Virus record (IMG/VR): IMGVR_UViG_3300046373_000069
Coordinates: 29,610-93,609 of that record
Length of the DNA stretch: 64,000 bases
Direction: 5' to 3' (one strand)
From: a virus
Part shown: positions 1-64,000 of the stretch, piece after piece
Layout of the letters: each line of letters starts with the position of its first letter
Numbering within the stretch: position 1 is the first letter of the stretch
The notes under the pieces: generated by a model
Seen by the model: only the letters and a program-made list of their open reading frames with translations
Told to the model about the DNA's origin: nothing
The model's database searches: none
Program-made: the position numbers and the translations under genes

Positions 1-2
1 GC

Positions 3-563
3 CGCGCATGGGACTTCGCCTCTGAGGAAAAGACGAAGACAAACAATCCCGACTGGACTGCTGGCGTCCGAATGAGTCGTGACAAGTTTGGTATCTACTA
101 TGTCGAGGACGTTGTTAGGATTCAGGCCACAACAGACAAAGTGCTCAAAACCGTGGCGCAGACAGCACATGAGGACGGGGCGGCAGACTGTAGTGTTGTG
201 ATCCCTCTCGACCCCGGTGCAGCAGGAAAGTCCGCGGCTTTCTTCTACCGTACCACACTAGCCGAGAATGGCATCCCTTCAAAAATGGCACCGACTACAG
301 CGGGCAAAGGTAAGCTTACTCGCTTCCTTCCTTTCTGCTCAATGGCAGAAGCAGGGGCTGTCAGAGTTGTGCGTGGTGACTGGAACGACGCTTTCTTTAA
401 AGAACTAGAATCGTTCTCTGGCGATCTTAAGTTGCAGAAAACACAAAAGGATGACCAAGTTGATGCTTGCGCTGATGCTTTCACTTCATTGGCTAAACAG
501 GTAACAATCCCAACATTCTCATTGCCTACGTTCTCAGCCCCGTCACCCGTACCTACAATTTGA
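3..563 (+). CDS. terL: Terminase large subunit, C-terminal part (5' end outside window)
   Basis: ATP-driven DNA packaging motor; the part seen here is the RNase H-like nuclease domain that cuts concatemers. The frame is open from the first base, so the gene is truncated by the window edge; an internal ATG at 72 is not the real start. Visible motifs are the strand-1 RAWDFA acidic motif and the C-terminal DDQVDACADAF motif, both typical of phage terminase nucleases. It is followed by a consensus promoter and the portal gene, the usual order. The missing N-terminal ATPase part must lie upstream. Confidence 0.88.
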   Translation, partial: RAWDFASEEKTKTNNPDWTAGVRMSRDKFGIYYVEDVVRIQATTDKVLKTVAQTAHEDGAADCSVVIPLDPGAAGKSAAFFYRTTLAENGIPSKMAPTTAGKGKLTRFLPFCSMAEAGAVRVVRGDWNDAFFKELESFSGDLKLQKTQKDDQVDACADAFTSLAKQVTIPTFSLPTFSAPSPVPTI

Positions 564-584
564 AGTTCCTGGCAGAAATAGTTG

Positions 585-613
585 TTGACAAACAACCCTC
601 CGTATGCTATAAT
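585..613 (+). promoter_or_regulatory. Consensus sigma-70 promoter before the portal gene
   Basis: TTGACA (585-590), 17-bp spacer, TATAAT (608-613), a perfect match to the host housekeeping promoter. It lies between the terminase stop and the portal start, so head genes can be transcribed independently of terminase. Confidence 0.85.
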
Positions 614-640
614 GCTCACATTAACTAAGGAATCAACCTA

Positions 641-2137
641 ATGGCTGAAGACTCCAAGACGCCAGAAGGCGCAACCTCCGCTGACGCAGGCGTTACAATC
701 CCCCGTTTGAAGCTCGGTGAAACTGGCTTCTCTGCGCTTAAAACGCGCAACGGGCAGATTATGGAAGAGGCCAACATCCAGTTCCAGATGCCTTATCTTG
801 CAAAAGTTATTGCGGATATGTCGTACTCCCCAGCGGTTTCGATCGGTCTTGGCGCTATTAACACCCTTATCAGCCGATCCCAAGTTGCTGTTGAGCCTGT
901 CACGGGCGAAACCGAAGTCGATAAAGTGCGTCGAGAGTATCTGCTTTCCGTACTGCACGACATGGAGAATTCCTTCCAGAGTACGCTCCAAAACATCGCC
1001 ACCTCTAAAGAGTGGGGTCATCAGGTTAGTGAGATTGTACTAGGCCGTCGTCTTTGGAGCAAGGGTTCCAAGCACAATGATGGCCTTATCCGTATCACGA
1101 AGCTTGCACATCGTCCACAAGCTACGCTAGTCAAGTGGAACTACGACGACACAGGCCGCAACCTAGTAAGCGTCAGCCAGAGCATCGCCAACGTTGAAAA
1201 CTCGTACCGCTTTGCCAAGCAAACTGACGAGAATGGTCTGATCGTTATTCCTCGGGAGAAGTTCCTCTTGTTCCGCTCGGATGCAACGTCCGACAACCCA
1301 CATGGGGTTTCATGCCTTCGCGCATGTTACCTCGCTTGGAAGCAGTTGACTCTGCTAGAAGAGCACATGTTGCGGGGTGTTGCTAAAGACACGTCAGGTA
1401 TTCCGTTCGCACAACTGCCCGTGAAGTTCTTAGACGCAGCAGCCACGCCAGAAGACAAGGCTGTTTATACCGCGACGAAGACCATCCTTGACAATATCTC
1501 TGATGGTACTGCCAAGAGCATTGTGTTCCCTATGATGAAGGACGACCAAGGCAACGATATGTTTTCCTTGGACCTGCTGGAACAGAAGGGTGGAAAAGCC
1601 TATGACCTTCCCGGCATCATCAGCCAGCTTCAGGCAAATATTTTATCAGTGCTCAGCGCGAACGCAATCACAATGGGTGCCGACAAGAGCGGTTCTATGT
1701 CGCTTCAGGACTCAGACACCAACATGCTAGCGCTCCGCGTAAGCTTCTTGTTGTCGCAGATTGCTGATACGTTGAACCAGTCGTTAGTTCCTTTGCTTTG
1801 GAAAATGAACGGGTGGGCCACAGATCGTCTCCCGAAGGTAAAGTTCAAGGACATTTCATCCGTCTCGTTGGAAGAGTTTAGCAAGGCAGTACAACGCTTG
1901 TCTTCAACAAACTGCATGGAAATGACTCGCGCAAATATGAACAAGATTAACGAAGTTATGGGTTTTGAGATCAGGCCAGATGATGAGCCGATCAACCCCG
2001 ACTTGTTCCCCGGCGTCATGGCAGCGATGTCTTCGATGTCTGGCGAGGGTCTTAAGAGTCCGGTTGGTGAGGGCACTCGAAAAGATGCCTTCGGTAACAA
2101 GGACGCTTCCACTCAGAACAACGACAACAAAGGATAA
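641..2137 (+). CDS. Portal protein
   Basis: A 498-residue portal, forming the dodecameric ring at the capsid vertex through which DNA is packaged. The middle segment with FRSDATSDNPHG followed by CLRACYLAWKQ resembles DUF935/Mu gp29-like and related portals. The C-terminus is Ser/Gly/Asn-rich and probably disordered. The start ATG has an AAGGA Shine-Dalgarno and sits just after the promoter. Position between terminase and the S49 protease supports the call. Confidence 0.85.
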   Translation: MAEDSKTPEGATSADAGVTIPRLKLGETGFSALKTRNGQIMEEANIQFQMPYLAKVIADMSYSPAVSIGLGAINTLISRSQVAVEPVTGETEVDKVRREYLLSVLHDMENSFQSTLQNIATSKEWGHQVSEIVLGRRLWSKGSKHNDGLIRITKLAHRPQATLVKWNYDDTGRNLVSVSQSIANVENSYRFAKQTDENGLIVIPREKFLLFRSDATSDNPHGVSCLRACYLAWKQLTLLEEHMLRGVAKDTSGIPFAQLPVKFLDAAATPEDKAVYTATKTILDNISDGTAKSIVFPMMKDDQGNDMFSLDLLEQKGGKAYDLPGIISQLQANILSVLSANAITMGADKSGSMSLQDSDTNMLALRVSFLLSQIADTLNQSLVPLLWKMNGWATDRLPKVKFKDISSVSLEEFSKAVQRLSSTNCMEMTRANMNKINEVMGFEIRPDDEPINPDLFPGVMAAMSSMSGEGLKSPVGEGTRKDAFGNKDASTQNNDNKG

Positions 2138-2140
2138 CAC

Positions 2141-3037
2141 TTGGCTTTTGTATATTGGGTACACCTCCCTGAGCAATCGGACTTTACTTCACAAGGCTAT
2201 GTAGGCGTAACTGCCAGCACTGTAAATCACCGCTTTGCTGCTCACTGTAAGCTGTCGCGCAAGGGTTCTGAAACACACTTTCACCGTGCCCTTCGTAAGT
2301 ACGGTATTGAATCTTTTGTTGTAGATACGTTGGTTGAGGGGAGTGTGGAGTATTGCTTCATGGTTGAGAACCAGTTGCGCCCATCCCCGAACCTTGGTCT
2401 TAACATGGCGATTGGTGGCACTATCTCTCCTATGATTGGGCGAGGCCATAGTGAGGCGACGAAGGGCAAGATATCTGAGAAGTCAAAGCTTCATAGGCAC
2501 TCCGACGAAGCCAAAGCTAAAATTGGCGATAAACACCGGGGTAAAAAGGTCTCTGACGCTACCAAGGCACTTCTTTCCAAGTGCAGGCTAGGTGTTCCAA
2601 TCACTGACGAGCACAAGGCAAATATCTCTAAGGCACAGATGGGCCGCCGAAATTCTCCAGAGGCCATCGCAAAAACCGCAGCAGGTCTCCGTGGAAAGCC
2701 AAAAACAGAGGCTCACAAGCAGGCTATGTCCGCCGCAAGAAAAGGTGTACCACTAAGCGAAGAGCACTGCAAACGCTTGTCTGAGCGTGCTATTGAAGCT
2801 GGGCCGTGGAACAACCCGAAGGCAAATAAAGAAGTTTGGCAGAACGCAAAAGACCTCTTCTACTTGTCGCAGATGTACTGTGTCCCGTACATCGAAAGAC
2901 TTACAGGATTTACCAAGTCAAACCTGACAAGTATTTCACGTAAATTTGAGGACGGCTGGGTTCCGGAAGAGGACTCAAAATACCTCGCGTGGCTCGAAGA
3001 ATACAACAAACAAAAGGAGTGTCCTAATGGCACATGA
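2141..3037 (+). CDS. GIY-YIG homing endonuclease with NUMOD3 repeats
   Basis: A 298-residue free-standing homing-type endonuclease. The N-terminal GIY-YIG domain has VYW as the first motif and GYVGV as the second, then the conserved RALRKYG segment. About five NUMOD3 DNA-binding repeats follow (residues ~95-215, pattern G..S.E...K.S), then a C-terminal domain with a GPWNN motif. The start is TTG, 3 nt after the portal stop; the end overlaps the protease start by 11 nt. It is a full-length paralogue of the gene at 4403-5185. It probably acts in its own spread rather than in capsid assembly. Confidence 0.85.
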   Translation: MAFVYWVHLPEQSDFTSQGYVGVTASTVNHRFAAHCKLSRKGSETHFHRALRKYGIESFVVDTLVEGSVEYCFMVENQLRPSPNLGLNMAIGGTISPMIGRGHSEATKGKISEKSKLHRHSDEAKAKIGDKHRGKKVSDATKALLSKCRLGVPITDEHKANISKAQMGRRNSPEAIAKTAAGLRGKPKTEAHKQAMSAARKGVPLSEEHCKRLSERAIEAGPWNNPKANKEVWQNAKDLFYLSQMYCVPYIERLTGFTKSNLTSISRKFEDGWVPEEDSKYLAWLEEYNKQKECPNGT

Positions 3038-3875
3038 ACTACAGCGCCTAGCGGCCTCTGCATGGGGTGTCCCCCACCTCATCACTCAAGAGGCATTGTC
3101 CCCCATACTCGAATATCTGTCAAGCCGTAACAACGGTGTTTCGCCAGTTTTCGCAGTTGTACAAGACTCCAAGCATGCCCCTAAGAAGGCCGAAAAGATT
3201 GGTGGCGTGGGTGAGATTTTGATTGATGGTGCCTTAACCGCGAAACCGATTAAAGCCGAATGCTCTCCAGAGGGCGTCAGTTATGCCAGCATCCTTAGCG
3301 AAGCTCGTGATCTTATCAAGATGGGTGTTGACACTATTGTGCTCACCCACTCTTCACCGGGCGGCGAGGCAATGCACGCATTTTCCTGTGCAGCAACTCT
3401 ACGGGCGATGTGTGACGAAGCTGGAGTTGAGCTTATTTCATACGTAGACACTTACAGCGCAAGTGCCAGCTACCTTATTGCTTGTGTTGCGGATATGGTT
3501 GTTATGCACCCTGAAGCTAAAGTCGGCTCCATTGGGTGTGTGTGTGCAGTAGCTGATTCAAGCAAAGCTCTCGACATGGCAGGCGTGAAAATCCATTACA
3601 TTGCCAGCACTCCCGGCAAGACCCCATTCAAAAACGATGGAAGTTTTTCCGACAAGTTCCTCGAAGATATGCAGGCAGATGTTACCCGCTTAGGTAATAA
3701 CTTCGCCGCGCACGTTCAAACACATACAGGTATCTCCCTTAAGGAAATCGCTGACATGGACGCTAAGATGTTCCATGCAGATGAAGCCCTGCAAAATGGC
3801 CTAGCCAACGCAGTTATGGATCATACCGAATTTGCCAATTGGTTGGCTGACAAAAAGGGAAAGAAAAATGCTTAA
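3027..3875 (+). CDS. S49 (SppA/gpC-like) head maturation protease
   Basis: A 282-residue serine protease that processes scaffold and portal during prohead maturation. Motifs: THSSPGGEAM (oxyanion region), YSASASYLIA with the likely nucleophile Ser as the middle S, and a Lys-containing segment GKTPFKNDG matching the Ser/Lys dyad of lambda gpC and SppA. The ATG at 3027 with AAAGGAG nine bases upstream is chosen over an in-frame upstream ATG at 2946 lying inside the endonuclease gene. The end overlaps the scaffold start by 8 nt. Confidence 0.88.
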   Translation: MAHELQRLAASAWGVPHLITQEALSPILEYLSSRNNGVSPVFAVVQDSKHAPKKAEKIGGVGEILIDGALTAKPIKAECSPEGVSYASILSEARDLIKMGVDTIVLTHSSPGGEAMHAFSCAATLRAMCDEAGVELISYVDTYSASASYLIACVADMVVMHPEAKVGSIGCVCAVADSSKALDMAGVKIHYIASTPGKTPFKNDGSFSDKFLEDMQADVTRLGNNFAAHVQTHTGISLKEIADMDAKMFHADEALQNGLANAVMDHTEFANWLADKKGKKNA

Positions 3876-4401
3876 AGAATATCTGAAAAAGGTTTTTAAC
3901 ACAGCTCCGGCTGATAACAATGAGGAAGTCACGCAAATGACTGAACAACTAGAGCAGACCATCCCGGCTGCTGATAACACGGCAGTAGCGGAGATGGTGG
4001 CTAAACTGGCTTCCCAAACCGAACAACTCGCAACCCTACAAGCAGAACTGGCATCGCTTGCGACCAAATACGCAGCAGCAGAAGCAGCCCTCGCAGCCTC
4101 CGCAGAAGCGCAATCCATGCTTGTCGCCCAAGCAGCCGCTACCAAGATGGAAGCTCGCACAGCCTCGCTGTCGGCAATCTTGGGCGATGTTAAAGGTGTT
4201 GAGACGGCCACCCTGCTGTCGTCGCTGGACGATGCTGCCTTTGAAGCTGTGCGCGCAAGCTATGCGGCTAATTTTGAAGCAGAGGCAAAGTCGGAGAAAT
4301 TCACCGAGATTGGCGTCAGCGCTGAAGCTGTTGCCCCTGTCGAAAAAGACGCAGCAGCCCGCCTCGCCGAGAGCTTTGCCAAGCAATTCGCACAGAAGTA
4401 A
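3868..4401 (+). CDS. Head scaffolding protein
   Basis: A 177-residue, Ala/Glu-rich, mostly helical protein with a coiled-coil centre (residues ~45-105, QTEQLATLQAELASLATKY-type heptads). Directly follows the protease and precedes decoration and capsid genes, the position of a lambda Nu3-like scaffold. The ATG at 3868 overlaps the protease stop. Assignment rests on position and coiled-coil character, with no specific catalytic motif. Confidence 0.7.
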   Translation: MLKEYLKKVFNTAPADNNEEVTQMTEQLEQTIPAADNTAVAEMVAKLASQTEQLATLQAELASLATKYAAAEAALAASAEAQSMLVAQAAATKMEARTASLSAILGDVKGVETATLLSSLDDAAFEAVRASYAANFEAEAKSEKFTEIGVSAEAVAPVEKDAAARLAESFAKQFAQK

Positions 4402-4402
4402 C

Positions 4403-5185
4403 ATGCACAGTAAAAGCTGTGTTTATTGGATTAGAGCGCCGCACCATACAGACATCTTCACTGAAGGTTATGTTGGTGTGAGTGTTAAGGGCGCTACTAA
4501 GCGGTTCCGGGAACATAAGTGTGCTGCTAAAAGTGGTAGCGATCTCCCTGTCCACAACGCCATCAGGAAATACGGTAACGAAATCGTTATTGAGACTGTC
4601 CTGAACGGTGATCCAGAATACTGCTACCTGATGGAGGCCAAACTTAGGCCACACCCTCGTACTGGTTATAACGTATCCGCAGGCGGCGAGTCTACTAACC
4701 TTGGAAGTAAACATACCGTCGAAGCTAAGGCCAAGATGAGCGCTAAGTCTAAGGGCCGCTTCTGCTCTGAGGCCACTAGGAAGCTAATGTCTGAGCGAAG
4801 CAAAGGCAGACGACACACCGAAGAGACTAAAGAGGTGATGCGCCAGAAAGCTAAGGCTCGCGGTATGCCTGCCGAGGTCATCGCCAAAGCACGAGAGGTT
4901 GTGAAAAACATTCTTCCTTGGGATAGGTCGTCGGCAGATAAAAATATTTGGCTTGCCGCCGAGGAGATTTTCAAGTGCATGACAGACAATCCAGAGATGG
5001 GTACAAGATTGATGAGTCCCTTAGTAGGCTTCAGTTACAGTCAGCTTAGGGTTATTCATAAAAAGATTAAGGCAGGCTGGAATCCTTTAGAGGATACAGA
5101 ATGGCTTATTTTCAGCGGTAAGCTTTCACCAGATGCTTCTGGGGATAAGTCGCTTCAAAACGGCAATTCGCCAAATCAATATTAA
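4403..5185 (+). CDS. GIY-YIG homing endonuclease with NUMOD3 repeats (second copy)
   Basis: A 260-residue paralogue of the 2141-3037 gene. The N-terminus carries VYWIRAP and EGYVGVSV (GIY and YIG motifs), then AIRKYG and EYCYLMEAKLRPHP. About three NUMOD3 repeats follow (residues ~95-160), with a C-terminal domain containing LPWDR and GWNP blocks shared with its paralogue. The ATG is one base after the scaffold stop. A long open extension upstream in the same frame (to 4058) is the scaffold gene read out of frame. It sits between scaffold and decoration genes. Confidence 0.85.
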   Translation: MHSKSCVYWIRAPHHTDIFTEGYVGVSVKGATKRFREHKCAAKSGSDLPVHNAIRKYGNEIVIETVLNGDPEYCYLMEAKLRPHPRTGYNVSAGGESTNLGSKHTVEAKAKMSAKSKGRFCSEATRKLMSERSKGRRHTEETKEVMRQKAKARGMPAEVIAKAREVVKNILPWDRSSADKNIWLAAEEIFKCMTDNPEMGTRLMSPLVGFSYSQLRVIHKKIKAGWNPLEDTEWLIFSGKLSPDASGDKSLQNGNSPNQY

Positions 5186-5202
5186 TATTTAAAGGAAATA
5201 GT

Positions 5203-5619
5203 ATGCCTATCGTAGCTACTGAAAGTATGCATTACTCGAACTTGGTCAAACGTGAGAACGGAGCTGAGTGGGGTCAATGCAAGAAAGTCGTCACCGTCAA
5301 TGGTCCAGCCGCCACCCTGCCAATCGGCACCGTGCTCGGCAAAGTTACCGCCACTGGTAAATATCAAGTTGTCGAAGCCACCGCTGTCGATGGCTCGCAA
5401 GTTGCTGCCGCAGTCGTCGTCGGCAATGCCTTTGGTCAGGCATCCACAACTGTCATGGCTGCTAACACTGACACTAAGTTCCTCGTCCTGTATCGCGGTA
5501 CTTGCGCTGTTTCGGATGCAGCTCTGTCGTTTGGTGCTTCGGTTGATACTCTCGCTGAAAAGCAAGCCGCATACGACCAACTCGCGGCAGTCGGTATCGA
5601 CGTTCTGACCACCATCTAA
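5203..5619 (+). CDS. Head decoration protein (lambda gpD family)
   Basis: A 138-residue small beta protein expected to trimerise on the expanded capsid and stabilise it. It has the family features NGAEWGQCKKVVTV, LPIGTVLGKV and DGSQVAAAVV, and it immediately precedes the capsid gene as in lambda. AAAGGAAATAGT ribosome site before the ATG. Confidence 0.85.
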   Translation: MPIVATESMHYSNLVKRENGAEWGQCKKVVTVNGPAATLPIGTVLGKVTATGKYQVVEATAVDGSQVAAAVVVGNAFGQASTTVMAANTDTKFLVLYRGTCAVSDAALSFGASVDTLAEKQAAYDQLAAVGIDVLTTI

Positions 5620-5634
5620 TTCAAGGAAATAATA

Positions 5635-6669
5635 ATGCTTATCCGCAGCCCAATCAATAGCTTCGACACCGTTGACCTGACATCGGCAGTTCGTAATCTC
5701 CCTATTCAATACGGTACGTTCAACCAGCTGGGCATCTTCTCTGAAGAAGGCGTTGCTGGCGACACCGTGATGTTTGAAGAAACCACCCAAGACGGCGCTC
5801 TGATTGTTGACCGTGTTCGTGGTGAAAAGAATCTGGTTAGTAAGGATGGTAGCCGCAAGCTGCATACCTTCCCGATTCCCCACTTCCCACTGGACGACCA
5901 TATCTCGCCTAAAGACCTCGTTGCTAAGTCGGCCTACGACAACTTCAACGAAGTGGAACAACTGGATGCAGTGCGTCAGCGTAAACTGATCCGTATCCGT
6001 CAGAACCACGATTGGACGCTGAACAAAGCCCGCGCTCAAGCTCTGTTCTCGGGCACTGCTTACGCCCCAAGCGGCACTGTCAGCCAAGACTGGAACATTG
6101 AATTCGGTGTTACCCGTGTTGCTGTTGATTTGCTTCTGGGCAGCTCGACCAACGAAGTGCTGGCTCGTATCGAAGACATCATCGTTGCTGTGCAAAATGG
6201 TATGGGTGGCAATGGTGTGTTCACGGGTATTGTCATCCCTTGCGACACAGGTCTCTTCAATAAGCTGATCATTCACCCGTCGGTGAAAGCTGCGTATGCC
6301 TACGCCTCTCAGATGAACAGCGGCGTTGACCCAATGCGTGGCCGTCTGGCTCCGGGTGGCTCGCCGCTGCAACTGGGTCGTGAGTTCTACTTCGGTGGTG
6401 TCACCTTCCGCGAAGTGCGCGATAACTACAACGGTACGAAGATTGTCACCGCTAACGAAGGTGTTGCTGTGCCAACTGGCTCGGACATGTTCCGCACCTA
6501 CTTTGCTCCAGCAGAGCGTTTTGGTCTGGTGAACACGAACGGCGAAAAAATGTACGCGTTTGAAACTGCTGCTCAGAACGGCACCAAGATCGACATCGAG
6601 ACCGAGAGCAACTTCATCAACGCCCTGCTGCGCCCACAGTCGGTTGTTCGCGTGTTCAGCTCGAACTAA
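5635..6669 (+). CDS. Major capsid protein (lambda gpE type)
   Basis: A 344-residue HK97-fold capsid subunit of the Phage_cap_E family. Recognisable segments include the N-terminal NQLGIFSEEG, then VRGEKNLVS, FPIPHFPLDDHI and the C-terminal NFINALLRPQSVV. Strong codon bias and a good Shine-Dalgarno suggest high expression. A terminator follows closely, consistent with a highly transcribed capsid gene. Confidence 0.92.
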   Translation: MLIRSPINSFDTVDLTSAVRNLPIQYGTFNQLGIFSEEGVAGDTVMFEETTQDGALIVDRVRGEKNLVSKDGSRKLHTFPIPHFPLDDHISPKDLVAKSAYDNFNEVEQLDAVRQRKLIRIRQNHDWTLNKARAQALFSGTAYAPSGTVSQDWNIEFGVTRVAVDLLLGSSTNEVLARIEDIIVAVQNGMGGNGVFTGIVIPCDTGLFNKLIIHPSVKAAYAYASQMNSGVDPMRGRLAPGGSPLQLGREFYFGGVTFREVRDNYNGTKIVTANEGVAVPTGSDMFRTYFAPAERFGLVNTNGEKMYAFETAAQNGTKIDIETESNFINALLRPQSVVRVFSSN

Positions 6670-6717
6670 TAAGTTTAAGACTCCTCTAGAGCAATCTAGC
6701 CAGTCTCTTTAACTCTG

Positions 6718-6757
6718 CAACCTCCTTCCATCTAGTTTGGTGGGAGGTTGTTTTATT
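6718..6757 (+). terminator. Rho-independent terminator after the capsid gene
   Basis: Perfect 8-bp stem CAACCTCC/GGAGGTTG (6718-6725 with 6743-6750) and a 17-nt loop, followed by TTTTATT. Confidence 0.8.
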
Positions 6758-6795
6758 AAGGGGATTTCACAGGTATTAACCAACAAGGACAACAA

Positions 6796-7758
6796 ATGGC
6801 AACCACAATAGCAAGCGTATGGGGTTTGAACGAGAAGGGCGAGATTGTAGCTACACCGGGCACTGGCAGCAATAACGTTGTAGGTTATGTTAATCAGGAT
6901 GGTGTTCCGCTTGACGAGAGTGGGAAGCTTGTTGTAGCGGGTCTTGGAGGGGTATCGAAGTACGTCCCGCACATCTCCCAGTATGAACGTGCCCTAGTTT
7001 TCCCACAAATCCGGCAAGCGAATGCAGTTAAAGGTTTTAGCCGGAATATCAATGATGCGCAATATGTGGGTGCAATTACTGACGCAGAAGTTTATGACAC
7101 TGAGATTGGGGCGTTATCCGTTGGTCAGGCTACCAGTAAAGCTCTAGCCTTCCCGTGGGGTAAGATGCTGTGGGACTTGGCAGCAGGCGAATCCCTACTG
7201 GTGCAAGCGCGCGTGAAAACTGTTGCAGCCACTACTAGCAGTAATGTCTTGTTTGGAAACTCGGACGCCACTTACGAAGGTTTCGGCTTGGTGCTTTACG
7301 GCCCAACGCACGCAACGCAAGCTGGGCGATTGCTGTTCAACTTCAAGGCGAACGGAACCGCAGCGCAGGCTATCCAGTCACAGCCAGTCGTAGTCTCGGG
7401 TGCGACCGTTGCGGGTCAAGTCCTGCCAACCGACACCTACCTGAATATCACACTCCACATCGACGGAGCCACGCGCAAGCTTGATGTGTGGACAAACTGC
7501 CAATCTAGTATCAACGCTGGGCAGGCACTGAATGCCGGAGGCACGATCCCGTCAACGAAACATAATTTTGGACTTGGATACATCCCAACCGACGATGGGT
7601 TTACAGCAACTACAGCTAAAGCTGCTAGGTTCCAAGCTTTCCGAATGGCAGTGCTCCCGGCTGGCTTGAAATTCATCAATCCCGGTTTGCTTGACTGGCA
7701 ATTTAACGTCAATCCGTACCGCCTCTTTAACGATACAGACTATGTGGGAGCCGTGTAA
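6796..7758 (+). CDS. Putative LamG/jelly-roll surface protein
   Basis: 320 residues. A variable N-terminus (~1-75) precedes a beta-rich region resembling concanavalin-like/LamG folds, with a segment ITLHIDGATRKLDVWTN characteristic of that fold. No catalytic residues were recognised. It starts after the capsid terminator and is translationally coupled (TAATG) to the SGNH hydrolase downstream, so the pair probably forms a head or neck appendage that binds and modifies host glycan. The jelly-roll call is from sequence impression only. Confidence 0.5.
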   Translation: MATTIASVWGLNEKGEIVATPGTGSNNVVGYVNQDGVPLDESGKLVVAGLGGVSKYVPHISQYERALVFPQIRQANAVKGFSRNINDAQYVGAITDAEVYDTEIGALSVGQATSKALAFPWGKMLWDLAAGESLLVQARVKTVAATTSSNVLFGNSDATYEGFGLVLYGPTHATQAGRLLFNFKANGTAAQAIQSQPVVVSGATVAGQVLPTDTYLNITLHIDGATRKLDVWTNCQSSINAGQALNAGGTIPSTKHNFGLGYIPTDDGFTATTAKAARFQAFRMAVLPAGLKFINPGLLDWQFNVNPYRLFNDTDYVGAV

Positions 7759-8549
7759 TGGCACAGCGTAAAATTGCACTTGTAATTGGATATGGACAAT
7801 CTAACGAGCGAGGTACTGGTGTAGCCCCTCGCCGCACTGCTGGCAGCGCCATCACTAACACTGACACCGCAAATAACGTGCGCCACACGTCTGTCTTTGG
7901 GCAAGCTAACGTTAGCCTTACCACCACTGCGCCTTATGTAGAGCCGTGCTCGATGTTTCAAAAACTCTCAGAGCATATTGCTCTTGAAACGGGCTGGTGC
8001 GTCGAAGTCGTCAACACGGCCAAGGGCGGAACTGCCGCCACAGACTCTTGGTGTGGGTGGGATACTGCCAATGGAAGAATTAAATCGCAAGGTGATGCTG
8101 GGTATGACCCTAGCGGGTATATTGCAGGATTTGTGAATGCTGTCAGTGCAGCAGTTGTACAGGGTTACGAGGTTTGGACTATCACAGCGGGCCATCAACA
8201 AGATATTGTGAACCTCAACCGGACGGCTGCACAAGTTATCCCGGCATCTGTACACATCCAACAAAGAGCACTGGCAGCAGGAGCCTCTAAGGTTATCGTG
8301 GGTAAAACTCCAAGGTGGATCGGTAGCCCGAAAGCTTCTGAGTGGGACGCAGGCGGTCTTATACACCAAATCGCAGACGGGGTAATCGCCAGTATTCCCG
8401 GAGCTATTGCAGGGGCCGATTTGTCCGGTAATGTAGACACCCAGCTCTGTGCAAATGATGACTTCCCTTATGTCCACCTAAACCATGCGGGCGTGTGTTG
8501 GGCTGCTGAAAAGTGGCTGAACGCCATCAAGGCCGCAAAACTGATCTAA
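7758..8549 (+). CDS. SGNH/GDSL hydrolase, sialate O-acetylesterase-like
   Basis: 263 residues. N-terminal block I with GYGQSNERG (nucleophile S15), block ITAGHQQD, and C-terminal DDFPYVHLNHAG supplying the Asp/His pair, matching the SGNH esterase fold. The likely activity is O-deacetylation of surface polysaccharide; the substrate is unknown. It overlaps the upstream gene by one base. There is no signal peptide, as expected for a virion component. Confidence 0.72.
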   Translation: MAQRKIALVIGYGQSNERGTGVAPRRTAGSAITNTDTANNVRHTSVFGQANVSLTTTAPYVEPCSMFQKLSEHIALETGWCVEVVNTAKGGTAATDSWCGWDTANGRIKSQGDAGYDPSGYIAGFVNAVSAAVVQGYEVWTITAGHQQDIVNLNRTAAQVIPASVHIQQRALAAGASKVIVGKTPRWIGSPKASEWDAGGLIHQIADGVIASIPGAIAGADLSGNVDTQLCANDDFPYVHLNHAGVCWAAEKWLNAIKAAKLI

Positions 8550-8550
8550 C

Positions 8551-8886
8551 AAAGCTGGCAGTATCTATATCTTAAAAGCGGAGTCGTGCGTTAAGGTAGG
8601 CATTACAAACAAAGAGTGTGAAAAGAGGGCCGCTGCGATAAGCAAGTCAGCAGAAGAAGCTTTTGAAGTGGTTGAGTCAGTCACGTTCCGAGACGGCAGT
8701 ATTCCCAGTAACGTTGAGCGTCAGATGCTAGCATATCTGCGGACTCGTTATAAGAACCCTTTAAAAGTATTTGACGGGTACACGGAGTGCTTTGAGGGGC
8801 TGACTGTTGATACTGCCCTTTCTCTTCTCTACGCAACATTAAAAGACATTAAAGGAAGCCATGACAATCATCGACCCGTCCACTAA
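8551..8886 (+). pseudogene. Remnant of a zinc-ribbon/GIY-YIG homing endonuclease (C-terminal part)
   Basis: The frame is open from 8545 but has no ATG; a GTG at 8668 gives only 72 residues. Translated from 8551 it reads GSIYILKAESCVKVGITNKE, then LRTRYKNP, FDGYTECFEG. This matches the C-terminus of the intact gene at 18284-19237 (FYIL, KVGVTNKE, LKTKYKSP, FDGATECFLG). The N-terminal zinc-ribbon domains are missing. It fills the space between the SGNH hydrolase and the connector gene and overlaps the connector start by 26 nt. Confidence 0.75.
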
Positions 8887-9307
8887 CCTTGGACGCCTCC
8901 GCCTAAAACTAGCTGACTGGGGAGACCTCGTGATCCTACCGGACAGTGTGTATGACCAAGTTATTACTGACACAGGCGGTAACTTGAACAAGGCCACTGC
9001 TATCCTCGGTAGCTACATCCTGGGAATCCTGTCACAGCGTACTCATCGTAAGCTGGCCCAACTCGAATCGTGGTCGAATGAGCAATTTGCACAGTACCTC
9101 ATTTACTTGGACAGGATTATCAAAGACCCTGCTTATTCGGATATCGCACCGATTCCGTACTCCGCAACTGGGGAGACTAGCCCTCTTATACAATTCCAAG
9201 AGACTTGGCGGCGGAATCATTATAGTGGCACAGAAACACAGCAGAGCAACTCCACAGCCTCCTACAGCCCAAATGACGGCTCTAAGTATGGCCCGTTTGG
9301 AGGTTGA
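8861..9307 (+). CDS. Head-tail connector/adaptor protein
   Basis: 148 residues with a helical N-terminal two-thirds (LGRLRLKLADWGD, then a helix around ILGSYILGILSQRTHRKL) and a Ser/Asn-rich, probably flexible C-terminus. The fold impression and position after the capsid fit gp6/gp7-type connectors. ATG at 8861 follows AAAGGA. Name inferred mostly from gene order. Confidence 0.55.
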   Translation: MTIIDPSTNLGRLRLKLADWGDLVILPDSVYDQVITDTGGNLNKATAILGSYILGILSQRTHRKLAQLESWSNEQFAQYLIYLDRIIKDPAYSDIAPIPYSATGETSPLIQFQETWRRNHYSGTETQQSNSTASYSPNDGSKYGPFGG

Positions 9308-9309
9308 CG

Positions 9310-9705
9310 ATGAATGAGTTCCATAGCGTTGTCTCGGAGTTCATGAGAGAAATGGGATTCGATTGCACCTTCATCAAGCAATCTCCAGGCATCCCTAATG
9401 ACGATGACGGGACAGTGACACCGCAAGAGGAAATAGTCCCTATCCGCGCTATCAAGATGGATGTGTTTGGGAATATGGCAGGCTCTCGCACAAAGATGAG
9501 CACTCTTATTCAAGAAGCTGATCAAGTGTTGTATGTGCAGCCTAACGAGGCTCTTACACAAATGAGCGAGAGTGTCGGAGAAGCATTCGATCCTGCAAGC
9601 GACCGCGTAGAAATTAAAGGGGTTAGCTGGAAAGTGTTGGCCTTGAAAGAATATGATCCGAGCGCGTCAAATTGCGTTCTGTACGAACTGTATATTAAAA
9701 GGTAA
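9310..9705 (+). CDS. Head closure / head-tail joining protein
   Basis: 131 residues. ATG at 9310 with GGAGG at 9299-9303; a TTG at 9304 is possible but too close to the ribosome site. Small beta-rich protein with VEIKGVSWKVLALKEYDP near the end, typical in size and position of head completion proteins that plug the portal. No decisive motif. Confidence 0.5.
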   Translation: MNEFHSVVSEFMREMGFDCTFIKQSPGIPNDDDGTVTPQEEIVPIRAIKMDVFGNMAGSRTKMSTLIQEADQVLYVQPNEALTQMSESVGEAFDPASDRVEIKGVSWKVLALKEYDPSASNCVLYELYIKR

Positions 9706-9708
9706 GCT

Positions 9709-12700
9709 ATGGCGACGTATAACGTACTAAGTACTGCACCAGTACCGGTTGGCAGTAGCATCACCACTATTCGACTGAAGAGTACCTCTGCTCAAGTCCA
9801 GACCAACGTACCATTCACGTTTGGTCAACCATTTGCTCGTGGCCAGTTCCCGAAGTCCAACGCCGCTGTTGAACTGCGCACCAACAACGGGGAAATCATT
9901 CCTTGTCAGCTGGATGTCAAGGCCACCTTCAAGGATGGCTCGATCAAGCACGCCATCATTTCGGGTATCATTCCATCCCTGCCTGCTGACAAGGATACGT
10001 TCTACAACATTGTCCGCTCTAATTACGTTATTTCCGGTTTGGCACCAGTACCTTCAGACTTCTCAGAGTTCAATACGGTCTTGACCCTGACCAATCATGG
10101 TACGGATCTAGCAGGACCATTAGAAGGTACTACCTACACCGCCGATGCAGCTAAGATCATGGCTTCAGGGAAGTATGACATTCACCTGTCTGGTCCTATT
10201 GTCAGTGAATGGCTCATGCGTGCGCCTTTGGTGGATGCTCAGGGAAATATCCATCCTGAGCTACATGCACGCTACAATATTCGTATGTATAAGGGCATCA
10301 ACAAGGCTAAGATTGACTGTATCGTGGAGAATGGCTGGGTCAAACCATCTAAAAATCCTGTCAACAATGCTTTCGATCTTGGTAGCGTCAATACACACAT
10401 CTATGACTACAACATCAAAGTAGGCAGCGTAACGGTTGATAAGCGAGCTGAAAAGGGTTATCTACGTGCTCGTCTTACTGGTGCTCCGAATACCTATAAT
10501 GGTACTAGCACTGGTGTGCCAAACAACTCGACTGTTTACACCGCAGTGATCACGATTGATGGAGTAGCTAAGCCTATTTCTGTGACTGGTTCCGCAATCC
10601 AGAATTACGGTCAATTGTACGCAGTCATCACCAGTCAACTTGGTGGATTGGGTGTTTGTATTCAGGATGAAACCAATCTAGGTCTTCGTATTGTGTCCAA
10701 TACGACTGGCAGGAATTCCTCAGTTTCGGTAGATTACGGTACCTTATTCCCAGCGCTTGGACACCCGCAGGCGTATCGCCCTATTCGTGGTGACGAACAC
10801 ATTCATTATGTTGCACAGCGCTGGAAGAAAACCTTCTGGTGGAATGGTGAGCCTATGCTTTTCATCGGCCATGATAAGAACTATCTGGTTGATTCTCTAG
10901 CAGTGCCTCCATATATGCGTTCCCTGACGGGTAGCCCTGATGTAAACGCCTATAATAAAAACATGATAGCCACCAATGGCGGTATTGGTCGTAACGGCAT
11001 CATGAAGAAGAACATGTTTGATTTCGGCTATGCCAATTCTATTGGTATTTTTCCTGAATGGGTTGGAGCCTTCGTCATCAGTCAAGATCCAGATTCTAAA
11101 TCGGCCATGCTGGGTATGGCCGATTTGCAGGGTTCATGGCAAGTTCATTCCCGAGAAATCGATACTGATCAATGTCTGAGCTTTACCAAGTGGCCTATGG
11201 TAACGACTTCCCCAAATATTGGGGATAGTAAGAACTACACTACTGGTTTGACGGAGAAGATCCCATTTCTGTCAACGAGTCAGCCTTGGATTCCCAATTG
11301 CGAGAATCTGGCGGATATCTCTCACCATCCAGATTCTGGCTATGTACCTTATCTGGTAACTGGCGACCACTTTTACATGGAAAATATGTTGTCGTATTTT
11401 ATTACGACTTGCGTATGGCAGAACCCACACTACACATGGCGTAATGGGAATCAGGTGTTATTCAGGACAGAACAGGTACGTGCGCAGGCATGGATGTTCC
11501 GTTCCCTAAACCATAACAGGTATCTTCTACCGGATAACCATCCTCATCGCCCTGAGCTTGAATATATCGCAGCCAGTAATGTTGAGTGGTATAACACCAA
11601 CTATGTTGCAGAGTCTGGCCCCGGTCATAGCAAATTTGGTGTTTGGGGTACGCCAGAAACAGGCATGGTTAGTGGACAAGTTAAATCTGCTTTTAGTTTG
11701 TTCATGGAAGTGTTTGCGATTCAATCCATGGGTCGTGCAGTAGAGCTGGGCTTTGAAGAGTTCTTGCCACTCTTTGGATACAAATCCAAGATTATCAAGG
11801 GTTTGCTGACATCAGGGCCAGACTATTGCTGGCAAATGGCAACCACTTACAGAATTCAAATCAAACCCTCCAGTAATGAGCCTGAATTCGATAATTGGAA
11901 TCAGGTTTATTTGGCAACTGTTGACCCTAAAATTTCTTCTAAGGTATGCGGCTCAGTTGAAATGGGTATTGCCATTGGTGAAGGGCAGAATAATATGGTT
12001 GGTTATCCACTGGATGTGGGTGGATATCCTGCCAATATGCAGCCAGCTGTGGCATACTGCGATACATTTGACATGCCTGGTGGCAAAGATGCATGGCTTG
12101 TATTTGATTCGAGGGTTAAAAAAGCCAATTACAACTTGGGTCCGCAATTTGGCATCGAACCGCGTACTTTCATCGCATCAACGGTTACACCCGTACCTGC
12201 GGACCCCACTGTACCCCCAACTATAGGCAAAAAATCAATGTCTCTTGCAGATCGCGTAAAAGATAGCACCACCACAACGGGCACAGGTGCATTAACACTA
12301 CTGGGTACCTCGGAAACGAACTTCCGCCCATTCCTCACACCACCTGTGAAGATTGGAGATATTGTCCCTGTCTCTATTATTCACCGCACCCTCCCCGAAT
12401 GGGAAAACGGGGAATACACTCTGACATCGGCTTTGCAGCTGACCCCCCTCAGGGTGACATCCAGCTCCAATAATAATCAGAAAGTCAGCTTCAGCGCAGG
12501 CGTCAAGGATGTCGCATTGACTCTTACAGCCGATTATCTGTCAAAGCTGGCAGGCGTTAACAACACTGTTGCCAATACGTTCGGGGATACAACAACTACG
12601 AAGCTTATGCTAGATGTCAACGGAGTTCCAACTAGTATTTCGTTGAATGATGCATCTGACACATTTGCTGACCTTCCAACTTTACCGTTGCCTGCCGTTG

Positions 12701-13857
12701 GCACCGACCAAGTGTGGACATACCGTGGTGGTGTGGACTATCGAACGACACTTAATGCCATTGCAGCGGCTGTTGCCGCCATTAATGGTGTAACACCACA
12801 AGATACATTGGCCCCTACACTTTCTAGCGCGAAAGTCTCAGGCATAAATGCAGCCAGTGCAACGGGTACAGTTATCACTGACGAAGCTAACGGCACAATG
12901 TATTGCTTGGCGTTGACAACAAATACGACTACAGCAGCTGCGGTGAAAGCAAGTTCGTTCACCCAAGCGGTTACGTCCACAGGTACTAAGACATTCAATG
13001 TCACGAGCCTGACAGCTTCTACACAATACTACTTGCATTTTGTACACGTAGACGCTATTGGCAATACTTCGGCTATCATGACATCTGACAGCTTCACAAC
13101 ACTGGCAACTGCTGACACAACGGCCCCAACGCTGAGTTCGCCTACAGCCACACAGACAGGTCCAACGACTGCATCTGGCACTGTTTCCACAACAGAGTCT
13201 AACGGTACGCTCTACCGGATGATTAGCGTAAACGCCACTGAAACTGCGGCAGCTGTGAAGGCAGCTAACCTTACATCCACCGTATCCGCTGTGGGTACGC
13301 AGAGTGTCACATTCACTGGCTTGACCGCCAACACGCAGTATTATGCCCACTATGTCCACCATGATGCTGCGGGTAATGATTCTGTTGTGGCGAACAGCGC
13401 AGCGTTTACGACGGCTGCTGCCGCTGAAGTACTGTATGACATTTCGGCATATAACGCATCCTCGACTCCTCTGGCAACGTTGGATGGCAGCAAGGTAGTA
13501 CCGTCCCATATCTACGGGGGTAAAAACGGCTACGCAGCCGGCCCGACAAATTCTAGCTATTGGAATATTAAGCTTCGTGGCACTAACACGAACGCCAGCG
13601 GGGCTGTCATGGGTTGGAGCTTCTCGGCAACGACCCCGCCGCAAGTGTGGGATGGTACGGGCACCAACCCCAACCTCAATAACGTCAATCCCGACAACTA
13701 TGCGGTACCTATCGGCTTCAACGGTACGGCCTTCTTCAACGCATCGGATCTCTGGATTGCGCCGGGCTTTACTGGTAAGGCTTATCTGTGGGTTCGTGGC
13801 CAAGATGGTGCTTGGTATAATCCTAACCCAAGTGGCATGACTATTACGGGGGTCTGA
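9709..13857 (+). CDS. Large multidomain surface protein: YetA/PcRGLX-like domain, phage adhesion domain, two FN3-like domains
   Basis: 1,382 residues. Residues ~25-800 resemble the exo-polysaccharide/rhamnogalacturonan lyase YetA/PcRGLX family: a beta-sandwich start with FGQPFARGQFP and FKDGSIKHA, then a Trp/His-rich body. At residue 844 a segment starting MSLADRVKDSTTTTGTG looks like the usual N-terminus of a different phage structural family, suggesting a fusion. Two tandem FN3-like repeats (about 1035-1130 and 1137-1225, each opening with a D..APTLSS motif) precede a unique C-terminal domain. It is translationally coupled to the SGNH gene downstream (ATGA). Probably a receptor-binding or depolymerase protein; lyase activity is inferred only. 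Confidence 0.62.
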   Translation: MATYNVLSTAPVPVGSSITTIRLKSTSAQVQTNVPFTFGQPFARGQFPKSNAAVELRTNNGEIIPCQLDVKATFKDGSIKHAIISGIIPSLPADKDTFYNIVRSNYVISGLAPVPSDFSEFNTVLTLTNHGTDLAGPLEGTTYTADAAKIMASGKYDIHLSGPIVSEWLMRAPLVDAQGNIHPELHARYNIRMYKGINKAKIDCIVENGWVKPSKNPVNNAFDLGSVNTHIYDYNIKVGSVTVDKRAEKGYLRARLTGAPNTYNGTSTGVPNNSTVYTAVITIDGVAKPISVTGSAIQNYGQLYAVITSQLGGLGVCIQDETNLGLRIVSNTTGRNSSVSVDYGTLFPALGHPQAYRPIRGDEHIHYVAQRWKKTFWWNGEPMLFIGHDKNYLVDSLAVPPYMRSLTGSPDVNAYNKNMIATNGGIGRNGIMKKNMFDFGYANSIGIFPEWVGAFVISQDPDSKSAMLGMADLQGSWQVHSREIDTDQCLSFTKWPMVTTSPNIGDSKNYTTGLTEKIPFLSTSQPWIPNCENLADISHHPDSGYVPYLVTGDHFYMENMLSYFITTCVWQNPHYTWRNGNQVLFRTEQVRAQAWMFRSLNHNRYLLPDNHPHRPELEYIAASNVEWYNTNYVAESGPGHSKFGVWGTPETGMVSGQVKSAFSLFMEVFAIQSMGRAVELGFEEFLPLFGYKSKIIKGLLTSGPDYCWQMATTYRIQIKPSSNEPEFDNWNQVYLATVDPKISSKVCGSVEMGIAIGEGQNNMVGYPLDVGGYPANMQPAVAYCDTFDMPGGKDAWLVFDSRVKKANYNLGPQFGIEPRTFIASTVTPVPADPTVPPTIGKKSMSLADRVKDSTTTTGTGALTLLGTSETNFRPFLTPPVKIGDIVPVSIIHRTLPEWENGEYTLTSALQLTPLRVTSSSNNNQKVSFSAGVKDVALTLTADYLSKLAGVNNTVANTFGDTTTTKLMLDVNGVPTSISLNDASDTFADLPTLPLPAVGTDQVWTYRGGVDYRTTLNAIAAAVAAINGVTPQDTLAPTLSSAKVSGINAASATGTVITDEANGTMYCLALTTNTTTAAAVKASSFTQAVTSTGTKTFNVTSLTASTQYYLHFVHVDAIGNTSAIMTSDSFTTLATADTTAPTLSSPTATQTGPTTASGTVSTTESNGTLYRMISVNATETAAAVKAANLTSTVSAVGTQSVTFTGLTANTQYYAHYVHHDAAGNDSVVANSAAFTTAAAAEVLYDISAYNASSTPLATLDGSKVVPSHIYGGKNGYAAGPTNSSYWNIKLRGTNTNASGAVMGWSFSATTPPQVWDGTGTNPNLNNVNPDNYAVPIGFNGTAFFNASDLWIAPGFTGKAYLWVRGQDGAWYNPNPSGMTITGV

Positions 13858-15425
13858 TGAAGTTTCTAACGTCAGGCGCGGGGAAGTTAATATTCAGGAA
13901 TGGTAAATTTGTGAGCCTTGCGCAAGGCTCACAACCTGTTGAGCCTACGCCACCCCCACCGTCAACAGGAATGACGACACTGACGCTTGTAGACATTGAT
14001 AAAGATCAGCGGCTGTATCAACGCGATACAGCCGGTTTTTATGATGTTACAGTGGCTGGTACGAGCGACGCTACAAATGCTGTTCAGGCTCGTGCTATTG
14101 ATTCCTACACTGGGGCAGTGGTGGTTGATTGGACAACCGTTGCCGTGCCATCAGGAGGCTCTTATTCAGGTAAGTTGCGCTGCCCTGCAAGGATTCGCCC
14201 ATGTAAGCTAGAAGTCCGAGATGCTGTCAACACGTCGTCAGTTAAGACAGGGGCTAATCGCTTCTATGTTGGCGCCCATTGGATTCTCTGGGGGCAATCG
14301 AATGCTGTCAACTGGCCGGGGGGAGTTTACAAATATCCTCTCGGCGGGCAGGGTTCGTTGACCTACTACGCGGGCTACAAGTTCGTCCGGGCTGGCTACA
14401 TTCTAGACACCTACGAGTCGAATAAGCTGCACAGCAGCTACTCAACTGTCAACAGCTTCCCTGCTGGCTCAGCTACAGTGCAAGACGGAGCTGTTAAAGC
14501 AGATGGTATCGTCTATATGCTCAATATCTTATCTGAAGCGCTGAATTGTGCAGTATGTATTACTACTAGCGCAACAGGTGGTCAAGGTATCGGCTTCTGG
14601 GCGCCGGGGCAAACAGGCTGGACGAATCTGACAACTGCTGTGATGGAAATCGGTGGAGATGCAGAAGGCGCAATACTGTATCAAGGTGAAGCTGATGCAT
14701 CGTTCTCAGGAACAACAACAGAGAATTACATGTCGGCACTTGCATCCCGGCAATCACAGTTCCATTCTCTTACCGGGCGTACGGCGTCAACCTTTAAGTT
14801 TGGTGTAGTCTCATTGGGTGCTGTCAATGCCAATGGCGGTTATGTCGCCTCTATTGATAAGGTGAGGGCTGCTGAAATTCAGTTTGCTAACAACACACCG
14901 GGTGCGTTCCTGCTTGCGGCTAACCATGACTCGAAGACTAGTGATGGTGTTCACGTTGTCGGTATATCGTTCTCTCACCTTGGCGCGGCTGGGGGTAAAA
15001 CACTAGCTTATCAATATGGAGTAGGTGTATCAGGTGCAGGCCCTCGCGTTGTTAGCGCAACTCGCACTGGTGCCGAAATTACTCTCACCGTACAGCATGC
15101 TGGGGGTACAAACTTGCTAGATGGTGCGGGAGGCTCTGGAACGGCGCTTACAGGTTTCCGAGTGAGAGACGCCGGCACTGCTGCGGTTATCAGTGCAACG
15201 GCGATCACAGGACCAATAACAATTAAGCTCACATTATCGGCAGTGCCTTCGGGGACTGTAACGGTGGATTACGGCATGATTCCAGCGCCGCATTCACCTG
15301 ACCAAAGTAGCACAACAGTTGACCCTGTGTGGGCATCTGCCGTGTACGACAATGTTGTGCTAGTTAATCAGGACCGTGGATGCATTCTGCAACCATTTGC
15401 CGCAATCAATGTAACAGGAGGCTAA
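13857..15425 (+). CDS. SGNH hydrolase, sialate O-acetylesterase (SASA)-like
   Basis: 522 residues. N-terminal ~135 residues form an attachment/beta region with a Pro-rich linker (VEPTPPPPS). The catalytic SASA domain follows: WGQSNAVNW (nucleophile S148), ILYQGEADA, and DGVHVVG with the Asp/His pair. A C-terminal Ig-like region (from about residue 395, PRVVSATRTGAEITLTV) resembles domains appended to such esterases. Starts in an ATGA overlap with the 1,382-residue protein, so the two are probably made in fixed ratio. Likely deacetylates a capsule or O-antigen. Confidence 0.72.
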   Translation: MKFLTSGAGKLIFRNGKFVSLAQGSQPVEPTPPPPSTGMTTLTLVDIDKDQRLYQRDTAGFYDVTVAGTSDATNAVQARAIDSYTGAVVVDWTTVAVPSGGSYSGKLRCPARIRPCKLEVRDAVNTSSVKTGANRFYVGAHWILWGQSNAVNWPGGVYKYPLGGQGSLTYYAGYKFVRAGYILDTYESNKLHSSYSTVNSFPAGSATVQDGAVKADGIVYMLNILSEALNCAVCITTSATGGQGIGFWAPGQTGWTNLTTAVMEIGGDAEGAILYQGEADASFSGTTTENYMSALASRQSQFHSLTGRTASTFKFGVVSLGAVNANGGYVASIDKVRAAEIQFANNTPGAFLLAANHDSKTSDGVHVVGISFSHLGAAGGKTLAYQYGVGVSGAGPRVVSATRTGAEITLTVQHAGGTNLLDGAGGSGTALTGFRVRDAGTAAVISATAITGPITIKLTLSAVPSGTVTVDYGMIPAPHSPDQSSTTVDPVWASAVYDNVVLVNQDRGCILQPFAAINVTGG

Positions 15426-15426
15426 T

Positions 15427-16440
15427 ATGCTCGGGTATGGAACCATTGGACAAGGTTCAGTAGGGGCCTCTGTGCTATCTACAGCACCAGCCATCCAGAA
15501 CGACAGTGAAGCCCCTGTTATTCCGGGCGCACTCGTAGTTTCTGCGGTAAGCTCAGCCGGGTTCACTGTGGAGTGGCAGGGTGCATCGGATAATATTGGA
15601 GTAACTGGCTACGAAATTAGTGTTGATGTCGGCACAGTAGCTTATCTCGACTACGGTATGGTTTTGGCCGTGAACTTTGGAAACCTGCTACCCGGCACAT
15701 CCTACACTGTAAGGGTGAGGGCGTATGATGCAGCTAAGAACAAGTCTACGCCTCTCACAACACAGGTAACTACGTCTGCACCTGTCGATATTGCCAAGCC
15801 TGTGTGGAGTGCAGGAAGCGTTGTTAGTGTCACCTCTCTTACATCGTCAGCGCTAACGGCAGCTTGGCCTGCGGCGGTAGATAATGTAGGTGTTGTTTCC
15901 TACGAGGTAAGTGTAGATACAGGTACACCGAACTATGCCCCTGTGGTTGGGGGGCGGCTGAAGACATTCTCTGGGCTTCTGAGCGGCACCACGTACAACG
16001 TCCGTGTACGGGCTGTAGATGCGACTGGCAATACGTCTCCACCACTAACAGCTGCTGTTGTAACTAGCGGAGTTGCACCTGTGGGGGATGCTATTGCTGG
16101 CGTTTCAAAGGTGGCTACAGCCCCAGTAGTCGTGCAAATGTCTCCGCTTTCTGCATCACCAGTGGGTATATCCTATAGGCAGGGGTCTGGTCAGGAACTT
16201 GTCCTATTCAATAATAGTGACACTTCTGTTGTGACAAACCTGCAGGGCAGCAGCGCTGGGCGTGTTACGACGAAGGGCTTGGCAGGAGTCACAATTGATT
16301 TGTCAGGAGGTTTGCCTATCAATGTACCTGCTCGGCAGTTTGTTACTCTGAAACTAGACAATGCGAGCGCCTATTTGGCTGGCAACGTTACGCTTACGGC
16401 AAATACTAGCGGCACAGTGTTTGCAGGGGTCTTGCAATAG
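15427..16440 (+). CDS. Tandem fibronectin type III protein with shared C-terminal domain
   Basis: 337 residues. Two FN3 domains (residues ~30-120 and ~125-215) show W at the core and NVGVVSYEVSVD and TYNVRVRAVDATGNTS signatures. The last ~110 residues (GQELVLFN, GLPINVPARQFVTL) are homologous to the whole protein at 17367-17738. No enzyme motif. FN3 and Ig domains on virions commonly mediate weak carbohydrate or surface adhesion. AGGAG precedes the ATG. Confidence 0.65.
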   Translation: MLGYGTIGQGSVGASVLSTAPAIQNDSEAPVIPGALVVSAVSSAGFTVEWQGASDNIGVTGYEISVDVGTVAYLDYGMVLAVNFGNLLPGTSYTVRVRAYDAAKNKSTPLTTQVTTSAPVDIAKPVWSAGSVVSVTSLTSSALTAAWPAAVDNVGVVSYEVSVDTGTPNYAPVVGGRLKTFSGLLSGTTYNVRVRAVDATGNTSPPLTAAVVTSGVAPVGDAIAGVSKVATAPVVVQMSPLSASPVGISYRQGSGQELVLFNNSDTSVVTNLQGSSAGRVTTKGLAGVTIDLSGGLPINVPARQFVTLKLDNASAYLAGNVTLTANTSGTVFAGVLQ

Positions 16441-16473
16441 CACTCGTAACGTGCTCTTAAGCATTGTTTCTTC

Positions 16474-16502
16474 TTGACAAAACACGCCCCTTGTGCTATA
16501 AT
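16474..16502 (+). promoter_or_regulatory. Consensus sigma-70 promoter before tail genes
   Basis: TTGACA (16474-16479), 17-bp spacer, TATAAT (16497-16502), lying in the only sizeable gap between the FN3 gene and the tail completion gene. It would restart transcription for the tail operon independently of the upstream appendage block. Confidence 0.85.
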
Positions 16503-16522
16503 CTTACTAATCGAGGAAACAC

Positions 16523-16969
16523 ATGACAAGCTTTGTTTTGGATATTAAGGCGTTTGAAGAGCAGGCTCTGTTGATGGCTAATAAGAGTGTCTGCAACGCC
16601 TTTGAAGAGATTGCTACAGGCGCTGTCGTAGAGTCCCCTGACCCTCCGGGTATTGGGGGATTTTCCAAAGGTCTGCTGAAGAATAGTTGGTATCCAGAAG
16701 TAGGCGGTATTGACAACACAGTGGGTACAGTTGCTAACCCAACAGGTGCTGACAGCCTCTCTCGCATCAAGGCTGTTACAAGCATCTTCCCCTTCTACGG
16801 TAAAGACAACTTCGTCACGCTTACGAATTCTGTTGAGCACGCTTATAGGAGCGAGTTCATCGGATGGCCTGCGGGCGAAGGTGCGAACGGTTTCGTATGG
16901 AGTGGTCGCGTCGGACCCTACGCTATGGTGCAAACCGCCATCACTAACTACAGGGCCAAACACATATGA
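16523..16969 (+). CDS. Tail completion / neck protein (HK97 gp10-like)
   Basis: 148 residues. The segment VTLTNSVEHAYRSEFIGWP followed by GRVGPYAMVQTAI fits the gp10-type neck/tail completion family. First gene after the 16474 promoter, ATGA overlap with the tail terminator gene. GAGGAAAC Shine-Dalgarno. Confidence 0.65.
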   Translation: MTSFVLDIKAFEEQALLMANKSVCNAFEEIATGAVVESPDPPGIGGFSKGLLKNSWYPEVGGIDNTVGTVANPTGADSLSRIKAVTSIFPFYGKDNFVTLTNSVEHAYRSEFIGWPAGEGANGFVWSGRVGPYAMVQTAITNYRAKHI

Positions 16970-17367
16970 GCATAGTTGTCGTACGCAGCACAATCACAAA
17001 AGCTCTCGTAGAGTGGGCCAATGCAAAGGCGCTCCCCGTAGCACGAGAGCGCCAACCTTTCACGAAGCCTGCTAACAACGGCACATTCATCGAACTTAAC
17101 ATCATCCCAGCCAAGACAATCTTAGCATCCATTGACGGAGAACGCAAGCGTTATGTTGGCGATGTCATTATCAATATTTGGTGTAAGGATGGGCAAGGTA
17201 CTGGCACGGCTGAGAAGCTTGCTGAAGAGCTTGCTGAGTTGTTCTCTGTAGTGCCTAAGAAGCAGATGCCTGTGAGTGTTGAGGAAGTGCCTAGTATTCG
17301 TAGGCCACTTGCAGACGCGGGTTATCTTATTTTGCCCGTTACATTTTCATATAGGCTCGAAGCGTAA
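16966..17367 (+). CDS. Tail terminator protein
   Basis: 133 residues, alpha/beta, with an N-terminal helix (ITKALVEWANAKALPVA) then ERQPF, FIELNIIPA and VGDVIINIWCKDGQG strands: the layout of gpU/DUF4128-like tail terminators that cap the tail tube and join it to the head. Position between completion and tube genes supports this. Confidence 0.68.
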   Translation: MSIVVVRSTITKALVEWANAKALPVARERQPFTKPANNGTFIELNIIPAKTILASIDGERKRYVGDVIINIWCKDGQGTGTAEKLAEELAELFSVVPKKQMPVSVEEVPSIRRPLADAGYLILPVTFSYRLEA

Positions 17368-17738
17368 TGGCTAAAGTACCTGTCTCATCTAAGAACGCCA
17401 CTACGGCAGTTCTGCTCAATTCGATTTACCTATCAACTTCTGGTGACACCCTCACTTACCTACCCAACACCGGGCAAGAACTCTGGATGTTTAACACCAG
17501 CGGTAATGCTGTTACGGTGAACATTGATGGAGCAGCCGGGACGGTTGTAACCATTCCAGGCACAGCCGGGACTACTTTGAATGTTGCTCCCGGTCTCCCT
17601 ATTAACATCCCTGCCTACTCTTTCGCTTATCTAAGTCTAGATAAGGCGGAGAGGTTCCTTCAGGGGGTTGTGGCAATCACAGCTTCCACAGGGGCAGTCA
17701 TTCGAGCAGTAACCGTATCTCCACTCTCATTCTCTTAG
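17367..17738 (+). CDS. Small beta protein sharing a domain with the FN3 gene
   Basis: 123 residues, TAATG-coupled to the tail terminator. The whole protein matches the C-terminal domain of the 15427-16440 product: TGQELWMFN, GLPINIPAYSFAYLSLD. No known family recognised. Its place next to the tube gene suggests a tail- or neck-associated decoration. Confidence 0.6.
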   Translation: MAKVPVSSKNATTAVLLNSIYLSTSGDTLTYLPNTGQELWMFNTSGNAVTVNIDGAAGTVVTIPGTAGTTLNVAPGLPINIPAYSFAYLSLDKAERFLQGVVAITASTGAVIRAVTVSPLSFS

Positions 17739-17751
17739 AAAGAAATATCAA

Positions 17752-18207
17752 ATGGCCGTTATCACATTTAGCTCCGCTGGCACCAAAGTTTCGCTTTCGT
17801 CCGGCAAACCGACTGGTGCTCCTTCCGCCACCACCCTTTCCGCCCTGACGTACACCGAAATCGGCGGTGTGTCCGAAGTCGGAATGCTGGGTCCAGAATC
17901 GTCGGTTATCGTATTCAACCCTTTGAGCGATAATATTAGCTATAAACAAAAGGGTCAAAAGAACGCTGGTGCACTGGATTGCAAGGGTGCCCTTAACAAT
18001 GAAGACGCAGGCCAAATTCTGCTGCAAGCTGCTGAGGCTTCGCCTGAAGAGTACGCACTGAAGATTGAACTGACTAACGGTTCGACATTGTACTGCATGA
18101 TTTTGGTCACAAGTTTCAAGACGAATATCGGTAACTCGGGCCAGATTACGATGTTTGAATCGAAGCTCGAAATCAGCGGTAATGTCTTTACTCAAGCTGC
18201 TGCTTAA
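17752..18207 (+). CDS. Major tail tube protein
   Basis: 151 residues. Tube-like features: N-terminal VITFSSAGTKVSLS, GGVSEVGMLGPESSVI, and a C-terminal beta region (GQITMFESKLEISG). Strong codon bias like the capsid gene, as expected for an abundant virion protein. Good AGAAAG ribosome site. Next conserved gene downstream is the chaperone G, the usual order. Confidence 0.8.
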   Translation: MAVITFSSAGTKVSLSSGKPTGAPSATTLSALTYTEIGGVSEVGMLGPESSVIVFNPLSDNISYKQKGQKNAGALDCKGALNNEDAGQILLQAAEASPEEYALKIELTNGSTLYCMILVTSFKTNIGNSGQITMFESKLEISGNVFTQAAA

Positions 18208-18283
18208 GAGTTAGCTAGTTTTGCACGCGGGCGTTGCTGGCATTTTCACCAGCCGCCCATCCGTGCCTTTAATAGGGTGCGAG

Positions 18284-19237
18284 ATGCCGAAGCAAAAAAC
18301 TCAAGAAGAATGGTTAAATAGCATACCCAAAGAACACAAGGATAAGTTTGATTACAGCAAGGCTGTCTATACTAAGTCTCAAAACAAAGTTCTACTAACG
18401 TGTAAGAAATGCAGTACAGAATTTATGCAGCGGGCTGATATGAACACAAGAGGCGTTGGCTGTAAGGTCTGTCAACATAGGGCGCTACACGCCAGTCTTG
18501 TCCATACAAAGGAGATGTTCATTGAACGTAGCCAAGAAGAGTTTGGCGATAAGTACGGTTACGAGCTTGTTAAGTATGTGGATAAATACACGAAAGTCGA
18601 TATCATCTGTAGGAAGGAAGGGCACGGTATTTTCCAAGTCACGCCTGCCAATCTGAAGAAGGGACGACACTCGTGCCCCAAGTGTGCTGGGGAAGCAATT
18701 TCAAAAGCCCACCGTAAAACGCAAGAAGATTTCGTTGAAGAGTGTCGAGCACTGTGCGCAGAAGGCATCACGTTTGAGCACGTAAAGTACTCAGGAGATA
18801 AAACTAATGTGATGTTCAACTGCGCCACACACGGCATTTTTGATATGCTACCCGGTAACTTCCTTAAGGGGTGCCGCTGCCCATCATGTGCAAGCTACGG
18901 GTACAGAAAGGCGCTCCCCGGTAGATTCTACATTTTATCGGATGGCTACACCACAAAGGTCGGTGTCACCAATAAGGAACCTGAATATAGGGCTAAATCG
19001 GTGGCTAAGACGGGTGGTCCAATTATGGACATCATGGTGAACATGTTCTTTGCAGATGGCGCAATGCCCTTGAAGATTGAAACTGCTTGCCTTCGCTACT
19101 TAAAGACAAAATACAAATCCCCAAGTAGCACATTCGACGGTGCTACTGAGTGCTTCCTAGGTGTGGATATCCCAGACCTTCTAAATTTTATCTCACCAAT
19201 CGCATCAACCGCAGAGCTGGAACAATCCGGCCTTTAA
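18284..19237 (+). CDS. Homing endonuclease-like protein: zinc-ribbon (DUF723-like) repeats plus GIY-YIG C-terminus
   Basis: 317 residues from ATG 18284; a TTG at 18221 would add 21 residues. Repeated modules each hold Cys pairs (CKKC, CKVC, CPKC, CPSC) and a K.I.C..HG.F..TP.NL..G pattern typical of DUF723-type zinc-binding homing proteins. The C-terminal ~95 residues carry FYIL and KVGVTNKE, a degenerate GIY-YIG/T5orf172 fold. Inserted between tail tube and chaperone genes. Its C-terminus is duplicated as the remnant at 8551-8886. Confidence 0.78.
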   Translation: MPKQKTQEEWLNSIPKEHKDKFDYSKAVYTKSQNKVLLTCKKCSTEFMQRADMNTRGVGCKVCQHRALHASLVHTKEMFIERSQEEFGDKYGYELVKYVDKYTKVDIICRKEGHGIFQVTPANLKKGRHSCPKCAGEAISKAHRKTQEDFVEECRALCAEGITFEHVKYSGDKTNVMFNCATHGIFDMLPGNFLKGCRCPSCASYGYRKALPGRFYILSDGYTTKVGVTNKEPEYRAKSVAKTGGPIMDIMVNMFFADGAMPLKIETACLRYLKTKYKSPSSTFDGATECFLGVDIPDLLNFISPIASTAELEQSGL

Positions 19238-19258
19238 CTACTACCAAAGGATCAAAAC

Positions 19259-19675
19259 ATGTCGTTCAATATTCTCGCTACTAACCTGCAACTGCAAGAC
19301 ACCACTACCCTCCATCTGCGCAACCCTGCCACCGACGAGCCACTGTACGCTGACGAAGCAGAGACGAAGCCACTGGAACTGGTTCTGTACGGTAAAGCTA
19401 GTAAGGTTCATCGTTCGTGGCTTACTCAAGCTATGCGGCGCGCTGAGCTTGAGCAGAAGTCCAAAAAGAAAGCAAAGACTGCTGAGGAACTGCTTGCAGA
19501 GAACGCTAAGTTCTTCGCTACGATGACTAAAGAGATTCGTAACTTTGACCTCGACGGTCGTGCTCTGGACAATAAGGAGGCTTTTGAAGCGCTATTTTCG
19601 GATACCCGCTTGCTGTGGATTGGAGAACAAGTTGCCGAAGCTCTGGGGGATGTTGAAGGTTTTTTGGCGAAATAA
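19259..19675 (+). CDS. Tail assembly chaperone G
   Basis: 138 residues, charged and mostly helical (LEQKSKKKAKTAEELLAENAKF), directly upstream of the tape measure, as in lambda G. It ends just after a TTTTTTG slippery heptamer, so a fraction of ribosomes should make the longer GT product. It is expected to hold the tape measure in a tube-competent state. AAAGGA precedes the ATG. Confidence 0.78.
   Translation: MSFNILATNLQLQDTTTLHLRNPATDEPLYADEAETKPLELVLYGKASKVHRSWLTQAMRRAELEQKSKKKAKTAEELLAENAKFFATMTKEIRNFDLDGRALDNKEAFEALFSDTRLLWIGEQVAEALGDVEGFLAK
19660..19666 (+). promoter_or_regulatory. Programmed -1 frameshift slippery site (T TTT TTG)
   Basis: In the G frame the codons are GGT TTT TTG, giving an X-XXY-YYZ heptamer seven bases before the stop at 19673. 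Slipping back by one base enters a frame open through 20247. A large stem begins 22 nt downstream: 11-bp perfect arms at 19689-19699 and 19744-19754, with an inner TGGCGT/ACGCCA stem. It matches the lambda G/GT arrangement. Confidence 0.78.
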
Positions 19676-20247
19676 GTGAAAACGTTATTCTCTACGTGAA
19701 GCATGTGGCGTGGTTAAATGTAACGCCAGATAAACATGACAAGTCACGTAGAGACTCACGTATTGAGGGAAGCCCGGAGACGGAGCTTCCCTTTCTCACT
19801 CAGTACGAACAAACTCTTGTCTCCTACTGGATCGAAGCAGGCCAAGTAACCTCTTTAGGCACTGGCCTTGCCCCACTAACTTGGGCGGAAATCCAAGCGT
19901 GGGCTAAACAGTTTTACACAGAACAATATGTAGAGTGGGTCGAGCCTCCACGCCCCTTACGCGCAGATGGGCAACCGGACGAGCGTTTCCGAGCAAGGCC
20001 CATCCCCCTCCTAGCAACCCAGTGCGTCCTCACTGACTGGGAGCTACAAATGATTAAAAGAATGTCTCAAGAATATGTAGCCGAGTATTCACAGAATGAC
20101 CCAAGCAGGCCATGTCCGAAGGAAGTCATCCTTGATGATATCACAGAAGACGACAAACTAGCTAATGCGAATGCTTTTGAATCCGCGTTCAAGTCGCTAT
20201 TTGGTGCCGATAAAGTTCCTGCTGTTGAAGCAGTTAATAACATTTAA
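19666..20247 (+). CDS. Tail assembly chaperone T extension, expressed as GT fusion by -1 frameshift
   Basis: About 193 residues added in the -1 frame, for a GT product near 329 residues. The frame has no stop between the slippery site and 19696, where a GTG could be mistaken for an independent start. The extension has an aromatic, acidic segment (FLTQYEQTLVSYWIEAGQ, WAEIQAWAKQFYTEQY). It should recruit the tube protein to the tape measure-G complex. Independent initiation cannot be excluded, but no good ribosome site precedes the GTG. Confidence 0.72.
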   Translation, partial: GEISENVILYVKHVAWLNVTPDKHDKSRRDSRIEGSPETELPFLTQYEQTLVSYWIEAGQVTSLGTGLAPLTWAEIQAWAKQFYTEQYVEWVEPPRPLRADGQPDERFRARPIPLLATQCVLTDWELQMIKRMSQEYVAEYSQNDPSRPCPKEVILDDITEDDKLANANAFESAFKSLFGADKVPAVEAVNNI

Positions 20248-20257
20248 GGAAAACTAA

Positions 20258-23200
20258 TTGGCTATGAATATCACATCACTCACCGTATCCGTCCGCAGCG
20301 AAGGCATTAAGGAAACCTCTCAGGCTCTGGGAGGTTTGTCCACGTCCGCAGCCAACGCTGCCAAGCGTATCGACGCCTTCATCGAAGCTACTAACCGCCT
20401 GAAAGCTGCCAGCATGGGCGCTGCCACAGCAGTAGCACAGCATGCGCAGCAATCCATACAAGCGATGAACGCCGTCAGCAACGCCCTCGGGGCTGGCAAC
20501 GTTGCGAGCGAATCCGCTGTCAGTTCTGGCAGAAAGCTCTCTCAGACGCTCATCGAACAGCGCCGCCAGTATGAAATGTACAACGTCTCTGCTAGGGAAT
20601 ACGCTCGCGCTCAAGGTGAGGCTAACCGCGTCAACCGTGAGATGGATAACGCCAAGCGTAACAGCGTATTGGTGCAGCAAAAGCGCGACTTAGACATGCT
20701 GAGCATCAGTGCAAAGCAGTATGCCGCAACTCAAGCAGAGGCAATTAAGCTCAACAGGGAGTATGACAAGGCCTCTGTCAGTCAGAAGCTTATCCAGCAG
20801 AAGAGGGACACTGACGCGCTTACATCATCTTCTAGGCAATACGCTTCGGTACAAGCAGAAGCACTGCGAATGAATAGGGATTTCGACAAATCTCTTGCTT
20901 CGCAAAGGCTGTTGCAGCAGCGCCGAGATATGCAGAGTTACAGTGACGCCGCCCGCGAGTACGCCCGTGCACACGCTGAAGCAATCCGCATGAATCAGCA
21001 GTTTGACCGCGCGCTCCAACAAAGTAACGGCTCTATGCGCGAAGCTCATGGCTTTGCACGCGGTCTTGCTGGCTCGATGGGTGCGCTGTGGGTGACTTAC
21101 GGCGCATTCCTCGGTATGAGTTTGGGTGTGGCACTTGGCGTAGGAATGAAGGAAGCTATCTCTGGATTCACACAAGTTGAATACCAAATGACGTTCCTGA
21201 AGGCGCTTACCGAAGACACTACCACATCTGTGAAGTCTCTATCTCATCAGATGCATGAGGTTTCAGGTGTTCTTGGTATTTCTCCAGAGGCTGCTGCCAA
21301 GGGTTTGCGTGCACTCGGACAAGCTGGCCTTGATACACGGGACGCTCTCGCTACCCTGCCTGTCGCTTTCAAACTGGCTACTGTGGGCGAACTGGCACTT
21401 GACTCTGCCGCACTTGCAATGACGGGTGTGATGAATGCATACGGCCTGAAAGTCCGTGACCTTGAGCACATTGGCGATATGATGTCTAAGGCTGGTGCTA
21501 TGTCTGCTGCCTCTGTGGACAGTATGAGTGTGTCGATGAAGTACTCAGCAGGTACAGCAGAGCAGTATGGCGTCTCGCTTGAGAAGTTGGGCACCATTCT
21601 TACACTGCTTGGTAAGCGCGGTATTACAGGGTCGTCCGCAGGTGTCGCAGCCAATAACCTGATTGCTGAAATCTATTCTCCATCCAGCGACAAGGCTATT
21701 CGTGCAATGGCGGCATTGGGCGTGAAAGCATACGCCGACGGTGTACGTAAAGAATTTGATGTCGTCACAGCAGAAATGAAATCCGCACTTGCCAAGTTTG
21801 ATGGTGAGTCGCAAGGTAAACTGCTTGAGGACATGTTTGGTAAGAAAGGCGGCAAGGGCTTCTACGCTGTAGCTAAAGCTGGGCAAGAAGAATTCCTCGC
21901 TATCGAGAAAGAACTTGTAGGTGCCACAGGCTTCACTGCCGAAGTTTACAAGAAAAGTTTGCAGACAATTGAAGGTCAGATGAACTTGACCAAATCTGCT
22001 ATTCAAAACACCTTCGCCCAAATCGGTGAAGAATCGGCAGCTCCTATCAAAACCCTCCTCAGTACTGTCCGCGAGATTGCTAGCTCGGGGGGTGTTAAGG
22101 ATGCACTTGTTGGGCTGTCTCAATCTATCAAGACTTTCCTCACCACTGTGGTCCCTGCTGCTACAGCTGTGGGTGGTTTGTGGTTGGCAATGCGTGTAGG
22201 CCCTCCGGTGATTGCAGGCGTCACAGCAGCATTAGGCGCCCTGAGTGTAGGTAGTCTCACAACGGGCTTCGTAGCGGCTCGTACTGCTGTAATGGGCTTC
22301 TTTGCAGCCATTCAAGCAGGCAACGTCGCAATGCTCGCTGCAAACCCAATCTTTGTCGGTATTGTCGGTGTTGTTACGCTGTTGGCTGGTGCATATCTTC
22401 TGCTCAAGCGGAATAAAGAGTCTGTCATGGACATGCACTCTCAAGAGATGAAGAACTCTGAAGACACTATCAAGAGTTTGACAGAGGAAAACGCTCTTCT
22501 GGACCGCAAGATTAGCTTGCAGCGTCGAGGTATTTCTGGCGATGGCGAAGCTGCGGAACTGCGCAAGATGGCAAACCAAGACGCCCTCACGCTGATGAAG
22601 GAAGAAGCTGCTGCGAATCAGAAGCGTATTGACGCCTTGAGTAAGCAGGGGCCGGGGCGTTCGGAAGGCAGTGACTCTGCCCGAATGACTGAGATTGATC
22701 GTCTGACAAACGCTAACAAAGCCTTGAACAAGGCGATGGAAGATAAGGGTAAGCTTTTCGCCAAAGAGGCAGAGCTTGACCAGAAGCGTCTTGAGCGTCT
22801 GAAAATCTACCGTGAAGAGCAAAAGCTGCTGCGCGCTGGTGAGGAGTACGCAGAGCAAGGTCAAGAAACTCCTGTGGTTGGTGGCCAGAAGTACGGCGGC
22901 AAAGATGCTCAGGAGGCTGCCAAAGCTGCCAAAGAGGCATTTGCAACTGTGATGGAAGCAACTGACGCGCGGATCATGGAGGCTCGCCGTGCAATGACTT
23001 CTTTTGAAGAGGAGCAGAATAAGCTCTTCAAGGCTGGCGAAATTGGCAAGCTTCAGATGATTGAACGGGTAGGCAACGAGCAAGTTAAGCAGTATGGGAA
23101 GATTCAGCAGGCTATCTCCGAGAAACTGAGCGCCGCTCAGCGTAAGGGGGACACTTCCGAAGTGGCACGCTACCTAGGTGACCAGAAGCAAGCCCAAGCT

Positions 23201-26158
23201 GATTTTGAAGCAGCCAAGCGTACCAACTCCGCAGCCACTGAACAAGCCATCACGAACTACCAAGAAACCAACTCCCGCCTACGCGCAGCACAACTTGAGA
23301 AAGAGGGCAAGTACCAAGCGGCAGCGGCAGAGCGTTTCTCGACCGAGCATTCCGCAGCGTACAAACAAGCTGAGGCCGATGCAACGCATTATGCAGAAGT
23401 CGCTAAGAAGGCTCTTGCAGGAGGTGACGAGAAGGGTGCCAAAGCTGCTACAGAGAAGGCCAAAGGGGCTTCCGCAGTATTCAAGCAGCTCGGGGAAACA
23501 CAGAAAGCTGCAATGGCTGATGGCTTCGACAAAGAGGCTATGGAAAGTTTCATGGCGGGTGTAACGAACCTGAAAGACAGTTTCAAGAGTATCCAAACTG
23601 CTTACGAAGGCCAAGGCTTGGCTGCTATGTGGGAAGCTGCGTCTGCTGCCTCCGCGACATACCAGTCTAAAATTGATGAGCTGAAGCAGAAGATGGTGGG
23701 TGTTACCGACCCTAAGCAAATCGCAGCGATGAATGCTGAACTCACTAACGCAGCAGAAGCTCAACGTAAATCGTGGGTGGGTGTTGGTGAGACAATCGGC
23801 AAGTCTCTCGAAAGTGCATTTGGCCGTGGTGGCAAGTCGATGGGAGAGTTGTTTGAAATCTCGGCTAGGTATGATCGACTTGAGAATAAAACAGGCACAG
23901 CCCGTGTTAAGGCATATGCCGACGCAGCAGGTGCAGCTAAGGGGTTCTTCAAAGAAGGTACAACAGGTTACAAAGTGTTGGAAGGTGCTGAAAAGGCATT
24001 CCGCTTGATCGAACTTGCTGGTATGGCGAAGTCCTTGGCAGCTACTGTCGCTACAGCAGGTGCGAAAGCACTGGCTTGGGTACCAGCAGTGTTTGCGTCG
24101 TTTATGGGGTCGATGGGGCCTTACGGCGCTGTTGCCGCTGCTGCTGCACTGGCTGCTGTGGGTATCTCAGCAATGGGGGGCGGCTCTGCTCCAACGTCCG
24201 CAGAGCAACGCCAGAAGACGCAAGGTACTGGAAGCGTCCTCGGAGCCTCTGATGCTAAATCTGAGTCTATTGCTAAGAGTATTGAGCATCTGGAAAAGAA
24301 TTCCGGCTTGGGCCTCTACCACAGCAGCGAAATGGTGAAGTCTCTGAAGTCCATCCAAGCCAATATCGGCAGCTTGGCTAGCATGGTGGTGCAAACCACG
24401 GGGATTAACAGCAACATGCCCGCTGACGCTGACGGCAGCATGGCTAAACTTGGCTCGGCTATCGGCTCACCCCTAAAAGCGATCCCCGGTGGCGAGTGGT
24501 TAGGGAAGCAGTATGCCAAGCTCACCAATGCTATCTTCGGAGGTAAAACTTCAGCACTTGACACTGGCTTCACAATGAAAGCCACAACTGTTGCACAAGC
24601 AGCCGCTGGAAATGTCAATGCTGGTCAGTACACCGACATGAAGAAGGATGGTGGCTTGTTTAGCAAGGACAAGTATTACACCGATATGAAATCCTTGGGC
24701 GCTGAAGCCAACGCGCAGTTTGGCAAGATTATCGGCTCATTCGCAACAGTACTGAAAGACGCTAACAAGGAACTAGGTATCAACTCTGAATTGTTTGCAT
24801 CTGAGCTTGCCAACTTCAATATCGACATCGGCAAAATCAGCTTCAAAGATATGTCTGGTGAGGAAATCGAGAAAGAGCTTCAAGCAGTGTTCTCGAAGCT
24901 TGGTGACGATATGGCTAAGTGGGCGTTTGCTGGCCTCACACCTTTCCAGAAAGTTGGTGAAGGGATGTTGGAAACAATCTCGCGTGTCACTAATAACCTG
25001 ATCCAAGTGAAGGATGTGTTTGCTGCTCTTGACAAGCAATTCTCATTGACGGGTGTGGCAGCAGTAACTGTAAGTGAGGGCTTGATTGAATTGGCTGGTG
25101 GTATTGAGAATCTGACAGAAGGTACGAAATTCTACGTCGACAACTTTTTGACGCAAGCTGAACGTATGGCTCCAATTACGAAGTCAGTGGCTCAGCGTCT
25201 CGCAGAACTCAACATCATCGACATCAAGACAATCGAACAGTATAAGCAGAAGATTCAAACTTTGAATTTGATGAATGCAGCAGATCGTGAGTTGTACGTG
25301 AACATGATCGATTTGGCCCCTGCCTTTAAGGAAGCTGCTGATTATGCCCAAGACTTAATCGACGGCACTGTAGACCTGACGGATGCTCAACAAAAAGCTC
25401 TCGACAAGGTGAAGGATGCGCGTTCTGCTTTGCAGGAAGCGTACGACACTGAGAAGAGCAGCCTACAAGGTGTTATTGATAAGACTAAATCGTTCATCCA
25501 AACTCTAGCTTCCTACAAAGATAGTCTGAAGCTTGGCAGCGATAGCCCTCTTACTAACATGCAGAAGTATGACGAAGCTAAGTTCCAGATGCAGAGTATT
25601 GCTGAAAAAGCTCTCGCTGGTGATCAAGCTGCGAAGGATAAGTTTACTAGCATGGCAAGCAGCTTCTTGGCAGCTTCCAAGGTTGTGAACGCGTCTGGTA
25701 ACGCATACACGAGTGATTTCAACTATGTGCAGAACATGATTGATAAACTCACTGCTGGCGCACAAGCTGAAATCTCCACCGCTGAGACTTCCTTGGAGGC
25801 GTTGAACAGGCAAGTGGCAGGGCTGCTAGAAATTAATAAGAGCGTTCTCACTGTGGCTCAGGCAATCGTTAATCTGCAAACAGCAATTACGGCAGGTAGC
25901 GGTGCTGGGTTGTCGAACACGCAGATGGGGCTTGCACCTACTCCGACGATTGGCTTCTACGCGCCTGAAGGCAAGGTAAACAATGATGAGTTTATTGCAG
26001 CTATCAATCGTAACACAGAGGCTGTAAATGCGCAGCGTGAAGAGCAGAAGGCGCAAGTTGGTGCTCAAGTGGCTGCTGACATTGAAGGCACTGATCGTAT
26101 CGTTGAGACGCTCACTTCAAAAACATCAGTCAGCAATCCACAAATTAAATTAGCTTAA
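20258..26158 (+). CDS. Tape measure protein
   Basis: 1,966 residues, the longest gene, setting tail length (roughly 0.15 nm per residue implies near 290 nm) and probably aiding DNA entry. TTG start at 20258 is 7 nt after AAGGA; an ATG at 20264 is the alternative. Four ~40-residue tandem repeats lie at residues ~103-257 (motif REYA..QAEA.R.NR..D). A TP901-type core spans ~300-580 (ISPEAAAKGLRALGQAGLDT). Hydrophobic segments at ~632-715 and ~1250-1311 could insert in the membrane. Ala/Lys/Gln-rich coiled coils fill the rest. Confidence 0.9.
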   Translation: MAMNITSLTVSVRSEGIKETSQALGGLSTSAANAAKRIDAFIEATNRLKAASMGAATAVAQHAQQSIQAMNAVSNALGAGNVASESAVSSGRKLSQTLIEQRRQYEMYNVSAREYARAQGEANRVNREMDNAKRNSVLVQQKRDLDMLSISAKQYAATQAEAIKLNREYDKASVSQKLIQQKRDTDALTSSSRQYASVQAEALRMNRDFDKSLASQRLLQQRRDMQSYSDAAREYARAHAEAIRMNQQFDRALQQSNGSMREAHGFARGLAGSMGALWVTYGAFLGMSLGVALGVGMKEAISGFTQVEYQMTFLKALTEDTTTSVKSLSHQMHEVSGVLGISPEAAAKGLRALGQAGLDTRDALATLPVAFKLATVGELALDSAALAMTGVMNAYGLKVRDLEHIGDMMSKAGAMSAASVDSMSVSMKYSAGTAEQYGVSLEKLGTILTLLGKRGITGSSAGVAANNLIAEIYSPSSDKAIRAMAALGVKAYADGVRKEFDVVTAEMKSALAKFDGESQGKLLEDMFGKKGGKGFYAVAKAGQEEFLAIEKELVGATGFTAEVYKKSLQTIEGQMNLTKSAIQNTFAQIGEESAAPIKTLLSTVREIASSGGVKDALVGLSQSIKTFLTTVVPAATAVGGLWLAMRVGPPVIAGVTAALGALSVGSLTTGFVAARTAVMGFFAAIQAGNVAMLAANPIFVGIVGVVTLLAGAYLLLKRNKESVMDMHSQEMKNSEDTIKSLTEENALLDRKISLQRRGISGDGEAAELRKMANQDALTLMKEEAAANQKRIDALSKQGPGRSEGSDSARMTEIDRLTNANKALNKAMEDKGKLFAKEAELDQKRLERLKIYREEQKLLRAGEEYAEQGQETPVVGGQKYGGKDAQEAAKAAKEAFATVMEATDARIMEARRAMTSFEEEQNKLFKAGEIGKLQMIERVGNEQVKQYGKIQQAISEKLSAAQRKGDTSEVARYLGDQKQAQADFEAAKRTNSAATEQAITNYQETNSRLRAAQLEKEGKYQAAAAERFSTEHSAAYKQAEADATHYAEVAKKALAGGDEKGAKAATEKAKGASAVFKQLGETQKAAMADGFDKEAMESFMAGVTNLKDSFKSIQTAYEGQGLAAMWEAASAASATYQSKIDELKQKMVGVTDPKQIAAMNAELTNAAEAQRKSWVGVGETIGKSLESAFGRGGKSMGELFEISARYDRLENKTGTARVKAYADAAGAAKGFFKEGTTGYKVLEGAEKAFRLIELAGMAKSLAATVATAGAKALAWVPAVFASFMGSMGPYGAVAAAAALAAVGISAMGGGSAPTSAEQRQKTQGTGSVLGASDAKSESIAKSIEHLEKNSGLGLYHSSEMVKSLKSIQANIGSLASMVVQTTGINSNMPADADGSMAKLGSAIGSPLKAIPGGEWLGKQYAKLTNAIFGGKTSALDTGFTMKATTVAQAAAGNVNAGQYTDMKKDGGLFSKDKYYTDMKSLGAEANAQFGKIIGSFATVLKDANKELGINSELFASELANFNIDIGKISFKDMSGEEIEKELQAVFSKLGDDMAKWAFAGLTPFQKVGEGMLETISRVTNNLIQVKDVFAALDKQFSLTGVAAVTVSEGLIELAGGIENLTEGTKFYVDNFLTQAERMAPITKSVAQRLAELNIIDIKTIEQYKQKIQTLNLMNAADRELYVNMIDLAPAFKEAADYAQDLIDGTVDLTDAQQKALDKVKDARSALQEAYDTEKSSLQGVIDKTKSFIQTLASYKDSLKLGSDSPLTNMQKYDEAKFQMQSIAEKALAGDQAAKDKFTSMASSFLAASKVVNASGNAYTSDFNYVQNMIDKLTAGAQAEISTAETSLEALNRQVAGLLEINKSVLTVAQAIVNLQTAITAGSGAGLSNTQMGLAPTPTIGFYAPEGKVNNDEFIAAINRNTEAVNAQREEQKAQVGAQVAADIEGTDRIVETLTSKTSVSNPQIKLA

Positions 26159-26169
26159 AAGGAAACCTC

Positions 26170-27660
26170 ATGGCAGTGACAAGCACGCAGTTGAAGGATT
26201 GGCTTAGGAAGACTAGCAGCGCACGCCGCTGCGTGCTTGTTGAGGTTGGTGTGTTGACAGGTGGCTCGGAAATCACGCGCTATCTGTCCAATAAGGGCTA
26301 CACCACCAAAAGTGGTGAGGCTCCTGCTAACACGCAGTACAAGCCATGTGTTTCTGGTGGTGTGACATTCACAGAGTCGTTGTCGCTAGACGGCTCTGTG
26401 ACTATCTCCACAGGCGCTATTGAGTTTGATAACACAGATGGTAAGCTGGACAGCTGGCTTATCGATGTGTGGAAGAATCGCAGTGTGAAAGTTTTTATCG
26501 GGGATGAGTTGTGGCCCCGTAGCGATTTCTATCAGATTTTCGATGGGGTTACGGACAAGCTTGATTGTACTTCCAGAGACATTGTTAGTCTTGTCGTCAG
26601 CGACAAACTCCAGCGTCTGAACACCACAGTGAGTGATGTGAAGCTGGGTGGCAGCAGTGCTAATGCAGACAAGCTAATTCCTTGGTTGTATGGTGAGCAG
26701 TTCAACGTCACACCATTACTGGTTGATCTTGCTTACAACGAGTATCAAGTTAGCGGTGGGCCAATCAGTGAGATTGAAGAGGTGAGGGACAATGGCGTTC
26801 CAGTGGGATTTGTTCCACTTCTCTCACAAGGGAGGTTCAGGATCACTCAAGCCCCACAAGGCACAATCACTTGTGATGTTATGGGGGATGCGCCAAACGG
26901 AGTTTACGTTGACGATGTTGTTAATATCATCAAGCGCCTTGTTAAAAGCTTCGGCAATGCTCAGCAGCGTTTCACAGACAGCGATCTGGACTTGGTATCT
27001 TTGAACGCTTTCGCTGCTGCGAACACACAACCTGTGGGCTTGTACTTGACAGACAAAGCTAACGTGCTGGAGTGCTGCAATAAGCTCGCTGCCAGTATTG
27101 GCGCAAGGTGCGTAATGTCTCGTACCGGGTTGCTCTCGTTAATCAAGCTAGACCTGCCGCAAACCACCTCCGGTACGCTCGTCACGGCGGACGATATTTA
27201 TGAGCGCAGCCTTTATGTTAGTCAAATGCCTGACGTTATGGCTGCTGCTCAGGTTGGCTACTGTAGGAACAACACAATTCAGAATGCCCTACAGACTGGC
27301 CTCCCACAAGACCAAATTGCTATGTATGCCCAAGAGCAGGAGTGGCTTACATCTACAAAGAAATCGGATGCTGTGGCTACCGATTATAAGTTGTTCACCA
27401 ATCCTGACATGATTGAAACCCAGCTTATGACCCCCGAGGGTGCTGACAGTGAGGCAACGAGGCTCAAAACTTTGTGGGGTGTGCAGCGCAGGGTGGTGGT
27501 ATATGACGGCATGCCTTGGCTCATGTTGGAGAGTTTAGGCAACCCCCAAACAGTGAAGCATCCCACACGCTTTCAACTCGCAGCGGGTGTCCGAGGCCAG
27601 ATTGTCCGCATCACATCAGATTGGCTTAAAGCCAAAATTCAAATAGGAGTGCTCCTTTAA
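26170..27660 (+). CDS. Distal tail / baseplate protein
   Basis: 496 residues, beta-rich, directly after the tape measure, the usual place of distal tail or hub proteins. The N-terminus includes ARRCVLVEVGVLTG and GAIEFDNTDGKLDSW; a mid-region GPISEIEEVRDNGVPV and a C-terminal RVVVYDGMPWLML are reminiscent of siphophage tail-tip proteins. Stop overlaps the next ATG (TAATG). The exact tail-tip role cannot be fixed from sequence alone. Confidence 0.6.
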   Translation: MAVTSTQLKDWLRKTSSARRCVLVEVGVLTGGSEITRYLSNKGYTTKSGEAPANTQYKPCVSGGVTFTESLSLDGSVTISTGAIEFDNTDGKLDSWLIDVWKNRSVKVFIGDELWPRSDFYQIFDGVTDKLDCTSRDIVSLVVSDKLQRLNTTVSDVKLGGSSANADKLIPWLYGEQFNVTPLLVDLAYNEYQVSGGPISEIEEVRDNGVPVGFVPLLSQGRFRITQAPQGTITCDVMGDAPNGVYVDDVVNIIKRLVKSFGNAQQRFTDSDLDLVSLNAFAAANTQPVGLYLTDKANVLECCNKLAASIGARCVMSRTGLLSLIKLDLPQTTSGTLVTADDIYERSLYVSQMPDVMAAAQVGYCRNNTIQNALQTGLPQDQIAMYAQEQEWLTSTKKSDAVATDYKLFTNPDMIETQLMTPEGADSEATRLKTLWGVQRRVVVYDGMPWLMLESLGNPQTVKHPTRFQLAAGVRGQIVRITSDWLKAKIQIGVLL

Positions 27661-29567
27661 TGCCGATGAAGAACCCGCGCAGTGTGGCTTTAAGAAATGC
27701 TAATCCGCGCCTACTGACTTCTCCTAACGCAGATGTGCTGCTGAGCGCAAGCACTCCAATCTTTCACGTTAATAACTCCGGCATTCCCTCGACAAATACC
27801 ATCACACTCAACGCTAGTTTGATTGCGATGGAAGGCACTGTGACGTTCACTTGTGAAGGTGGTACGCTCAGCAACATCGTGGGTAACACTTGCGCGCTGA
27901 ATTATGAAACGCTCACTGGTGACAATGCCAAGGTTATTGCAACGATTACATATCGGAACAAGACGTACACTGATACAGTAGAAATCTCTAAAGTGTATGA
28001 CGGGCAGAATGGCGTTGTTGGCATGAACAACGCTGTGGTGTATGCCTACCAACGCTCTGCCACGCAGCCAACAGGCACCCCGGGGGCTGTTACGTACAGC
28101 TTCACTGCTAGGGCTATTACGAATGCCTCGCTATCTAGTGGGTGGCAGAAAATACTCCCAAGTGGTACAGGTACGTTGTGGATTACTGCAGCTACAGCTG
28201 CCTCGTCTGGCAGCAGCGATGATATCGCAGCAAATGAGTGGAGTGGTTCAGTTATACTGGCACAGGACGGTACACAGGGGACGAATGGTATTAACAGTGC
28301 GGCAGTGACTATTTACCAGCGCACAGCCACCACAACGGCCCCTGCCCTCCCAAGTGCAGCTACTACATACACGTTTAATCCTCCGGGCCTTACAGGGCTT
28401 ACTAACGGCTGGACGACAACACTACCGAATGCCTCTGCTGGTAAATACTTGTGGGCGTCCACAGCCACTGCTGCAAACACTGCTGCTACGGATAGTATTC
28501 CCGCTAGTGAATGGGCAGCGGCCCAGATGCTTGTGCAAGATGGCGCAGCAGGCACTCGGGGTAATGTCCAAGTAGCTCGGGCTATTCCGGGCAGCGTGTG
28601 GAGTGACTCTGAAGCTGCTCTAGCTATCTCTGGCGCGGGTTATGGCACTCCGCAGAACCGGGATATTGTAACTCTGTACAACAACTCTGCAAACTACTCT
28701 CAACAGAAATATTATGACGGCGCAGCTTGGCAAGCGTTGGCAGCATATTTTCCGGGTGGTGTGATTGTAGATGGTACAATGGATGCTACCGCGCTGAAGG
28801 CTAAAACTATCACAGGCGATAAGATTGCAGCTAGGGCGATTACGGCTACAAGTATCAATGTCTCAGGGAATAGCGACAACATTATTCCTGACCCCCGATT
28901 TAAAGACTTAGTTTGGTGGGGGCGTGTAGGCAGCGCAGTCGGGCAATTCGCTGAAAATGGTCAAGTGACAGGGTGGAAAGGTGGTGCCTCACTCTACTTG
29001 AGCCAAAACTCGGGCGAACTTATTAGTTATAGCCAGTATTTCGACTTGATTCCCGGCGCCACATACTTGATCGAAGTACAAGTCGGCCTGAGTAGTGATT
29101 TCAACGGGCGGGCGTCTGTGTACCTAACTATCCCCGGCGACCGGGACTACGCGATGGTTGACCGCAGTGCAGGGCAGGTGTGGTCAGATAACTTGCCAGT
29201 ACAACTCAATGCATCCTCTCCAAAAGGGATTATCACCTACTCGACCACGTACACCATCCCTACCAGTGGTACGCTATCGAAGGCGCGCATTCAAATTAGG
29301 AACAGTCACACTGTCGGGATTATTGAAGTCGGTAGCGCTAGCATCACGCGAGTTTCCGATAGTGTTTTGATTAAAGATGGCGCAGTTACAGCAAATAAAA
29401 TTAGTGTAGTTTCTCTGTCTGCTATTAATGTAGATGTGGGATTTCTTACTAGCAGAGCCGGAGGCCCCGGTGCTGGATACGGAGCAGGTACGGAAATTCA
29501 GAAGGATCAGATTCGCATCTACGACGAAGCTGGGAACTTGAGACTACTCGACGGGAGGTTAAACTAA
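27660..29567 (+). CDS. Central tail tip / fibre protein
   Basis: 635 residues. N-terminal Ig-like region, then two similar ~75-residue repeats starting VVYAYQRSAT and VTIYQRTATT, each ending with an AxEWxxxxxxxQDG segment and a collagen-like GTQGTNG or GAAGTRG turn. Then VIVDGTMDATALKAKTITGDKIA, a phage central-fibre motif, and a carbohydrate-binding-like domain (about 430-570). Likely contacts the receptor at the tail tip. Confidence 0.68.
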   Translation: MPMKNPRSVALRNANPRLLTSPNADVLLSASTPIFHVNNSGIPSTNTITLNASLIAMEGTVTFTCEGGTLSNIVGNTCALNYETLTGDNAKVIATITYRNKTYTDTVEISKVYDGQNGVVGMNNAVVYAYQRSATQPTGTPGAVTYSFTARAITNASLSSGWQKILPSGTGTLWITAATAASSGSSDDIAANEWSGSVILAQDGTQGTNGINSAAVTIYQRTATTTAPALPSAATTYTFNPPGLTGLTNGWTTTLPNASAGKYLWASTATAANTAATDSIPASEWAAAQMLVQDGAAGTRGNVQVARAIPGSVWSDSEAALAISGAGYGTPQNRDIVTLYNNSANYSQQKYYDGAAWQALAAYFPGGVIVDGTMDATALKAKTITGDKIAARAITATSINVSGNSDNIIPDPRFKDLVWWGRVGSAVGQFAENGQVTGWKGGASLYLSQNSGELISYSQYFDLIPGATYLIEVQVGLSSDFNGRASVYLTIPGDRDYAMVDRSAGQVWSDNLPVQLNASSPKGIITYSTTYTIPTSGTLSKARIQIRNSHTVGIIEVGSASITRVSDSVLIKDGAVTANKISVVSLSAINVDVGFLTSRAGGPGAGYGAGTEIQKDQIRIYDEAGNLRLLDGRLN

Positions 29568-29863
29568 TGGCCCAGTACGGCGGAGCAACATACCGCAACA
29601 ACAAAGTAGTGCTAGACCCAGCGGGAGGGGGTGGCATCTTTGTAGCTCGTGTGACATTCAACGACCAATACACTAGGTACACATACACCGATCTTGACAC
29701 TATGACTTTGTTCGGGTTCGACCTTACAGGCGGATATCACAACGTGGTGTATGGGAGGGACGGTAGCGGTTTTCCCTATGTAGAGGCAATGGGGTTCACC
29801 CCTGCACCGGACACCCCTAGTGGCCTAGACTACACAACCACAGTTGCGGTGTTTGCGAGATGA
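29567..29863 (+). CDS. Small tail-associated protein, unknown
   Basis: 98 residues, TAATG-coupled to the fibre gene and overlapping the next gene by 4 nt. Gly/aromatic-rich beta protein (YGGATYRNN, GGYHNVVYGRDG). No family recognised; the context suggests a fibre-tip or fibre-cap component. Confidence 0.6.
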   Translation: MAQYGGATYRNNKVVLDPAGGGGIFVARVTFNDQYTRYTYTDLDTMTLFGFDLTGGYHNVVYGRDGSGFPYVEAMGFTPAPDTPSGLDYTTTVAVFAR

Positions 29864-30609
29864 GCGAATATGGAAAACGCATAATCTCTGCGAATGGCGC
29901 TAGGCAGGTAGACAATAAGCGCATGGTGCCGCAGCTAATCTCGGTAGATAATCTCGCGGGGTGGTCTTACGCTGATACGCCCGTGCAAGATGGTTGGGTG
30001 TACCGCATCTATCAACCCCCCGCAGCTTGGGTAGCCTACTCCCGTCCGTGTATAACCTTCACAAGCCTGCCTAGCACTTCGAGAGAGGTTTATATCTCGG
30101 GCATCGAACTTGTCTATCAGGCCGGGGTTTCTGTGGACCACCCTGTTCTTTATACGTTTGCATTAGACTACGTAACATACAGCAGTGCTAACTACGGCAG
30201 GCGGGCATGGAATGCAAGTGGTGCCCTCATATATGACAGCGGGAACCCTCACCTCAATATCCATCAGATATTCTCTGGAATGAGTCCAGACGTATCGTGG
30301 ACCGATCACGAGGCTGGCCTAACTCTCAACAGTTACCCGTCACCTCTTGGAAGCCTCCCGCTTTCTCCGGCAATTTACGGGGATAGTTACCAAGTTACGG
30401 ATCACTGGGGAGATAAGACAGGCCGTGGCAGTGCCACGGGCAAGCTGTTTTATCGCTTCACAGGTGGCAACACCCTCCAGAGCATTCTCTGCCAAACTAA
30501 ATATGTCTTTGACACCACAATCACTTCCGCCAACCCATACTTAGCTGTCAATAAGGGGCCAGCAACAAATATGAGCTTGATGGTTATCGACAGATATATA
30601 TACGACTAA
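29860..30609 (+). CDS. Putative tail fibre-associated protein
   Basis: 249 residues, beta-rich, with YGKRIISANGARQV near the N-terminus and many aromatic residues. It starts in an ATGA overlap with the 98-residue gene. No catalytic motif or known domain seen. Its place between the central fibre and the DUF4376 protein suggests a receptor-binding role. Confidence 0.55.
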   Translation: MSEYGKRIISANGARQVDNKRMVPQLISVDNLAGWSYADTPVQDGWVYRIYQPPAAWVAYSRPCITFTSLPSTSREVYISGIELVYQAGVSVDHPVLYTFALDYVTYSSANYGRRAWNASGALIYDSGNPHLNIHQIFSGMSPDVSWTDHEAGLTLNSYPSPLGSLPLSPAIYGDSYQVTDHWGDKTGRGSATGKLFYRFTGGNTLQSILCQTKYVFDTTITSANPYLAVNKGPATNMSLMVIDRYIYD

Positions 30610-30621
30610 GGAATACACAAT

Positions 30622-31305
30622 ATGCCAATGCTAATTGACATCAAAACACCTAACAACCTGCAACTGGCCTACCATCGGATTCTGTCGGTTAACATTGACT
30701 TTGATTTTGGGTTCGGAACCATTGTTGTGTGTTCTTACGCAAGTGAGGACGCCTTTTTGCAGTATAGCGACCCTTCCGGGTTTTCAAGCAAGCCTCCAAG
30801 TGCGTTTACGTGGTCGAATATCCGCATACCTGTGAGTGAGTTTCTAAGTGGAGAGGACAGTTTGTCCGACCATCTGGAATTACTCCTAGTAGCGGATACA
30901 GGCAGTCCTTTTTTTGGAGGGCAGCTTCTTGCAGATAATAGCGGCACACTACAAGCTCTGCGGGAGCGGAAGTGGACAGAGATTAAGGCAGCACGCAGGG
31001 CAGCAGAGCGAGGCAATTTCATTTTTGAGGGTGGCCTATACTACGCGGACAAAGAGCAGATTACAGGTTCCGCAACCGCTGCGTTTATGTCTAAATCGCT
31101 CGGACTCCCTTACAATGAAACGTGGACTCTTGTTGACAACACTACGCGAGACTTGAACGCAGATCAGGTGATCGCGCTAGGACTGGCGTTGCGTGCATTC
31201 GTGTCAGGTGTGTACGCAAGGGGGCGCTCTCTCCGAACAAAAATCTCGGAGGCTGAGATTATTGACGAAGTAGCTGCAATAAACTGGGAGACACCAATTG
31301 GCTAG
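30622..31305 (+). CDS. DUF4376-domain tail protein
   Basis: 227 residues. The C-terminal half has the DUF4376 layout: WTEIKAARRAAERGNF, a beta hairpin with GGLYYADKEQITG, and a final helix with ARGRSLRTKISEAE. DUF4376 is widely found in tail fibre and fibre-assembly proteins. The N-terminal half is unassigned. It overlaps the next gene by 8 nt. Confidence 0.65.
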   Translation: MPMLIDIKTPNNLQLAYHRILSVNIDFDFGFGTIVVCSYASEDAFLQYSDPSGFSSKPPSAFTWSNIRIPVSEFLSGEDSLSDHLELLLVADTGSPFFGGQLLADNSGTLQALRERKWTEIKAARRAAERGNFIFEGGLYYADKEQITGSATAAFMSKSLGLPYNETWTLVDNTTRDLNADQVIALGLALRAFVSGVYARGRSLRTKISEAEIIDEVAAINWETPIG

Positions 31306-32128
31306 CACATTAAATATCGTATACAACAATGCTGCTGATAGGTGTAGCCTCACGGCAGGCTCCGAGGCAACGCCGAGGAGCAATCTCCTCACAGACAGCA
31401 AGAGCGATGTGTGGCGCGCCGCTGCTGGTACTCTCAGCACAACACTGACAGCCACTTGGAGCAGCCTTGAGCCAGTGTCTTGTGTAGCGCTCCCATTCTG
31501 TAATTTCTCCCAAACAGCAACCATGCGTGTGAGGCTCTACAGCGACGCAGCGGGCACGCTGCTAGTGTTGGACACAGGGACACTACCATGCGCTCAGGGC
31601 GTGCCTATGAGCATTTATGGCATGTCTGCGGCACAAGCTGCTAGTGCATACGCTTATGGTGGCGGGACAGTTGCTAGGCTGTTCTTCACGAAGGTGAGTG
31701 TCCAGAAGGTAGTGATTGACATCACCGACACGGCAAACTTGCAGGGGTATCTCGAAGCAGCCTTCTTGGTCATTGGAGACAGTTTCTCGACTAAGTACAA
31801 CGTCGATTACGGCCTAGAACTTACGATGGAAGATAGCTCAAAAAATTCACGCACAGATGCTGGTAATCTTGTGAGTGATGTAGGGTTCCGCTACAAAGTA
31901 GTGAAGGCGGATCTTAGTGTTATGTCTCCAAATGAGAGGGCTGCTTGGTGGAGGCTTGTTGCTTACGTTGGTACAAGTGGTCGAGTGTTCTTTAGCGTAG
32001 AGACAGGTAATACGGACAAGCAAACTGAGCTGGACTATACAGTGTATGGGAAGTTTAGCAAGGTAAGCACGGTGGCAGCTAAGAATTATCTTATTTACAG
32101 TGCACCCCTAGAGATCGAAGGAATCTGA
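31298..32128 (+). CDS. Tail/baseplate protein, unknown
   Basis: 276 residues, TTG start overlapping the DUF4376 gene; GGGAG lies upstream. Beta-rich with VWRAAAGTLSTTLTATWSS and a C-terminal NTDKQTELDYTVYGKFSK. It resembles discoidin-like tail proteins that lie beside the NlpC/P60-type peptidase gene, but no motif is decisive. Confidence 0.55.
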   Translation: MASTLNIVYNNAADRCSLTAGSEATPRSNLLTDSKSDVWRAAAGTLSTTLTATWSSLEPVSCVALPFCNFSQTATMRVRLYSDAAGTLLVLDTGTLPCAQGVPMSIYGMSAAQAASAYAYGGGTVARLFFTKVSVQKVVIDITDTANLQGYLEAAFLVIGDSFSTKYNVDYGLELTMEDSSKNSRTDAGNLVSDVGFRYKVVKADLSVMSPNERAAWWRLVAYVGTSGRVFFSVETGNTDKQTELDYTVYGKFSKVSTVAAKNYLIYSAPLEIEGI

Positions 32129-32130
32129 GA

Positions 32131-32628
32131 ATGGACTATAAGACGCACAGGCCGAACATCAAGTCTGGTGACTTGCTTGCGTGGAGTAATAAAAAGTGGA
32201 ACTCGTGGCATAACATTAAGATTCAGCTTGTCCGCATCTTCCTGCAAACCGAGTATTCGCACGTAGGTACAGCCCTCGTGATGGGCGGTAGAGTGTGGGT
32301 GTTGGAGGCTGTGGAGCCTAGGTCTAGGATTTACCCTCTGTCGAAGCTTGGGAACTTCTTCCATATCCCTCTCCCTGCCGATTGGACACCAGAAGTAGAG
32401 GAGAAGGCACTTTCCTATATTGGTGAAGAGTATAAGCAGCTTAATGCTATTAAAGCTTTCTTCGTACCGCTGGAGAAAGAGGACGTTTCAGAATGTGCAG
32501 CTTTAGCTATCGCTATTGCTGAAAAATGCGGGCTTAATTTAGGAGTCCGTGCAACGCCAGATGAAGTTGTGGAACAAGCACAGCGTTATGGTGGCCCAAT
32601 GTATTACATTGAACAAGAGGCACGCTGA
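32131..32628 (+). CDS. Permuted papain-like (YiiX/NlpC-type) peptidase, tail-associated
   Basis: 165 residues. GDLLAWS and EYSHVG (His44) come first, then SECAALA (Cys122), the circularly permuted order of YiiX/DUF830-type enzymes; E59 in VLEA may complete the site. Located at the end of the tail-tip block, where phages often carry a peptidoglycan-degrading subunit used during DNA injection. TGATG-coupled to the following HNH gene. Confidence 0.68.
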   Translation: MDYKTHRPNIKSGDLLAWSNKKWNSWHNIKIQLVRIFLQTEYSHVGTALVMGGRVWVLEAVEPRSRIYPLSKLGNFFHIPLPADWTPEVEEKALSYIGEEYKQLNAIKAFFVPLEKEDVSECAALAIAIAEKCGLNLGVRATPDEVVEQAQRYGGPMYYIEQEAR

Positions 32629-33320
32629 TGTGCACTCGTGAATGTGAGTATTGCGGGGAGATTAAACCAATCGTAGGCAACTTCACCAAACTAGGTAAAA
32701 CTTGTTTTGCGTGCAAGAAGGTTAAAGCCAAGATTTACCGGGAGGCCACTAAGGAGCAAGCTAAACAGTATAGGGAAGCTAACAAGGATAAACTAAAGGC
32801 TAACGCTGCTAGGTTATACCTTGAGCGCAAAGAGCGTGATCCTGAGAAGCTTCGTCAAACTGCCAGAGACTACTACGCCCGGCACAAGGACAAAATTTCT
32901 ACCACAGCGAAGGCTCGGAAGTATCGTTGGGACCCTGTTAAGCGCGCAGAACATAAGGAGAGGAATAGCGCAAAAATCAAGGAGCGGGATAAGCAGTGGC
33001 GACAGGGTAACAAACCTCATCTTGCTGCTAAAGCTGCCGCGCGCAGGGCAAAGCAGAAACAAGCGACACCCTCTTGGGCGGACCTTGATGTTATAGAAAC
33101 CTTCTACGAGTCTGCGCATAACTTAGGTATGTTACTCGGTGAGTGGTACCACGTAGACCATATTGTACCACTAACTTCTGACATTGTATGTGGATTACAC
33201 ACGCAAGCTAATCTCCAAGTTTTGCTTGGTACAGAAAATCTTTCAAAACTTAATCGCTGGTGGCCTGATATGCCAGACCCTATTTACGAAAATAAAGGAA
33301 TGACATGGACGCCCAATTAG
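32628..33320 (+). CDS. HNH homing endonuclease with N-terminal zinc finger
   Basis: 230 residues. Zinc finger CEYCG/CFACK at the start, a long Lys/Arg-rich DNA-binding helix (~25-150), and a C-terminal HNH: EWYHVDHIVPL, GLHTQANLQVL, NLSKLNRWWPD. Wedged between the tail peptidase and the lysis genes, overlapping the next ORF by 16 nt. Free-standing homing enzyme by type and setting. Confidence 0.85.
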   Translation: MCTRECEYCGEIKPIVGNFTKLGKTCFACKKVKAKIYREATKEQAKQYREANKDKLKANAARLYLERKERDPEKLRQTARDYYARHKDKISTTAKARKYRWDPVKRAEHKERNSAKIKERDKQWRQGNKPHLAAKAAARRAKQKQATPSWADLDVIETFYESAHNLGMLLGEWYHVDHIVPLTSDIVCGLHTQANLQVLLGTENLSKLNRWWPDMPDPIYENKGMTWTPN

Positions 33321-33556
33321 TAATCAATATAGCGATAGGCCTAGTAGGTTTTCTAGGTGCGTGGGTCTTGAAAAGTATTACAGACACACTGCAAGAGATG
33401 AAAGAATCGGATCACGCCCTTCGTAACAAGGTGCAAGCAATCGAACTGCTTGTGGTTGGTGGCTACGTGAAACGCTCAGACTTCGAGAAGCTAGGTGAGG
33501 ACATCTCCAAGCGCTTCGATAAGTTTGAAGAGCGAATTTTGGCGCATCGGCCATAA
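33305..33556 (+). CDS. Small membrane protein of the lysis region
   Basis: 83 residues with one N-terminal membrane helix (INIAIGLVGFLGAWVL) and a charged cytoplasmic-type tail ending in FEKLGEDISKRFDKFE. ATG with AAGGA. Proteins of this shape commonly precede phage endolysins; it may be a second holin, antiholin or pinholin. Function unproven. Confidence 0.65.
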   Translation: MDAQLVINIAIGLVGFLGAWVLKSITDTLQEMKESDHALRNKVQAIELLVVGGYVKRSDFEKLGEDISKRFDKFEERILAHRP

Positions 33557-33619
33557 CATAAACAGTAAAGAGGCCCCACTAAGAGGCCTGTTCAATTACA
33601 TTCTACTAAGGAAACGAAT

Positions 33620-34039
33620 ATGGAAATCAACAGCCGTGACATCAATGATTTGACGCCAGAGATGGCTAAGCTCTGCAAGGAGTTTGTAGCACGCTGCAAG
33701 GCAGCGGGTATTGACGTTATTATCACGTCCACGTTTAGGGACAACTCTTCTCAAGCGGCCCTTTATGCACAAGGCCGTACAACGGCTGGAAAGAAAGTGA
33801 CGAATGCTCCCGCTGGAAGCAGCTACCACAACTACCGCATAGCGTTCGACTTCTGCCCTATCGTCAATGGCAAGGCGCAGTGGAACGACATTAACCTGTT
33901 TAAGAAGTGTGGTGCGATTGCTAAAGCGCTAGGACTAGAGTACGGCGGGGACTGGACAAGCTTTAAAGACTACCCACACGTTCAAGAGCGCGGGCACACT
34001 ATCGCAGAACTCAAGAAGCAATTTCCTAATGGGCGCTGA
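33620..34039 (+). CDS. Endolysin, M15 family L-Ala-D-Glu/D-Ala peptidase
   Basis: 139 residues, the usual size for single-domain phage VanY/M15 enzymes. Zinc site: SSYHNYRIAFDF (H70, D77) and FKDYPHVQ (H120), with TSTFRD before the first ligand. No signal peptide, so export should depend on the holin. AAGGAAACG precedes the ATG. Confidence 0.88.
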   Translation: MEINSRDINDLTPEMAKLCKEFVARCKAAGIDVIITSTFRDNSSQAALYAQGRTTAGKKVTNAPAGSSYHNYRIAFDFCPIVNGKAQWNDINLFKKCGAIAKALGLEYGGDWTSFKDYPHVQERGHTIAELKKQFPNGR

Positions 34040-34040
34040 T

Positions 34041-34271
34041 ATGACCAAATACCTAATTCCCGAATGGCGCAGCGCTTGGAAATTTGTTAGCGTCCAACTA
34101 GCAGCACTCCTCACACTTCTGCTCAGCCTTGAGCCTGTCGTCCCACAAATAACAGCGTACCTGCCACCTCACTATGCAGCCTACTTGAGCGCTGCTATCC
34201 TCGTTGCCCGTATTGTGCAGCAGGCGGTGACAGCTTCTAAAGAGGCTCATGATGTACCCAAAGATTCTTGA
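34041..34271 (+). CDS. Holin
   Basis: 76 residues from ATG 34041; an ATG at 34029 would add four residues (MGAD). Two hydrophobic segments (VQLAALLTLLLSL and AYLSAAILVARIV) and a charged C-terminus, next to the endolysin. Possible dual starts recall holin/antiholin pairs. Overlaps the i-spanin start. Confidence 0.72.
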   Translation: MTKYLIPEWRSAWKFVSVQLAALLTLLLSLEPVVPQITAYLPPHYAAYLSAAILVARIVQQAVTASKEAHDVPKDS

Positions 34272-34611
34272 AACTATCATCGCTATCGGCCTAATCGTCG
34301 GGGCTTGGTTCTACGCAGGCCACCGGGCAGTTGAGCAGTACAAAACTGAGCAACTAATCGAGCAGGCTTTTGCTACGAAGGCTCAGCAGGATAAATATGA
34401 CGCTCTCGCTGCCGACTACGAAACACTTAAAACGAAGAGAGAAAGCGATGCCAAAGTTATTATTCGACAAGTTGAAAAGGCTATTGCTGGCGACGTTATT
34501 TACCGTAACGTTTGCATCTCAGATAGCGGCTTGCAGCTCGCCAACCAAGCTCTCGCAGGCAAAGGTGCCGCCAGCGCTGATGCAAAAGTGCCCAGCCCTG
34601 ACACCCCTTGA
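34249..34611 (+). CDS. i-spanin (Rz-like)
   Basis: 120 residues; two consecutive ATGs (34249, 34252). An N-terminal membrane anchor (TIIAIGLIVGAWFYAG) then a coiled coil (EQLIEQAFATKAQQDKYDAL, ending near ESDAKVII) and a short C-terminal tail. It spans the periplasm with the o-spanin to fuse membranes in the last step of Gram-negative lysis. It contains the whole 5' half of the o-spanin gene in another frame. Confidence 0.82.
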   Translation: MMYPKILETIIAIGLIVGAWFYAGHRAVEQYKTEQLIEQAFATKAQQDKYDALAADYETLKTKRESDAKVIIRQVEKAIAGDVIYRNVCISDSGLQLANQALAGKGAASADAKVPSPDTP

Positions 34612-34723
34612 GGGCACCACGGGTGAGCACCTATTAAAGAACATTGTGGAGAATGCTGCGAAGTACCACTCTTGTTCTGATTCTAAAGCAGCCTTGATAG
34701 AAGCTGTACAGAGCCAACAATAA
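34448..34723 (+). CDS. o-spanin lipoprotein (Rz1-like)
   Basis: 91 residues starting inside the i-spanin gene in the +1 frame. Basic N-terminus, hydrophobic segment and a lipobox IAAC-SS (Cys lipidated), then a Pro/Lys-rich mature part. An earlier in-frame ATG at 34370 would spoil the signal, so 34448 is chosen. Embedded-then-extending architecture is typical of Rz/Rz1 pairs. Confidence 0.82.
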   Translation: MPKLLFDKLKRLLLATLFTVTFASQIAACSSPTKLSQAKVPPALMQKCPALTPLEGTTGEHLLKNIVENAAKYHSCSDSKAALIEAVQSQQ

Positions 34724-34759
34724 TCCCTTGGTAGGGAAGCCGTCGCGTGACGGATTTAA

Positions 34760-34796
34760 GCCCGGAGTCCTGTGAAGGATATCCGGGCATTTTTAC
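34760..34796 (+). terminator. Rho-independent terminator ending the late operon
   Basis: Perfect 7-bp GC-rich stem GCCCGGA/TCCGGGC (34760-34766, 34782-34788), then ATTTTTAC. It is preceded by two smaller hairpins (TCCC/GGGA near 34724-34737, CCGTC/GACGG at 34740-34753). It sits exactly where plus-strand late genes and minus-strand early genes converge. Confidence 0.85.
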
Positions 34797-34797
34797 G

Positions 34798-34995
34798 TTA
34801 GGCTTCTGTGTATCGCACGTAGGTCTGTCCGAAAGGCATATGTAGCAGCTTCAGGATTGGCCCCGCCTGCTCGAAGCCTACAGGCATCAAAGTCCCGTCT
34901 ACAGTCTGGTCATACACAGCCTCAACTTTACGTTTTTCAGTACGCTCCATATTGGGCGTATGGAATACTACAGGGATGATCGCGCCGGGAGTCAT
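34798..34995 (-). CDS. Hypothetical 65-residue protein, last gene of the minus-strand operon
   Basis: Start ATG lies one base after the stop of the upstream gene, indicating translational coupling. Small mixed beta protein (IIPVVFHTPN, VEAVYDQTVDG). No family recognised. The stop touches the terminator of the opposing late operon. Confidence 0.6.
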   Translation of the reverse strand: MTPGAIIPVVFHTPNMERTEKRKVEAVYDQTVDGTLMPVGFEQAGPILKLLHMPFGQTYVRYTEA

Positions 34996-34996
34996 A

Positions 34997-35269
34997 TCAA
35001 TTACTCACAATTTCATCCAACACTTCAAACAAATCAGCCTGCGCCTTAGGCTCCTTCGTAGCCAGCTTATACTTCGCCTTCAAATACTTGTTCACATCCT
35101 TCTTCTCAAGCTTGGTGCTCTCCACAACAGACTCCACGACTTCCTTGAAGTCCTTCTTCAGTTCCTCAATAGCATCCAGAATACGATTCGACTCTTGCAC
35201 GTAGCCAAGGAACACCTTGCTGTCAATCGTAACGCTCACACCATTCACATCCATCGAAGTAACGCTCAT
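34997..35269 (-). CDS. Small helical protein, weakly T4 DsbA-like
   Basis: 90 residues from ATG 35269 (AAGGAAAA upstream); a longer in-frame extension to 35362 lies in the neighbouring gene and is discarded. Two-helix charged protein, with KKDFKEVVESVVESTKLEKK followed by KYLKAKYKLATKEPKA and LFEVLDEIVSN. The length and C-terminal pattern loosely recall the T4 DsbA double-strand DNA binder, a late-transcription helper; this is a weak resemblance. Confidence 0.6.
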   Translation of the reverse strand: MSVTSMDVNGVSVTIDSKVFLGYVQESNRILDAIEELKKDFKEVVESVVESTKLEKKDVNKYLKAKYKLATKEPKAQADLFEVLDEIVSN

Positions 35270-35280
35270 TTGTGTTTTCC

Positions 35281-35565
35281 TTAAAAAGTAGTAGGTTGTG
35301 CAACAGCGCGGGTAAGTTTCATGAAGCCAGTTTGCAAGTCGTCTTTTGCACGCTGAAGCCATACGAAAGGCTGCACCTCCATCAATCGTGTGTGTTCAAC
35401 TGTGTCGTACTCGTATGCCTCTTCCCACTGAGCATTGAGGGCAGTATCCACGTTCTCCACGAGCTTACCTACAATAACTGCAATCGCCTTAATCTCATTC
35501 ATCAGAGCAATCTCTTCAGCCGACAAATCTCGATAGCCTTTAATCATTTTGTGTTGGTTGTCCAT
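35281..35565 (-). CDS. acb2: Acb2-like cyclic-nucleotide sponge (anti-CBASS)
   Basis: 94 residues. The N-terminal MDNQHKMIKGYRDLSAEEI and C-terminal DDLQTGFMKLTRAVAQP blocks are the signatures of the Acb2/Tad1-hairpin family, small helical hexamers that bind cyclic di- and trinucleotides and so block CBASS and related signalling defences. Y11 and K26, which I recall as ligand-contact positions in the PaMx33 protein, are present; residue 28 is Ile rather than Thr. Expressed from the minus-strand early operon, well placed for counter-defence. Family call is strong; activity is inferred. Confidence 0.82.
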   Translation of the reverse strand: MDNQHKMIKGYRDLSAEEIALMNEIKAIAVIVGKLVENVDTALNAQWEEAYEYDTVEHTRLMEVQPFVWLQRAKDDLQTGFMKLTRAVAQPTTF

Positions 35566-35584
35566 ATTATCCCTTTAGTTTAAA

Positions 35585-35776
35585 TTAACGAACCATCTTC
35601 AGTTTAGCCTTCGCCAGAATCCCATTCCCAATCCAGCTCAGCACAGGAATAATAATCATAGCAAGTGCCCCTGCCAAGATAATCCCTACAGCAATCAGCG
35701 CAGTCTCGAAGATGGACAGTACGAGGGCTGCGAGGAGTATATACGCCTTGCGGCTGAATAGTTTAAGCTTGTCCAT
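35585..35776 (-). CDS. Small two-helix membrane protein
   Basis: 63 residues with a basic start (MDKLKLFSRKAY), two hydrophobic stretches (~12-52) and a basic tail. It overlaps the upstream gene by 14 nt. Unknown function; could be an inner-membrane superinfection or host-takeover factor. Confidence 0.6.
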   Translation of the reverse strand: MDKLKLFSRKAYILLAALVLSIFETALIAVGIILAGALAMIIIPVLSWIGNGILAKAKLKMVR

Positions 35777-36110
35777 TATTTTCCTTCACAAGACACATAT
35801 ATTTGTTACGGGCTTCTGCACGGCGCTCTGCGTCAAGCCCCTTGCGCTTCTTGGCCCACCAATCGTTGAGAGAGCCTTCTACCCAACGCTTCTCAGCAGC
35901 TTCCATCCACTCGGCGTCAACTAGGCGGAGGTAGCTTTGAGTGTCGTAGCTACCAACCTCCTGAACGTTAATCTTCGCAAACGTCAACTCCAGCTTGTGC
36001 ATATCGTGATTGAGTAGCAGGGTGTCGTATGTGTCAGACACAGCCACCCACTCGCCATTCAGGACAGACTCTACGAGAGCCTTTACGGGCTGTCCTACTG
36101 TATCACTCAT
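35763..36110 (-). CDS. Hypothetical protein, first gene after a minus-strand promoter
   Basis: 115 residues from ATG 36110, preceded by AAGGAGAAG. The in-frame extension to 36170 has no ribosome site and runs over the promoter. Helical, Trp-rich acidic middle (RLVDAEWMEAAEKRWVEG) and basic C-terminus. No family recognised. Confidence 0.62.
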   Translation of the reverse strand: MSDTVGQPVKALVESVLNGEWVAVSDTYDTLLLNHDMHKLELTFAKINVQEVGSYDTQSYLRLVDAEWMEAAEKRWVEGSLNDWWAKKRKGLDAERRAEARNKYMCLVKENNGQA

Positions 36111-36141
36111 AACCTTCTCCTTATTTAACATCCCAACAGCC

Positions 36142-36170
36142 ATCTTACAGACTGTTGGGGTTGGTGTCAA
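36142..36170 (-). promoter_or_regulatory. Minus-strand sigma-70 promoter
   Basis: Reads TTGACA (36170-36165), 17-bp spacer, TAAGAT (36147-36142) on the minus strand, 32 nt before the start of the 36110 gene. It drives the Acb2-containing end of the operon after the HNH gene. Confidence 0.65.
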
Positions 36171-36176
36171 GCTTAT

Positions 36177-36719
36177 TTACATGCCGTGTCTTTCTGTATA
36201 ACCACACCCTTCTATTGACTTCGTACGAAACTCACAAGCCATTTTCAATGCAATTTCATACCCTAGGTTATCAATAGAGAAGTACTTGAATTTTTGCTTC
36301 ATGTCAACGTCACTCCATAACGCCCTCCAATACCTCCTCCCGCGCGTTTCTGTGCAGTTCACTCCGGTGACTCCGCTACGGTTATTGCTCTGTTTCATAC
36401 GGTTGCGACAATTAATTGAGTGAGTAGCAAGCCGCAAGTTCTCAATTTTGTTATTGCCTTTATTGCCATCTATGTGATCCACAAAAGTATCTTGTGGAAT
36501 ACTCCCGTTGAACATTTCCCAAATCACCCGATGAGCAACAGTTCGGTAACCCTTTACCATAACTGTGAAGTATCCAGCAGACGTCTTTCCACCTGCAACA
36601 GCACCTGCACGGTACTTCACTGTCTTACAGCCCCTACCACTATGTATGTCCACCAACCACCTCAAGCCCGTCCGAGAATTGGCATCATACACTAAGAAAT
36701 CGCTCCAGTTCACATGCAT
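36177..36719 (-). CDS. HNH homing endonuclease
   Basis: 180 residues from ATG 36719 (a GTG at 36728 is possible). N-terminal YDANSRTGLRWL, VAHRVIWEMFNG, then the HNH_3 core FVDHIDGNKGNNKIENLRLA and a C-terminal AP2-like DNA-binding part (GVTGVNCTETRGRRYWRA). It starts within the last codons of nrdA (10-nt overlap), so it sits exactly behind the reductase gene. Free-standing homing type. Confidence 0.85.
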   Translation of the reverse strand: MHVNWSDFLVYDANSRTGLRWLVDIHSGRGCKTVKYRAGAVAGGKTSAGYFTVMVKGYRTVAHRVIWEMFNGSIPQDTFVDHIDGNKGNNKIENLRLATHSINCRNRMKQSNNRSGVTGVNCTETRGRRYWRALWSDVDMKQKFKYFSIDNLGYEIALKMACEFRTKSIEGCGYTERHGM

Positions 36720-38446
36720 GAGGAACACTCGCTACTACTGCTAACAACACCACGACTACTGTACACGTAATATAAACTCAAGATGTTCTCGTTCTGGAAA
36801 GCCTCTTGGTGGATTTCCGAGATGAGCTTCTCATCGGCGTTACCTGCGAAGAACAAATTGGTACTCTGTCCTTGGTCAATGTAACGTTGCCGTGTAGCCG
36901 CAAGACGAAGAATGTCCTTCTGGTTAATCTCAAAGGCAGTTTTGAACACCCTCTTCTCGTCATCTGTCAACCAAGTTACGTTCTGCACACTGCCTTGGCT
37001 CTGCACGGTATCCTTGATACAGGCCTCGATATCCAACCCCTTACTCTTGATGAGGGCGAGCAATGTCGGGTTGACACGATCTACTTCACCAGCAGCAGTA
37101 AGTTGTGTGAAGCTCATTGCTACGTCAGGGTTAATACCTTCACTGATACCCCCATAGATAAGAGCAGTACTCTTAGTTGGTGCAACAGCCATACGGTGCG
37201 TGAATCGTACACCATGCCCTTTACACCACTCCGGCTCGCCCAACTCTTTAGCAAGCCACTGAGAAGCCTTCAAAGACTCACTATCGATGTGCTTGAAGAT
37301 ACGGCCATTAAATAAGTGGGTGTCCATGCCACCCCATTCAAAACCGTGCTCTTGCAAGTAGGTGTGGAAGCCACCTGCCCCAAGTCCAATTGCGCGACCT
37401 TTCTCTGTCGATGCAACGGCTTTTTCCATGCCCCGAATCTTACGTGCCTGCTCAAGAAACTCCGACACTACGCAATCAAGGAATACGGTTGCAACAAATA
37501 CTGCGTCAGTGTTTTCCCACTCGTCAGCTTTAGCCAGATTCATCCACGACAGCACGCAAGTATAGGTGTGGTCAAGGTCACTGTGCAAGAAGATTTCCGA
37601 GCAAAGCTGGCTCGCCTTCACCATCAGCCCCAAATCCTTGTACATCTCAGGGCGCTGGCGATTCACCTTGTCGACAAAGAAGAAGTACCCTTTACCGAAG
37701 ATCATCTTGGCCTTCAAGGCGCGCTGGTAACGCTTGGTTGCTTCCTTGTTGCCCTTCTGGAGCTTCGAGATAAACTTGTCCGTAACGATCCAACCGATGT
37801 TCAGGTCGTCCGGTTGCTCTTCCATGTATTGCACAACTTCCCAGAAATCCCCGTGATTGATGTCGAGATAACCGGCCCAAGCCCCACGTCGAGCAGTGCC
37901 TTGAGCCACGTCACGCATATCTTGCACAAAGTGCTTAATCACTGGCAGCACACCAGATGCTTTGCCACCTGCTGCGATAGGGCTACCACGCTTACGGATA
38001 CCCGACAAGTCAGAAGCCGTACCGAAGCCCTGCTTGGTCAGGATGGCGATTTCCCGGTAGGCATTGTAGAAACCCTCAATCGAATCCTCAACAACACTGC
38101 CTGCACAGCTCACAGGACAACCACGGCTTGTTCCCATATTGGCTAGGATTGGTGTAGAGCAGGCTACGTGGCCCGACCACAACACGTTAAAGAACTTCTC
38201 TTGCCAGTAGTCCTCAGTGCTCTCGCATACATCAAAGAAACTGTCACCACTGATTGGCACCTTAGGGGCATGCTTGGCTGCTGTCTTTGAGATGCGATAA
38301 AACTGTTCGTAAGGGTTCGCAGCCTGATACAAGTACTTCTGCTGAAACATCTGGTAGCCAGCAGTGCTCATCCACTCGGGGACAGTGCCATTCAATTGAC
38401 CTTGCTTGCGCTCTTCGCTAAGTTGCTCGTAAAGGTTTTCACTCAT
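36710..38446 (-). CDS. nrdA: Class I ribonucleotide reductase, large subunit
   Basis: 578 residues; reduces ribonucleotides to deoxyribonucleotides for phage DNA synthesis. Redox Cys in RGCPVSC and TYTCVLS, radical Cys in SQLCSEI, transfer tyrosines LYYVY, C-terminal swinging pair ECSSCM. The usual Asn of the NLCxEI motif is Gln here. Shorter than E. coli NrdA (~760) because the N-terminal ATP cone is missing, so dATP inhibition is probably absent. ATG at 38446 overlaps the nrdB stop by 8 nt; a longer in-frame extension lies inside nrdB. Confidence 0.88.
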   Translation of the reverse strand: MSENLYEQLSEERKQGQLNGTVPEWMSTAGYQMFQQKYLYQAANPYEQFYRISKTAAKHAPKVPISGDSFFDVCESTEDYWQEKFFNVLWSGHVACSTPILANMGTSRGCPVSCAGSVVEDSIEGFYNAYREIAILTKQGFGTASDLSGIRKRGSPIAAGGKASGVLPVIKHFVQDMRDVAQGTARRGAWAGYLDINHGDFWEVVQYMEEQPDDLNIGWIVTDKFISKLQKGNKEATKRYQRALKAKMIFGKGYFFFVDKVNRQRPEMYKDLGLMVKASQLCSEIFLHSDLDHTYTCVLSWMNLAKADEWENTDAVFVATVFLDCVVSEFLEQARKIRGMEKAVASTEKGRAIGLGAGGFHTYLQEHGFEWGGMDTHLFNGRIFKHIDSESLKASQWLAKELGEPEWCKGHGVRFTHRMAVAPTKSTALIYGGISEGINPDVAMSFTQLTAAGEVDRVNPTLLALIKSKGLDIEACIKDTVQSQGSVQNVTWLTDDEKRVFKTAFEINQKDILRLAATRQRYIDQGQSTNLFFAGNADEKLISEIHQEAFQNENILSLYYVYSSRGVVSSSSECSSCM

Positions 38447-39434
38447 CCGTAGTTGCCCATTCAAATTTTTGTTCATTCCAGCCACGCTGGTATTCTCGTC
38501 CGACGCCAGTGAAGAAATCAATCTGCTGGTAGCCTTGTGCCGATGTGTAGAACCAGCCCTCAATTGTCTCATCTTCGCACTCGAAACAAGGCTTCACGCC
38601 AAGTGCATCGAGACAGATGTTCACACGGTGAGCCACAAAGGACTTCATCTGTTTTGCCGTGATGCCTCGCAGCGGACCTTTCTCAAACAGCATATCAACA
38701 ATGCGGTGCTCATGTTCTAACAACTTCCCTGCGACAACTTCAATCTTGCCATACAATTCGTCCCATTCAATTGCCTTCAGCTTCGACTCTTTTACCACTT
38801 GTCGGAACAGTGCAGCACCTGCTTGTTGGTGTAAGCCCTCGTCAATCAGACTTTGGCTAATGCCGCGTACGGTGTTGCTGATAAGATTATTACCGTTACT
38901 CTGAAAGTTCTTAAACATAGCAAAGCTACTAAACAGAACAGCGCCTTCTAGCATACTGAACGTCGCAAGGCTCAGCAGGTCGTCTTGTCCGTCTACCACA
39001 CTATCAAGAAACTTAACACGGTCATTGAGCACAGGATCGTCAATGTAGCTGGTATAAAACTCTTCAGTGTTCAGGCCAAGCACCTCATTAAGCTTGTTGT
39101 AGAACGGTGCATGCACTGCCAGCTCCATCATACCGAACACAGATGCCATACGTTGAATCTCAGGGCGTGGGTACTGGTTCATAACACGGGTAAGCCAGTA
39201 TTCAGTGCCAACAAAGATTTCGTATTTAACGAATAGCTTAAGTGCAGTGGTGACAGCGTGCTTCTCAGCCTCAGTCATATTAACAAGCATGTCCTGCTTG
39301 TCTTTTTCCATCGCAATCTCGTTAGCAGTCCAGAAGCACTTCTCAAGCTGCGTGTCTGCAAACTCTACAAACTGCGGATAGTGGACGACATAACTATCAG
39401 TAGGCGTCTTAATTCGTGGCAGCTTTTTAGTCAT
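38439..39434 (-). CDS. nrdB: Class I ribonucleotide reductase, small (radical) subunit
   Basis: 331 residues. Four-helix ferritin-like diiron protein partnering NrdA. Ligand regions: EIFVGTEYW, MELAVHAPFYNKLNE and IDEGLHQQA. In the second the Glu and His are four apart rather than the common three, with Tyr following at APFY. Abuts the upstream gene (TAAATG) and overlaps nrdA by 8 nt, an operon guaranteeing balanced subunits. Confidence 0.88.
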   Translation of the reverse strand: MTKKLPRIKTPTDSYVVHYPQFVEFADTQLEKCFWTANEIAMEKDKQDMLVNMTEAEKHAVTTALKLFVKYEIFVGTEYWLTRVMNQYPRPEIQRMASVFGMMELAVHAPFYNKLNEVLGLNTEEFYTSYIDDPVLNDRVKFLDSVVDGQDDLLSLATFSMLEGAVLFSSFAMFKNFQSNGNNLISNTVRGISQSLIDEGLHQQAGAALFRQVVKESKLKAIEWDELYGKIEVVAGKLLEHEHRIVDMLFEKGPLRGITAKQMKSFVAHRVNICLDALGVKPCFECEDETIEGWFYTSAQGYQQIDFFTGVGREYQRGWNEQKFEWATTDE

Positions 39435-39974
39435 TTACTCCCCTCGCGCCGCAACCAACAGCGTCTTAAATAATTCAATCTGACTAGACACAACATCGTA
39501 GTTATCGCTCACATCGCCATCGTATGTGTCTTCCTCTTCCCCACCTGTGTAGCCCATCTCTTTCAGCTCTTCCTCAGAGTAGTAGCGCGCGTCATCCTTC
39601 GGCGTCTTCACTTTCTGCTCAAGCTCTTCGTCATTCCGATACCCAAAGCGCTTGCCTCGAATCTCTTCCATCTCCCTAGCAAGAGATGGGTCAATCATAC
39701 CAGCAACAACAATACGGTCAGTGGTGTCTAGGAAGTTCTTAAATTTTGGGTCGGTGCTGTAACCTGCCGACAGGATGTATCCAACAGCTGGGTTCTTAGG
39801 ATCACTCATACTGCGGTGGAGGGCTACGTCATATTGAACACCTTTTCGAGTGTCCATTCCGATGGCCTCCAACACAGCGTACACTTCAGTGTCGTTAGCC
39901 GGGTTAATAATATCAAACTCGTTCTTGTAGTGCGGCAGAGCTTGGAGCAAGTCTTTAGCAGAGATGTTACGCAT
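39435..39974 (-). CDS. Hypothetical phage protein next to nrdB
   Basis: 179 residues from ATG 39974, one base after the upstream stop. Mixed fold with DIINPANDTEVYAVLEAIGMD and a very acidic C-terminal third (GGEEEDTYDGDVSDNYD). The constant linkage to nucleotide genes suggests an accessory role, but no family is recognised. Confidence 0.65.
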   Translation of the reverse strand: MRNISAKDLLQALPHYKNEFDIINPANDTEVYAVLEAIGMDTRKGVQYDVALHRSMSDPKNPAVGYILSAGYSTDPKFKNFLDTTDRIVVAGMIDPSLAREMEEIRGKRFGYRNDEELEQKVKTPKDDARYYSEEELKEMGYTGGEEEDTYDGDVSDNYDVVSSQIELFKTLLVAARGE

Positions 39975-39975
39975 A

Positions 39976-40488
39976 TTAGTATTCCTCTCCAACACCAAAG
40001 AAGTCCTCTGGCACACAATCAGCAATATCGACAGTAACAAAGTTAGTAGGCTTCATAATCTTTCCATCGTGCTCGCGCTTAAACACTACTCGACCATACT
40101 GCGTAAGATGTTGCTCCGCACCTTCTGGACACAATGAAGGGTCTACGTACAAACAGTAACCTTTGCACTCAGGAAACTTGCTGAGATTGTTTTCATTCAC
40201 ACGCTTGAGAGCCTCTTGAACATTAAAACCAGCAGCTTCAAGCTTCTGCATCAGACCTGCCACGGTTACAAACAAATCACAAGCACCATCAAGCAGTTCA
40301 ACAGCATCTGGAGTGGCTTCTTCTTGCCCACAGTCACAAGCCTCATGACCCAACGCTGCGGAGGCTTCGCACAGCTCTTCGTGGATAAAGTCCAGTTGTG
40401 AGTTAATACTCTTTGGAGTAACATTGGATAGATTGCCTGCAATACTGTTAAACTTCTTTACATCGTCGTAAGCTTGTTGGATGTTCAT
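39976..40488 (-). CDS. MazG-like all-alpha nucleoside triphosphate pyrophosphohydrolase
   Basis: 170 residues. EELCEA (EExxE) and ELLDGACDLFV (ExxD) supply the metal site of the all-alpha NTP-PPase superfamily; GFNVQEALKRVNENNLSKFP closes the domain. It may house-clean dNTPs or lower (p)ppGpp. Neighbour of the RNR genes. The ATG at 40488 opens the RNR part of the operon after a ~105-nt gap. Confidence 0.78.
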   Translation of the reverse strand: MNIQQAYDDVKKFNSIAGNLSNVTPKSINSQLDFIHEELCEASAALGHEACDCGQEEATPDAVELLDGACDLFVTVAGLMQKLEAAGFNVQEALKRVNENNLSKFPECKGYCLYVDPSLCPEGAEQHLTQYGRVVFKREHDGKIMKPTNFVTVDIADCVPEDFFGVGEEY

Positions 40489-40593
40489 TGTGTTCCTTAT
40501 TTAAATCGGTTCTTAACCCACTGCTTAGCAGCTTCATTAACTTGCGGAGAACGCCTATTCTTAAACCCTCTGCCGCCTATCCCTACCCACCTT

Positions 40594-40863
40594 TTACGCT
40601 CGGAAGGTTGGCATTTCCATACTAAGGCTTTGCAGCCATTTAAGAAGAACTGGCATGCCCTTGTAAGCGTAGTTCGTATTGTACTCCACATGCTCGCCAT
40701 TTCCTAGGTTTATTTCGTTCTCATTTACAACAACCTGCATGTCGTCCAACTGGTCAATCATTACGTCGAAGCGCTGGCTGGGTGCTATGCTGATCGTTGC
40801 ATCTCCGAAGCAAGTTATTGCAAGTGGTGTGCGGGGCATGGGGGTGGTGATTGCCCAAGTCAT
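40594..40863 (-). CDS. Hypothetical protein
   Basis: 89 residues from ATG 40863, overlapping the upstream stop by one base (TAATG). Beta-rich N-terminal half (ACFGD-like ITCFGDATISIAP) and a helix near the end (VLLKWLQSLSM). No family recognised. The gap to the next gene downstream (40489-40593) has an open frame without a convincing start. Confidence 0.6.
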   Translation of the reverse strand: MTWAITTPMPRTPLAITCFGDATISIAPSQRFDVMIDQLDDMQVVVNENEINLGNGEHVEYNTNYAYKGMPVLLKWLQSLSMEMPTFRA

Positions 40864-41039
40864 TAGTCGAATACCACGTGCTGCCACCCTTCGGTGCCGA
40901 AATAATCCTCCTGGTCCCCCTCATCAAGCAAGCTCTCCATAATAGAAAGCGTGGTGAAGAAGCTTGCTCGCATTTCTTCCGGTAGCGGCGCACCTGCCAA
41001 GATCATGCCCGTGCAACGGTTGTATTCTTTTTCAGTCAT
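40863..41039 (-). CDS. Small acidic protein
   Basis: 58 residues, below usual ORF cut-offs but coupled on both sides: ATG at 41039 two bases after the exonuclease stop, and its TAA overlaps the next ATG. Helical (EEMRASFFTTLSIMESLL) with an acidic stretch DEGDQEDYFG. Unknown function. Confidence 0.62.
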   Translation of the reverse strand: MTEKEYNRCTGMILAGAPLPEEMRASFFTTLSIMESLLDEGDQEDYFGTEGWQHVVFD

Positions 41040-41040
41040 T

Positions 41041-41997
41041 TTATTTCCCCACGTTAGTTAAACTGTTGTGTTTACTATGTTCCGAGACATTCTTGCGAGT
41101 CCGGTTCATTTTCCCACACGAGTTACACTTCAGCACGTTGTACTCAGAAGTGCCAGTGAAGTATTTCTTCTCAATGGTCGTCAAGTCTTCGCTTCCACAG
41201 CACACACAACGCGGCTTGCCAGCAGGTGTATACAGTGCAACGTTCGGGTGAGTCTTGCTCCAATGGCGCAGGCGCATGTACACTTCCTCTAGCACCACCA
41301 CGTCCTGAACGTTGTACTCCAACATTTCGTTGAACGCTTCCTCTTCCATCGCCATGCAGCGCGTCCAGAGTTCAAAGCCGCTGTGACTCATCTTGCGAGG
41401 AAGGCCCAAGTATGCGGCAATACTGTCCAAACTGTTGCTCGGAAAGCGGAACTCAGCCTTAGCGATACGGAGCGTATCAACAATCTTACTAGGGCTTGGG
41501 GGCGTCATGCCAAGGGCCACCATGCGAGTTTTGATAAGCGGGATATCAAATTTTTGTGCATTGTGGGCCACTACCAAGTCTGCTTGGTTCATCAGCTCGG
41601 CAAGCTCCCGGACAAGCTGCTCATCGTCCCCTGCTTCAACAATACGGTTGGAGACAATAGTGCTAGCGCCGAGCCATTTGGCAGAGTAGGTCAGCAGGTA
41701 GCCTTCATGCACAACTTGCTTTTGGCTCACATTGTTGTCCCAGCGACCCCACACGTATGCGCAGGTCGGAGCACACTCGATGTCCAACAGCAAAATCTTG
41801 GCACCCTCTGGCACACGGCCCGGAGTCGGCTCGACAGCCACTTCAGTAAACTGAGAGTATTTGCGCAAGAAGTCGAGCACAGTGCTGCGAGCTTTGCCAA
41901 CCGTCTTGGCGATAGTGCGACGACTCTCAGTGGTATTGCGCATCATGTCAATTGCGGTAAGCTGCCAAGGTTTGTAGCCGTAGTTAGTAGTCGTCAT
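41041..41997 (-). CDS. DEDDy 3'-5' exonuclease with N-terminal HTH and C-terminal zinc ribbon
   Basis: 318 residues. Residues ~14-47 form a helix-turn-helix (SRRTIAKTVGKARSTVLDF). The RNase H-like exonuclease has LLLDIECAP (D72, E74), VAHNAQKFDIPL and YNVQDVVVLEEVY, the DEDDy set of PolB proofreading domains. A CVCCGS/CNSCGK zinc ribbon follows (~260-290). No polymerase domain, so it is a separate nuclease, perhaps in recombination or repair; the DNA-binding ends are unusual. Confidence 0.78.
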   Translation of the reverse strand: MTTTNYGYKPWQLTAIDMMRNTTESRRTIAKTVGKARSTVLDFLRKYSQFTEVAVEPTPGRVPEGAKILLLDIECAPTCAYVWGRWDNNVSQKQVVHEGYLLTYSAKWLGASTIVSNRIVEAGDDEQLVRELAELMNQADLVVAHNAQKFDIPLIKTRMVALGMTPPSPSKIVDTLRIAKAEFRFPSNSLDSIAAYLGLPRKMSHSGFELWTRCMAMEEEAFNEMLEYNVQDVVVLEEVYMRLRHWSKTHPNVALYTPAGKPRCVCCGSEDLTTIEKKYFTGTSEYNVLKCNSCGKMNRTRKNVSEHSKHNSLTNVGK

Positions 41998-42009
41998 AGA
42001 TTCCTTAAG

Positions 42010-42183
42010 TTAGCCTTCATACTTCTTGTTGTACAGCGAATCAATTACTAGAGTGCTGCTTGCAGCTTTCATAACAGTCCGCCCCTCAGCGTAATCCTCC
42101 CGCAGCCCCTTCACCTCTGCCAAGATTTCTCCCAGCACCGCTAAGAGGCTGTTGACATGAATACGCATCTCGTAGCCATTCAT
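42010..42183 (-). CDS. Small hypothetical protein
   Basis: 57 residues, ATG at 42183 overlapping the upstream stop (TGATGA). Amphipathic helix NSLLAVLGEILAEVKGLRED. Too short for reliable classification; coupling supports that it is real. Confidence 0.6.
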   Translation of the reverse strand: MNGYEMRIHVNSLLAVLGEILAEVKGLREDYAEGRTVMKAASSTLVIDSLYNKKYEG

Positions 42184-42392
42184 CAAGCTACTCCTTTCTT
42201 GTAGTCGTAGGCTGCTTGCAGGGCTTTGATTAACTTTGGGATGTCCTCGTAGAAGAACAAGGAAATCTCACATCCGTCCTCATAAATAGCCTGTACACAA
42301 GATTCTCCAAGCTTTACACACTCAATGTTCCCATGCCTGTTCTCATAGCTAAATCCAGAAACAGTCTCCTCCGCATCAACGCGCTTAAACAT
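42183..42392 (-). CDS. Small hypothetical protein
   Basis: 69 residues overlapping neighbours at both ends (8 nt upstream, ATGA downstream). Beta strands (GNIECVKLGESCVQAIYEDG) followed by a helix (IPKLIKALQAAYDY), a common phage small-protein fold. No function assigned. Confidence 0.65.
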   Translation of the reverse strand: MFKRVDAEETVSGFSYENRHGNIECVKLGESCVQAIYEDGCEISLFFYEDIPKLIKALQAAYDYKKGVA

Positions 42393-43239
42393 TCTTCATC
42401 TCCTCAGTAAGTGCAATGACACTTTCCATTGCGATTGCCAAGTCTTCATAAGCCTGACGGAGCCGCTCTACAGCTTCCACAGCAGCGTCCGTGTCAGCCG
42501 TGATGGTGAGTTTAGCATCAACAACCTTCCCAGGAATGTTGAGATTCTTTGCTTTAATAGTCGTGCCAGTGAAGCCGCAATCCACCAAAACGCTGCTATC
42601 CAGAAACGCTTTATACCAAATATACCCGTCAAACTCCAGCACCTGAGATTTACCATCCTTCGTAGCAAGCAAAACTTGATCACCCTTCACAGGCTCACCA
42701 TAACCCGCTTCAATTAGTGCATCGTAAGCCGTCGTGGACGGCCACGCGTTTTCAGCAACCATTCGAGTAACAAGAACTTTGCGGCGCGGCTCTTGCGGCT
42801 TCTCCCCTACACGCTTCACAATCCACTTGCCTTCCTTAACTAGACGCTTGCAATCTTTAATCGTCCAGAAAGCAATGTCCTCTTTCTTTAACCCCGTACC
42901 GGTATTTTCGTGCCAGATTACATCCACAAACGATGGGTCGGCGCTCTTAGTAATTACAAGGTATCGACTAGGGTACGTCACAGCGTCGTCACGATGTTTA
43001 GCAATGATAGGAAACACAAGCTCAGGCTCGTCCAAATCCTTCGTAATAATCCAGTTGCCACAGTTGATTGCTTCTTGGACGAATTGTTGAGAGTACACCG
43101 CAGGCAAGTTGAAGGCGTCTTCCAGACAAGTTCGAGCTTCGCAGGAATACTTTCCATCGGACCCACACTGCGTCAAGACAAACTTGTTGCTGGGGTAGTT
43201 ATTAATGCACATTTCAAACTTCTTTGGTAGCTTCTTCAT
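42385..43239 (-). CDS. Hypothetical protein of the replication operon
   Basis: 284 residues. N-terminal half with several Cys (TQCGSDGKYSCEARTC), middle basic region (KRVGEKPQEPRRKVLVTR), and a C-terminal helix (AVEAVERLRQAYEDLAIAM). Coupled to the HNH-like gene upstream (ATGA). No family recognised. Confidence 0.65.
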   Translation of the reverse strand: MKKLPKKFEMCINNYPSNKFVLTQCGSDGKYSCEARTCLEDAFNLPAVYSQQFVQEAINCGNWIITKDLDEPELVFPIIAKHRDDAVTYPSRYLVITKSADPSFVDVIWHENTGTGLKKEDIAFWTIKDCKRLVKEGKWIVKRVGEKPQEPRRKVLVTRMVAENAWPSTTAYDALIEAGYGEPVKGDQVLLATKDGKSQVLEFDGYIWYKAFLDSSVLVDCGFTGTTIKAKNLNIPGKVVDAKLTITADTDAAVEAVERLRQAYEDLAIAMESVIALTEEMKNV

Positions 43240-43766
43240 TGTGAGTCCTTTACGATAGTTGTGATTGCATCCTTACGCTTGGCCGCATTTGTCAGCGTAG
43301 AGACATTGTAGCCCGCTTTTTGAGCTATGGCAAGAATCTTTTCTTTTGGTAATTTCATAATACGAGCAACCTCCTTAGCAACGATAGCATCAGCTTCACT
43401 AACGTTATATTTGCTCTGATACGTCTTCACATCGTGGCACACATGGCAAAGCACAGCTAACCCTTCCTTGCCACAAAACAACCTTGCCATGAAGCCCTGC
43501 ACATCCTCCCACGAGGCCAGCTTGCCACAATCGATAGTGTGGTCAACAGCTACGTTCTTGGCACTCTCAAGCGTCCCGCACTTAGCACACTCATAGCACA
43601 CCTTCTGCTTCTTGTTAGGGCCACTGTAGGGGCGCTTGGCTGCTGCAAGGGCCTCGTAGATAGGGGGATACCTGCGAGACATGCTGCGAAGGCCCGAGCG
43701 CAACCATGTCCAGAACTTCTTCTCGTCAAAGACAGCTTTCTTAGCAGGCTTCTTACGTGTTGCCAT
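43236..43766 (-). CDS. HNH-type nuclease (phage metabolic rather than clearly homing)
   Basis: 176 residues. Lys-rich N-terminus, Cys pairs CYECAKCG and CHVCHD, and an HNH-like core VAVDHTIDCGKLASW ending LAVLCHVCHDVKT. Such small DHT..CG proteins recur in phage replication operons, so it may be a genuine replication or recombination nuclease. It is coupled to both neighbours, unlike an interloper. Confidence 0.72.
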   Translation of the reverse strand: MATRKKPAKKAVFDEKKFWTWLRSGLRSMSRRYPPIYEALAAAKRPYSGPNKKQKVCYECAKCGTLESAKNVAVDHTIDCGKLASWEDVQGFMARLFCGKEGLAVLCHVCHDVKTYQSKYNVSEADAIVAKEVARIMKLPKEKILAIAQKAGYNVSTLTNAAKRKDAITTIVKDSQ

Positions 43767-43960
43767 TACTCGTAAATCCCCACAGCCAGCCTTAAAGCTT
43801 CCCTCACAGTGAATCCTTGTGCCCGGAAACAGTCATACTTGATCTTGTACTCCTTGGCAAGCTGCGTGTAATGCTCCTTGTGAAGCACTGGAGAGAACGC
43901 CTCTTGTGCTTGCTTCACCAACACTGCCAGTTTTGCTTGTTCGTTTTCCATGTCGCTCAT
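43766..43960 (-). CDS. Small helical protein
   Basis: 64 residues; ATG at 43960, with an ATG three codons later possible. Two helices (KLAVLVKQAQEAFSPVL and HYTQLAKEYKIKYDCFRAQG) ending FTVREALRLAVGIY, a pattern frequent in phage small proteins. Coupled by overlap on both sides. Unknown function. Confidence 0.65.
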   Translation of the reverse strand: MSDMENEQAKLAVLVKQAQEAFSPVLHKEHYTQLAKEYKIKYDCFRAQGFTVREALRLAVGIYE

Positions 43961-44154
43961 TTTGTGTTATCCATAATGGTTAGCAGGCCAGCTGCAAGTT
44001 TGTTGTCGAGATAGCTCTTAGGCTTCTGAAAAACTTCCATGAAGTCGTTCTCGTTACTGAACACCACTTGTCCTCCTACGATGTGGTTGACACGGAATGT
44101 GCCGAACAAGGAGCCGCTGGCTGAGCGGAAGATTGTGTTTTCAGTTAGTGTCAT
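43957..44154 (-). CDS. Small hypothetical protein
   Basis: 65 residues, overlapping both neighbours by 4 nt. Beta start (TENTIFRSASGSLFGTFRV) with a C-terminal helix. Unknown function; retained because of tight coupling and matching codon use. Confidence 0.6.
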   Translation of the reverse strand: MTLTENTIFRSASGSLFGTFRVNHIVGGQVVFSNENDFMEVFQKPKSYLDNKLAAGLLTIMDNTK

Positions 44155-45242
44155 TTGTAGTTCACTCCAAGTTTATCCATCACTGCACGTACATCTGTAG
44201 GCTGCTCATCGACTGTCCGAAGCATCTTAGCCATTGTAAAGCACTCCTGCATTACGTACACGGCGTCAATCTCAACCGGACCTTTGCAACCCTCTACGAC
44301 CTTCTTCTCCGGGTACAAGTGCTTGAAGATTCTTACAAGCGCCTCAAAAGCCTGCTTATCGTTAGTGCAATCCTTAAGTTCCTTGTATGCGCTCTTCGGC
44401 CCCCACTTCTTGTCTGAGAAACAGTTAGCACAGTAGTTATCACTGCTGTCTTCACTACCTACTTGTTGGTAAAGCCACAACCTACCTTGGCCTTTAACTT
44501 CTCCCTTGTCGTTGATCCAGAGCTTGCCGAAGCCTTCAATCAAACGAGGTGCAGTGTCTTTGTTAGGATTGAACCACCAACCTGTGCAACCGTCGCTATC
44601 CTTATCTTCAGCTATTCCTATAACCTTATCACAATCCTTCCTACCTCCTGCCACCCACTTATTATACCCGTCCAGCACTGCAATGGCTACGTGGTCATCT
44701 GCTTCGAGCTTTGTAACAAGCGTCGTGCTGTGGCGTTGGCAAACATAATCTTTCATCTTTTTAAGGAGCAGAGGCTTCATAAGCTCGTCCCTGTCTTTGT
44801 ACTTAAGGAGTGTGCAAAGATCATGGCGGAACACGTCTCCAGTACCCGTGAATGCCTCATACTGATCGGTGCCTAGTTTCTGGCAGATGCTCTTCACCTT
44901 GTCGTCCAGAATCTTCTTAGCACCGTCCCAAGGGCTGATAAAGTAGTCTAAGGCGTCGTTCTGCTCTTTGGTGAATGGGTCAATGCCTTTAATCTTAAAG
45001 GGACGCGGTCGTTGGCCCTCAACAATCTCGAAGTCTGCCGGCTTCCAGTAGTCGTTGCCTAGCTTTGCATTCTCTTCGGCAATCCATCCACCGGCCTTCT
45101 TGCTGTGGTGGCCCCACAATTCTGTCTTGTTTGCAAACTCCATCTTGCGACCTGTTGGGACATGCGTAGCAACGATGAAACGTTCCTCAGCAACGCTGAC
45201 AGCATCGAAGATAATGAAGTCAATATCGAATACTAATTTCAT
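44151..45242 (-). CDS. 5'-3' exonuclease (FEN/PIN-like)
   Basis: 363 residues from ATG 45242. N-terminal MKLVFDIDFIIFDAVS strand with the first acidic residues, then LEADDHVAIAVLDG and GIAEDKDSDG metal-binding motifs of T7 gp6/T4 RNase H-type enzymes. Expected to remove RNA primers and degrade host DNA. Neighbour of SSB. A thirteen-residue upstream extension is discarded for lack of a ribosome site. Confidence 0.8.
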   Translation of the reverse strand: MKLVFDIDFIIFDAVSVAEERFIVATHVPTGRKMEFANKTELWGHHSKKAGGWIAEENAKLGNDYWKPADFEIVEGQRPRPFKIKGIDPFTKEQNDALDYFISPWDGAKKILDDKVKSICQKLGTDQYEAFTGTGDVFRHDLCTLLKYKDRDELMKPLLLKKMKDYVCQRHSTTLVTKLEADDHVAIAVLDGYNKWVAGGRKDCDKVIGIAEDKDSDGCTGWWFNPNKDTAPRLIEGFGKLWINDKGEVKGQGRLWLYQQVGSEDSSDNYCANCFSDKKWGPKSAYKELKDCTNDKQAFEALVRIFKHLYPEKKVVEGCKGPVEIDAVYVMQECFTMAKMLRTVDEQPTDVRAVMDKLGVNYK

Positions 45243-45301
45243 ATGCCTCCAAAGGAAAAGCCCTGCAACCTTTTGGGTCACAAGGCTCGTATTAACTCAA
45301 A

Positions 45302-45949
45302 TCAGAAAGGGCTCTCAAGTGGCTCATCGTCCTGCACCTTGGCAGGCTTCTTAGCCGCCGCAGGCTTAGCATCCGTCTGCTTGACAACAGGCTTCTGGTT
45401 AGCAGGAGCTTCTGCCAGCTTGACACTACCAAACACAGTGGCAGCAGTTTCAGCAACTTCGCCATCACCACCATCTCCCTCTGGCACATACTCAATCAGG
45501 TCTTCCACCAAAATAGCAACCAGTTGAGCAGTGAGCTTGTTACCTTCTGGCGTCGGAGCATTGTAGGTGCTGTACGCAAGCTTGCCACGACTGCCATTTG
45601 CAACCAATTTTTCAAATGTGATATCGACATTCTCACCGTCAATCACTTGGAACACGCGCGGACGGAACTTCTCAGGCAGGTCCACACCATTCTTACTAAT
45701 CATCTTCTTGACCGTGATAACATATTGCTTCTTTTGGTCAGCGAATGGTGGTTCCATCTTGTACTTCTCCTTGAATGCGTCGTTCTTAAGAATCTTAACC
45801 GCATTGTTCGGGCAGTTCTCCATCCAAGTGTCAGCGTCATCTTCCGAGACGATACATGCAACACTTACCTCCGTGTTCTCTTTCTTGATTGCCAGAACAG
45901 GCGATTGAATTTTGCAGTATGCGAAGTACACGTTGTCGATAGTTGCCAT
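45302..45949 (-). CDS. Single-stranded DNA-binding protein (T7 gp2.5-like)
   Basis: 215 residues. OB-like N-terminal two-thirds, then an Ala/Lys/Pro-rich linker and an acidic tail DDEPLESPF ending in Phe, the hallmark of gp2.5-type SSBs that recruit polymerase and helicase. Lies upstream of the exonuclease in the operon. Confidence 0.78.
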   Translation of the reverse strand: MATIDNVYFAYCKIQSPVLAIKKENTEVSVACIVSEDDADTWMENCPNNAVKILKNDAFKEKYKMEPPFADQKKQYVITVKKMISKNGVDLPEKFRPRVFQVIDGENVDITFEKLVANGSRGKLAYSTYNAPTPEGNKLTAQLVAILVEDLIEYVPEGDGGDGEVAETAATVFGSVKLAEAPANQKPVVKQTDAKPAAAKKPAKVQDDEPLESPF

Positions 45950-46066
45950 TGTTTATTTTCCTATTTATCTATGAAGGATTGTTGCACAGTGCATTTGCTC
46001 AGCCGCTGTGCCGACTATTTGAGGAAAGCCCTCGAATTCTTTGTTACTAGACTTCCGTATGAAGTG

Positions 46067-46318
46067 TCAAGCGACGCCAATGCCCTCGTTCAAGATGCCT
46101 CCCCGCACAGTGTTACTTTTAGCGAGCACTTGAAACTTGTCGAACACGACATTGACCGCAACTTGCGCCGCAAACGCTGGGCCTTTCTCCGCGTACTCTG
46201 GATGCTGCTCAAGATGTTGTTTCACCAGTTGGCCTGCAAGATAGAACTCAGCCTCTTTGACGCTGTTAAACTCAATACCGTTACAAACGTACTTTGAAGG
46301 CTTCTTATAGATATTCAT
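46067..46318 (-). CDS. Hypothetical protein
   Basis: 83 residues with AAGGAAAC before the ATG. N-terminal YVCNGIEFNSVKEAEFYLAG recalls small HEG-like or KTSC-type phage proteins, without firm match. Flanked by gaps of ~117 and ~98 nt that may carry regulatory signals. Unknown function. Confidence 0.6.
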   Translation of the reverse strand: MNIYKKPSKYVCNGIEFNSVKEAEFYLAGQLVKQHLEQHPEYAEKGPAFAAQVAVNVVFDKFQVLAKSNTVRGGILNEGIGVA

Positions 46319-46416
46319 TATGTTTCCTTAAAGTTTAAATGTACACAGCCAGTACGGGCATATATTGTACGATGCACTTGCTTACACGCCTTCGTACAGG
46401 CGCTTACTAATCAGTA

Positions 46417-46578
46417 TTAAATACTCACCCAGCTATCCCTGCCCCACAACACAAAGCCCGCCTCGACAGCCGCTCCCAGCGCTAATATGCAGCCCCAAGG
46501 AATTTCGCCAGATAGAAATTGCAACGTGGCCCCTGCTGTGAATATTACGACGCCTAAGAGGTTCAATGCTTTCAGCAT
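46417..46578 (-). CDS. Small membrane protein
   Basis: 53 residues, below usual cut-offs: ATG 46578, stop 46417. Two hydrophobic helices (LNLLGVVIFTAGATLQFL and WGCILALGAAVEAGFVLW). It begins 15 nt after the stop of another membrane protein gene. Probably one of a set of inner-membrane host-takeover proteins. Confidence 0.58.
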   Translation of the reverse strand: MLKALNLLGVVIFTAGATLQFLSGEIPWGCILALGAAVEAGFVLWGRDSWVSI

Positions 46579-46593
46579 TTTGTGCGCAGCCTA

Positions 46594-46860
46594 TTACATG
46601 AAGCTCTTCAGGATGAAGCCCACCAGCAGTGCGAACAGTGGCTTGAACCACATAACACCTTGGATAGCGTCTTCTTCCTTAAGCTTACGTGGCACCATAG
46701 TAGCGTACCTAGCAACCAGAATGATACCCAGTGCCACAGCAATGCCAATCGCAGGAAGGCCAAAAGTGCTCACGATAAACCAGCCCCACAGCACGCTAAA
46801 CACGTAGCCACTGAAGATGGCTGCACAGATGCTGTTGATGATATTAAGAATTGCTTTCAT
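46594..46860 (-). CDS. Membrane protein
   Basis: 88 residues from ATG 46860 with GAGGAGA upstream. About three hydrophobic helices (ILNIINSICAAIFSGYVF, PAIGIAVALGIILVARY, FKPLFALLVGFILKSF). No family recognised. Confidence 0.66.
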   Translation of the reverse strand: MKAILNIINSICAAIFSGYVFSVLWGWFIVSTFGLPAIGIAVALGIILVARYATMVPRKLKEEDAIQGVMWFKPLFALLVGFILKSFM

Positions 46861-46972
46861 GTTTCTCCTCAGTTTGTTGTCCAGGCTTCTCATCAAGCTG
46901 GCTTGGCAGCAGATAGAACGTTTCCTTCCACCAGTCGCACAGCAGTAGCCATCCGATACGCAAGTCCATCAT
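46844..46972 (-). CDS. Small protein, possible
   Basis: 42 residues; tandem ATGs at 46972 and 46969 two bases after the upstream stop. Trp/Leu-rich N-terminal helix (GWLLLCDWWKETFYLL) then a polar tail. It overlaps the next gene by 17 nt and carries that gene's ribosome site. Reasonable but unproven. Confidence 0.45.
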   Translation of the reverse strand: MMDLRIGWLLLCDWWKETFYLLPSQLDEKPGQQTEEKHESNS

Positions 46973-46973
46973 G

Positions 46974-47135
46974 TTATAGACCATCTTCGCCCCACACTTC
47001 GTAGTTGTCTTCCAATTCCTCTAGCCTCTCAATCTCTGCGTAGACCACGTTCAAGCGGTCACGGAGGGCGTACGCTTCGTCGTAGGCAGCTTTCATGCGT
47101 TCTCCAATTTCTTCAAGGCACATTCTCATTTTCAT
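46974..47135 (-). CDS. Small coiled-coil protein
   Basis: 53 residues if started at ATG 47135 (ATGs at 47129 and 47123 also possible). Long helix ERMKAAYDEAYALRDRLN then LEELEDNYEVWGEDG. It overlaps the end of the upstream gene by about 23 nt. Unknown function. Confidence 0.55.
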   Translation of the reverse strand: MKMRMCLEEIGERMKAAYDEAYALRDRLNVVYAEIERLEELEDNYEVWGEDGL

Positions 47136-47592
47136 TCCAGTGTCGAAACTCGTTGATAAAATAGACCACCTTGTTAGCATCATACCCAATACTCGTGCCA
47201 TCCTTGCCCGTACCCTGAGAAGCGAGGTACATCCTCCGAGCAGCCTTCACAACATTCCCCAAGTCGAAGTCGTTGCCGAACACATGCCGGATAATGTCGC
47301 CCATCTCGCAGGAGAGTGTCTCGCCAGTTTTGTTCTTGATGGTGAGCTTGTAGTAGTCGGATGAGCCGCCGTCTGAGATTACTGAAGCACTCGCTCGGGT
47401 GATGTGAGCACCATTGATTAGTCGATAGGCCACAATCTCATAGTCTCGCCATGATCCGCGCTCCGTCGCGTTATGCTCCCAAGTGTATGGCTCAGCCTCA
47501 CCTTTCAGTGTATCTCCGTTGCGCAGTCGAATTTCCACTTCACCGACAACAGGGCACTCGCCTCCCTGCCACTCAATCCATTCATCACTCAT
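47113..47592 (-). CDS. Phage protein with DUF3310-like C-terminus
   Basis: 159 residues. N-terminal IEWQGGECPVVGEVEIRLRNG and YEIVAYRLI blocks are common in phage proteins; the C-terminal MGDIIRHVFGNDFDLGNVVK and GKDG parts resemble DUF3310. First gene after the TTGACG/TACAAT promoter. Function unknown, possibly nucleotide-kinase associated as in other phages with DUF3310. Confidence 0.65.
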   Translation of the reverse strand: MSDEWIEWQGGECPVVGEVEIRLRNGDTLKGEAEPYTWEHNATERGSWRDYEIVAYRLINGAHITRASASVISDGGSSDYYKLTIKNKTGETLSCEMGDIIRHVFGNDFDLGNVVKAARRMYLASQGTGKDGTSIGYDANKVVYFINEFRHWNENENVP

Positions 47593-47618
47593 CTTATCTC
47601 TCCAAAGTTAATACGATC

Positions 47619-47647
47619 ATTGTACAGAAGAAACACAAGCTCGTCAA
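47619..47647 (-). promoter_or_regulatory. Minus-strand sigma-70 promoter
   Basis: TTGACG (47647-47642), 17-bp spacer, TACAAT (47624-47619), 27 nt upstream of the 47592 start. It re-initiates transcription within the long early region. Confidence 0.75.
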
Positions 47648-47677
47648 CAACTTTCGACGTAGGAGAAATAACTTTCT

Positions 47678-48148
47678 TCAAATTAATGATTCTAGCTCTC
47701 TCTCAAACAACATCTCCGAAGCGCCCCCACCCATCGTTGCTGCCCAACCCTGCATCACTTCCCTCCTCATCCTGTACAGCATCCCCGCGTTCCAAGGGGC
47801 CAGCTTGCGCTCCCATAGCCACATGAGAATTTGCTCAGCGTTATATTTGCGCGTCTGTGAGCCATCTTCGTGTTTCTGCACAATACGCCCAACAGGGAAG
47901 CCTTTAGGCGGCTTACCAGACAAGCGAAGCTCTAGCATGTTCTTCTTCGCGCCATCGTGGCAGGAGGCGTTTGTAAGCACTAACACGCGGCACCTTTCAA
48001 CAATCTTGGCCCACTTGGCGAGGTCTGCTTCGGAGGGGGTGGGGATGTCTAACTGGACTCCCGTGTACCTACTCTTGAGCTTGTAGCCCTCTGGAGGACG
48101 CTTGTATTTGAGCTGATCATCTGGGAGTCGTGGGCGTCCTGTTGCCAT
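47678..48148 (-). CDS. Hypothetical basic protein
   Basis: 156 residues, very basic N-terminus (GRPRLPDDQLKYKRPPEGY) and Trp-rich helical C-terminus (ILMWLWERKLAPWNAGML). It may bind nucleic acid. ATG three bases from the upstream stop. No family recognised. Confidence 0.65.
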   Translation of the reverse strand: MATGRPRLPDDQLKYKRPPEGYKLKSRYTGVQLDIPTPSEADLAKWAKIVERCRVLVLTNASCHDGAKKNMLELRLSGKPPKGFPVGRIVQKHEDGSQTRKYNAEQILMWLWERKLAPWNAGMLYRMRREVMQGWAATMGGGASEMLFERELESLI

Positions 48149-48151
48149 ATC

Positions 48152-48511
48152 TCACCAGTCAATATCAATCACATAGTCACCCGCTGGTAGCAACCCCTTT
48201 ACGTGCAAGTCATTCGCCACCATCTGCACGTCTGGATAGAGGTTGCGTTTCCAGAAGATGTCTCGGTATTTGTCAGCAGGTGCCTCTAGCCACGCTGCAA
48301 AGCTAACCCCCATGTCCTCGCCGTTAATCGTGTAAGGAATCGAAGTGTCTTCATAGTCATACGCTTCGTCAGGCACAGTGATGTCAAACGTTCCGCGAGC
48401 TTTGCAGCCGTCTTGCTGCTGGAAGCTGTAGGGGCGTCCGTAGGTGGCTGTAACGAGGTCGTCCCAGTCGCTGTCACCAATCATTTGTACGGATTTAGTT
48501 TTAATCATCAA
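48152..48511 (-). CDS. Hypothetical protein
   Basis: 119 residues, acidic. Features GDSDWDDLVTATYGRPYSFQ and a C-terminal VKGLLPAGDYVIDIDW. Two adjacent ATGs at the start; overlaps the upstream gene by 4 nt. Unknown function. Confidence 0.66.
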   Translation of the reverse strand: MMIKTKSVQMIGDSDWDDLVTATYGRPYSFQQQDGCKARGTFDITVPDEAYDYEDTSIPYTINGEDMGVSFAAWLEAPADKYRDIFWKRNLYPDVQMVANDLHVKGLLPAGDYVIDIDW

Positions 48512-48636
48512 TCATCTCCATAATATTCAAATACAAGCATATCCATTTGCCTGCGGTATTCGTCGCCGTCAATCTCGTCAAGGTTGTGCCAATGAATAAT
48601 GGCGTCACGCTTAGCTGTGTATTCTTCGTAGGTCAT
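48508..48636 (-). CDS. Small acidic helical protein
   Basis: 42 residues from ATG 48636, which overlaps the stop of the Rmf-like gene (ATGA). The longer in-frame ORF to 48702 lies in that gene and is rejected. Helix with HNLDEIDGDEYRRQMDMLV. Unknown function. Confidence 0.58.
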   Translation of the reverse strand: MTYEEYTAKRDAIIHWHNLDEIDGDEYRRQMDMLVFEYYGDD

Positions 48637-48791
48637 TCGTAGTTTCCCGTGTCTTCGTCTGATACAGCCTCCCACCACTGCTGTTGCCAGCCCTGTATCC
48701 AATCTTCGTGAGCTTCTGAGCCTTCCTCGTAAGGATTGTCTTGTGCGCCGTCTAGGAAAGCTTGTTGTCCGAGTTCGTATGCTCCAGTCAT
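48633..48791 (-). CDS. Rmf/CrpP-like small protein
   Basis: 52 residues, below usual ORF cut-offs. GAYELGQQAFLDGAQDNPY and HEDWIQGWQQQW match the G..A...G...NPY......W..GW pattern of the ribosome modulation factor/CrpP family. Overlaps both neighbours by 4 nt. A phage Rmf-like protein could bind the decoding site of ribosomes or act otherwise; function is inferred from pattern only. Confidence 0.62.
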   Translation of the reverse strand: MTGAYELGQQAFLDGAQDNPYEEGSEAHEDWIQGWQQQWWEAVSDEDTGNYE

Positions 48792-48988
48792 AGCAGCACC
48801 GCTTTCACTGTGTAGCCATACTCCTTAGCTTCCTGCGAGCTACCTGCGAAGTCGTCTCCATCGGGGTCTAGCCATACAACGCCGGGATAGCCAACCTTCT
48901 CAGGCGTCTGTCCGTGGTCATTGTAAGCGTACACTTCGAGTTCAGGATCGCGGAGTTGCAGGGCTGCGATTAGTTCGCGTACTTTCAT
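48788..48988 (-). CDS. Small hypothetical protein
   Basis: 66 residues. MKVRELIAALQLRDPELEVY is a start seen in many phage proteins of unknown function, followed by an acidic loop (WLDPDGDDFAGSS) and a C-terminal strand. Overlaps neighbours by 1-4 nt. Confidence 0.68.
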   Translation of the reverse strand: MKVRELIAALQLRDPELEVYAYNDHGQTPEKVGYPGVVWLDPDGDDFAGSSQEAKEYGYTVKAVLL

Positions 48989-49137
48989 TATTTAATCTCC
49001 AAGTCGGTGACAGAGCCTTCTAGTCCCTCAGCCAATTCTGTTAACATTTCGCGGATATAATCACGGTTAATGTGGAAGCCCTCTTCAAAGAAAGCTTCGG
49101 GTACGTCTAGAGTTACGTAAAGTTTAAGCTGGCACAT
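48988..49137 (-). CDS. Small hypothetical protein
   Basis: 49 residues from ATG 49137; the start lies inside the end of the upstream 34-residue gene. One strand (QLKLYVTLDVPEAFF) and one helix (REMLTELAEGLEG). Unknown function. Confidence 0.55.
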   Translation of the reverse strand: MCQLKLYVTLDVPEAFFEEGFHINRDYIREMLTELAEGLEGSVTDLEIK

Positions 49138-49228
49138 CGTAGTGCTCCCGATAGTAAGCCTTTGCAGGCACAAAGTAGTAGCGTCCGTCTAGCTCGACAC
49201 CATCGTTGCTGTAGTCCCAGTTTTTCAT
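49124..49228 (-). CDS. Tiny protein with strong ribosome site
   Basis: 34 residues, ATG at 49228 preceded by AAGGAGG, the best Shine-Dalgarno in this stretch, directly after polB. Tyr-rich (GRYYFVPAKAYYREHY). Coupled by overlap to the next gene. Unknown function. Confidence 0.55.
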   Translation of the reverse strand: MKNWDYSNDGVELDGRYYFVPAKAYYREHYDVPA

Positions 49229-49237
49229 GCTGCCTCC

Positions 49238-51307
49238 TTATTGTATCACAAGTTTTTCGGCTTCAGCTACGTAATATTCGTAGTCGATATCACCAACATA
49301 ATCTTCAATGTCGTTACAAGGCTTCACCTTCCAAGCACTGTCAATCGACAACCTCCGCAGTTCACCACCCAGTTCAAGTGGTGGCATGATCTTCACCAAC
49401 TTACCACCAGACTTGCACGGATAGTATCGACAGATGTTTTGCAGCGTAACCTCCATGCCATCATCCTGCACAAGTACCAGACTGCTGCTACGAGGAACCT
49501 TTGTGCGCAACAGGAAGTCAAACTTCTCAGTGTGGTTCATAATAAACTCACGAACGTCTGTACCATACAACATCTTAGCTTCTGCTGCCATCGGAATAAC
49601 TAACGAAGAGTGGTTTTTGTGCCAGCCCAAATCCTTGTACTCGTAGGCACCTTTGTTCTTTGTTTTACCGTCTGTGTATAGAGCGATGTAGTTGTTCACG
49701 TCACGAATAAACATCTTATCGTAGTCAGCAAACTCCAATTGCAATCCAACTTGCTTCTCCCAAGATTGACAGATGGCGTCGTATTGCTCCTTTGCCCCAC
49801 GAGGTAATGCCACAGTCACACCATCAGTATTTACCTGAATCAGTTTCAAGTTCTCAATCTCAAGCAACTGCTCAGCGAGCAGACACAGGGAAAGCTGCCC
49901 GTTGATAGTAATTGCCATCGTGTACTTCGGATCGTAGAACGGACTGTACTGGTTGTTACTGTCACCGTACACACCATTCAGAGCCAACTTCAACATTGCG
50001 TTCTCGGCGGTTTTCTTACCATACGACTTTCGCTGCTCGTACACGTCCTTGTAAATCTCACAAAAACGCTTTGAGAGGTGTTCAGGGTACACACTGTTAG
50101 CAATTGCAATGTTTGGGTACATAGAGCTAACGTCTGCGTCAATAATCTGATACGCTTTCGTCTGCCGTGCGATCTTACTTGACAAGCTGCCGTGAATTCC
50201 TCCCGTGCCGAAGTCAAATCGGAATCCATCAATTACAACGTTTAAGTTCTCAGCAACACGCCAGCATGCCCAGTAGGAATACTGAGGAACGCCCTTCTTT
50301 TTGGCCTTCAACTCCACCTTGTCAAACCACCCACAAGGATGTTCACGTTTAAACTGGTCGTATTCGGTTCTGGTGGGTTCTGCTTTCCACTTCTTCTTCT
50401 TGACAACCATTTCAGCGTACTTGGCAACGTCATCAAGCTTGTGTTCTTCAATGTCGTTGAAAACCCCCTTCGTTTCGCGGATAACCTGTTTTGCAAGCCA
50501 ATCCTTCACTGCGATGAATTCAGGGCGTTTGAAGGTGTAGTAGTCGAACAGGCATTCCTTAATACGGATAACGTCACGCTTAGTCTGATTGAGTTTGCGC
50601 TTTCCGTCAACCATTTTATACACGGGAATTCGGGATTCCTCCAACTCCATGATAAAATAGTCCTTGCCAATCTTAGTATCATTGTGATTCATAAAGTCGC
50701 GCTGATACTTGGCAGTAAGCTGTTCACGAAACTCCACTTGACTAATACTGTGATTGTAGAATGCAAGCGTCATCTTAACATCGTGTGCGTTGTACTTCTT
50801 CAGCACTTCGATTTGGTCAGACTTCAATTCCATTCCGACAGGGAAAGGCAAATCTTCGATGTTCTTCTCTCGCATATTAAATTCGAGCATCTTCAAACTG
50901 GTCATCTTCGCTTTGTTGTCGAAGTGGTGAATCTTGAAGAGGTCGATCTGCTTCACGTAACGATCTTCTGTTTTTACAGTATTAGCGAAGTCACCCTTCA
51001 TGCTTTCGATTTGTTCTTGAGCAAACTTATAGACCCTTCGAGCAATCGTTTCGCCTTTGACTGGCAGTTTGTCACGTAAAGCAAGCAGCTTGTGCAATAC
51101 CGGATAGTCAAAATTGTTTCCGTTGAACGTAACCATAAAATCGCCCTCGTTGTGAAGGTAGTCCAGACAAGCGAAAACTCGGTGAATTTCGTTCTTGTAC
51201 GGACTCACTTCAAACGTGTTCGGAAACTTGCCGTCTGCACGGATGATGCTGAAAGTGAACGTGTTTGGAAAAGTCTCGATGTCAACAATCCATTTGGCAC
51301 CTGCCAT
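49238..51307 (-). CDS. Family B DNA polymerase with 3'-5' exonuclease
   Basis: 689 residues, replicative polymerase. Proofreading motifs WIVDIET, NGNNFDYPVL and YNAHDV lie in the first ~200 residues. Palm motifs: A DADVSSMYPN, B KLALNGVYG, C VNTDGV, where Asn replaces the first Asp of the usual DTD. Its start lies 26 nt inside the preceding homing-type gene. Works with the primase-helicase, SSB and ligase encoded nearby. Confidence 0.88.
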   Translation of the reverse strand: MAGAKWIVDIETFPNTFTFSIIRADGKFPNTFEVSPYKNEIHRVFACLDYLHNEGDFMVTFNGNNFDYPVLHKLLALRDKLPVKGETIARRVYKFAQEQIESMKGDFANTVKTEDRYVKQIDLFKIHHFDNKAKMTSLKMLEFNMREKNIEDLPFPVGMELKSDQIEVLKKYNAHDVKMTLAFYNHSISQVEFREQLTAKYQRDFMNHNDTKIGKDYFIMELEESRIPVYKMVDGKRKLNQTKRDVIRIKECLFDYYTFKRPEFIAVKDWLAKQVIRETKGVFNDIEEHKLDDVAKYAEMVVKKKKWKAEPTRTEYDQFKREHPCGWFDKVELKAKKKGVPQYSYWACWRVAENLNVVIDGFRFDFGTGGIHGSLSSKIARQTKAYQIIDADVSSMYPNIAIANSVYPEHLSKRFCEIYKDVYEQRKSYGKKTAENAMLKLALNGVYGDSNNQYSPFYDPKYTMAITINGQLSLCLLAEQLLEIENLKLIQVNTDGVTVALPRGAKEQYDAICQSWEKQVGLQLEFADYDKMFIRDVNNYIALYTDGKTKNKGAYEYKDLGWHKNHSSLVIPMAAEAKMLYGTDVREFIMNHTEKFDFLLRTKVPRSSSLVLVQDDGMEVTLQNICRYYPCKSGGKLVKIMPPLELGGELRRLSIDSAWKVKPCNDIEDYVGDIDYEYYVAEAEKLVIQ

Positions 51308-51869
51308 TCTTAATCCCTTCGATAAATTTATTACAGATGACTAACATTTCTTCGTCAGAGACTTCTCCGCGCATCATGTTCACTTGCCAGATAACAAATC
51401 GCACATTGTCTTTGGTGTAGTCCTTAGTAGAGTCAACCCGATCAATACTCGGAGAGTAGGGATTCTTTGAATAAACAGGGTGTTGCGAGAAGTCAAAAGG
51501 TATCCCGGTAACTTCACAGTTCCCTAAACTGATTCTACTTTCAATCCAGTCGGCTGTGATGTCGAAATTCTCCGTATCCACAACCCTTCGACTTGCACCC
51601 TTGAAAAGTGTCTTTGCACGACCTGCGACACTCTCATAGAACTTCTCACTACACTTCTTAGCAGCTTCAGCAACCGTCGGGTTCTTACGGCGTTCGTTAT
51701 TGTAAGCTCTCTTCGCATCTCTAACGTCAGCCCTCTTGTGACGTTCTCTATTGTACGCAAGAACACAAGATTTACAACTTGGATGAAGTCTATTATAACC
51801 TTCTTTTCGCTCAACAATGTAAAAATCTTCGTCAGAAAGCTTTTCTTTACAGGTTTTACAGACCTTCAT
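51282..51869 (-). CDS. Zinc-finger HNH/EndoVII-like homing endonuclease
   Basis: 195 residues from ATG 51869. N-terminal CKTCKEKLSDEDFY and CKSC zinc finger, a basic helical middle, and a C-terminal nuclease core CEVTGIPFDF ... SPSIDRVDSTKDYTKDNVRF. The core resembles HNH/recombination-endonuclease-like phage proteins. Overlaps the small gene upstream (14 nt) and polB downstream (26 nt), so it sits between promoter and polymerase. Confidence 0.75.
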   Translation of the reverse strand: MKVCKTCKEKLSDEDFYIVERKEGYNRLHPSCKSCVLAYNRERHKRADVRDAKRAYNNERRKNPTVAEAAKKCSEKFYESVAGRAKTLFKGASRRVVDTENFDITADWIESRISLGNCEVTGIPFDFSQHPVYSKNPYSPSIDRVDSTKDYTKDNVRFVIWQVNMMRGEVSDEEMLVICNKFIEGIKNGRCQMDC

Positions 51870-52053
51870 CAAGGGCCTCCATGTCTTCCAGAAGCTTCCG
51901 CTGTTTAGCAATAACCCTTGCCTTCTTAATCTTCACAACAACCTCCGTATTACCCTTCTTCTGGTAGTACATCAGTTGTTGTGTGATTGCCTGTGTGCTT
52001 TTACGCAGAACGTGCTCGACCAATTCTTCTACAGTACACTCTTGATAGTTCAT
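51856..52053 (-). CDS. Small helical protein, paralogue of the 59207-59398 gene
   Basis: 65 residues from ATG 52053, right after a strong promoter. Pattern CTVEELVEHV, LMYYQKKG, KIKKARVIAKQRKLL is shared with the other copy. Basic amphipathic helices may bind nucleic acid. In both loci it lies just upstream of a homing-type endonuclease gene. No known family. Confidence 0.7.
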   Translation of the reverse strand: MNYQECTVEELVEHVLRKSTQAITQQLMYYQKKGNTEVVVKIKKARVIAKQRKLLEDMEALDEGL

Positions 52054-52076
52054 GTTATTGCTCCAGTTAAAGAACA

Positions 52077-52105
52077 ATTATAGCATGAACATTGCCGGAA
52101 GTCAA
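52077..52105 (-). promoter_or_regulatory. Minus-strand sigma-70 promoter (polB region)
   Basis: TTGACT (52105-52100), 17-bp spacer, TATAAT (52082-52077), 24 nt before the 65-residue gene. Expected to drive the small gene, homing gene and polB. Confidence 0.82.
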
Positions 52106-52129
52106 GCTTTATTTACGCTACACAATAAA

Positions 52130-52231
52130 CTATTTCCTACCATCCAACAACAAACACAAGAAGCCGATCACAAAGTACATGAAAGGTGTATCGAGAGCAA
52201 TCCCTGCAAAGAATGCGAACAAGGCCACCAT
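52130..52231 (-). CDS. Tiny membrane protein
   Basis: 33 residues, ATG at 52231 overlapping the upstream stop (TAATG). Almost entirely hydrophobic (VALFAFFAGIALDTPFMY then a second stretch) with a basic end. Real expression is suggested only by the coupling. Confidence 0.5.
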   Translation of the reverse strand: MVALFAFFAGIALDTPFMYFVIGFLCLLLDGRK

Positions 52232-52715
52232 TACGCGCTCCAATCCTCAGTGATTTCCGTCCAAACAGCTTCATCAAGCTGCTCCTGATGCCAATCTTTG
52301 CTTCGGCCTACCAACTCACAAGAGCCACCGTAATATCCATTACTGCTGTTACGGTAGATAATCTCGATAAATCCGTACTTCTCCCACTTGATATGGTATC
52401 CATAGACCTGCTCACACTCTTGTCGAGTGCGACCGTTCGGCGCAGGTGGCCGCCTTCCAGCAGGGCGCGGTGCCGATCTTCCTGATCAGCCATCTGATTC
52501 ACCACTGCTGGCATCTCAAGCTCGCGCACCTCCGTTACCAAGCCCCTGCCAGAATGCCCGTAGTAGCCGAACAGAATATCCGCAAACCAACTCTCCGAGC
52601 AGCAATCACCCGCTGCGTAGTAGACAACCTCCCCAGCGTCCGTGGCAAATTTCAAGAAGTGCTGATCCTCATTTACGAAGATGCCCTTAATAGTTTTTCC
52701 GATCAGTTCTTTCAT
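52231..52715 (-). pseudogene. DUF7448-like gene split between two frames
   Basis: The N-terminal part from ATG 52715 reads KELIGKTIKGIFVNEDQHF, GDCCSESWFAD and VTEVRELEMP, then continues in that frame to a stop at 52308 with unconvincing sequence. The conserved C-terminal part (GRTRQECEQVYGYHI, EIIYRNSSNGYYGG) is in the -1 frame and ends at 52231, with no start codon of its own. A GC-rich segment around 52440-52500 lies at the break. Either a frame-disrupting insertion, a recoding event or a sequence error. Start overlaps the HD gene (ATGA). Confidence 0.68.
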
Positions 52716-53230
52716 GATTTCTCCGTCAATTGTTCATACCGCTTCAAAAACTCACGTTTAGCCTTCTCCGCACCCCACGCCACAATCCTCTTAGGATACG
52801 GATCAACCCCCGCCCAGTGGCTCTCAATGCCCCTCAAATCCCGATTCTCTGCAAGGAACACTGAGATGTCTGCAAGCTTAATCGAAGGGTGCATCGGGAA
52901 GGGCAGGCCCAGTCGCCCGAACATAAACTTCTCAACACGCTTCTCAAACGCCTTATACTGCGGCAGGAGCGCCTTCAGGGGCGAGTTGATGTCGCTCATC
53001 ACTCCCTCGCTCATGTCGTGCATGAGGGCGCTCAGGGCGTGCTCAGGCTCGACGCAGTAGCTCACCAGTACGCTGTGTTGTGCGACAGAGTAGTGTTTCT
53101 CAGTAGCACCCGTGAACCTGCAAATTCGGCTGACGTTGTGGGCCAAATCTTCAATCGTGTACGTGCTTTGGTCGAAGTCTACGAAATCGAAGCAGCCTCC
53201 TGAGAGCATTGTGATGCGATGCTGGCTCAC
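52712..53230 (-). CDS. HD-domain phosphohydrolase (YfbR-like nucleotidase)
   Basis: 172 residues. Metal motifs HYSVAQHSVLVS and ALMHDMSEG (HD), followed by DINSPLK, as in YfbR-type 5'-deoxynucleotidases and phage HD proteins. The FDFVDFDQSTYTIEDLAH start is shared by phage members. May adjust dNMP pools beside RNR and ThyX. Confidence 0.76.
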   Translation of the reverse strand: MSQHRITMLSGGCFDFVDFDQSTYTIEDLAHNVSRICRFTGATEKHYSVAQHSVLVSYCVEPEHALSALMHDMSEGVMSDINSPLKALLPQYKAFEKRVEKFMFGRLGLPFPMHPSIKLADISVFLAENRDLRGIESHWAGVDPYPKRIVAWGAEKAKREFLKRYEQLTEKS

Positions 53231-53454
53231 TTCAGATTCCCCATCTCTCGCTTCAAAGCTTTCTGAAGTTTCTCAAGGCGAGCAATCTTATTGCGAAACT
53301 TTACCACCCAATAATGAGACTCTGCTGCTTCTTCTACGTTACCTGCCTTGGAGTACTCTGAGCGCTCATCCTTACGAATACGTAGAAAGACGTGCCACGA
53401 ATGCAGAGTTTTGCGGTTGTGTGCTAGCTGAGACTGGATTTCCGAAAGAACCAT
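53227..53454 (-). CDS. Small coiled-coil protein
   Basis: 75 residues with a long basic helix (FRNKIARLEKLQKALKREM). Overlaps both neighbours (4 and 31 nt). Unknown function. Confidence 0.62.
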   Translation of the reverse strand: MVLSEIQSQLAHNRKTLHSWHVFLRIRKDERSEYSKAGNVEEAAESHYWVVKFRNKIARLEKLQKALKREMGNLK

Positions 53455-53780
53455 TTCAATTTCCTCTTTAGTTTGTTCCGTGCTTTGTGATTGAATACCT
53501 TCTTAATCCTGTCGGTATCCTCTTCAAACCTGTAAGCAAGGGTAAACTTCTCACGAGCCTTGGTAAATGGCTCGTACACCCACACGTTGTCCACTTTGTA
53601 TGTTGCCACTTCAAGCAGCAGGTTCGGCTGAGGCACGTTCCACAACACAGGCTTACGAGAGCCACTTGGAGGACTCTTGCACACAGTCCCTTTCTTCGTA
53701 ATCAGAATACCAGAGCCGTCCTCGAACGACACAAGCTCCCCAGTATTCTTATCACGCCAGCGATACCTGATGGGCACCAT
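53424..53780 (-). CDS. Hypothetical protein
   Basis: 118 residues. Beta-rich first part (IRYRWRDKNTGELVSF), NLLLEVATYKVDN in the middle, and a very basic C-terminus (HKARNKLKRKLKWFFRK). Start abuts the upstream gene. No family recognised. Confidence 0.65.
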   Translation of the reverse strand: MVPIRYRWRDKNTGELVSFEDGSGILITKKGTVCKSPPSGSRKPVLWNVPQPNLLLEVATYKVDNVWVYEPFTKAREKFTLAYRFEEDTDRIKKVFNHKARNKLKRKLKWFFRKSSLS

Positions 53781-53782
53781 AA

Positions 53783-53968
53783 TCAGCCCTTTGACTTCTC
53801 TCGTATGTTGAGCATCACATCTGCAATAGCGTATGCTCCGTAGGCCATTGCCGTGATGTCCTCGATAGCTTCGTCAAGAGCTCCTTGGTCGTCAATTGTT
53901 CGTAGGGCATAGGTCGTGCCACGGATGTAAGTAAGAGCTTTGAAGGCGAATTCATCGCGAATATCCAT
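53783..53968 (-). CDS. Small hypothetical protein, first gene after a promoter
   Basis: 61 residues, helical (FKALTYIRGTTYALRTIDD, ITAMAYGAYAIADVMLN), resembling small helical-bundle phage proteins. AGGAGAAAC before the ATG, 28 nt below the promoter. Unknown function. Confidence 0.66.
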   Translation of the reverse strand: MDIRDEFAFKALTYIRGTTYALRTIDDQGALDEAIEDITAMAYGAYAIADVMLNIREKSKG

Positions 53969-53996
53969 TTGTTTCTCCTAGTTAGTTAATGCAGCC

Positions 53997-54026
53997 ATTG
54001 TACAGAAGATTTGTAGCGGCTGTCAA
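53997..54026 (-). promoter_or_regulatory. Minus-strand sigma-70 promoter
   Basis: TTGACA (54026-54021), 18-bp spacer, TACAAT (54002-53997), placed directly after the HNH gene stop, so genes below the homing insert have their own promoter. Confidence 0.76.
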
Positions 54027-54033
54027 GCGTTTG

Positions 54034-54617
54034 CTACTTCCCGTGTCGATCAGTGTAAGTCAAGCCTTCTTCGACAAGCCTTGCCATCTGCGCTTCACGG
54101 TAGTCGCAAGCCATCTTGAATGCCACTTCCTCGCCATACTTCTTCATACTAAAACTCTTAGCGCCAATCTTCTGGTCTGCCTCACGCCAAGTGGCAACGT
54201 AGTAGAACACTCCGGGACACTTTTCGTTAACATGCACACCAGTGACTCCTGTGTGGTTATTACCGTACTTGGCCTTGTTCTTGCCGTTGAGGTAGTCAGT
54301 CGAAGGAATCAGGTTAGTAATCTTGTTGTTTGTGTTATCGCCGTCCTCATGGTCGAAAATCACATCCTCCAAAGGCTTCTCCGGGTGGTGCAAGGCGTAC
54401 ACGATACGATGTACCTTAATCCCACGACTGAAGTACTTGACCGTCCAGTATCCGTCTTTACGGAGATGCCCTGCGACATCTCCTGCACTCACAACCAATC
54501 TACCGTTCCCTTCACAGTGCCTCGTAACCTTCCAGCGCAGACAACTTGGACTCGTTTCATCGTAATAAAATAGTCTGCAATGTCATCTGGAAGTGGTTTA
54601 GCAGGTGCCCTAGCCAT
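54034..54617 (-). CDS. HNH homing endonuclease with N-terminus in a different frame
   Basis: The HNH body (from a TTG at 54498) has KVHRIVYALHHPE, IFDHEDGDNTNNKITNL (HNH_3) and an AP2-like GVTGVHVNEK ... WREADQ region. Typical members begin with a YDE(T)SPSxLRW segment: here it exists in the HNH frame (YYDETSPSCLRWK) without a start codon. It is continuous with an ATG-started 5' ORF (ATG 54617, MARAPAKPLPDDIADYF) if a -1 shift occurs at a TTTT run (54567-54570). The ATG overlaps the helicase stop (TAATG). Active status uncertain. Confidence 0.72.
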
Positions 54618-56245
54618 TAGAACTCATGCCCCATTTCATCAGCAAGAATCACCTGCCAAGTGTCCTCATCAATACTGAACTCATCACATACACCCAGATA
54701 GCTCCACGGACGGTTTTTAAGAACAGTAAGACGCACGTTACCCCTGCTACGGTCAGGCATAATCTGCGGTTCAAGACCAATGATAATCCAGCTAAGTTGC
54801 TCCAGTGCCGCGCTGCCGCGCATCATTTCCTTGGCGACCTTAACCCAGTACGGCTCGTCTTCCTTGCCTTTAGGTGGCGTAAACATCTTACCGTCGCCAC
54901 GATTGATGTGTGAGATAGCAATAATACAGACATCGTTAGCAGCACAGAATGCAGCAAGCTCAGTCATCACCATGTCCAGTTCTTTTCGCTCGTTAGCGAT
55001 ATCTGATCCGCTGATAACGACACTCAAGTGGTCGATGATAATAAACTTGCATTTCTCTACAAGGTGCATATGCTTCACTTTGCTCATAAGCTCAGTGATA
55101 GGCAAGCTACCGAAGTGTCCCAACATAACAAGCTTGTCATCTTCGACAATACTATTACGTGCCGCTGCAATCTCCTCCATAGTGGCACAGCTAAGCGGGT
55201 CATTCTTGAACTTGTTGTAGTTCACCTTCAGCTTGGAAGCGACGATACGTTGCATAGTCTCAACGTTGTTCTCCTCCAAATAAATCATACCCGTGCGTTC
55301 GCCAGCCTCAATAAAGCCGTTTGCAAAAATAGAGGTAACACTACTCTTGCCAACACCGGATGGGCTAGTCAGCAGTACCAGCTCACCGCCTCGGAAGCCG
55401 TGTATCTTCTCCATAAGCTTAGGGAAGCAGCTAATAATAAGCCCAGTAATGCGCTTACGCACCAAATCATCAAGGCTGATATCGGATGCCTTAACAATTT
55501 TCTCAGCACTGTATGCGCGCTTGCCGAATTGCACAAGCTTCGCAAGCTCCTCAGTTTTACCTGCTTGCAACATATCTGATGCGTCTTTGAAGTCACCCTC
55601 AGTAGATACGACAAACAGACTTAAATTGCTTCCCATCAGAGCACTCGCAACAGCTTCACGAGCCTCGTGCCCCTTCATGATGTTCTTTGCCTTCTCCGCT
55701 GGAGTGCAATAGTCGTCATCAAAGAACAGGCACAAGGAATCGAAGGATGTCACAAATTCATTGTTGTGCAGAGTGGCCTCAACAGCATTAGCCGTGCCCA
55801 TCGGCAAGCTTGCCACGAACGGCTCCATGCCAGCAAACTTGGTGCCTTTCACTTGATCCACCATAGCCTGATAGCACGACATCGTATCAAGCTCACCTTC
55901 CGTGTAGACAAGCGTGTTACGTTTACGTTGGACACCCTCTGCCACATCCTGCCCAAACAGCTTATTGGAAATAGTGACAGCACCCACTGTAGACCAATGA
56001 TACTTCTCACTCTTATCTTTGGTGAGGTCCATCTTCTTATAACCAGTGATTTTACCCTTCTGGTTAATCGAGGGGAAATACAGCGCCTCGACAGTGCGAC
56101 CATCCGTCTCACTAATCCCTGCACGCACGCCAAACTTCTCGCACGTTTCCTTCGTAATGTTCCGCGATGGGATGTCCTTAAAAGGATACTCACCGATGTC
56201 AGCAAGCGTTTCCTTCGGGACGTATTTTGGCTCATCTGATTTCAT
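54617..56245 (-). CDS. Toprim primase-helicase (T7 gp4/Twinkle-like)
   Basis: 542 residues from ATG 56245. Toprim motifs VYTEGELDTMSCYQ and FFDDDY (about 115-190), then a DnaB/RecA-type helicase with Walker A SPSGVGKSS (~300), Walker B KFIIIDHLSVV and the SHINRGDGK motif. No N-terminal zinc-binding domain, as in T7 gp4B, so primer synthesis may be weak or may need another protein. Central replisome component. Confidence 0.88.
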   Translation of the reverse strand: MKSDEPKYVPKETLADIGEYPFKDIPSRNITKETCEKFGVRAGISETDGRTVEALYFPSINQKGKITGYKKMDLTKDKSEKYHWSTVGAVTISNKLFGQDVAEGVQRKRNTLVYTEGELDTMSCYQAMVDQVKGTKFAGMEPFVASLPMGTANAVEATLHNNEFVTSFDSLCLFFDDDYCTPAEKAKNIMKGHEAREAVASALMGSNLSLFVVSTEGDFKDASDMLQAGKTEELAKLVQFGKRAYSAEKIVKASDISLDDLVRKRITGLIISCFPKLMEKIHGFRGGELVLLTSPSGVGKSSVTSIFANGFIEAGERTGMIYLEENNVETMQRIVASKLKVNYNKFKNDPLSCATMEEIAAARNSIVEDDKLVMLGHFGSLPITELMSKVKHMHLVEKCKFIIIDHLSVVISGSDIANERKELDMVMTELAAFCAANDVCIIAISHINRGDGKMFTPPKGKEDEPYWVKVAKEMMRGSAALEQLSWIIIGLEPQIMPDRSRGNVRLTVLKNRPWSYLGVCDEFSIDEDTWQVILADEMGHEF

Positions 56246-56283
56246 GCTGTTCCCTTTGTATTTTTCGTATCCCAAGCTTCCCC

Positions 56284-56469
56284 CTACTTAACCAAAACTT
56301 CCACATTCAAATGCGCAAGCAACTCATACAATTCCTGCACAGTGTCTTTAGCATAATCTTCGTCGTAGCACGTAAAGAACGCCACTTCGCGGTCCTCTTT
56401 AGGAAGCGTGAACATTCCAGCCTTTTGCACCACCTTCACGCAATTGCCGAAACGTTGGATGTCTAGCAT
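56284..56469 (-). CDS. Small hypothetical protein
   Basis: 61 residues with AGGAGAAG before the ATG. Beta strands (REVAFFTCYDEDYAKD) and a helix (VQELYELLAHLNVEV). Unknown function. Confidence 0.64.
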   Translation of the reverse strand: MLDIQRFGNCVKVVQKAGMFTLPKEDREVAFFTCYDEDYAKDTVQELYELLAHLNVEVLVK

Positions 56470-56500
56470 GTCTTCTCCTAAGCCAAAAAGTTATCCTCAC

Positions 56501-56926
56501 TTACGCCAGAAAATGATATCCCACACCAACCTTCAGCGCCGCCTCTTCCGAGCTAAGCATCACGTCAGTTGTGCCGATGACACCTTCGCAATCATACCTC
56601 ACCCTTACCCACCAGCGCCCATACACATAAACTGGCTTACCAAGCACTTCCGTCACGTAGCAGTCGATGAGGTTCGTAGACGCCAGCGCTGCAACCCAAT
56701 CTCGCACTTCGCGGTCTTCAGATGCGATCCCTTGCACAATCTTCAGTAAGTCACGATCAAGCTTTTGGTCACGGTGCAGCTTCACAAGATGCTTCTTAGT
56801 CTCCTTGAAGTCCTTGCGACGGCCTAGCTGCTTGTACCCCTCTGCCCAATAAATGTTCAGGGTGATTTCCGACGCACGCTTTGCCAGTCGGCTTTGGAGG
56901 TTGCTGCACATAGCTTCGTAATTCAT
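56501..56926 (-). CDS. Hypothetical protein
   Basis: 141 residues from ATG 56926, overlapping the upstream stop by 4 nt; a longer in-frame extension is rejected. Basic helical N-terminus (CSNLQSRLAKRASEI, HLVKLHRDQKLDRD) and a beta-rich end (GKPVYVYGRWWVRVRYDCEG). No family recognised. Confidence 0.66.
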   Translation of the reverse strand: MNYEAMCSNLQSRLAKRASEITLNIYWAEGYKQLGRRKDFKETKKHLVKLHRDQKLDRDLLKIVQGIASEDREVRDWVAALASTNLIDCYVTEVLGKPVYVYGRWWVRVRYDCEGVIGTTDVMLSSEEAALKVGVGYHFLA

Positions 56927-57141
56927 TTTGGTTCCTTTGCTTTGAAGAAGGGTTTGTTCAGCCAGCTTGCGAAGAAGATTACATAGATCAAAGTTAACGC
57001 TAACGAAAATCCGCCAAACGCACATACCCAGAAAACTTCACGGTTGCTCATATCTGGCTTCGGATCATCAATGTTATGGGCAATCCAAGCCGCCAAGAAC
57101 CCCGACAGCAGCCACAGGGCGATGCAGAGAATAATTGTCAT
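56923..57141 (-). CDS. Two-helix membrane protein
   Basis: 72 residues from ATG 57141 (GGAGA upstream, ATGA overlap with the preceding tiny gene). Two membrane helices (IILCIALWLLSGFLAAWIA and FGGFSLALTLIYVIFFA) separated by a charged loop. Probably host inner membrane; function unknown. Confidence 0.66.
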   Translation of the reverse strand: MTIILCIALWLLSGFLAAWIAHNIDDPKPDMSNREVFWVCAFGGFSLALTLIYVIFFASWLNKPFFKAKEPK

Positions 57142-57242
57142 GTCAGTCTCCAAAAAGTGTGCCGATAAGGATCAGTGCGAACAAGACCCCCTACCACCGC
57201 TAGGAGGGTGATGCCGCCAACAGCTGCGAAGATGGTTCCCAT
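57138..57242 (-). CDS. Tiny membrane protein
   Basis: 34 residues, below usual ORF cut-offs; TAGGAGAAAC ribosome site before ATG 57242 and a stop overlapping the next ATG. Single hydrophobic helix (IFAAVGGITLLAVVGGLV). First gene below a promoter. Confidence 0.6.
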   Translation of the reverse strand: MGTIFAAVGGITLLAVVGGLVRTDPYRHTFWRLT

Positions 57243-57286
57243 TTTGTTTCTCCTAAGTTTGTTACCATTGTTGTGTTAGCGAGGAC

Positions 57287-57315
57287 ATTGTAGAGTGCTT
57301 CTGAGTTGCTTGCAA
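57287..57315 (-). promoter_or_regulatory. Minus-strand promoter after thyX
   Basis: TTGCAA (57315-57310), 17-bp spacer, TACAAT (57292-57287), 45 nt before the tiny membrane gene. Weaker -35 than the other promoters. Confidence 0.6.
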
Positions 57316-57322
57316 GGATTAT

Positions 57323-58033
57323 TTACGCATGCTCAAGCAGCGCTGCAAGGCTCACTGGGAAGTGTTGCCCCACAATGGTCTTGATACCATCAGCAACAAT
57401 TTGGCTTTCCTCCTGCGTGTGCGAGTCAAGGCGCAGAGAGAGCATCTTATGGAAAGCCTTAAGCGTGCCGCTCCAATACCACTCAGTCATCATGTCCGTA
57501 GGCAGAATAGCCCGTGCCTGTTCTGCACAGATACCCATCTTCAGTAGCTCTTCGTACGCTTCCAGAGCAACCTGAGCGGCGCTAAAGAAGATTCGGTGTG
57601 CAGATGCTTGCGTCATCTCATCAACTTCATCGCCACTACCTTGCTTCACATTCTCAGCGGCCCAACGGAAGTTCATCTCACCAAACTCTGGTTCAGTGTT
57701 GACATAGCGGCGGCTCACCTCGTTCCACGGCATGTACTCATGTTTCACAAGCTGGCGTGCTACGTAGAGCGGGGCCTTAACACGCACTGTAATGAACGTG
57801 TGGTTGAAAGGTGAGTAGTGTTTGTGCTTAGCAAGGTAGTTAATGAGCCGCTTATCACCGGCTGCTAGCACAGGTTCAAAATGTTCGTACCCGCAGTCAG
57901 GGTCATCCATTTCTGGAACACGCTCCCAGTCCCAATCACTCTCTTTGTCGAAGCTTACACGAGCCGACTGGACTACGCTCAAGTCAGTGCCGCAATGGTC
58001 AATATAGTCTACTTTAATATCCGCAATCTTCAT
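57323..58033 (-). CDS. thyX: Flavin-dependent thymidylate synthase
   Basis: 236 residues. Makes dTMP from dUMP using FAD, NADPH and methylene-tetrahydrofolate. Signature region KHEYMPWNEVSRRY replaces the usual RHRxxSxNExSxRY, keeping His, NE, S and RRY. HKHYSPFNH and the C-terminal LRLDSHTQEE also fit ThyX. Its first 20 nt overlap the end of the CapR-like gene. Confidence 0.86.
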   Translation of the reverse strand: MKIADIKVDYIDHCGTDLSVVQSARVSFDKESDWDWERVPEMDDPDCGYEHFEPVLAAGDKRLINYLAKHKHYSPFNHTFITVRVKAPLYVARQLVKHEYMPWNEVSRRYVNTEPEFGEMNFRWAAENVKQGSGDEVDEMTQASAHRIFFSAAQVALEAYEELLKMGICAEQARAILPTDMMTEWYWSGTLKAFHKMLSLRLDSHTQEESQIVADGIKTIVGQHFPVSLAALLEHA

Positions 58034-59210
58034 AATTATCCTGTTTCAAATGTTTATTTCTAACAAAGTCTACTAAGTCGTCATAGAGTTCATAGTGTGT
58101 TGCTTCTGTCTTAAACCCTTCAATGCTCTGAGGGACTACCTCAAACAGTTGTTTCAGTTCTGTTTCAATTCCTCGTGCAATATCTCCGTCAAATTTAAAC
58201 ACCTCAGACTCGGTGATCGTGCATCCGACCTTCCTTGCTCCGTTTTTGTGGTCGTTCAACCTTCTTTTAGGTGTGTTCGATATCCCGTAACCTGCAAACG
58301 GGGTTTCGCCCTCAAATTTTAACACATATAAGAAACCTGTTTTATGATCTTTGTAACCTGTTGTGTTACATTTACTGCACCACATATCGTGATTAAGATG
58401 CCATACAGTAGTCTCCCACTCTTCCTGATGCACATTGCACCACACCCGTATCGTACTGTTTGTCACAGAAGAACTCTTTTTGCCCCAACTAATAAACTCG
58501 AAATTAGGTCTATCTACTAGGAGTTTACTTACATCATACTCAGCTTGAGAATGAGTCCAATTTTGTTTGTGAGAACATCTGCAAGATTTGATGCCCTTAC
58601 CAAGACGTTGTCTGTCAGACTTGAATACTCCACTACAAAGACCTTCAGTCACGTACTCATCCTTGCTGCACTTTCCGCAGGTGTACTCCCACTGCTTTCT
58701 ACCGACTCTTTTAAAAATCGTCCCTTCGGCGAACGCTCCAGTAGACGTGAAGTCTGTGATGTACTCCTCAGTAGTTCTGCTCTTGCTGTCAGACATCCTC
58801 TCCGTCTTACAAGTAGGGCAAGAGCTTCCCTTGTCTAAAAAGCTGTACAAACGTGTGTTTGCCCAACGAACTCCGTGTTTGGTACAAGTAAGGTCTAAAA
58901 ATGTATTGTTAAACTTCCAATCTCCAACGAAGCCGTTAAAAGTGTATCCACGAGTTTGGCAAGCCCTATTTACTCTGACAACATATTGCTCTTTAGTCCA
59001 ATGTACAGCAGGGCTGCACCCACAAGGTAAAGTCGCCCTCAATATTGATTGCTTTGGCACTATGTACTCTGCCGCACCAAATAACTCAGGGTCTGTTGCG
59101 CAGGCGTGGCACTTGACACGCAACAGTCTAGAGCCGTTAGAAGCTATCGTACCGCTCCAACCAAGAACCTCCAGCTGATCACTACCCCCGTACCGTGCCC
59201 CCTCTTTCAC
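58014..59210 (-). CDS. CapR-like, zinc-binding homing endonuclease-type protein with GIY-YIG C-terminus
   Basis: 398 residues. Repeated zinc-binding modules with paired Cys (CHAC, CPTC, CGKC, CRCSHK, CSKC) of the type seen in CapR-homology and DUF723 proteins. The C-terminal ~95 residues have FLYVLKF and GYGISNTPKRRLNDHK, a GIY-YIG/T5orf172-like end. Overlaps the small paralogue upstream by 4 nt and thyX downstream by 20 nt. Likely a selfish nuclease. Confidence 0.75.
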   Translation of the reverse strand: MKEGARYGGSDQLEVLGWSGTIASNGSRLLRVKCHACATDPELFGAAEYIVPKQSILRATLPCGCSPAVHWTKEQYVVRVNRACQTRGYTFNGFVGDWKFNNTFLDLTCTKHGVRWANTRLYSFLDKGSSCPTCKTERMSDSKSRTTEEYITDFTSTGAFAEGTIFKRVGRKQWEYTCGKCSKDEYVTEGLCSGVFKSDRQRLGKGIKSCRCSHKQNWTHSQAEYDVSKLLVDRPNFEFISWGKKSSSVTNSTIRVWCNVHQEEWETTVWHLNHDMWCSKCNTTGYKDHKTGFLYVLKFEGETPFAGYGISNTPKRRLNDHKNGARKVGCTITESEVFKFDGDIARGIETELKQLFEVVPQSIEGFKTEATHYELYDDLVDFVRNKHLKQDNYEDCGY

Positions 59211-59398
59211 ATGCCCTCCAACTGCTTCATCAGCTTGCGCTTCTTAACAATCTTACGGGCTTCCTTAATCTTCTCGACCATTTCATCTACGTTACGTTTC
59301 TTGTAGTAGATCAGGACAGTTGAAATAAGCTGTGCGTTGCTTGCTTCCACATGGTCGGCCAGTTCTTCGGTAGTGCAGTTACGGTAGTCAAAAGTCAT
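59207..59398 (-). CDS. Small helical protein, paralogue of the 51856-52053 gene
   Basis: 63 residues from ATG 59398 (AGGAGAAC upstream). CTTEELADHV, LIYYKKRN, KIKEARKIVKKRKL match its paralogue. It lies between a strong promoter and a homing-type gene, repeating the arrangement at polB. Confidence 0.7.
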   Translation of the reverse strand: MTFDYRNCTTEELADHVEASNAQLISTVLIYYKKRNVDEMVEKIKEARKIVKKRKLMKQLEGM

Positions 59399-59421
59399 AG
59401 TAGTTCTCCTATTAAAGAGAC

Positions 59422-59450
59422 AGTATACCACAACTAGTGCTTAAAGTCAA
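59422..59450 (-). promoter_or_regulatory. Minus-strand sigma-70 promoter (thyX region)
   Basis: TTGACT (59450-59445), 17-bp spacer, TATACT (59427-59422), 24 nt before the 63-residue gene, the same distance and -35 as the promoter at 52077. Confidence 0.8.
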
Positions 59451-59453
59451 GTA

Positions 59454-59675
59454 TTATTTCTTCCACGCATCATGAAATTCCTCCATTGAAGAGTCGTAAC
59501 CTTCCCAGTGGGCCACACCGTTCTTCATAAGGCATTCGAGGATAAGCTCGCACTTCATTAGCCACGATAGAACTTCCGGCGGCGTGTAAACACGGTCATC
59601 CTCTTCAGGGCGGAGGTAGAAGCTGTCGGAGATGCCTCCAACGATTACTTCGGAGCGTTCTAGTTCGTCAGTCAT
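59454..59675 (-). CDS. Hypothetical acidic protein
   Basis: 73 residues from ATG 59675, ATGA overlap upstream. Acidic loop (YLRPEEDDRVYTPPEV) and a helix with LSWLMKCELILECLMKNG. Its stop lies just before the promoter of the thyX cassette. Unknown function. Confidence 0.64.
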   Translation of the reverse strand: MTDELERSEVIVGGISDSFYLRPEEDDRVYTPPEVLSWLMKCELILECLMKNGVAHWEGYDSSMEEFHDAWKK

Positions 59676-59920
59676 ACGTAATCCCACAGTGACTTTATAA
59701 GGGCAAGTGCTTTAACATCATCATCTGTTGCCCTGCGCAAGAAGTCGTCAGGTAGCCTGTCATCATGACTCTCTTCACATAGCCAATTGTTACTATTAAT
59801 ATAGTACGTTTTACCTAGTGAATGTTTTTTCCTGATTAGGTCTTGCATGTGGACGACAATGTCGCGTTCGGAAACTTGGACTTCCACATGTAGTTTTTGA
59901 ACTGCTGCTAAATTGATCAT
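59672..59920 (-). CDS. Hypothetical protein
   Basis: 82 residues overlapping both neighbours by 4 nt. N-terminal strands (KLHVEVQVSERDIVVHM) and a charged C-terminus (LPDDFLRRATDDDVKAL). Base composition is slightly more AT-rich than neighbours. Unknown function. Confidence 0.64.
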   Translation of the reverse strand: MINLAAVQKLHVEVQVSERDIVVHMQDLIRKKHSLGKTYYINSNNWLCEESHDDRLPDDFLRRATDDDVKALALIKSLWDYV

Positions 59921-60138
59921 TTCATTAGTCCTTCCAGTCGATAGTAAGCTTCTGTCAAGTCAACCACTTCGTAGCGGCTCTGCTCAGCGAAGCTCTCAAT
60001 GTTGTACAAGCCAAGTTGACTCCGATGACACAGAAGTGCACTCTTAGCTGCGCCAACACTCACCCAGCCACACTTGGTGCCGATCCTGATAAAGGTGCCA
60101 TTGTCGCTGTCTACGATAGCGAAAATTTTAGTGCTCAT
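59917..60138 (-). CDS. Hypothetical protein
   Basis: 73 residues from ATG 60138, one base after the ligase stop. IFAIVDSDNGTFIRIG and CGWVSVGAAKSAL recall small phage proteins with a beta-hairpin fold. Unknown function. Confidence 0.64.
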   Translation of the reverse strand: MSTKIFAIVDSDNGTFIRIGTKCGWVSVGAAKSALLCHRSQLGLYNIESFAEQSRYEVVDLTEAYYRLEGLMK

Positions 60139-60139
60139 C

Positions 60140-61036
60140 TTAACCCTCACTCATATCATCTGCATCACGCCAACCTTGGAAGATCGGGAACCGGAAGCTG
60201 TCCTTCGCACCAATCTCAAAATGCTTAAACTTAGCGAGTTTACCAAGATACTTATCCTGATTATCCCACACCTCAGCACGCCCTGCATCATCGAAGCCGC
60301 TGCCCATCGTAAAGCGAATACCGTTGCACATGCACACAAGAGCGCCCAGCGTACCCGCACCAACCATGCCCTCTTGAGCCTGACTGCGCTGCGTACGTCC
60401 AAGCTCGTTCGTCTTGGCCTCGTTAGTATTGTGCAGCTTTTCTTCAAAGCCAATCACAATAGCCTCGTCGTCCGAGAAGCGCTTGAGCTTACCAATGCCC
60501 TGCTCTTTGAACGTGCTGCGGCCCTGCTTGTACTTACCTGTTGGGCTGCGCTTCATGATGCCTTCGTAGCCATCCTCAAGAGACTTGGCCTCGAAAGCCA
60601 GCAGGTCTTGCTCACTATATGCAAGCTCCGAAGCCAAGCTGTAAACTTGTAGATTATCTGAATGGTAGATGATGTCGTGAACCAGCTCTTCACGAACCTC
60701 GTAAGCCTGCTCACTCAGATAATAGTCAAACACAACGAAGGCAATCTTCTCGGGGTCGAACTCTGGCTTAAGCTCAGTAGCCATCACAGCGGAGGTAGTG
60801 ACGTTGAACACGTTGGGTGCGCTCCACTCGCCGTACAGAAGCTCACCATCCAAGCCATTGAACTCAGGCTTGCCGAACAGTGATTGCACAACCTTGCTGC
60901 GGATGGGTTTCATGCTGCGCGACATTACCACGCCGTCTACGACGATTGCACGGATGCCGTCGAGTTTGACAGACAGCAGGCAAGGATAGGACTCCTTGGA
61001 CGTGTCTTCAATTGTGTATGCCAGCATTGGCTTCAT
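60140..61036 (-). CDS. ATP-dependent DNA ligase
   Basis: 298 residues from ATG 61036. Adenylation motif SVKLDGIRA (K24), then LDGELLYG (motif III), VFDYYL, GYEGIMKR (motif IV) and KLKRF (motif V), followed by a short OB-fold. Compact T7-type size. Joins Okazaki fragments after the 5'-3' exonuclease. Confidence 0.88.
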   Translation of the reverse strand: MKPMLAYTIEDTSKESYPCLLSVKLDGIRAIVVDGVVMSRSMKPIRSKVVQSLFGKPEFNGLDGELLYGEWSAPNVFNVTTSAVMATELKPEFDPEKIAFVVFDYYLSEQAYEVREELVHDIIYHSDNLQVYSLASELAYSEQDLLAFEAKSLEDGYEGIMKRSPTGKYKQGRSTFKEQGIGKLKRFSDDEAIVIGFEEKLHNTNEAKTNELGRTQRSQAQEGMVGAGTLGALVCMCNGIRFTMGSGFDDAGRAEVWDNQDKYLGKLAKFKHFEIGAKDSFRFPIFQGWRDADDMSEG

Positions 61037-61314
61037 ACATCCTCCCACTCAGTAATCTCCACAACACGCTTCACAGGCACCACCTTGCGGAACTCTGGAT
61101 CGTAGCGTTCGCTGTCGCCCCAGTAGCCACTATTACTGCGAGAGAACGTCACTTCAAAATACTCGGTGTCGTCCCCTTGGCCCACTTGGTAGACGCAAGT
61201 GTTGTAGACAGTTTTGTGCTCTACTTCGTCGTCACCCTCTACGATGCATTTCACATCATCGCCGTAAATTTCACCGTCTTCGTAGTATTTGTCTTGGAAT
61301 TCTTGAATGTTCAA
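61033..61314 (-). CDS. Hypothetical acidic protein
   Basis: 93 residues, very acidic (EDGEIYGDDVKCIVEGDDEV), ATGA overlap with the ligase. Beta-rich (VEHKTVYNTCVYQVG). May mimic DNA or bind metal; unknown function. Confidence 0.66.
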   Translation of the reverse strand: MNIQEFQDKYYEDGEIYGDDVKCIVEGDDEVEHKTVYNTCVYQVGQGDDTEYFEVTFSRSNSGYWGDSERYDPEFRKVVPVKRVVEITEWEDV

Positions 61315-61324
61315 AATGTTCTCC

Positions 61325-61669
61325 TTAATGAATTCGCACAGTGTGAATGATGTCTGCTACTACATTAGGGAACTTAGCTTCCCAGTCTGCCTTAGCCTTT
61401 GCCACGTTCTGGACAAGATTGTCTACATCTCGTGCGTTAATGGAGTATCCCACGTAGTAGTAATCTCCACGGTACAGGTCGAGACACTGCACGTTTGGGA
61501 AGCCTTCCTCCGAGTACGCAATTTCGCTAATATAATCGTCTCCCTCTGTGCAAAGTTCATCCTCGTGGGCCTCCGTCAGAACACCGTGCTCTCGCAGGAA
61601 TTCTACAGCGTCACCCGCGTAGTCGAACGTCTTACCAATTGCAAATACTGCTGTGTAGTCCACACCCAT
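61325..61669 (-). CDS. Hypothetical protein
   Basis: 114 residues. GVDYTAVFAIGKTFDYAGDAVEFL start, acidic centre (DELCTEGDDYIS), helical C-terminus. The N-terminal segment resembles small phage proteins of unknown function; no reliable family. Confidence 0.64.
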   Translation of the reverse strand: MGVDYTAVFAIGKTFDYAGDAVEFLREHGVLTEAHEDELCTEGDDYISEIAYSEEGFPNVQCLDLYRGDYYYVGYSINARDVDNLVQNVAKAKADWEAKFPNVVADIIHTVRIH

Positions 61670-61670
61670 C

Positions 61671-62087
61671 TCACTTCTCCTTTAAGTTGTTAAACGTATG
61701 CCCACCAATCCTGATCTTGTCCCCAGCAAACCCGTGTGGCTTCCTCGCAAACCACTGGAAGCTATCATCAGGAAGAACTTCGTTATCCATGCGCCGGATA
61801 AGATCATACCTAACCTTTTGCCTCAACGCAAGCCTTATTTTCAGCCGACTGCGTGTTGCCCAGCTAAACTGCCCCTTCTCAAGCAACACCTTGCACACAC
61901 TCTTTCCCGACGACTTGGCCCTAGCCCTCACCACTTCGAGCACAGCCTTCTGCCCGAGGATGCCTTGGTTGGCAGCTTCAAAGTGTATTGCAGCTCGCTC
62001 ACATTGTGCTGTCGTCTGCCCCACAGCCTGCCCAGCAACGAACAGGAGACTTGCCAGAAGCCAGCGAGAGACGTGACAGCGGCTCAA
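61671..62087 (-). CDS. Secreted SleB-like cell-wall hydrolase
   Basis: 138 residues. Signal peptide (WLLASLLFVAGQAVGQ, cleavage near AVGQ-TTA), then the SleB/Hydrolase_2 pattern: AIHFEAANQG with the likely catalytic Glu, AVLEVVRARAKSSGKSVC, and KGQFSWAT. The C-terminal KPHGFAGDKIRIGGHTF fits the family. It is in the early operon, far from the lysis cassette, so its role may be a periplasmic peptidoglycan remodelling step. ATGA overlap upstream. Confidence 0.72.
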   Translation of the reverse strand: MSRCHVSRWLLASLLFVAGQAVGQTTAQCERAAIHFEAANQGILGQKAVLEVVRARAKSSGKSVCKVLLEKGQFSWATRSRLKIRLALRQKVRYDLIRRMDNEVLPDDSFQWFARKPHGFAGDKIRIGGHTFNNLKEK

Positions 62088-62482
62088 ATCCCATACTCAT
62101 AATCTTGCTGACAATCATAGATGTGCTCAGCCATGTCCTCAGCATCCCTTTCCCAGCCCTCACGAAGCGCCTGCTCCACAATATCAAGTTGCGCCTGTGT
62201 AAACACTTGCAACAGATCGACAGCAGGGGAAATCGTCACAACTACGCCTTCCTCAGTGCGGAACACTAACTCGTGGTAGGCGTACAAGCCGTCGAAAGCA
62301 AACCACTCAGGGCTAGAAGGCTCGTCCCACATGTTTCCTGGGATTGCTGGCTCATAGCTCCATTTAGCGCGGATAAGGAATGGCGCGATGTTGTGCGCTT
62401 CAATGTGTGCACTATTCACAGCAAGACTCATGTGTTGGATTTCCACCGTGTTACGCCCGTGGGATGCGTGATGGGTTTTCAT
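62084..62482 (-). CDS. Hypothetical protein
   Basis: 132 residues. Trp-rich N-terminal half (IRAKWSYEPAIPGNMWDEP), a beta strand pair, then helices (VFTQAQLDIVEQALREGWE). Acidic end. No family recognised; coupled to the SleB-like gene. Confidence 0.64.
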   Translation of the reverse strand: MKTHHASHGRNTVEIQHMSLAVNSAHIEAHNIAPFLIRAKWSYEPAIPGNMWDEPSSPEWFAFDGLYAYHELVFRTEEGVVVTISPAVDLLQVFTQAQLDIVEQALREGWERDAEDMAEHIYDCQQDYEYGI

Positions 62483-62498
62483 AGCTTCTCCAAAGTTA

Positions 62499-62527
62499 AG
62501 ACAAAAATATAGCCCGCGCTAGCGGGC
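62499..62527 (-). terminator. Minus-strand terminator after the first early gene
   Basis: Perfect stem GCCCGC/GCGGGC (62512-62517, 62522-62527) with a GCTA loop; on the minus strand it is followed by TATATTTTTG. It could attenuate transcription from the 47-residue gene into the early operon. Confidence 0.72.
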
Positions 62528-62545
62528 CTTCACACAGCAACCTTC

Positions 62546-62689
62546 TTAGAAATCCAAGTCCAGCACAATCTCGTCCAGCTCCTCGTAAATCACGACACCC
62601 CCCTCCAGCACACGCACGATATACTCCGCGCCGTCGAATTGGTTGGCAGCGGCTGCGGAGTCTTGCGAAGTTTGTTGTGCGAAGTTCAT
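62546..62689 (-). CDS. Small acidic protein, first leftward early gene
   Basis: 47 residues, missed by usual length cut-offs: ATG 62689 with TAGGAGC upstream, TAA at 62546. Gln/Ala-rich start (QQTSQDSAAAANQ) and acidic C-terminus (VVIYEELDEIVLDLDF). Isolated between the divergent intergenic region and a terminator, so it may be an abundant early transcript. Confidence 0.62.
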   Translation of the reverse strand: MNFAQQTSQDSAAAANQFDGAEYIVRVLEGGVVIYEELDEIVLDLDF

Positions 62690-63106
62690 TTTGGTGCTCC
62701 TAGAAAGTCCTTAGAGGACGTTGTGTGTATATTAATTTCGTATTTTTCTGGCTGGCGAGCAGTGCTGTGTTCGCCGTCCATGAACCGTAATGTACGCGTC
62801 TCTCAAGATTCCGGTCAAGAACAATTTTGCGTTCACACAAGAAATTTTCACGCCGTTGTTCGGATTCCACAATGAAATTGAACTGTCAGACTCCTACGCC
62901 GCGCTCCTACGCCTCGTCGCATTCCTGCAAGGACGCATCCTCCCTATGAGATGCAGGCGCCCAGCCCACAGGAACGCCCCGTGTTCAATATTTATTTCTT
63001 GTAGGAGGTCCCGGACTAAGGTAGGATCAGTCTGACGGAACGGGCACTGGGAAGAAACACAGCATAGTTGCTGAGTGTCAATTTCCTAGGAGTATTTTTA
63101 AATCGC
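62690..63106. other. Divergent intergenic region without a convincing gene
   Basis: About 420 nt between the leftward and rightward genes. A plus-strand ORF at 62790-63035 has a protein-like first half but no ribosome site and a poor C-terminus. A small hairpin (GTCCT/AGGAC, near 62707-62719) and AT-rich bases 62722-62748 are present. It may hold leftward promoter or origin elements; none could be defined. Confidence 0.4.
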
Positions 63107-63136
63107 TTGACAGCAGCCTCGGCAGGAGGCTACATT
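63107..63136 (+). promoter_or_regulatory. Rightward promoter with palindromic operator in its spacer
   Basis: TTGACA (63107-63112), 18-bp spacer, TACATT (63131-63136). The spacer holds a perfect AGCCTC-N5-GAGGCT palindrome (63115-63131), well placed for a dimeric repressor to occlude RNA polymerase. It precedes the 63154 gene. Confidence 0.68.
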
Positions 63137-63153
63137 ACAGACTTACCAAACAC

Positions 63154-63471
63154 ATGGGGGATGTTATGAACGTAGGAAAGAAGCCGCACAAGCACGCTGA
63201 GGTGATTAAAGCTTGGGCGGATGGGGCGGAGATTCAGTACAGGGCAGAAGGTTGTACGGGTAACTGGATGGACAATACCGATCCACTCTGGAACCTGAGT
63301 TTTGAATACCGCGTCAAGCCTCGGGAGTTTCCGAAGAGTAGCTTGTCAGACGAATTACTGGCGCGGGCAATATGCAACGGGTGGGTTTCTACAGAGGACT
63401 TGCGCACAATTGCTGACTTCGCTATCAAGCAGTACATCCTTGACTTAGAAAAGGAGGCCGCGAATGGATAA
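63154..63471 (+). CDS. Phage early protein, unknown
   Basis: 105 residues (an ATG at 63166 is also possible). KHAEVIKAWADGAEIQYR and FEYRVKP form a pattern found in many phage proteins of unknown function. First gene of the rightward operon, controlled by the palindrome promoter. Confidence 0.75.
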   Translation: MGDVMNVGKKPHKHAEVIKAWADGAEIQYRAEGCTGNWMDNTDPLWNLSFEYRVKPREFPKSSLSDELLARAICNGWVSTEDLRTIADFAIKQYILDLEKEAANG

Positions 63472-63700
63472 GATTTCTGTAAATGACGGGAAGTACACTG
63501 TAGTGATTGCCGAAGGAAAACTGAGCGCGCTCCGCTACGGCGAGCCTTGGCGTGACCTCACCGGGGACAACCTGGTGTATTGGCTTGCGGTGGAGCTTCA
63601 GTCTGCGAGGGAGACAATCGGGGAACTAATTTGGAAGGATTTGGAAATTCAACCGGAATCTGAAACTCAAAATTCAGGCATCGGCGCCGACAATTTTTAG
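63464..63700 (+). CDS. Small hypothetical protein
   Basis: 78 residues overlapping the previous gene by 8 nt. Strand-rich N-terminus (KISVNDGKYTVVIAEGKLSA, then YGEPWRDLTGD) and helix (LVYWLAVELQSARETIGEL). Typical small early phage protein. Confidence 0.66.
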   Translation: MDKISVNDGKYTVVIAEGKLSALRYGEPWRDLTGDNLVYWLAVELQSARETIGELIWKDLEIQPESETQNSGIGADNF

Positions 63701-64000
63701 AACGTACTACAGCAAAACCCAGCCCTCCAGCTTCAGCGAGGGCTGTCCCCGCCAGCATACCTTTCCAGAAAGCAACATTGCTCAGAATCAACATAAATGT
63801 TGCTCTAAATCAATTCACAATTTCCTTCTGGCAACACCCTGCCACGCCCCTCGCAGGGCTGTATTTACAAGGGAATTTGAACGACTCTCCCTCTTCTTCA
63901 ATATCGTGCAAGCCCAGCTGAAATACAAGCTATAAAAATATATTCTTTGCCGCATCTTTCTGTGCGTGCTCGGGTTGTGTTCCTGTAATGTTGCTGTATA
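63701..64000. other. Non-coding end of window
   Basis: A perfect CAGCCCTC/GAGGGCTG inverted repeat (around 63720-63746) follows the last gene but lacks a T-run on this strand; it could be a weak terminator. No convincing gene, tRNA or promoter was seen beyond it. The early region presumably continues past 64000. Confidence 0.4.

Follow-up and report, generated by a model that had tools for sequence, protein, structure and literature searches.

An Acb2-family predicted nucleotide sponge with an altered patch outside its dinucleotide pocket in a group of phages akin to Pseudomonas myoviruses

The window analysed here, a stretch of 64,000 nucleotides from the IMG/VR virus record IMGVR_UViG_3300046373_000069 (positions 29,610 to 93,609), carries a real open reading frame for a 94-aa protein at 35565-35281, which we call acb2. 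The gene lies in a tight minus-strand run composed of nrdB, nrdA, an HNH/AP2 endonuclease gene, two small genes, acb2 itself, a 90-aa gene, and possibly a 65-aa gene, and this run converges on a plus-strand cassette of endolysin, holin, and spanin genes. The main features of the locus are the following (window positions):

38439 to 39434, minus strand: nrdB, ribonucleotide reductase small chain (Pfam/PHROG)
36710 to 38572, minus strand: nrdA, ribonucleotide reductase large chain, upstream in the acb2 run (Pfam/PHROG)
36177 to 36728, minus strand: HNH (and AP2-like) endonuclease (Pfam/PHROG)
35585 to 35776, minus strand: gene for a 63-aa hydrophobic (membrane-like) protein, directly upstream of acb2
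35570 to 35576, minus strand: ribosome-binding-site-like AAAGGGA, 4 bases 5' of the acb2 ATG (read from the sequence)
35281 to 35565, minus strand: acb2, Acb2 (Vs.4/p26) family, predicted cyclic-oligonucleotide sponge of 94 aa (start ATG 35565-35563; stop 35283-35281)
34997 to 35269, minus strand: 90-aa gene, protein start MSVTSMDV, directly downstream of acb2 (PHROG 639, transcriptional regulator, matched weakly)
33620 to 34611, plus strand: lysis cassette of endolysin, holin, and Rz-like spanin

The start of the endonuclease gene and the end of nrdA overlap, which would be expected for a mobile endonuclease gene, and two homing-endonuclease-like genes (2141-3037 and 4058-5185) lie near the portal gene (PHROG 314). 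Proximity of acb2 to ribonucleotide reductase genes is also seen in Aeromonas phage 25 (locus L014, 4998-7905), where acb2 is found directly upstream of nrdB and nrdA, compared to a few genes downstream of them in the window, and in L410, a locus on one of the related contigs described below, where homologues of nrdA/nrdB are found no more than about 5 kb from acb2. A MazG-like pyrophosphohydrolase is encoded at 39976-40488 (PHROG 671); Atd1, a MazG-like phage protein, has been named as a counter-defence in a review (PMC10419184), and this neighbour of acb2 may be a counter-defence candidate as well. Elsewhere in the window, a 398-aa protein with three stretches of CapR homology domain is encoded at 58014-59210 (PF21817, 8.5e-30), adjoined by a ThyX thymidylate synthase gene at 57323-58033.

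Membership of the 94-aa protein in the Acb2 family is secure because matches at the level of Pfam, PHROG, PDB chains, a shuffle-controlled profile, and the fold all agree. The protein matches the Pfam domain PF24729 (Acb2_Tad1_hairpin; E 9.8e-11, 42.1 bits at a cut-off of 27) and PHROG 717 (Vs.4 family; E 1.3e-22), which is the family applied to Vs.4 by Jenson et al. (PMC10097602). It is also matched by the PDB sequence chains of Acb2 p26 from phage PaP2/PaMx33 (E 5e-20), with an identity to PaMx33 Acb2 of approximately 46% over the full length, and a profile built from 113 homologues excluding the window protein scores it at 8.7e-32, compared to 0.09 for the best of 2000 shuffles. The AlphaFold (AF2) monomer model is all helix with a pLDDT of 92.4 and forms a helical hairpin plus a short N-terminal helix (helices 3-6, 15-52, 54-63, and 65-88 in a numbering that omits the first Met). 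Its top six PDB matches are Acb2 in apo form or with 3',3'-cGAMP (8h2j, 8h2x; TM 0.85-0.86), followed by T4 Vs.4 with cGAMP.

Acb2 (p26/gp24) of the Pseudomonas phages PaP2, PaMx33, and their kin (PDB 8h2j, 8h2x, 8h39, 8ixz) therefore has the same fold as our model, and PaMx33-type Acb2 shares with the window protein Y11, K26, and R85 (R86 here) as well as the GYRDLS and AQP blocks. The initial annotation had called the protein an Acb2-like sponge on the basis of an N-terminal HKMIKGYRDLS and a C-terminal LQTGFM..TRAVAQP block; both blocks do match Acb2, and family, fold, and ligand-contact residues all support the predicted function well. The hairpin turn is one residue longer in the window protein than in PaMx33-type Acb2. 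T4 Vs.4 (T4 Acb2, PDB 7uq2) is more distant, at 28% identity in the structural match, yet has the fold and the counterparts of Y8/K23/R79 in common with the window protein. The genomic settings are alike in that PaMx33-type acb2, the last gene of its run before a terminator, converges on structural genes, much as the window gene does on lysis genes. At the DNA level, the window phage is unrelated to PaP2/PaMx33-type phages. The family as such was already known, and the window protein adds one ordinary member to it.

In T4 Vs.4, cGAMP is contacted by Y8, H11, K23, R79, and F82 (Jenson et al., PMC10097602), and three of these residues, Y8, K23, and R79, align with Y11, K26, and R86 of the window protein. 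The corresponding codons, assigned by alignment with the roles taken from PMC10097602, are:

35533 to 35535, minus strand: Y11 codon (T4 Vs.4 Y8, cGAMP stacking there)
35488 to 35490, minus strand: K26 codon (T4 Vs.4 K23, cGAMP contact there)
35308 to 35310, minus strand: R86 codon (T4 Vs.4 R79, cGAMP contact there)

All three residues are near-invariant across 297 homologues, with Tyr at position 11 in 295 and Lys at position 26 in 296 of them, and the earlier statement that Y11 and K26 are kept thus holds. The other two contacts of the T4 protein, H11 and F82, correspond to Leu14 and Ala89 here, and PaMx33 Acb2 is identical at these positions (Leu14, Ala88). Ala is found at position 89 in 111 of 115 homologues and an aromatic residue in T4 only, and judging from these sequences an aromatic residue at the position of T4 F82 is no defining trait of the Acb2 family at large. 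The dinucleotide pocket thus looks like that of PaMx33 Acb2, because Y11, K26, and R86 are kept and Leu14/Ala89 are the same as in PaMx33; the PaP2 counterpart of PaMx33 Acb2 was crystallised with cGAMP (8h2j). As for the assembly, S74N in T4 Vs.4 disturbs binding, and the hexamer interfaces include L29, A66, A73, and A77 (PMC10097602), which correspond to V32, A73, G80, and L84 in the window protein by alignment, the model being of the monomer only.

On this basis it is very probable that the 94-aa protein acts as a nucleotide sponge of the Acb2 family. By analogy with T4 Vs.4 and PaMx33 Acb2, from which we infer its hexameric state, ligand binding, timing, and counter-defence role, this small helical-hairpin protein would be produced during infection and assemble as a hexamer. 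Cyclic dinucleotides such as 3',3'-cGAMP would then be held tightly, without being cut, between the N- and C-terminal ends of two subunits, so that CBASS effectors would stay off and the infected cell would live long enough for phage production.

The initial annotation had placed a Thr at position 28 of Acb2 and proposed that the Ile found here might shift ligand preference. This residue is Leu28 in PaMx33 Acb2, T4 Vs.4 aligns an Ala, and among the 297 homologues the position is Lys in 135, Leu in 93, His in 15, Glu in 12, Ile in 11, Gln in 11, Met in 6, Ala in 5, and Thr in 4, with a few others. A role of Thr28 as a specificity residue was therefore rejected, and Ile28, present in 6 of the first 115 homologues and unremarkable, is uninformative on ligand choice because the position varies within the family and the proposed Thr is absent from the reference protein. 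The departures of the window protein from its family instead sit at positions 68 and 75; PaMx33 R67, I71, and T74 correspond to V68, R72, and D75:

35362 to 35364, minus strand: V68 codon (family: Arg; PaMx33 R67; alignment and homologue counts)
35350 to 35352, minus strand: R72 codon, an Arg one helical turn past the lost R67 (homologue counts)
35341 to 35343, minus strand: D75 codon (family: Thr; PaMx33 T74, T4 T68; alignment and homologue counts)

Among the first 115 homologues, 107 have Arg at window position 68 and 99 have Thr at position 75, and T75 is missing from 6 of the 8 proteins without R68 compared to 10 of the 107 with it. This coupling was written down before a second set of 180 distinct homologues was newly fetched. 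In the new set, R68 is missing from 32 of 180 proteins, and T75 is lost in 24 of these 32 versus 11 of the 148 with R68 (Fisher 6e-15, a value that ignores shared descent). Across the family, R68 and T75 thus tend to be lost together. A first tree had indicated three independent co-losses of R68 and T75; this count is weakened for the window lineage, as its protein clusters with further R68-less proteins from phages. Over both sets, an Arg at window position 71/72 occurs in 18 of 40 R68-less proteins and in 0 of 255 others. The strict prediction that every R68-less homologue has an Arg at 71/72 failed in the new set (12/32), and the exclusive direction held there, with Arg at 71/72 and R68 found together in 0 of 148.

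In the AF2 model, residues 68-75 belong to the part of the last helix next to the hairpin turn, 11 to 18 residues along this helix from R86. PaMx33 R67 and T74 we take, from the Acb2-cA3 work, to be part of the cyclic-trinucleotide site of Acb2. Cyclic trinucleotides bind Acb2 at the channel ends at the trimer interface, apart from the dinucleotide site (PMC12043709), and T68M in Acb2 of a T4-like phage, at the position of T74, lowers binding affinity (PMC12657230). Since the 68/75 patch lies near the hairpin turn and apart from the dinucleotide pocket, the second site may bind cyclic trinucleotides (cA3, cAAG) differently or no longer at all, which would leave mainly a dinucleotide sponge; from the residues at hand, we regard this as a tentative reading that falls clearly short of an even chance.

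Another reading, to which we would give a little less than an even chance, is that the protein is an ordinary Acb2 that binds di- and trinucleotides alike, with V68, R72, and D75 being neutral or compensated and R72 replacing R67. The restriction of Arg at 71/72 to homologues that lost R68 looks compensatory, and T4 Vs.4 itself likewise aligns no Arg at the R67/68 position. However, simple replacement by R72 is not the rule, because 20 of the 32 new R68-less homologues lack an Arg at 71/72 and the loss of T75 accompanies that of R68.

The phages carrying this altered Acb2 were also compared at the genome level. The whole record comprises 93,609 bases and is probably a complete genome, since a 127-base stretch is identical at both ends (window 63874-64000 and L045 1-127). 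DNA-level relatives of it are almost absent from the phage collection. Its portal protein is 35-38% identical to those of Pseudomonas phages ventosus, UAVern, phiK7A1, and PAK_P1, and the exonuclease subunit of its DNA polymerase shares 47% identity with the KPP10-like counterpart. None of seven such portal/polymerase-type relatives (PAK_P1/KPP10-like) has a PF24729 hit above the cut-off, and a polymerase-like protein encoded at 49238-51307, used as a kin marker, was found in 0 of 12 records. Closer company comes from the IMG/VR contigs G116 (locus L412), G118 (L409), G119 (L410), and G120 (L411) of 55-86 kb, whose portals are 39-51% identical to that of the window phage and which carry acb2 in a like place, as does the shorter fifth contig G115 (L413) that gave no portal match. 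Endolysin/holin-like genes lie near acb2 on the opposite strand in 4 of these 5 contigs (by reading translations), and all five have a small coiled-coil-like gene after acb2, either directly or one gene later. Locus L409 is the closest of the five to the window; a counterpart of the 90-aa gene, 36% identical and matching PHROG 639, directly follows acb2 there, and L413 has a weaker counterpart.

The Acb2 proteins of G115, G116, G118, G119, and G120 are 44-56% identical to that of the window and are also without Arg at position 68, where K, Q, E, G, or D stands in place of the Val, and their hairpin turns are longer or shorter. Because all six Acb2 proteins are without this Arg, its loss is a property of the phage group and not of one sequence, and in a tree with many unresolved forks the six proteins are grouped inside a supported cluster of 21 rows.

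A further alternative is that the Acb2 fold was kept while the sponge is no longer useful, being either drifting or silenced, for example because Panoptes punishes cyclic-nucleotide sequestration. T4 mutants that have lost Acb2 are indeed selected by Panoptes, and damaged Acb2 is known from T4-like phages (PMC12657218, PMC12657230). The intact frame and ribosome site, the presence of all near-invariant residues, and the maintenance of the gene in six phage records, at a comparable position and with 44-56% identity, nevertheless make this explanation improbable. Least likely of all is that the protein is a small relative of Tad1 acting against Thoeris by gcADPR capture, since PF24729 does span the hairpin of Acb2 and Tad1 alike but Tad1 has an N-terminal antiparallel beta-sheet ahead of its two C-terminal helices (PMC12043709), a domain absent from the 94-aa, all-helix window protein, and Tad1 membership was rejected given that the AF2 model has no strand and that the solved-structure matches are Acb2 and Vs.4.

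As to the hosts, relatives of the window phage infect Pseudomonas. The initial annotation had further deduced CBASS, Thoeris, or type III CRISPR signalling in the hosts, for which we find no support: a SMODS CD-NTase over the cut-off was no commoner in Acb2-bearing genomes (4 of 50) than in background genomes (5 of 60), and the proposal that Acb2-bearing hosts are enriched for CBASS was dropped, with the comparison being a weak test that used one genome per species, a background from a single family, and a SMODS domain that covers only some CD-NTases. Tad1 and Tad2 have been credited with capturing gcADPR, the Thoeris signal, and Acb2 with capturing cyclic di- and trinucleotides (PMC12043709).

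These findings put acb2 in a group of relatives of the Pseudomonas PAK_P1/KPP10-like myoviruses and provide a set of natural Acb2 variants altered at two coupled residues that lie outside the dinucleotide pocket. Our tentative view, held with less than even confidence, is that in this group of phages of ca. 84-94 kb the trinucleotide site of Acb2 may have been dismantled or re-shaped, with joint loss of R67 and T74 and sometimes an Arg one turn on, leaving a sponge for dinucleotides or for a different ring. The pressure behind a re-shaped second site would perhaps be host signals or Panoptes-type guards. If these proteins are indeed dinucleotide-only sponges, the two activities of Acb2 would be separated in them, and this would offer a clue to the host signals that these phages meet.

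Follow-up and report, generated by a model that had tools for sequence, protein, structure and literature searches.

How a homing nuclease comes to be expressed at a tolerable level after landing at a new place is an open question. In T4, expression of the homing genes is solved case by case, through the promoters of neighbours, RNA structures and overlaps. The window analysed here, a 64,000-nucleotide stretch of the viral record IMGVR_UViG_3300046373_000069, raises this question in a particular form: the same kind of promoter and small gene stands ahead of unrelated homing-type nucleases at thyX and at polB. The reading favoured by the data, to which a probability of roughly 0.55 is given, is that promoter and small gene constitute a portable module of ~250 bp placed ahead of nucleases, translationally coupled to them and encoding a probable regulator.

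Two cassettes with a related leader gene

Both cassettes lie on the minus strand and have the same layout, in which a promoter is followed by the small gene, a homing-type nuclease and finally thyX or polB. Their components are:

59422..59450, minus strand: promoter of the thyX cassette, TTGACT-N17-TATACT with extended -10 TG (sequence and PWM scan)
59207..59398, minus strand: small leader gene of the thyX cassette, 63 aa (sequence, family comparison, AF2 model)
58014..59210, minus strand: homing-type nuclease of the thyX cassette, 398 aa, GTG start (CapR repeats, GIY-YIG-like)
57323..58033, minus strand: thyX, Thy1-type thymidylate synthase (Pfam Thy1, E 4.7e-38)
52077..52105, minus strand: promoter of the polB cassette, TTGACT-N17-TATAAT with extended -10 TG (sequence and PWM scan)
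51856..52053, minus strand: small leader gene of the polB cassette, 65 aa, paralogue of the thyX-cassette small gene
51282..51869, minus strand: homing-type nuclease of the polB cassette, 195 aa, endonuclease VII/HNH kind
49238..51307, minus strand: polB (phrog_1252, E 1e-183)

The order, promoters, paralogous small genes and overlaps described at both loci in the original prediction were all found, including a -10 box ending 24 nt before the ATG (23 nt lie between the two at either locus) and a TG one base ahead of it. The small gene and the nuclease overlap by 4 nt in the thyX cassette and by 14 nt in the polB cassette; the nuclease overlaps thyX by 20 nt and polB by 26 nt, the start of the latter genes being located within the nuclease gene. 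Translational control of thyX or polB by the nucleases, as put forward in the original prediction, would be a hypothesis for which such an overlap is by itself no proof. The claim that unrelated nucleases follow paralogous small genes also holds, as the two small proteins are 44% identical (27/61 residues; BLASTP E 8e-18 for that one comparison) and the nucleases have no Pfam or PHROG profile family in common. The thyX-cassette enzyme matches Pfam CapR (E 8.5e-30) and phrog_681 (E 1.7e-58), with a weak similarity to GIY-YIG (E 0.036, below cut-off), and Pfam T5orf172 is not among the matches listed for these proteins; the polB-cassette enzyme matches phrog_3322 (E 7.5e-25) and phrog_1035 (E 1.9e-22).

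Recurrence of the small gene and exchange of nucleases

Close copies of the small gene were gathered from the window and uncultivated phages regardless of their neighbours, leaving 22 distinct copies once the duplicates (L006, L012, the second L011 copy, L056, L057 and L065, the last by position and score) were dropped and L228 (E 0.005) was kept outside the counts. Sequence comparison reveals both a consistent recurrence, with 20 of the 22 copies followed immediately by a homing-type nuclease gene in the same orientation, in the gene order of one predicted operon, and an exchange of the nuclease that follows. All 20 downstream genes match homing-family profiles and fall into phrog_681 (nine), phrog_99 (four), phrog_655 (four), phrog_953 (two) and the endonuclease VII kind (one). 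If 30% of genes were nucleases, the chance of at least 20/22 would be 4e-9 assuming independence, a probability to be taken as a guide only because the copies share descent. Homologues lacking an adjacent homing gene, named beforehand as the finding that would speak against the association, make up only 2/22 of the close copies and are the rule solely among distant relatives, none of the nine examined preceding a homing-type nuclease. The genes next to seven of these distant relatives match phrog_3360 (three), phrog_4756 (two) or no profile (two), and L072a and L235 have no convincing same-strand next gene. The two vacant close copies, L013 and L049, are intact and occupy the same kind of site, so the small protein may also have some function apart from the nuclease. 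Seen from the nucleases, the module is optional: it is missing from 15/23 CapR-type loci (merged by hand from 34 rows) and from 15/18 HNH_3 places.

The promoter recurs with the gene. Across the 17 promoters compared (17 of the 22 close copies, leaving out four phrog_655 copies and L229), TTGAC never varies, nor does the TG that precedes the -10 by one base; in the four phrog_655 copies the promoter-like site, judged by eye, is more distant, roughly 70-100 bp ahead of the ATG. The promoter is not unique to the cassette, since the same type scores >20 in the PWM scan at six other places of the genome. Inverted repeats that might serve as an operator show no excess in the 17 promoters (68 vs 65.3 +- 3.7, 128/500 shuffles as high), which leaves room for a non-palindromic site.

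The DNA comparison, made on 17 of the 22 close copies and considering the 16 of 136 pairs that scored >90, points to a unit that moves between nucleases. The occupied L050 and the vacant L013 are 93% identical over the 244 bp that comprise promoter and small gene, the tested flanks showing no significant match, and the corresponding stretch is 74-78% shared by the window thyX cassette, L001 and L002, which among them precede phrog_953, phrog_99 and phrog_681 nucleases; with the small protein of the window thyX cassette, that of L001 shares 87% identity and that of L002 78%. Similarity also ends near the small-gene stop in 3/4 pairs with a common nuclease group, so the boundary partly reflects faster change of the nuclease. 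On the tree of the nuclease-bearing small proteins at least seven changes of nuclease group are needed, the least possible being four, and for phrog_681 taken alone the clustering does not exceed that of shuffled labels. Taken together, all labels are clustered (9 changes vs 17.0 in shuffles, 0/200 as low), with the phrog_655 copies forming one clade, so the pairing of small gene and nuclease is in part inherited. Since the 250-letter unit precedes homing enzymes of five different families in related bacterial viruses, these results suggest that a single exchangeable part for expression or control is common to such enzymes.

Junction geometry, the small protein and alternative explanations

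The joint between the two genes is also conserved. The nuclease start overlaps the small-gene stop by 4 nt in 14/20 cases, and a GGAG lies within the small gene, no more than 20 nt before the nuclease start, in 16/20 (at 4-8 nt in 12); in the window thyX cassette it is found in the last codons, 5 nt ahead of the start. An SD in the last codons together with an overlapping stop and start would imply coupled re-initiation of the nuclease. Module-free nucleases at the 3' end of the helicase gene (window position 54617; L120) have a 1-nt overlap with the helicase stop.

The small protein is predicted to adopt a compact three-helix fold (AF2 model of the thyX-cassette protein, pLDDT 94.2), is mostly basic (pI >8.4 in 26/30), and is under purifying selection as judged from the paired genes: pS 0.31 and pN 0.028 for L013-L050 (vacant and occupied), 0.59 and 0.077 for window thyX-L001, and 0.65 and 0.27 for the two vacant copies L013-L049. 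Profile searches gave no Pfam or PHROG match. HTH profiles gave only single-member matches below cut-off (DpnI_C, E 0.024; LexA, E 0.083), PDB sequences no match (best E 0.23), and PDB folds nothing convincing, the best VIA hit, Hha (Z 4.4, rmsd 2.3 over 48 residues), being within the common range. Three uncharacterised proteins reached probability 0.95 in a viral fold search, yet at E 0.5-0.7. A tblastn search with five variants of the protein found no match in 50,697 named phage records, and none of 23 pattern matches in GTDB contigs was confirmed; its profile likewise detected the small protein in none of the best 80 of 243 thyX loci, many of which may lack upstream sequence. With a distant relative as query, two Serratia phage Parlo records were retrieved from the named phages at E 0.2; the match lies inside a gene of ~225 codons, which is the second gene past that for the capsid.

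These features may also be read as those of a passenger: a gene for early host takeover or against defence, carried along by the nucleases and useful to the phage in a way unrelated to them. The strong extended -10 promoter, the intact state of the vacant copies and the purifying selection seen both in the L013-L050 pair and between the two vacant copies are all consistent with such cargo. Placement on either side of the nuclease and no coupling would then be expected, whereas the small gene is 5' and on the same strand in 20/20 cases, mostly overlapping, with the GGAG of the nuclease inside it in 16/20, and this explanation is considered unlikely.

The fixed 5' position and the overlap, as in two-gene modules, and the basic character of the protein would fit a cofactor or antidote that modulates cleavage or repair, not transcription, by binding either the nuclease or the DNA it targets. 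Closely related small proteins (L001, L002 and window thyX) nevertheless precede three nuclease groups, which makes a specific contact with the nuclease less likely, and a role of this kind seems quite improbable.

Similar small genes followed by different nuclease groups, the existence of two vacant close copies and the position of distant relatives beside phrog_3360 or phrog_4756 genes, like ordinary phage genes, might instead indicate a dispersed phage gene at whose 3' end several homing families preferentially insert, the preferred landing site of the original prediction. The vacant close copies are few (2/22), however, and the sites themselves argue against it. L011 and L012 share 97.4% identity over 7.7 kb and are set apart by a block comprising the module, an HNH nuclease and a divergent thyX allele: L011 has promoter, small gene and HNH nuclease at the thyX site, and L012, lacking the block, also lacks the small gene there. 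Presence and absence with exchange of flanking sequence is thus observed in near-identical phages, in one metagenomic pair and outside the window's own cassettes. The left junction in L011 is 121 bp from the end of its metagenomic contig. At the polB site, three of nine distinct relatives (L130, L131 and L137) carry the window's kind of nuclease and no small gene, five others being scored nuclease-free from ORF lists; the PolB hit L138 (25%) was left out of this count, and L136 was merged with L129 as the same phage stretch, given that L010 and L012, which belong to these two records, are identical. Absence of the small gene from a phage without the nuclease block is seen at the one thyX site, that of L012, and the vacant copies L013 and L049 are at another site. 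From the L011/L012 pair and the polB relatives it follows that the small gene travels with the nucleases as an optional and swappable part that does not pre-exist as a landing site; the landing-site explanation is left with a low probability. As to the functional companion proposed as the other possibility, it is borne out as an association, by the 20/22 copies, by the extension over five PHROG groups and by the single block in L011 vs L012.

A pure expression leader, in which promoter, SD and reading frame suffice and the peptide is functionless, would account for the GGAG in the last codons (16/20) and the 4-nt overlap (14/20), but is hardly tenable with pN well below pS in the computed pairs and a confidently predicted compact fold.

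A proposed portable leader module in relation to known systems

For the favoured module of promoter and coupled regulator gene we infer early timing, coupling, regulation and DNA or RNA binding. The strong sigma70-type promoter (TTGACA-N15-TG-N-TATAAT) would make transcription of the nuclease self-sufficient and probably early. Ribosomes would translate the small gene first and then re-initiate on the nuclease, whose SD is in the last codons of that gene; this coupling would fix the amount of nuclease relative to that of the small protein and make it independent of the neighbouring gene. The protein would most likely be a nucleic-acid-binding regulator or a helper of the nuclease operon, and the module would travel with the nuclease in homing and also be swapped among unrelated nuclease families. 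More tentatively, it may be a separately inherited promoter-plus-regulator module, shared by five unrelated nuclease groups, that ensures dosed expression free of context and is possibly itself selfish, riding on whichever nuclease follows.

The controller (C) genes of restriction-modification systems are small regulatory genes that travel with nuclease genes. The likeness to them lies in a small gene ahead of the nuclease and moving along with it; they differ in that here neither a convincing HTH-family match nor an operator was found, and several groups of homing-type nuclease serve as partners. One small gene with its promoter is here a recurring standard part before nucleases of different origin, moving along with them, and if its protein is a regulator, phage homing elements would have a shared control gene comparable to the restriction-system controllers, and the leader gene would be a handle for finding such elements in uncultivated phages.

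A comparable small partner of homing genes was not met in the titles and abstract openings that made up most of the literature covered, with subscription papers thinly represented, nor in the text available of two papers on phage homing genes (PMC2988022 and PMC10448857), in keeping with the view that no system of this form had been described. According to the part of the T4-like survey available (PMC2988022), nuclease genes of the seg and mob kinds have essential genes as neighbours, whose strand nearly all of them share; several start codons overlap the upstream gene, for which coupling was proposed; seven cassettes are promoter-less, and the endonuclease-specific promoters are middle or late, none early. 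The window cassettes resemble these in their essential-gene neighbours, strand and start overlaps, and differ in a sigma70-type promoter and a small upstream gene of their own, common to unrelated nucleases. Overlaps of homing genes with neighbours are in themselves not special, being known from T4 (PMC2988022). In ICP1 and relatives, homing genes of the CapR/T5orf172 type are situated near replication and nucleotide genes and undergo modular exchange, and the text available (PMC10448857) mentions no common upstream small gene; CapR repeats, position and modular exchange are alike, but domains are swapped there within or between nucleases, whereas here a separate gene and promoter are swapped. 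The cyanophage enzyme F-CphI, for which the available text (PMC6083498) states no small partner gene, is of endonuclease VII type and resembles in kind the nuclease of the polB cassette.

Neighbours of the small gene

The uncultivated phage that supplied the window (bases 29,610-93,609 of a 93,609-base record) has as its nearest named phages, judged by helicase, Pseudaeromonas phage KLEP7, Pseudomonas phage vB_PsaM_M1, whose taxonomy line reads Ounavirinae, and Acinetobacter phage Phab24. All the cassette elements that the original prediction had placed at thyX and polB (promoter, small paralogue and homing-type gene) were found where it put them; the cassette exists and recurs in other phages. 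The two small proteins agree at 27 of 61 positions, and searches of the source record returned these two copies only. At thyX the nuclease contains CapR repeats and matches GIY-YIG weakly (phrog_681); the one at polB belongs to the endonuclease VII/HNH kind (phrog_3322/1035).

Small genes and further homing-type matches in the window
59207-59398, minus strand: small gene at thyX, 63 residues
51856-52053, minus strand: small gene at polB, 65 residues
54034-54617, minus strand: third homing-type gene (HNH_3 and AP2, phrog_99), 3' of the helicase, broken by a frameshift
36411-36536, minus strand: further HNH_3 nuclease domain (72.5 bits), no small gene nearby
18173-19162 and 8545-8826, plus strand: two more CapR-type nuclease matches, one with an internal TAG, the other a short fragment

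The third homing-type gene starts at the helicase stop and has no small gene 5' of it; an intact relative occupies 1876-2457 of L120 (L numbers denote loci from uncultivated phage records, except L236, which is KLEP7). Neither of the two CapR-type matches has a small gene beside it.

Copies of the small gene, the window's two included, were gathered, blind to neighbouring genes, by IMG/VR scans, profile searches of the records found and a profile search over the fetched loci, which yielded 22 distinct small genes at 38 bits or more (close copies) and ten distant relatives at 14-27 bits. A homing-type nuclease, confirmed by profile in each case, lies directly 3' on the same strand in 20 of the 22 close copies.

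Nucleases directly downstream of close copies
phrog_681 (nine): window thyX, L003, L007, L008, L009, L010, L032, L055, L229
phrog_99 (four): L002, L033, L054, L137
phrog_655 (four): L070, L230, L231, L232
phrog_953 (two): L001, L050
endonuclease VII kind (one): window polB

The remaining two, L013 and L049, occupy one common kind of site and are followed by a short ORF, beyond which L013 carries a replication-initiation-like gene and then a gene that weakly matches homing endonucleases (phrog_314, E 3.6e-5). None of the nine distant relatives examined (L034, L071, L072 twice, L073, L233, L234, L235, L236) has a nuclease 3' of it, the next gene being phrog_3360 in three and phrog_4756 in two, so that the predicted association with homing-type genes holds for the close copies and not for the distant ones. 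Those preceding phrog_3360 or phrog_4756 genes (L072, L071, L234, L236 and L034), several of them with a TTGACA-type promoter recognized by eye, may represent the source family of the module of promoter and small gene. The module is present in more than one phage lineage, since L001 and L002 possess DNA polymerase I-like genes and lack any PolB match.

Edges and distribution of the module

We give about 85% probability to the module being a genuine unit that moves both with nucleases and from one nuclease to another. When 17 copies were aligned locally, each with 400 bp of 5' and 500 bp of 3' flank, 16 of 136 pairs scored above 90; in 15 of these the similarity starts 33-67 bp 5' of the ATG, and in 14 it ends somewhere from 54 bp ahead of the small-gene stop to 5 bp past it. 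One outlier is L007-L009, whose alignment opens 6 bp 5' of the ATG and reaches 73-92 bp into the following gene; the other is L013-L049, which share a common site and remain similar past the small gene. In 12 of the 16 pairs the nuclease group differs or is absent (on both sides only in L013-L049); the 3' edge alone is nevertheless weak evidence, because three of the four pairs with a common nuclease group likewise end near the stop. The clearest case is L013-L050, with 93% identity over 244 bp, a nuclease following one copy and not the other, and no significant match between the flanks compared.

All 17 promoters have TTGAC and, one base ahead of the -10, a TG. As six other places in the genome score above 20 for this promoter type, it is probably an ordinary strong phage promoter built into the module.

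In a tree of 30 small proteins, a short alignment (69 columns) with unsettled bootstrap, the nuclease group changes at least seven times among nuclease-bearing members, the minimum possible being four. Taken singly, phrog_681 shows no more clustering than label shuffling produces (162 of 500 shuffles as low), but the members with phrog_655 group in a single clade (98/100), and the full label set is clustered (9 changes vs a shuffled mean of 17.0; none of 200 as low). Close copies separate from distant relatives with support of 81/80.

Nine distinct PolB relatives, 72-85% identical, were compared at the place directly 5' of polB. Three (L130, L131, L137) have the window's kind of nuclease there and no small gene, one (L134) has a phrog_953 nuclease, likewise with no small gene, and ORF lists indicate no nuclease in five (L128, L129, L132, L133, L135). 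In L137 a TTGACA-type promoter, seen by eye, directly precedes this nuclease, and a small gene with a phrog_99 nuclease lies 3' of polB. For polB, the simpler though unproven reading is that the window's lineage acquired the small gene. The module occurs at 8 of 23 CapR-type loci (18 records) and 3 of 18 HNH_3 places (14 records); it is optional for the nucleases.

For T4 homing genes, a review describes cassettes lacking promoters, promoters of the middle or late class, and genes that overlap the one upstream (PMC2988022), and for ICP1-type genes a study reports domain exchange, islands and position near essential genes (PMC10448857); the portions consulted of both mention no small partner gene common to homing nucleases, nor do titles or opening lines of abstracts among the papers retrieved. 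The cassettes are free-standing homing genes, a known kind, with a portable leader module.

Expression geometry and possible function

In 14 of 20 cases the nuclease start and the small-gene stop overlap by 4 nt; 16 of 20 have a GGAG within the small gene no more than 20 nt from the nuclease start, 12 of them at 4-8 nt. Module-free nucleases at the helicase 3' end (window 54617, L120) instead have a one-base overlap with the helicase stop; the module therefore appears to take the neighbouring gene's role as coupling partner and to bring a promoter.

The small protein is under purifying selection (L013-L050, pS 0.31, pN 0.028; window thyX-L001, pS 0.59, pN 0.077; the nuclease-free pair L013-L049, pS 0.65, pN 0.27). 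Its AlphaFold2 model has three helices (residues 10-19, 22-34 and 38-62; pLDDT 94.2, or 91.6 with fewer sequences), and the pI exceeds 8.4 in 26 of 30 proteins. No convincing fold or family match was obtained, and it is for this reason that we can only infer nucleic-acid binding. Operator dyads showed no excess in the 17 promoters. We give about even odds to a role of the small protein in regulating or aiding the nuclease.

Probable exchange at thyX in L011 and L012

L011 and L012 share 97.4% identity across 7.7 kb. L011 carries the promoter, small gene and a phrog_99 nuclease 5' of thyX, whereas L012 lacks the small gene and has an unrelated 106-residue ORF in that place. On the left, a 99% match over 121 bp stops a few bases before the -35 box; the thyX alleles are 58-95% identical per 60-bp block, and identity returns to 100% within ~130 bp beyond thyX. 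This pattern fits movement of module, nuclease and adjoining thyX as a single block. It comes from a single pair of metagenomic contigs, and the left junction is near a contig end. The window's thyX has another nuclease (phrog_681) and another small-gene copy than that of L011. A family-A-like DNA polymerase gene at 8666-10813 of L011 (PF00476, E 5e-7, below the family cut-off) occupies, gene for gene, the place of PolB in L012 (9244-11313), and this polymerase difference borders the 97%-identical 7.7 kb.
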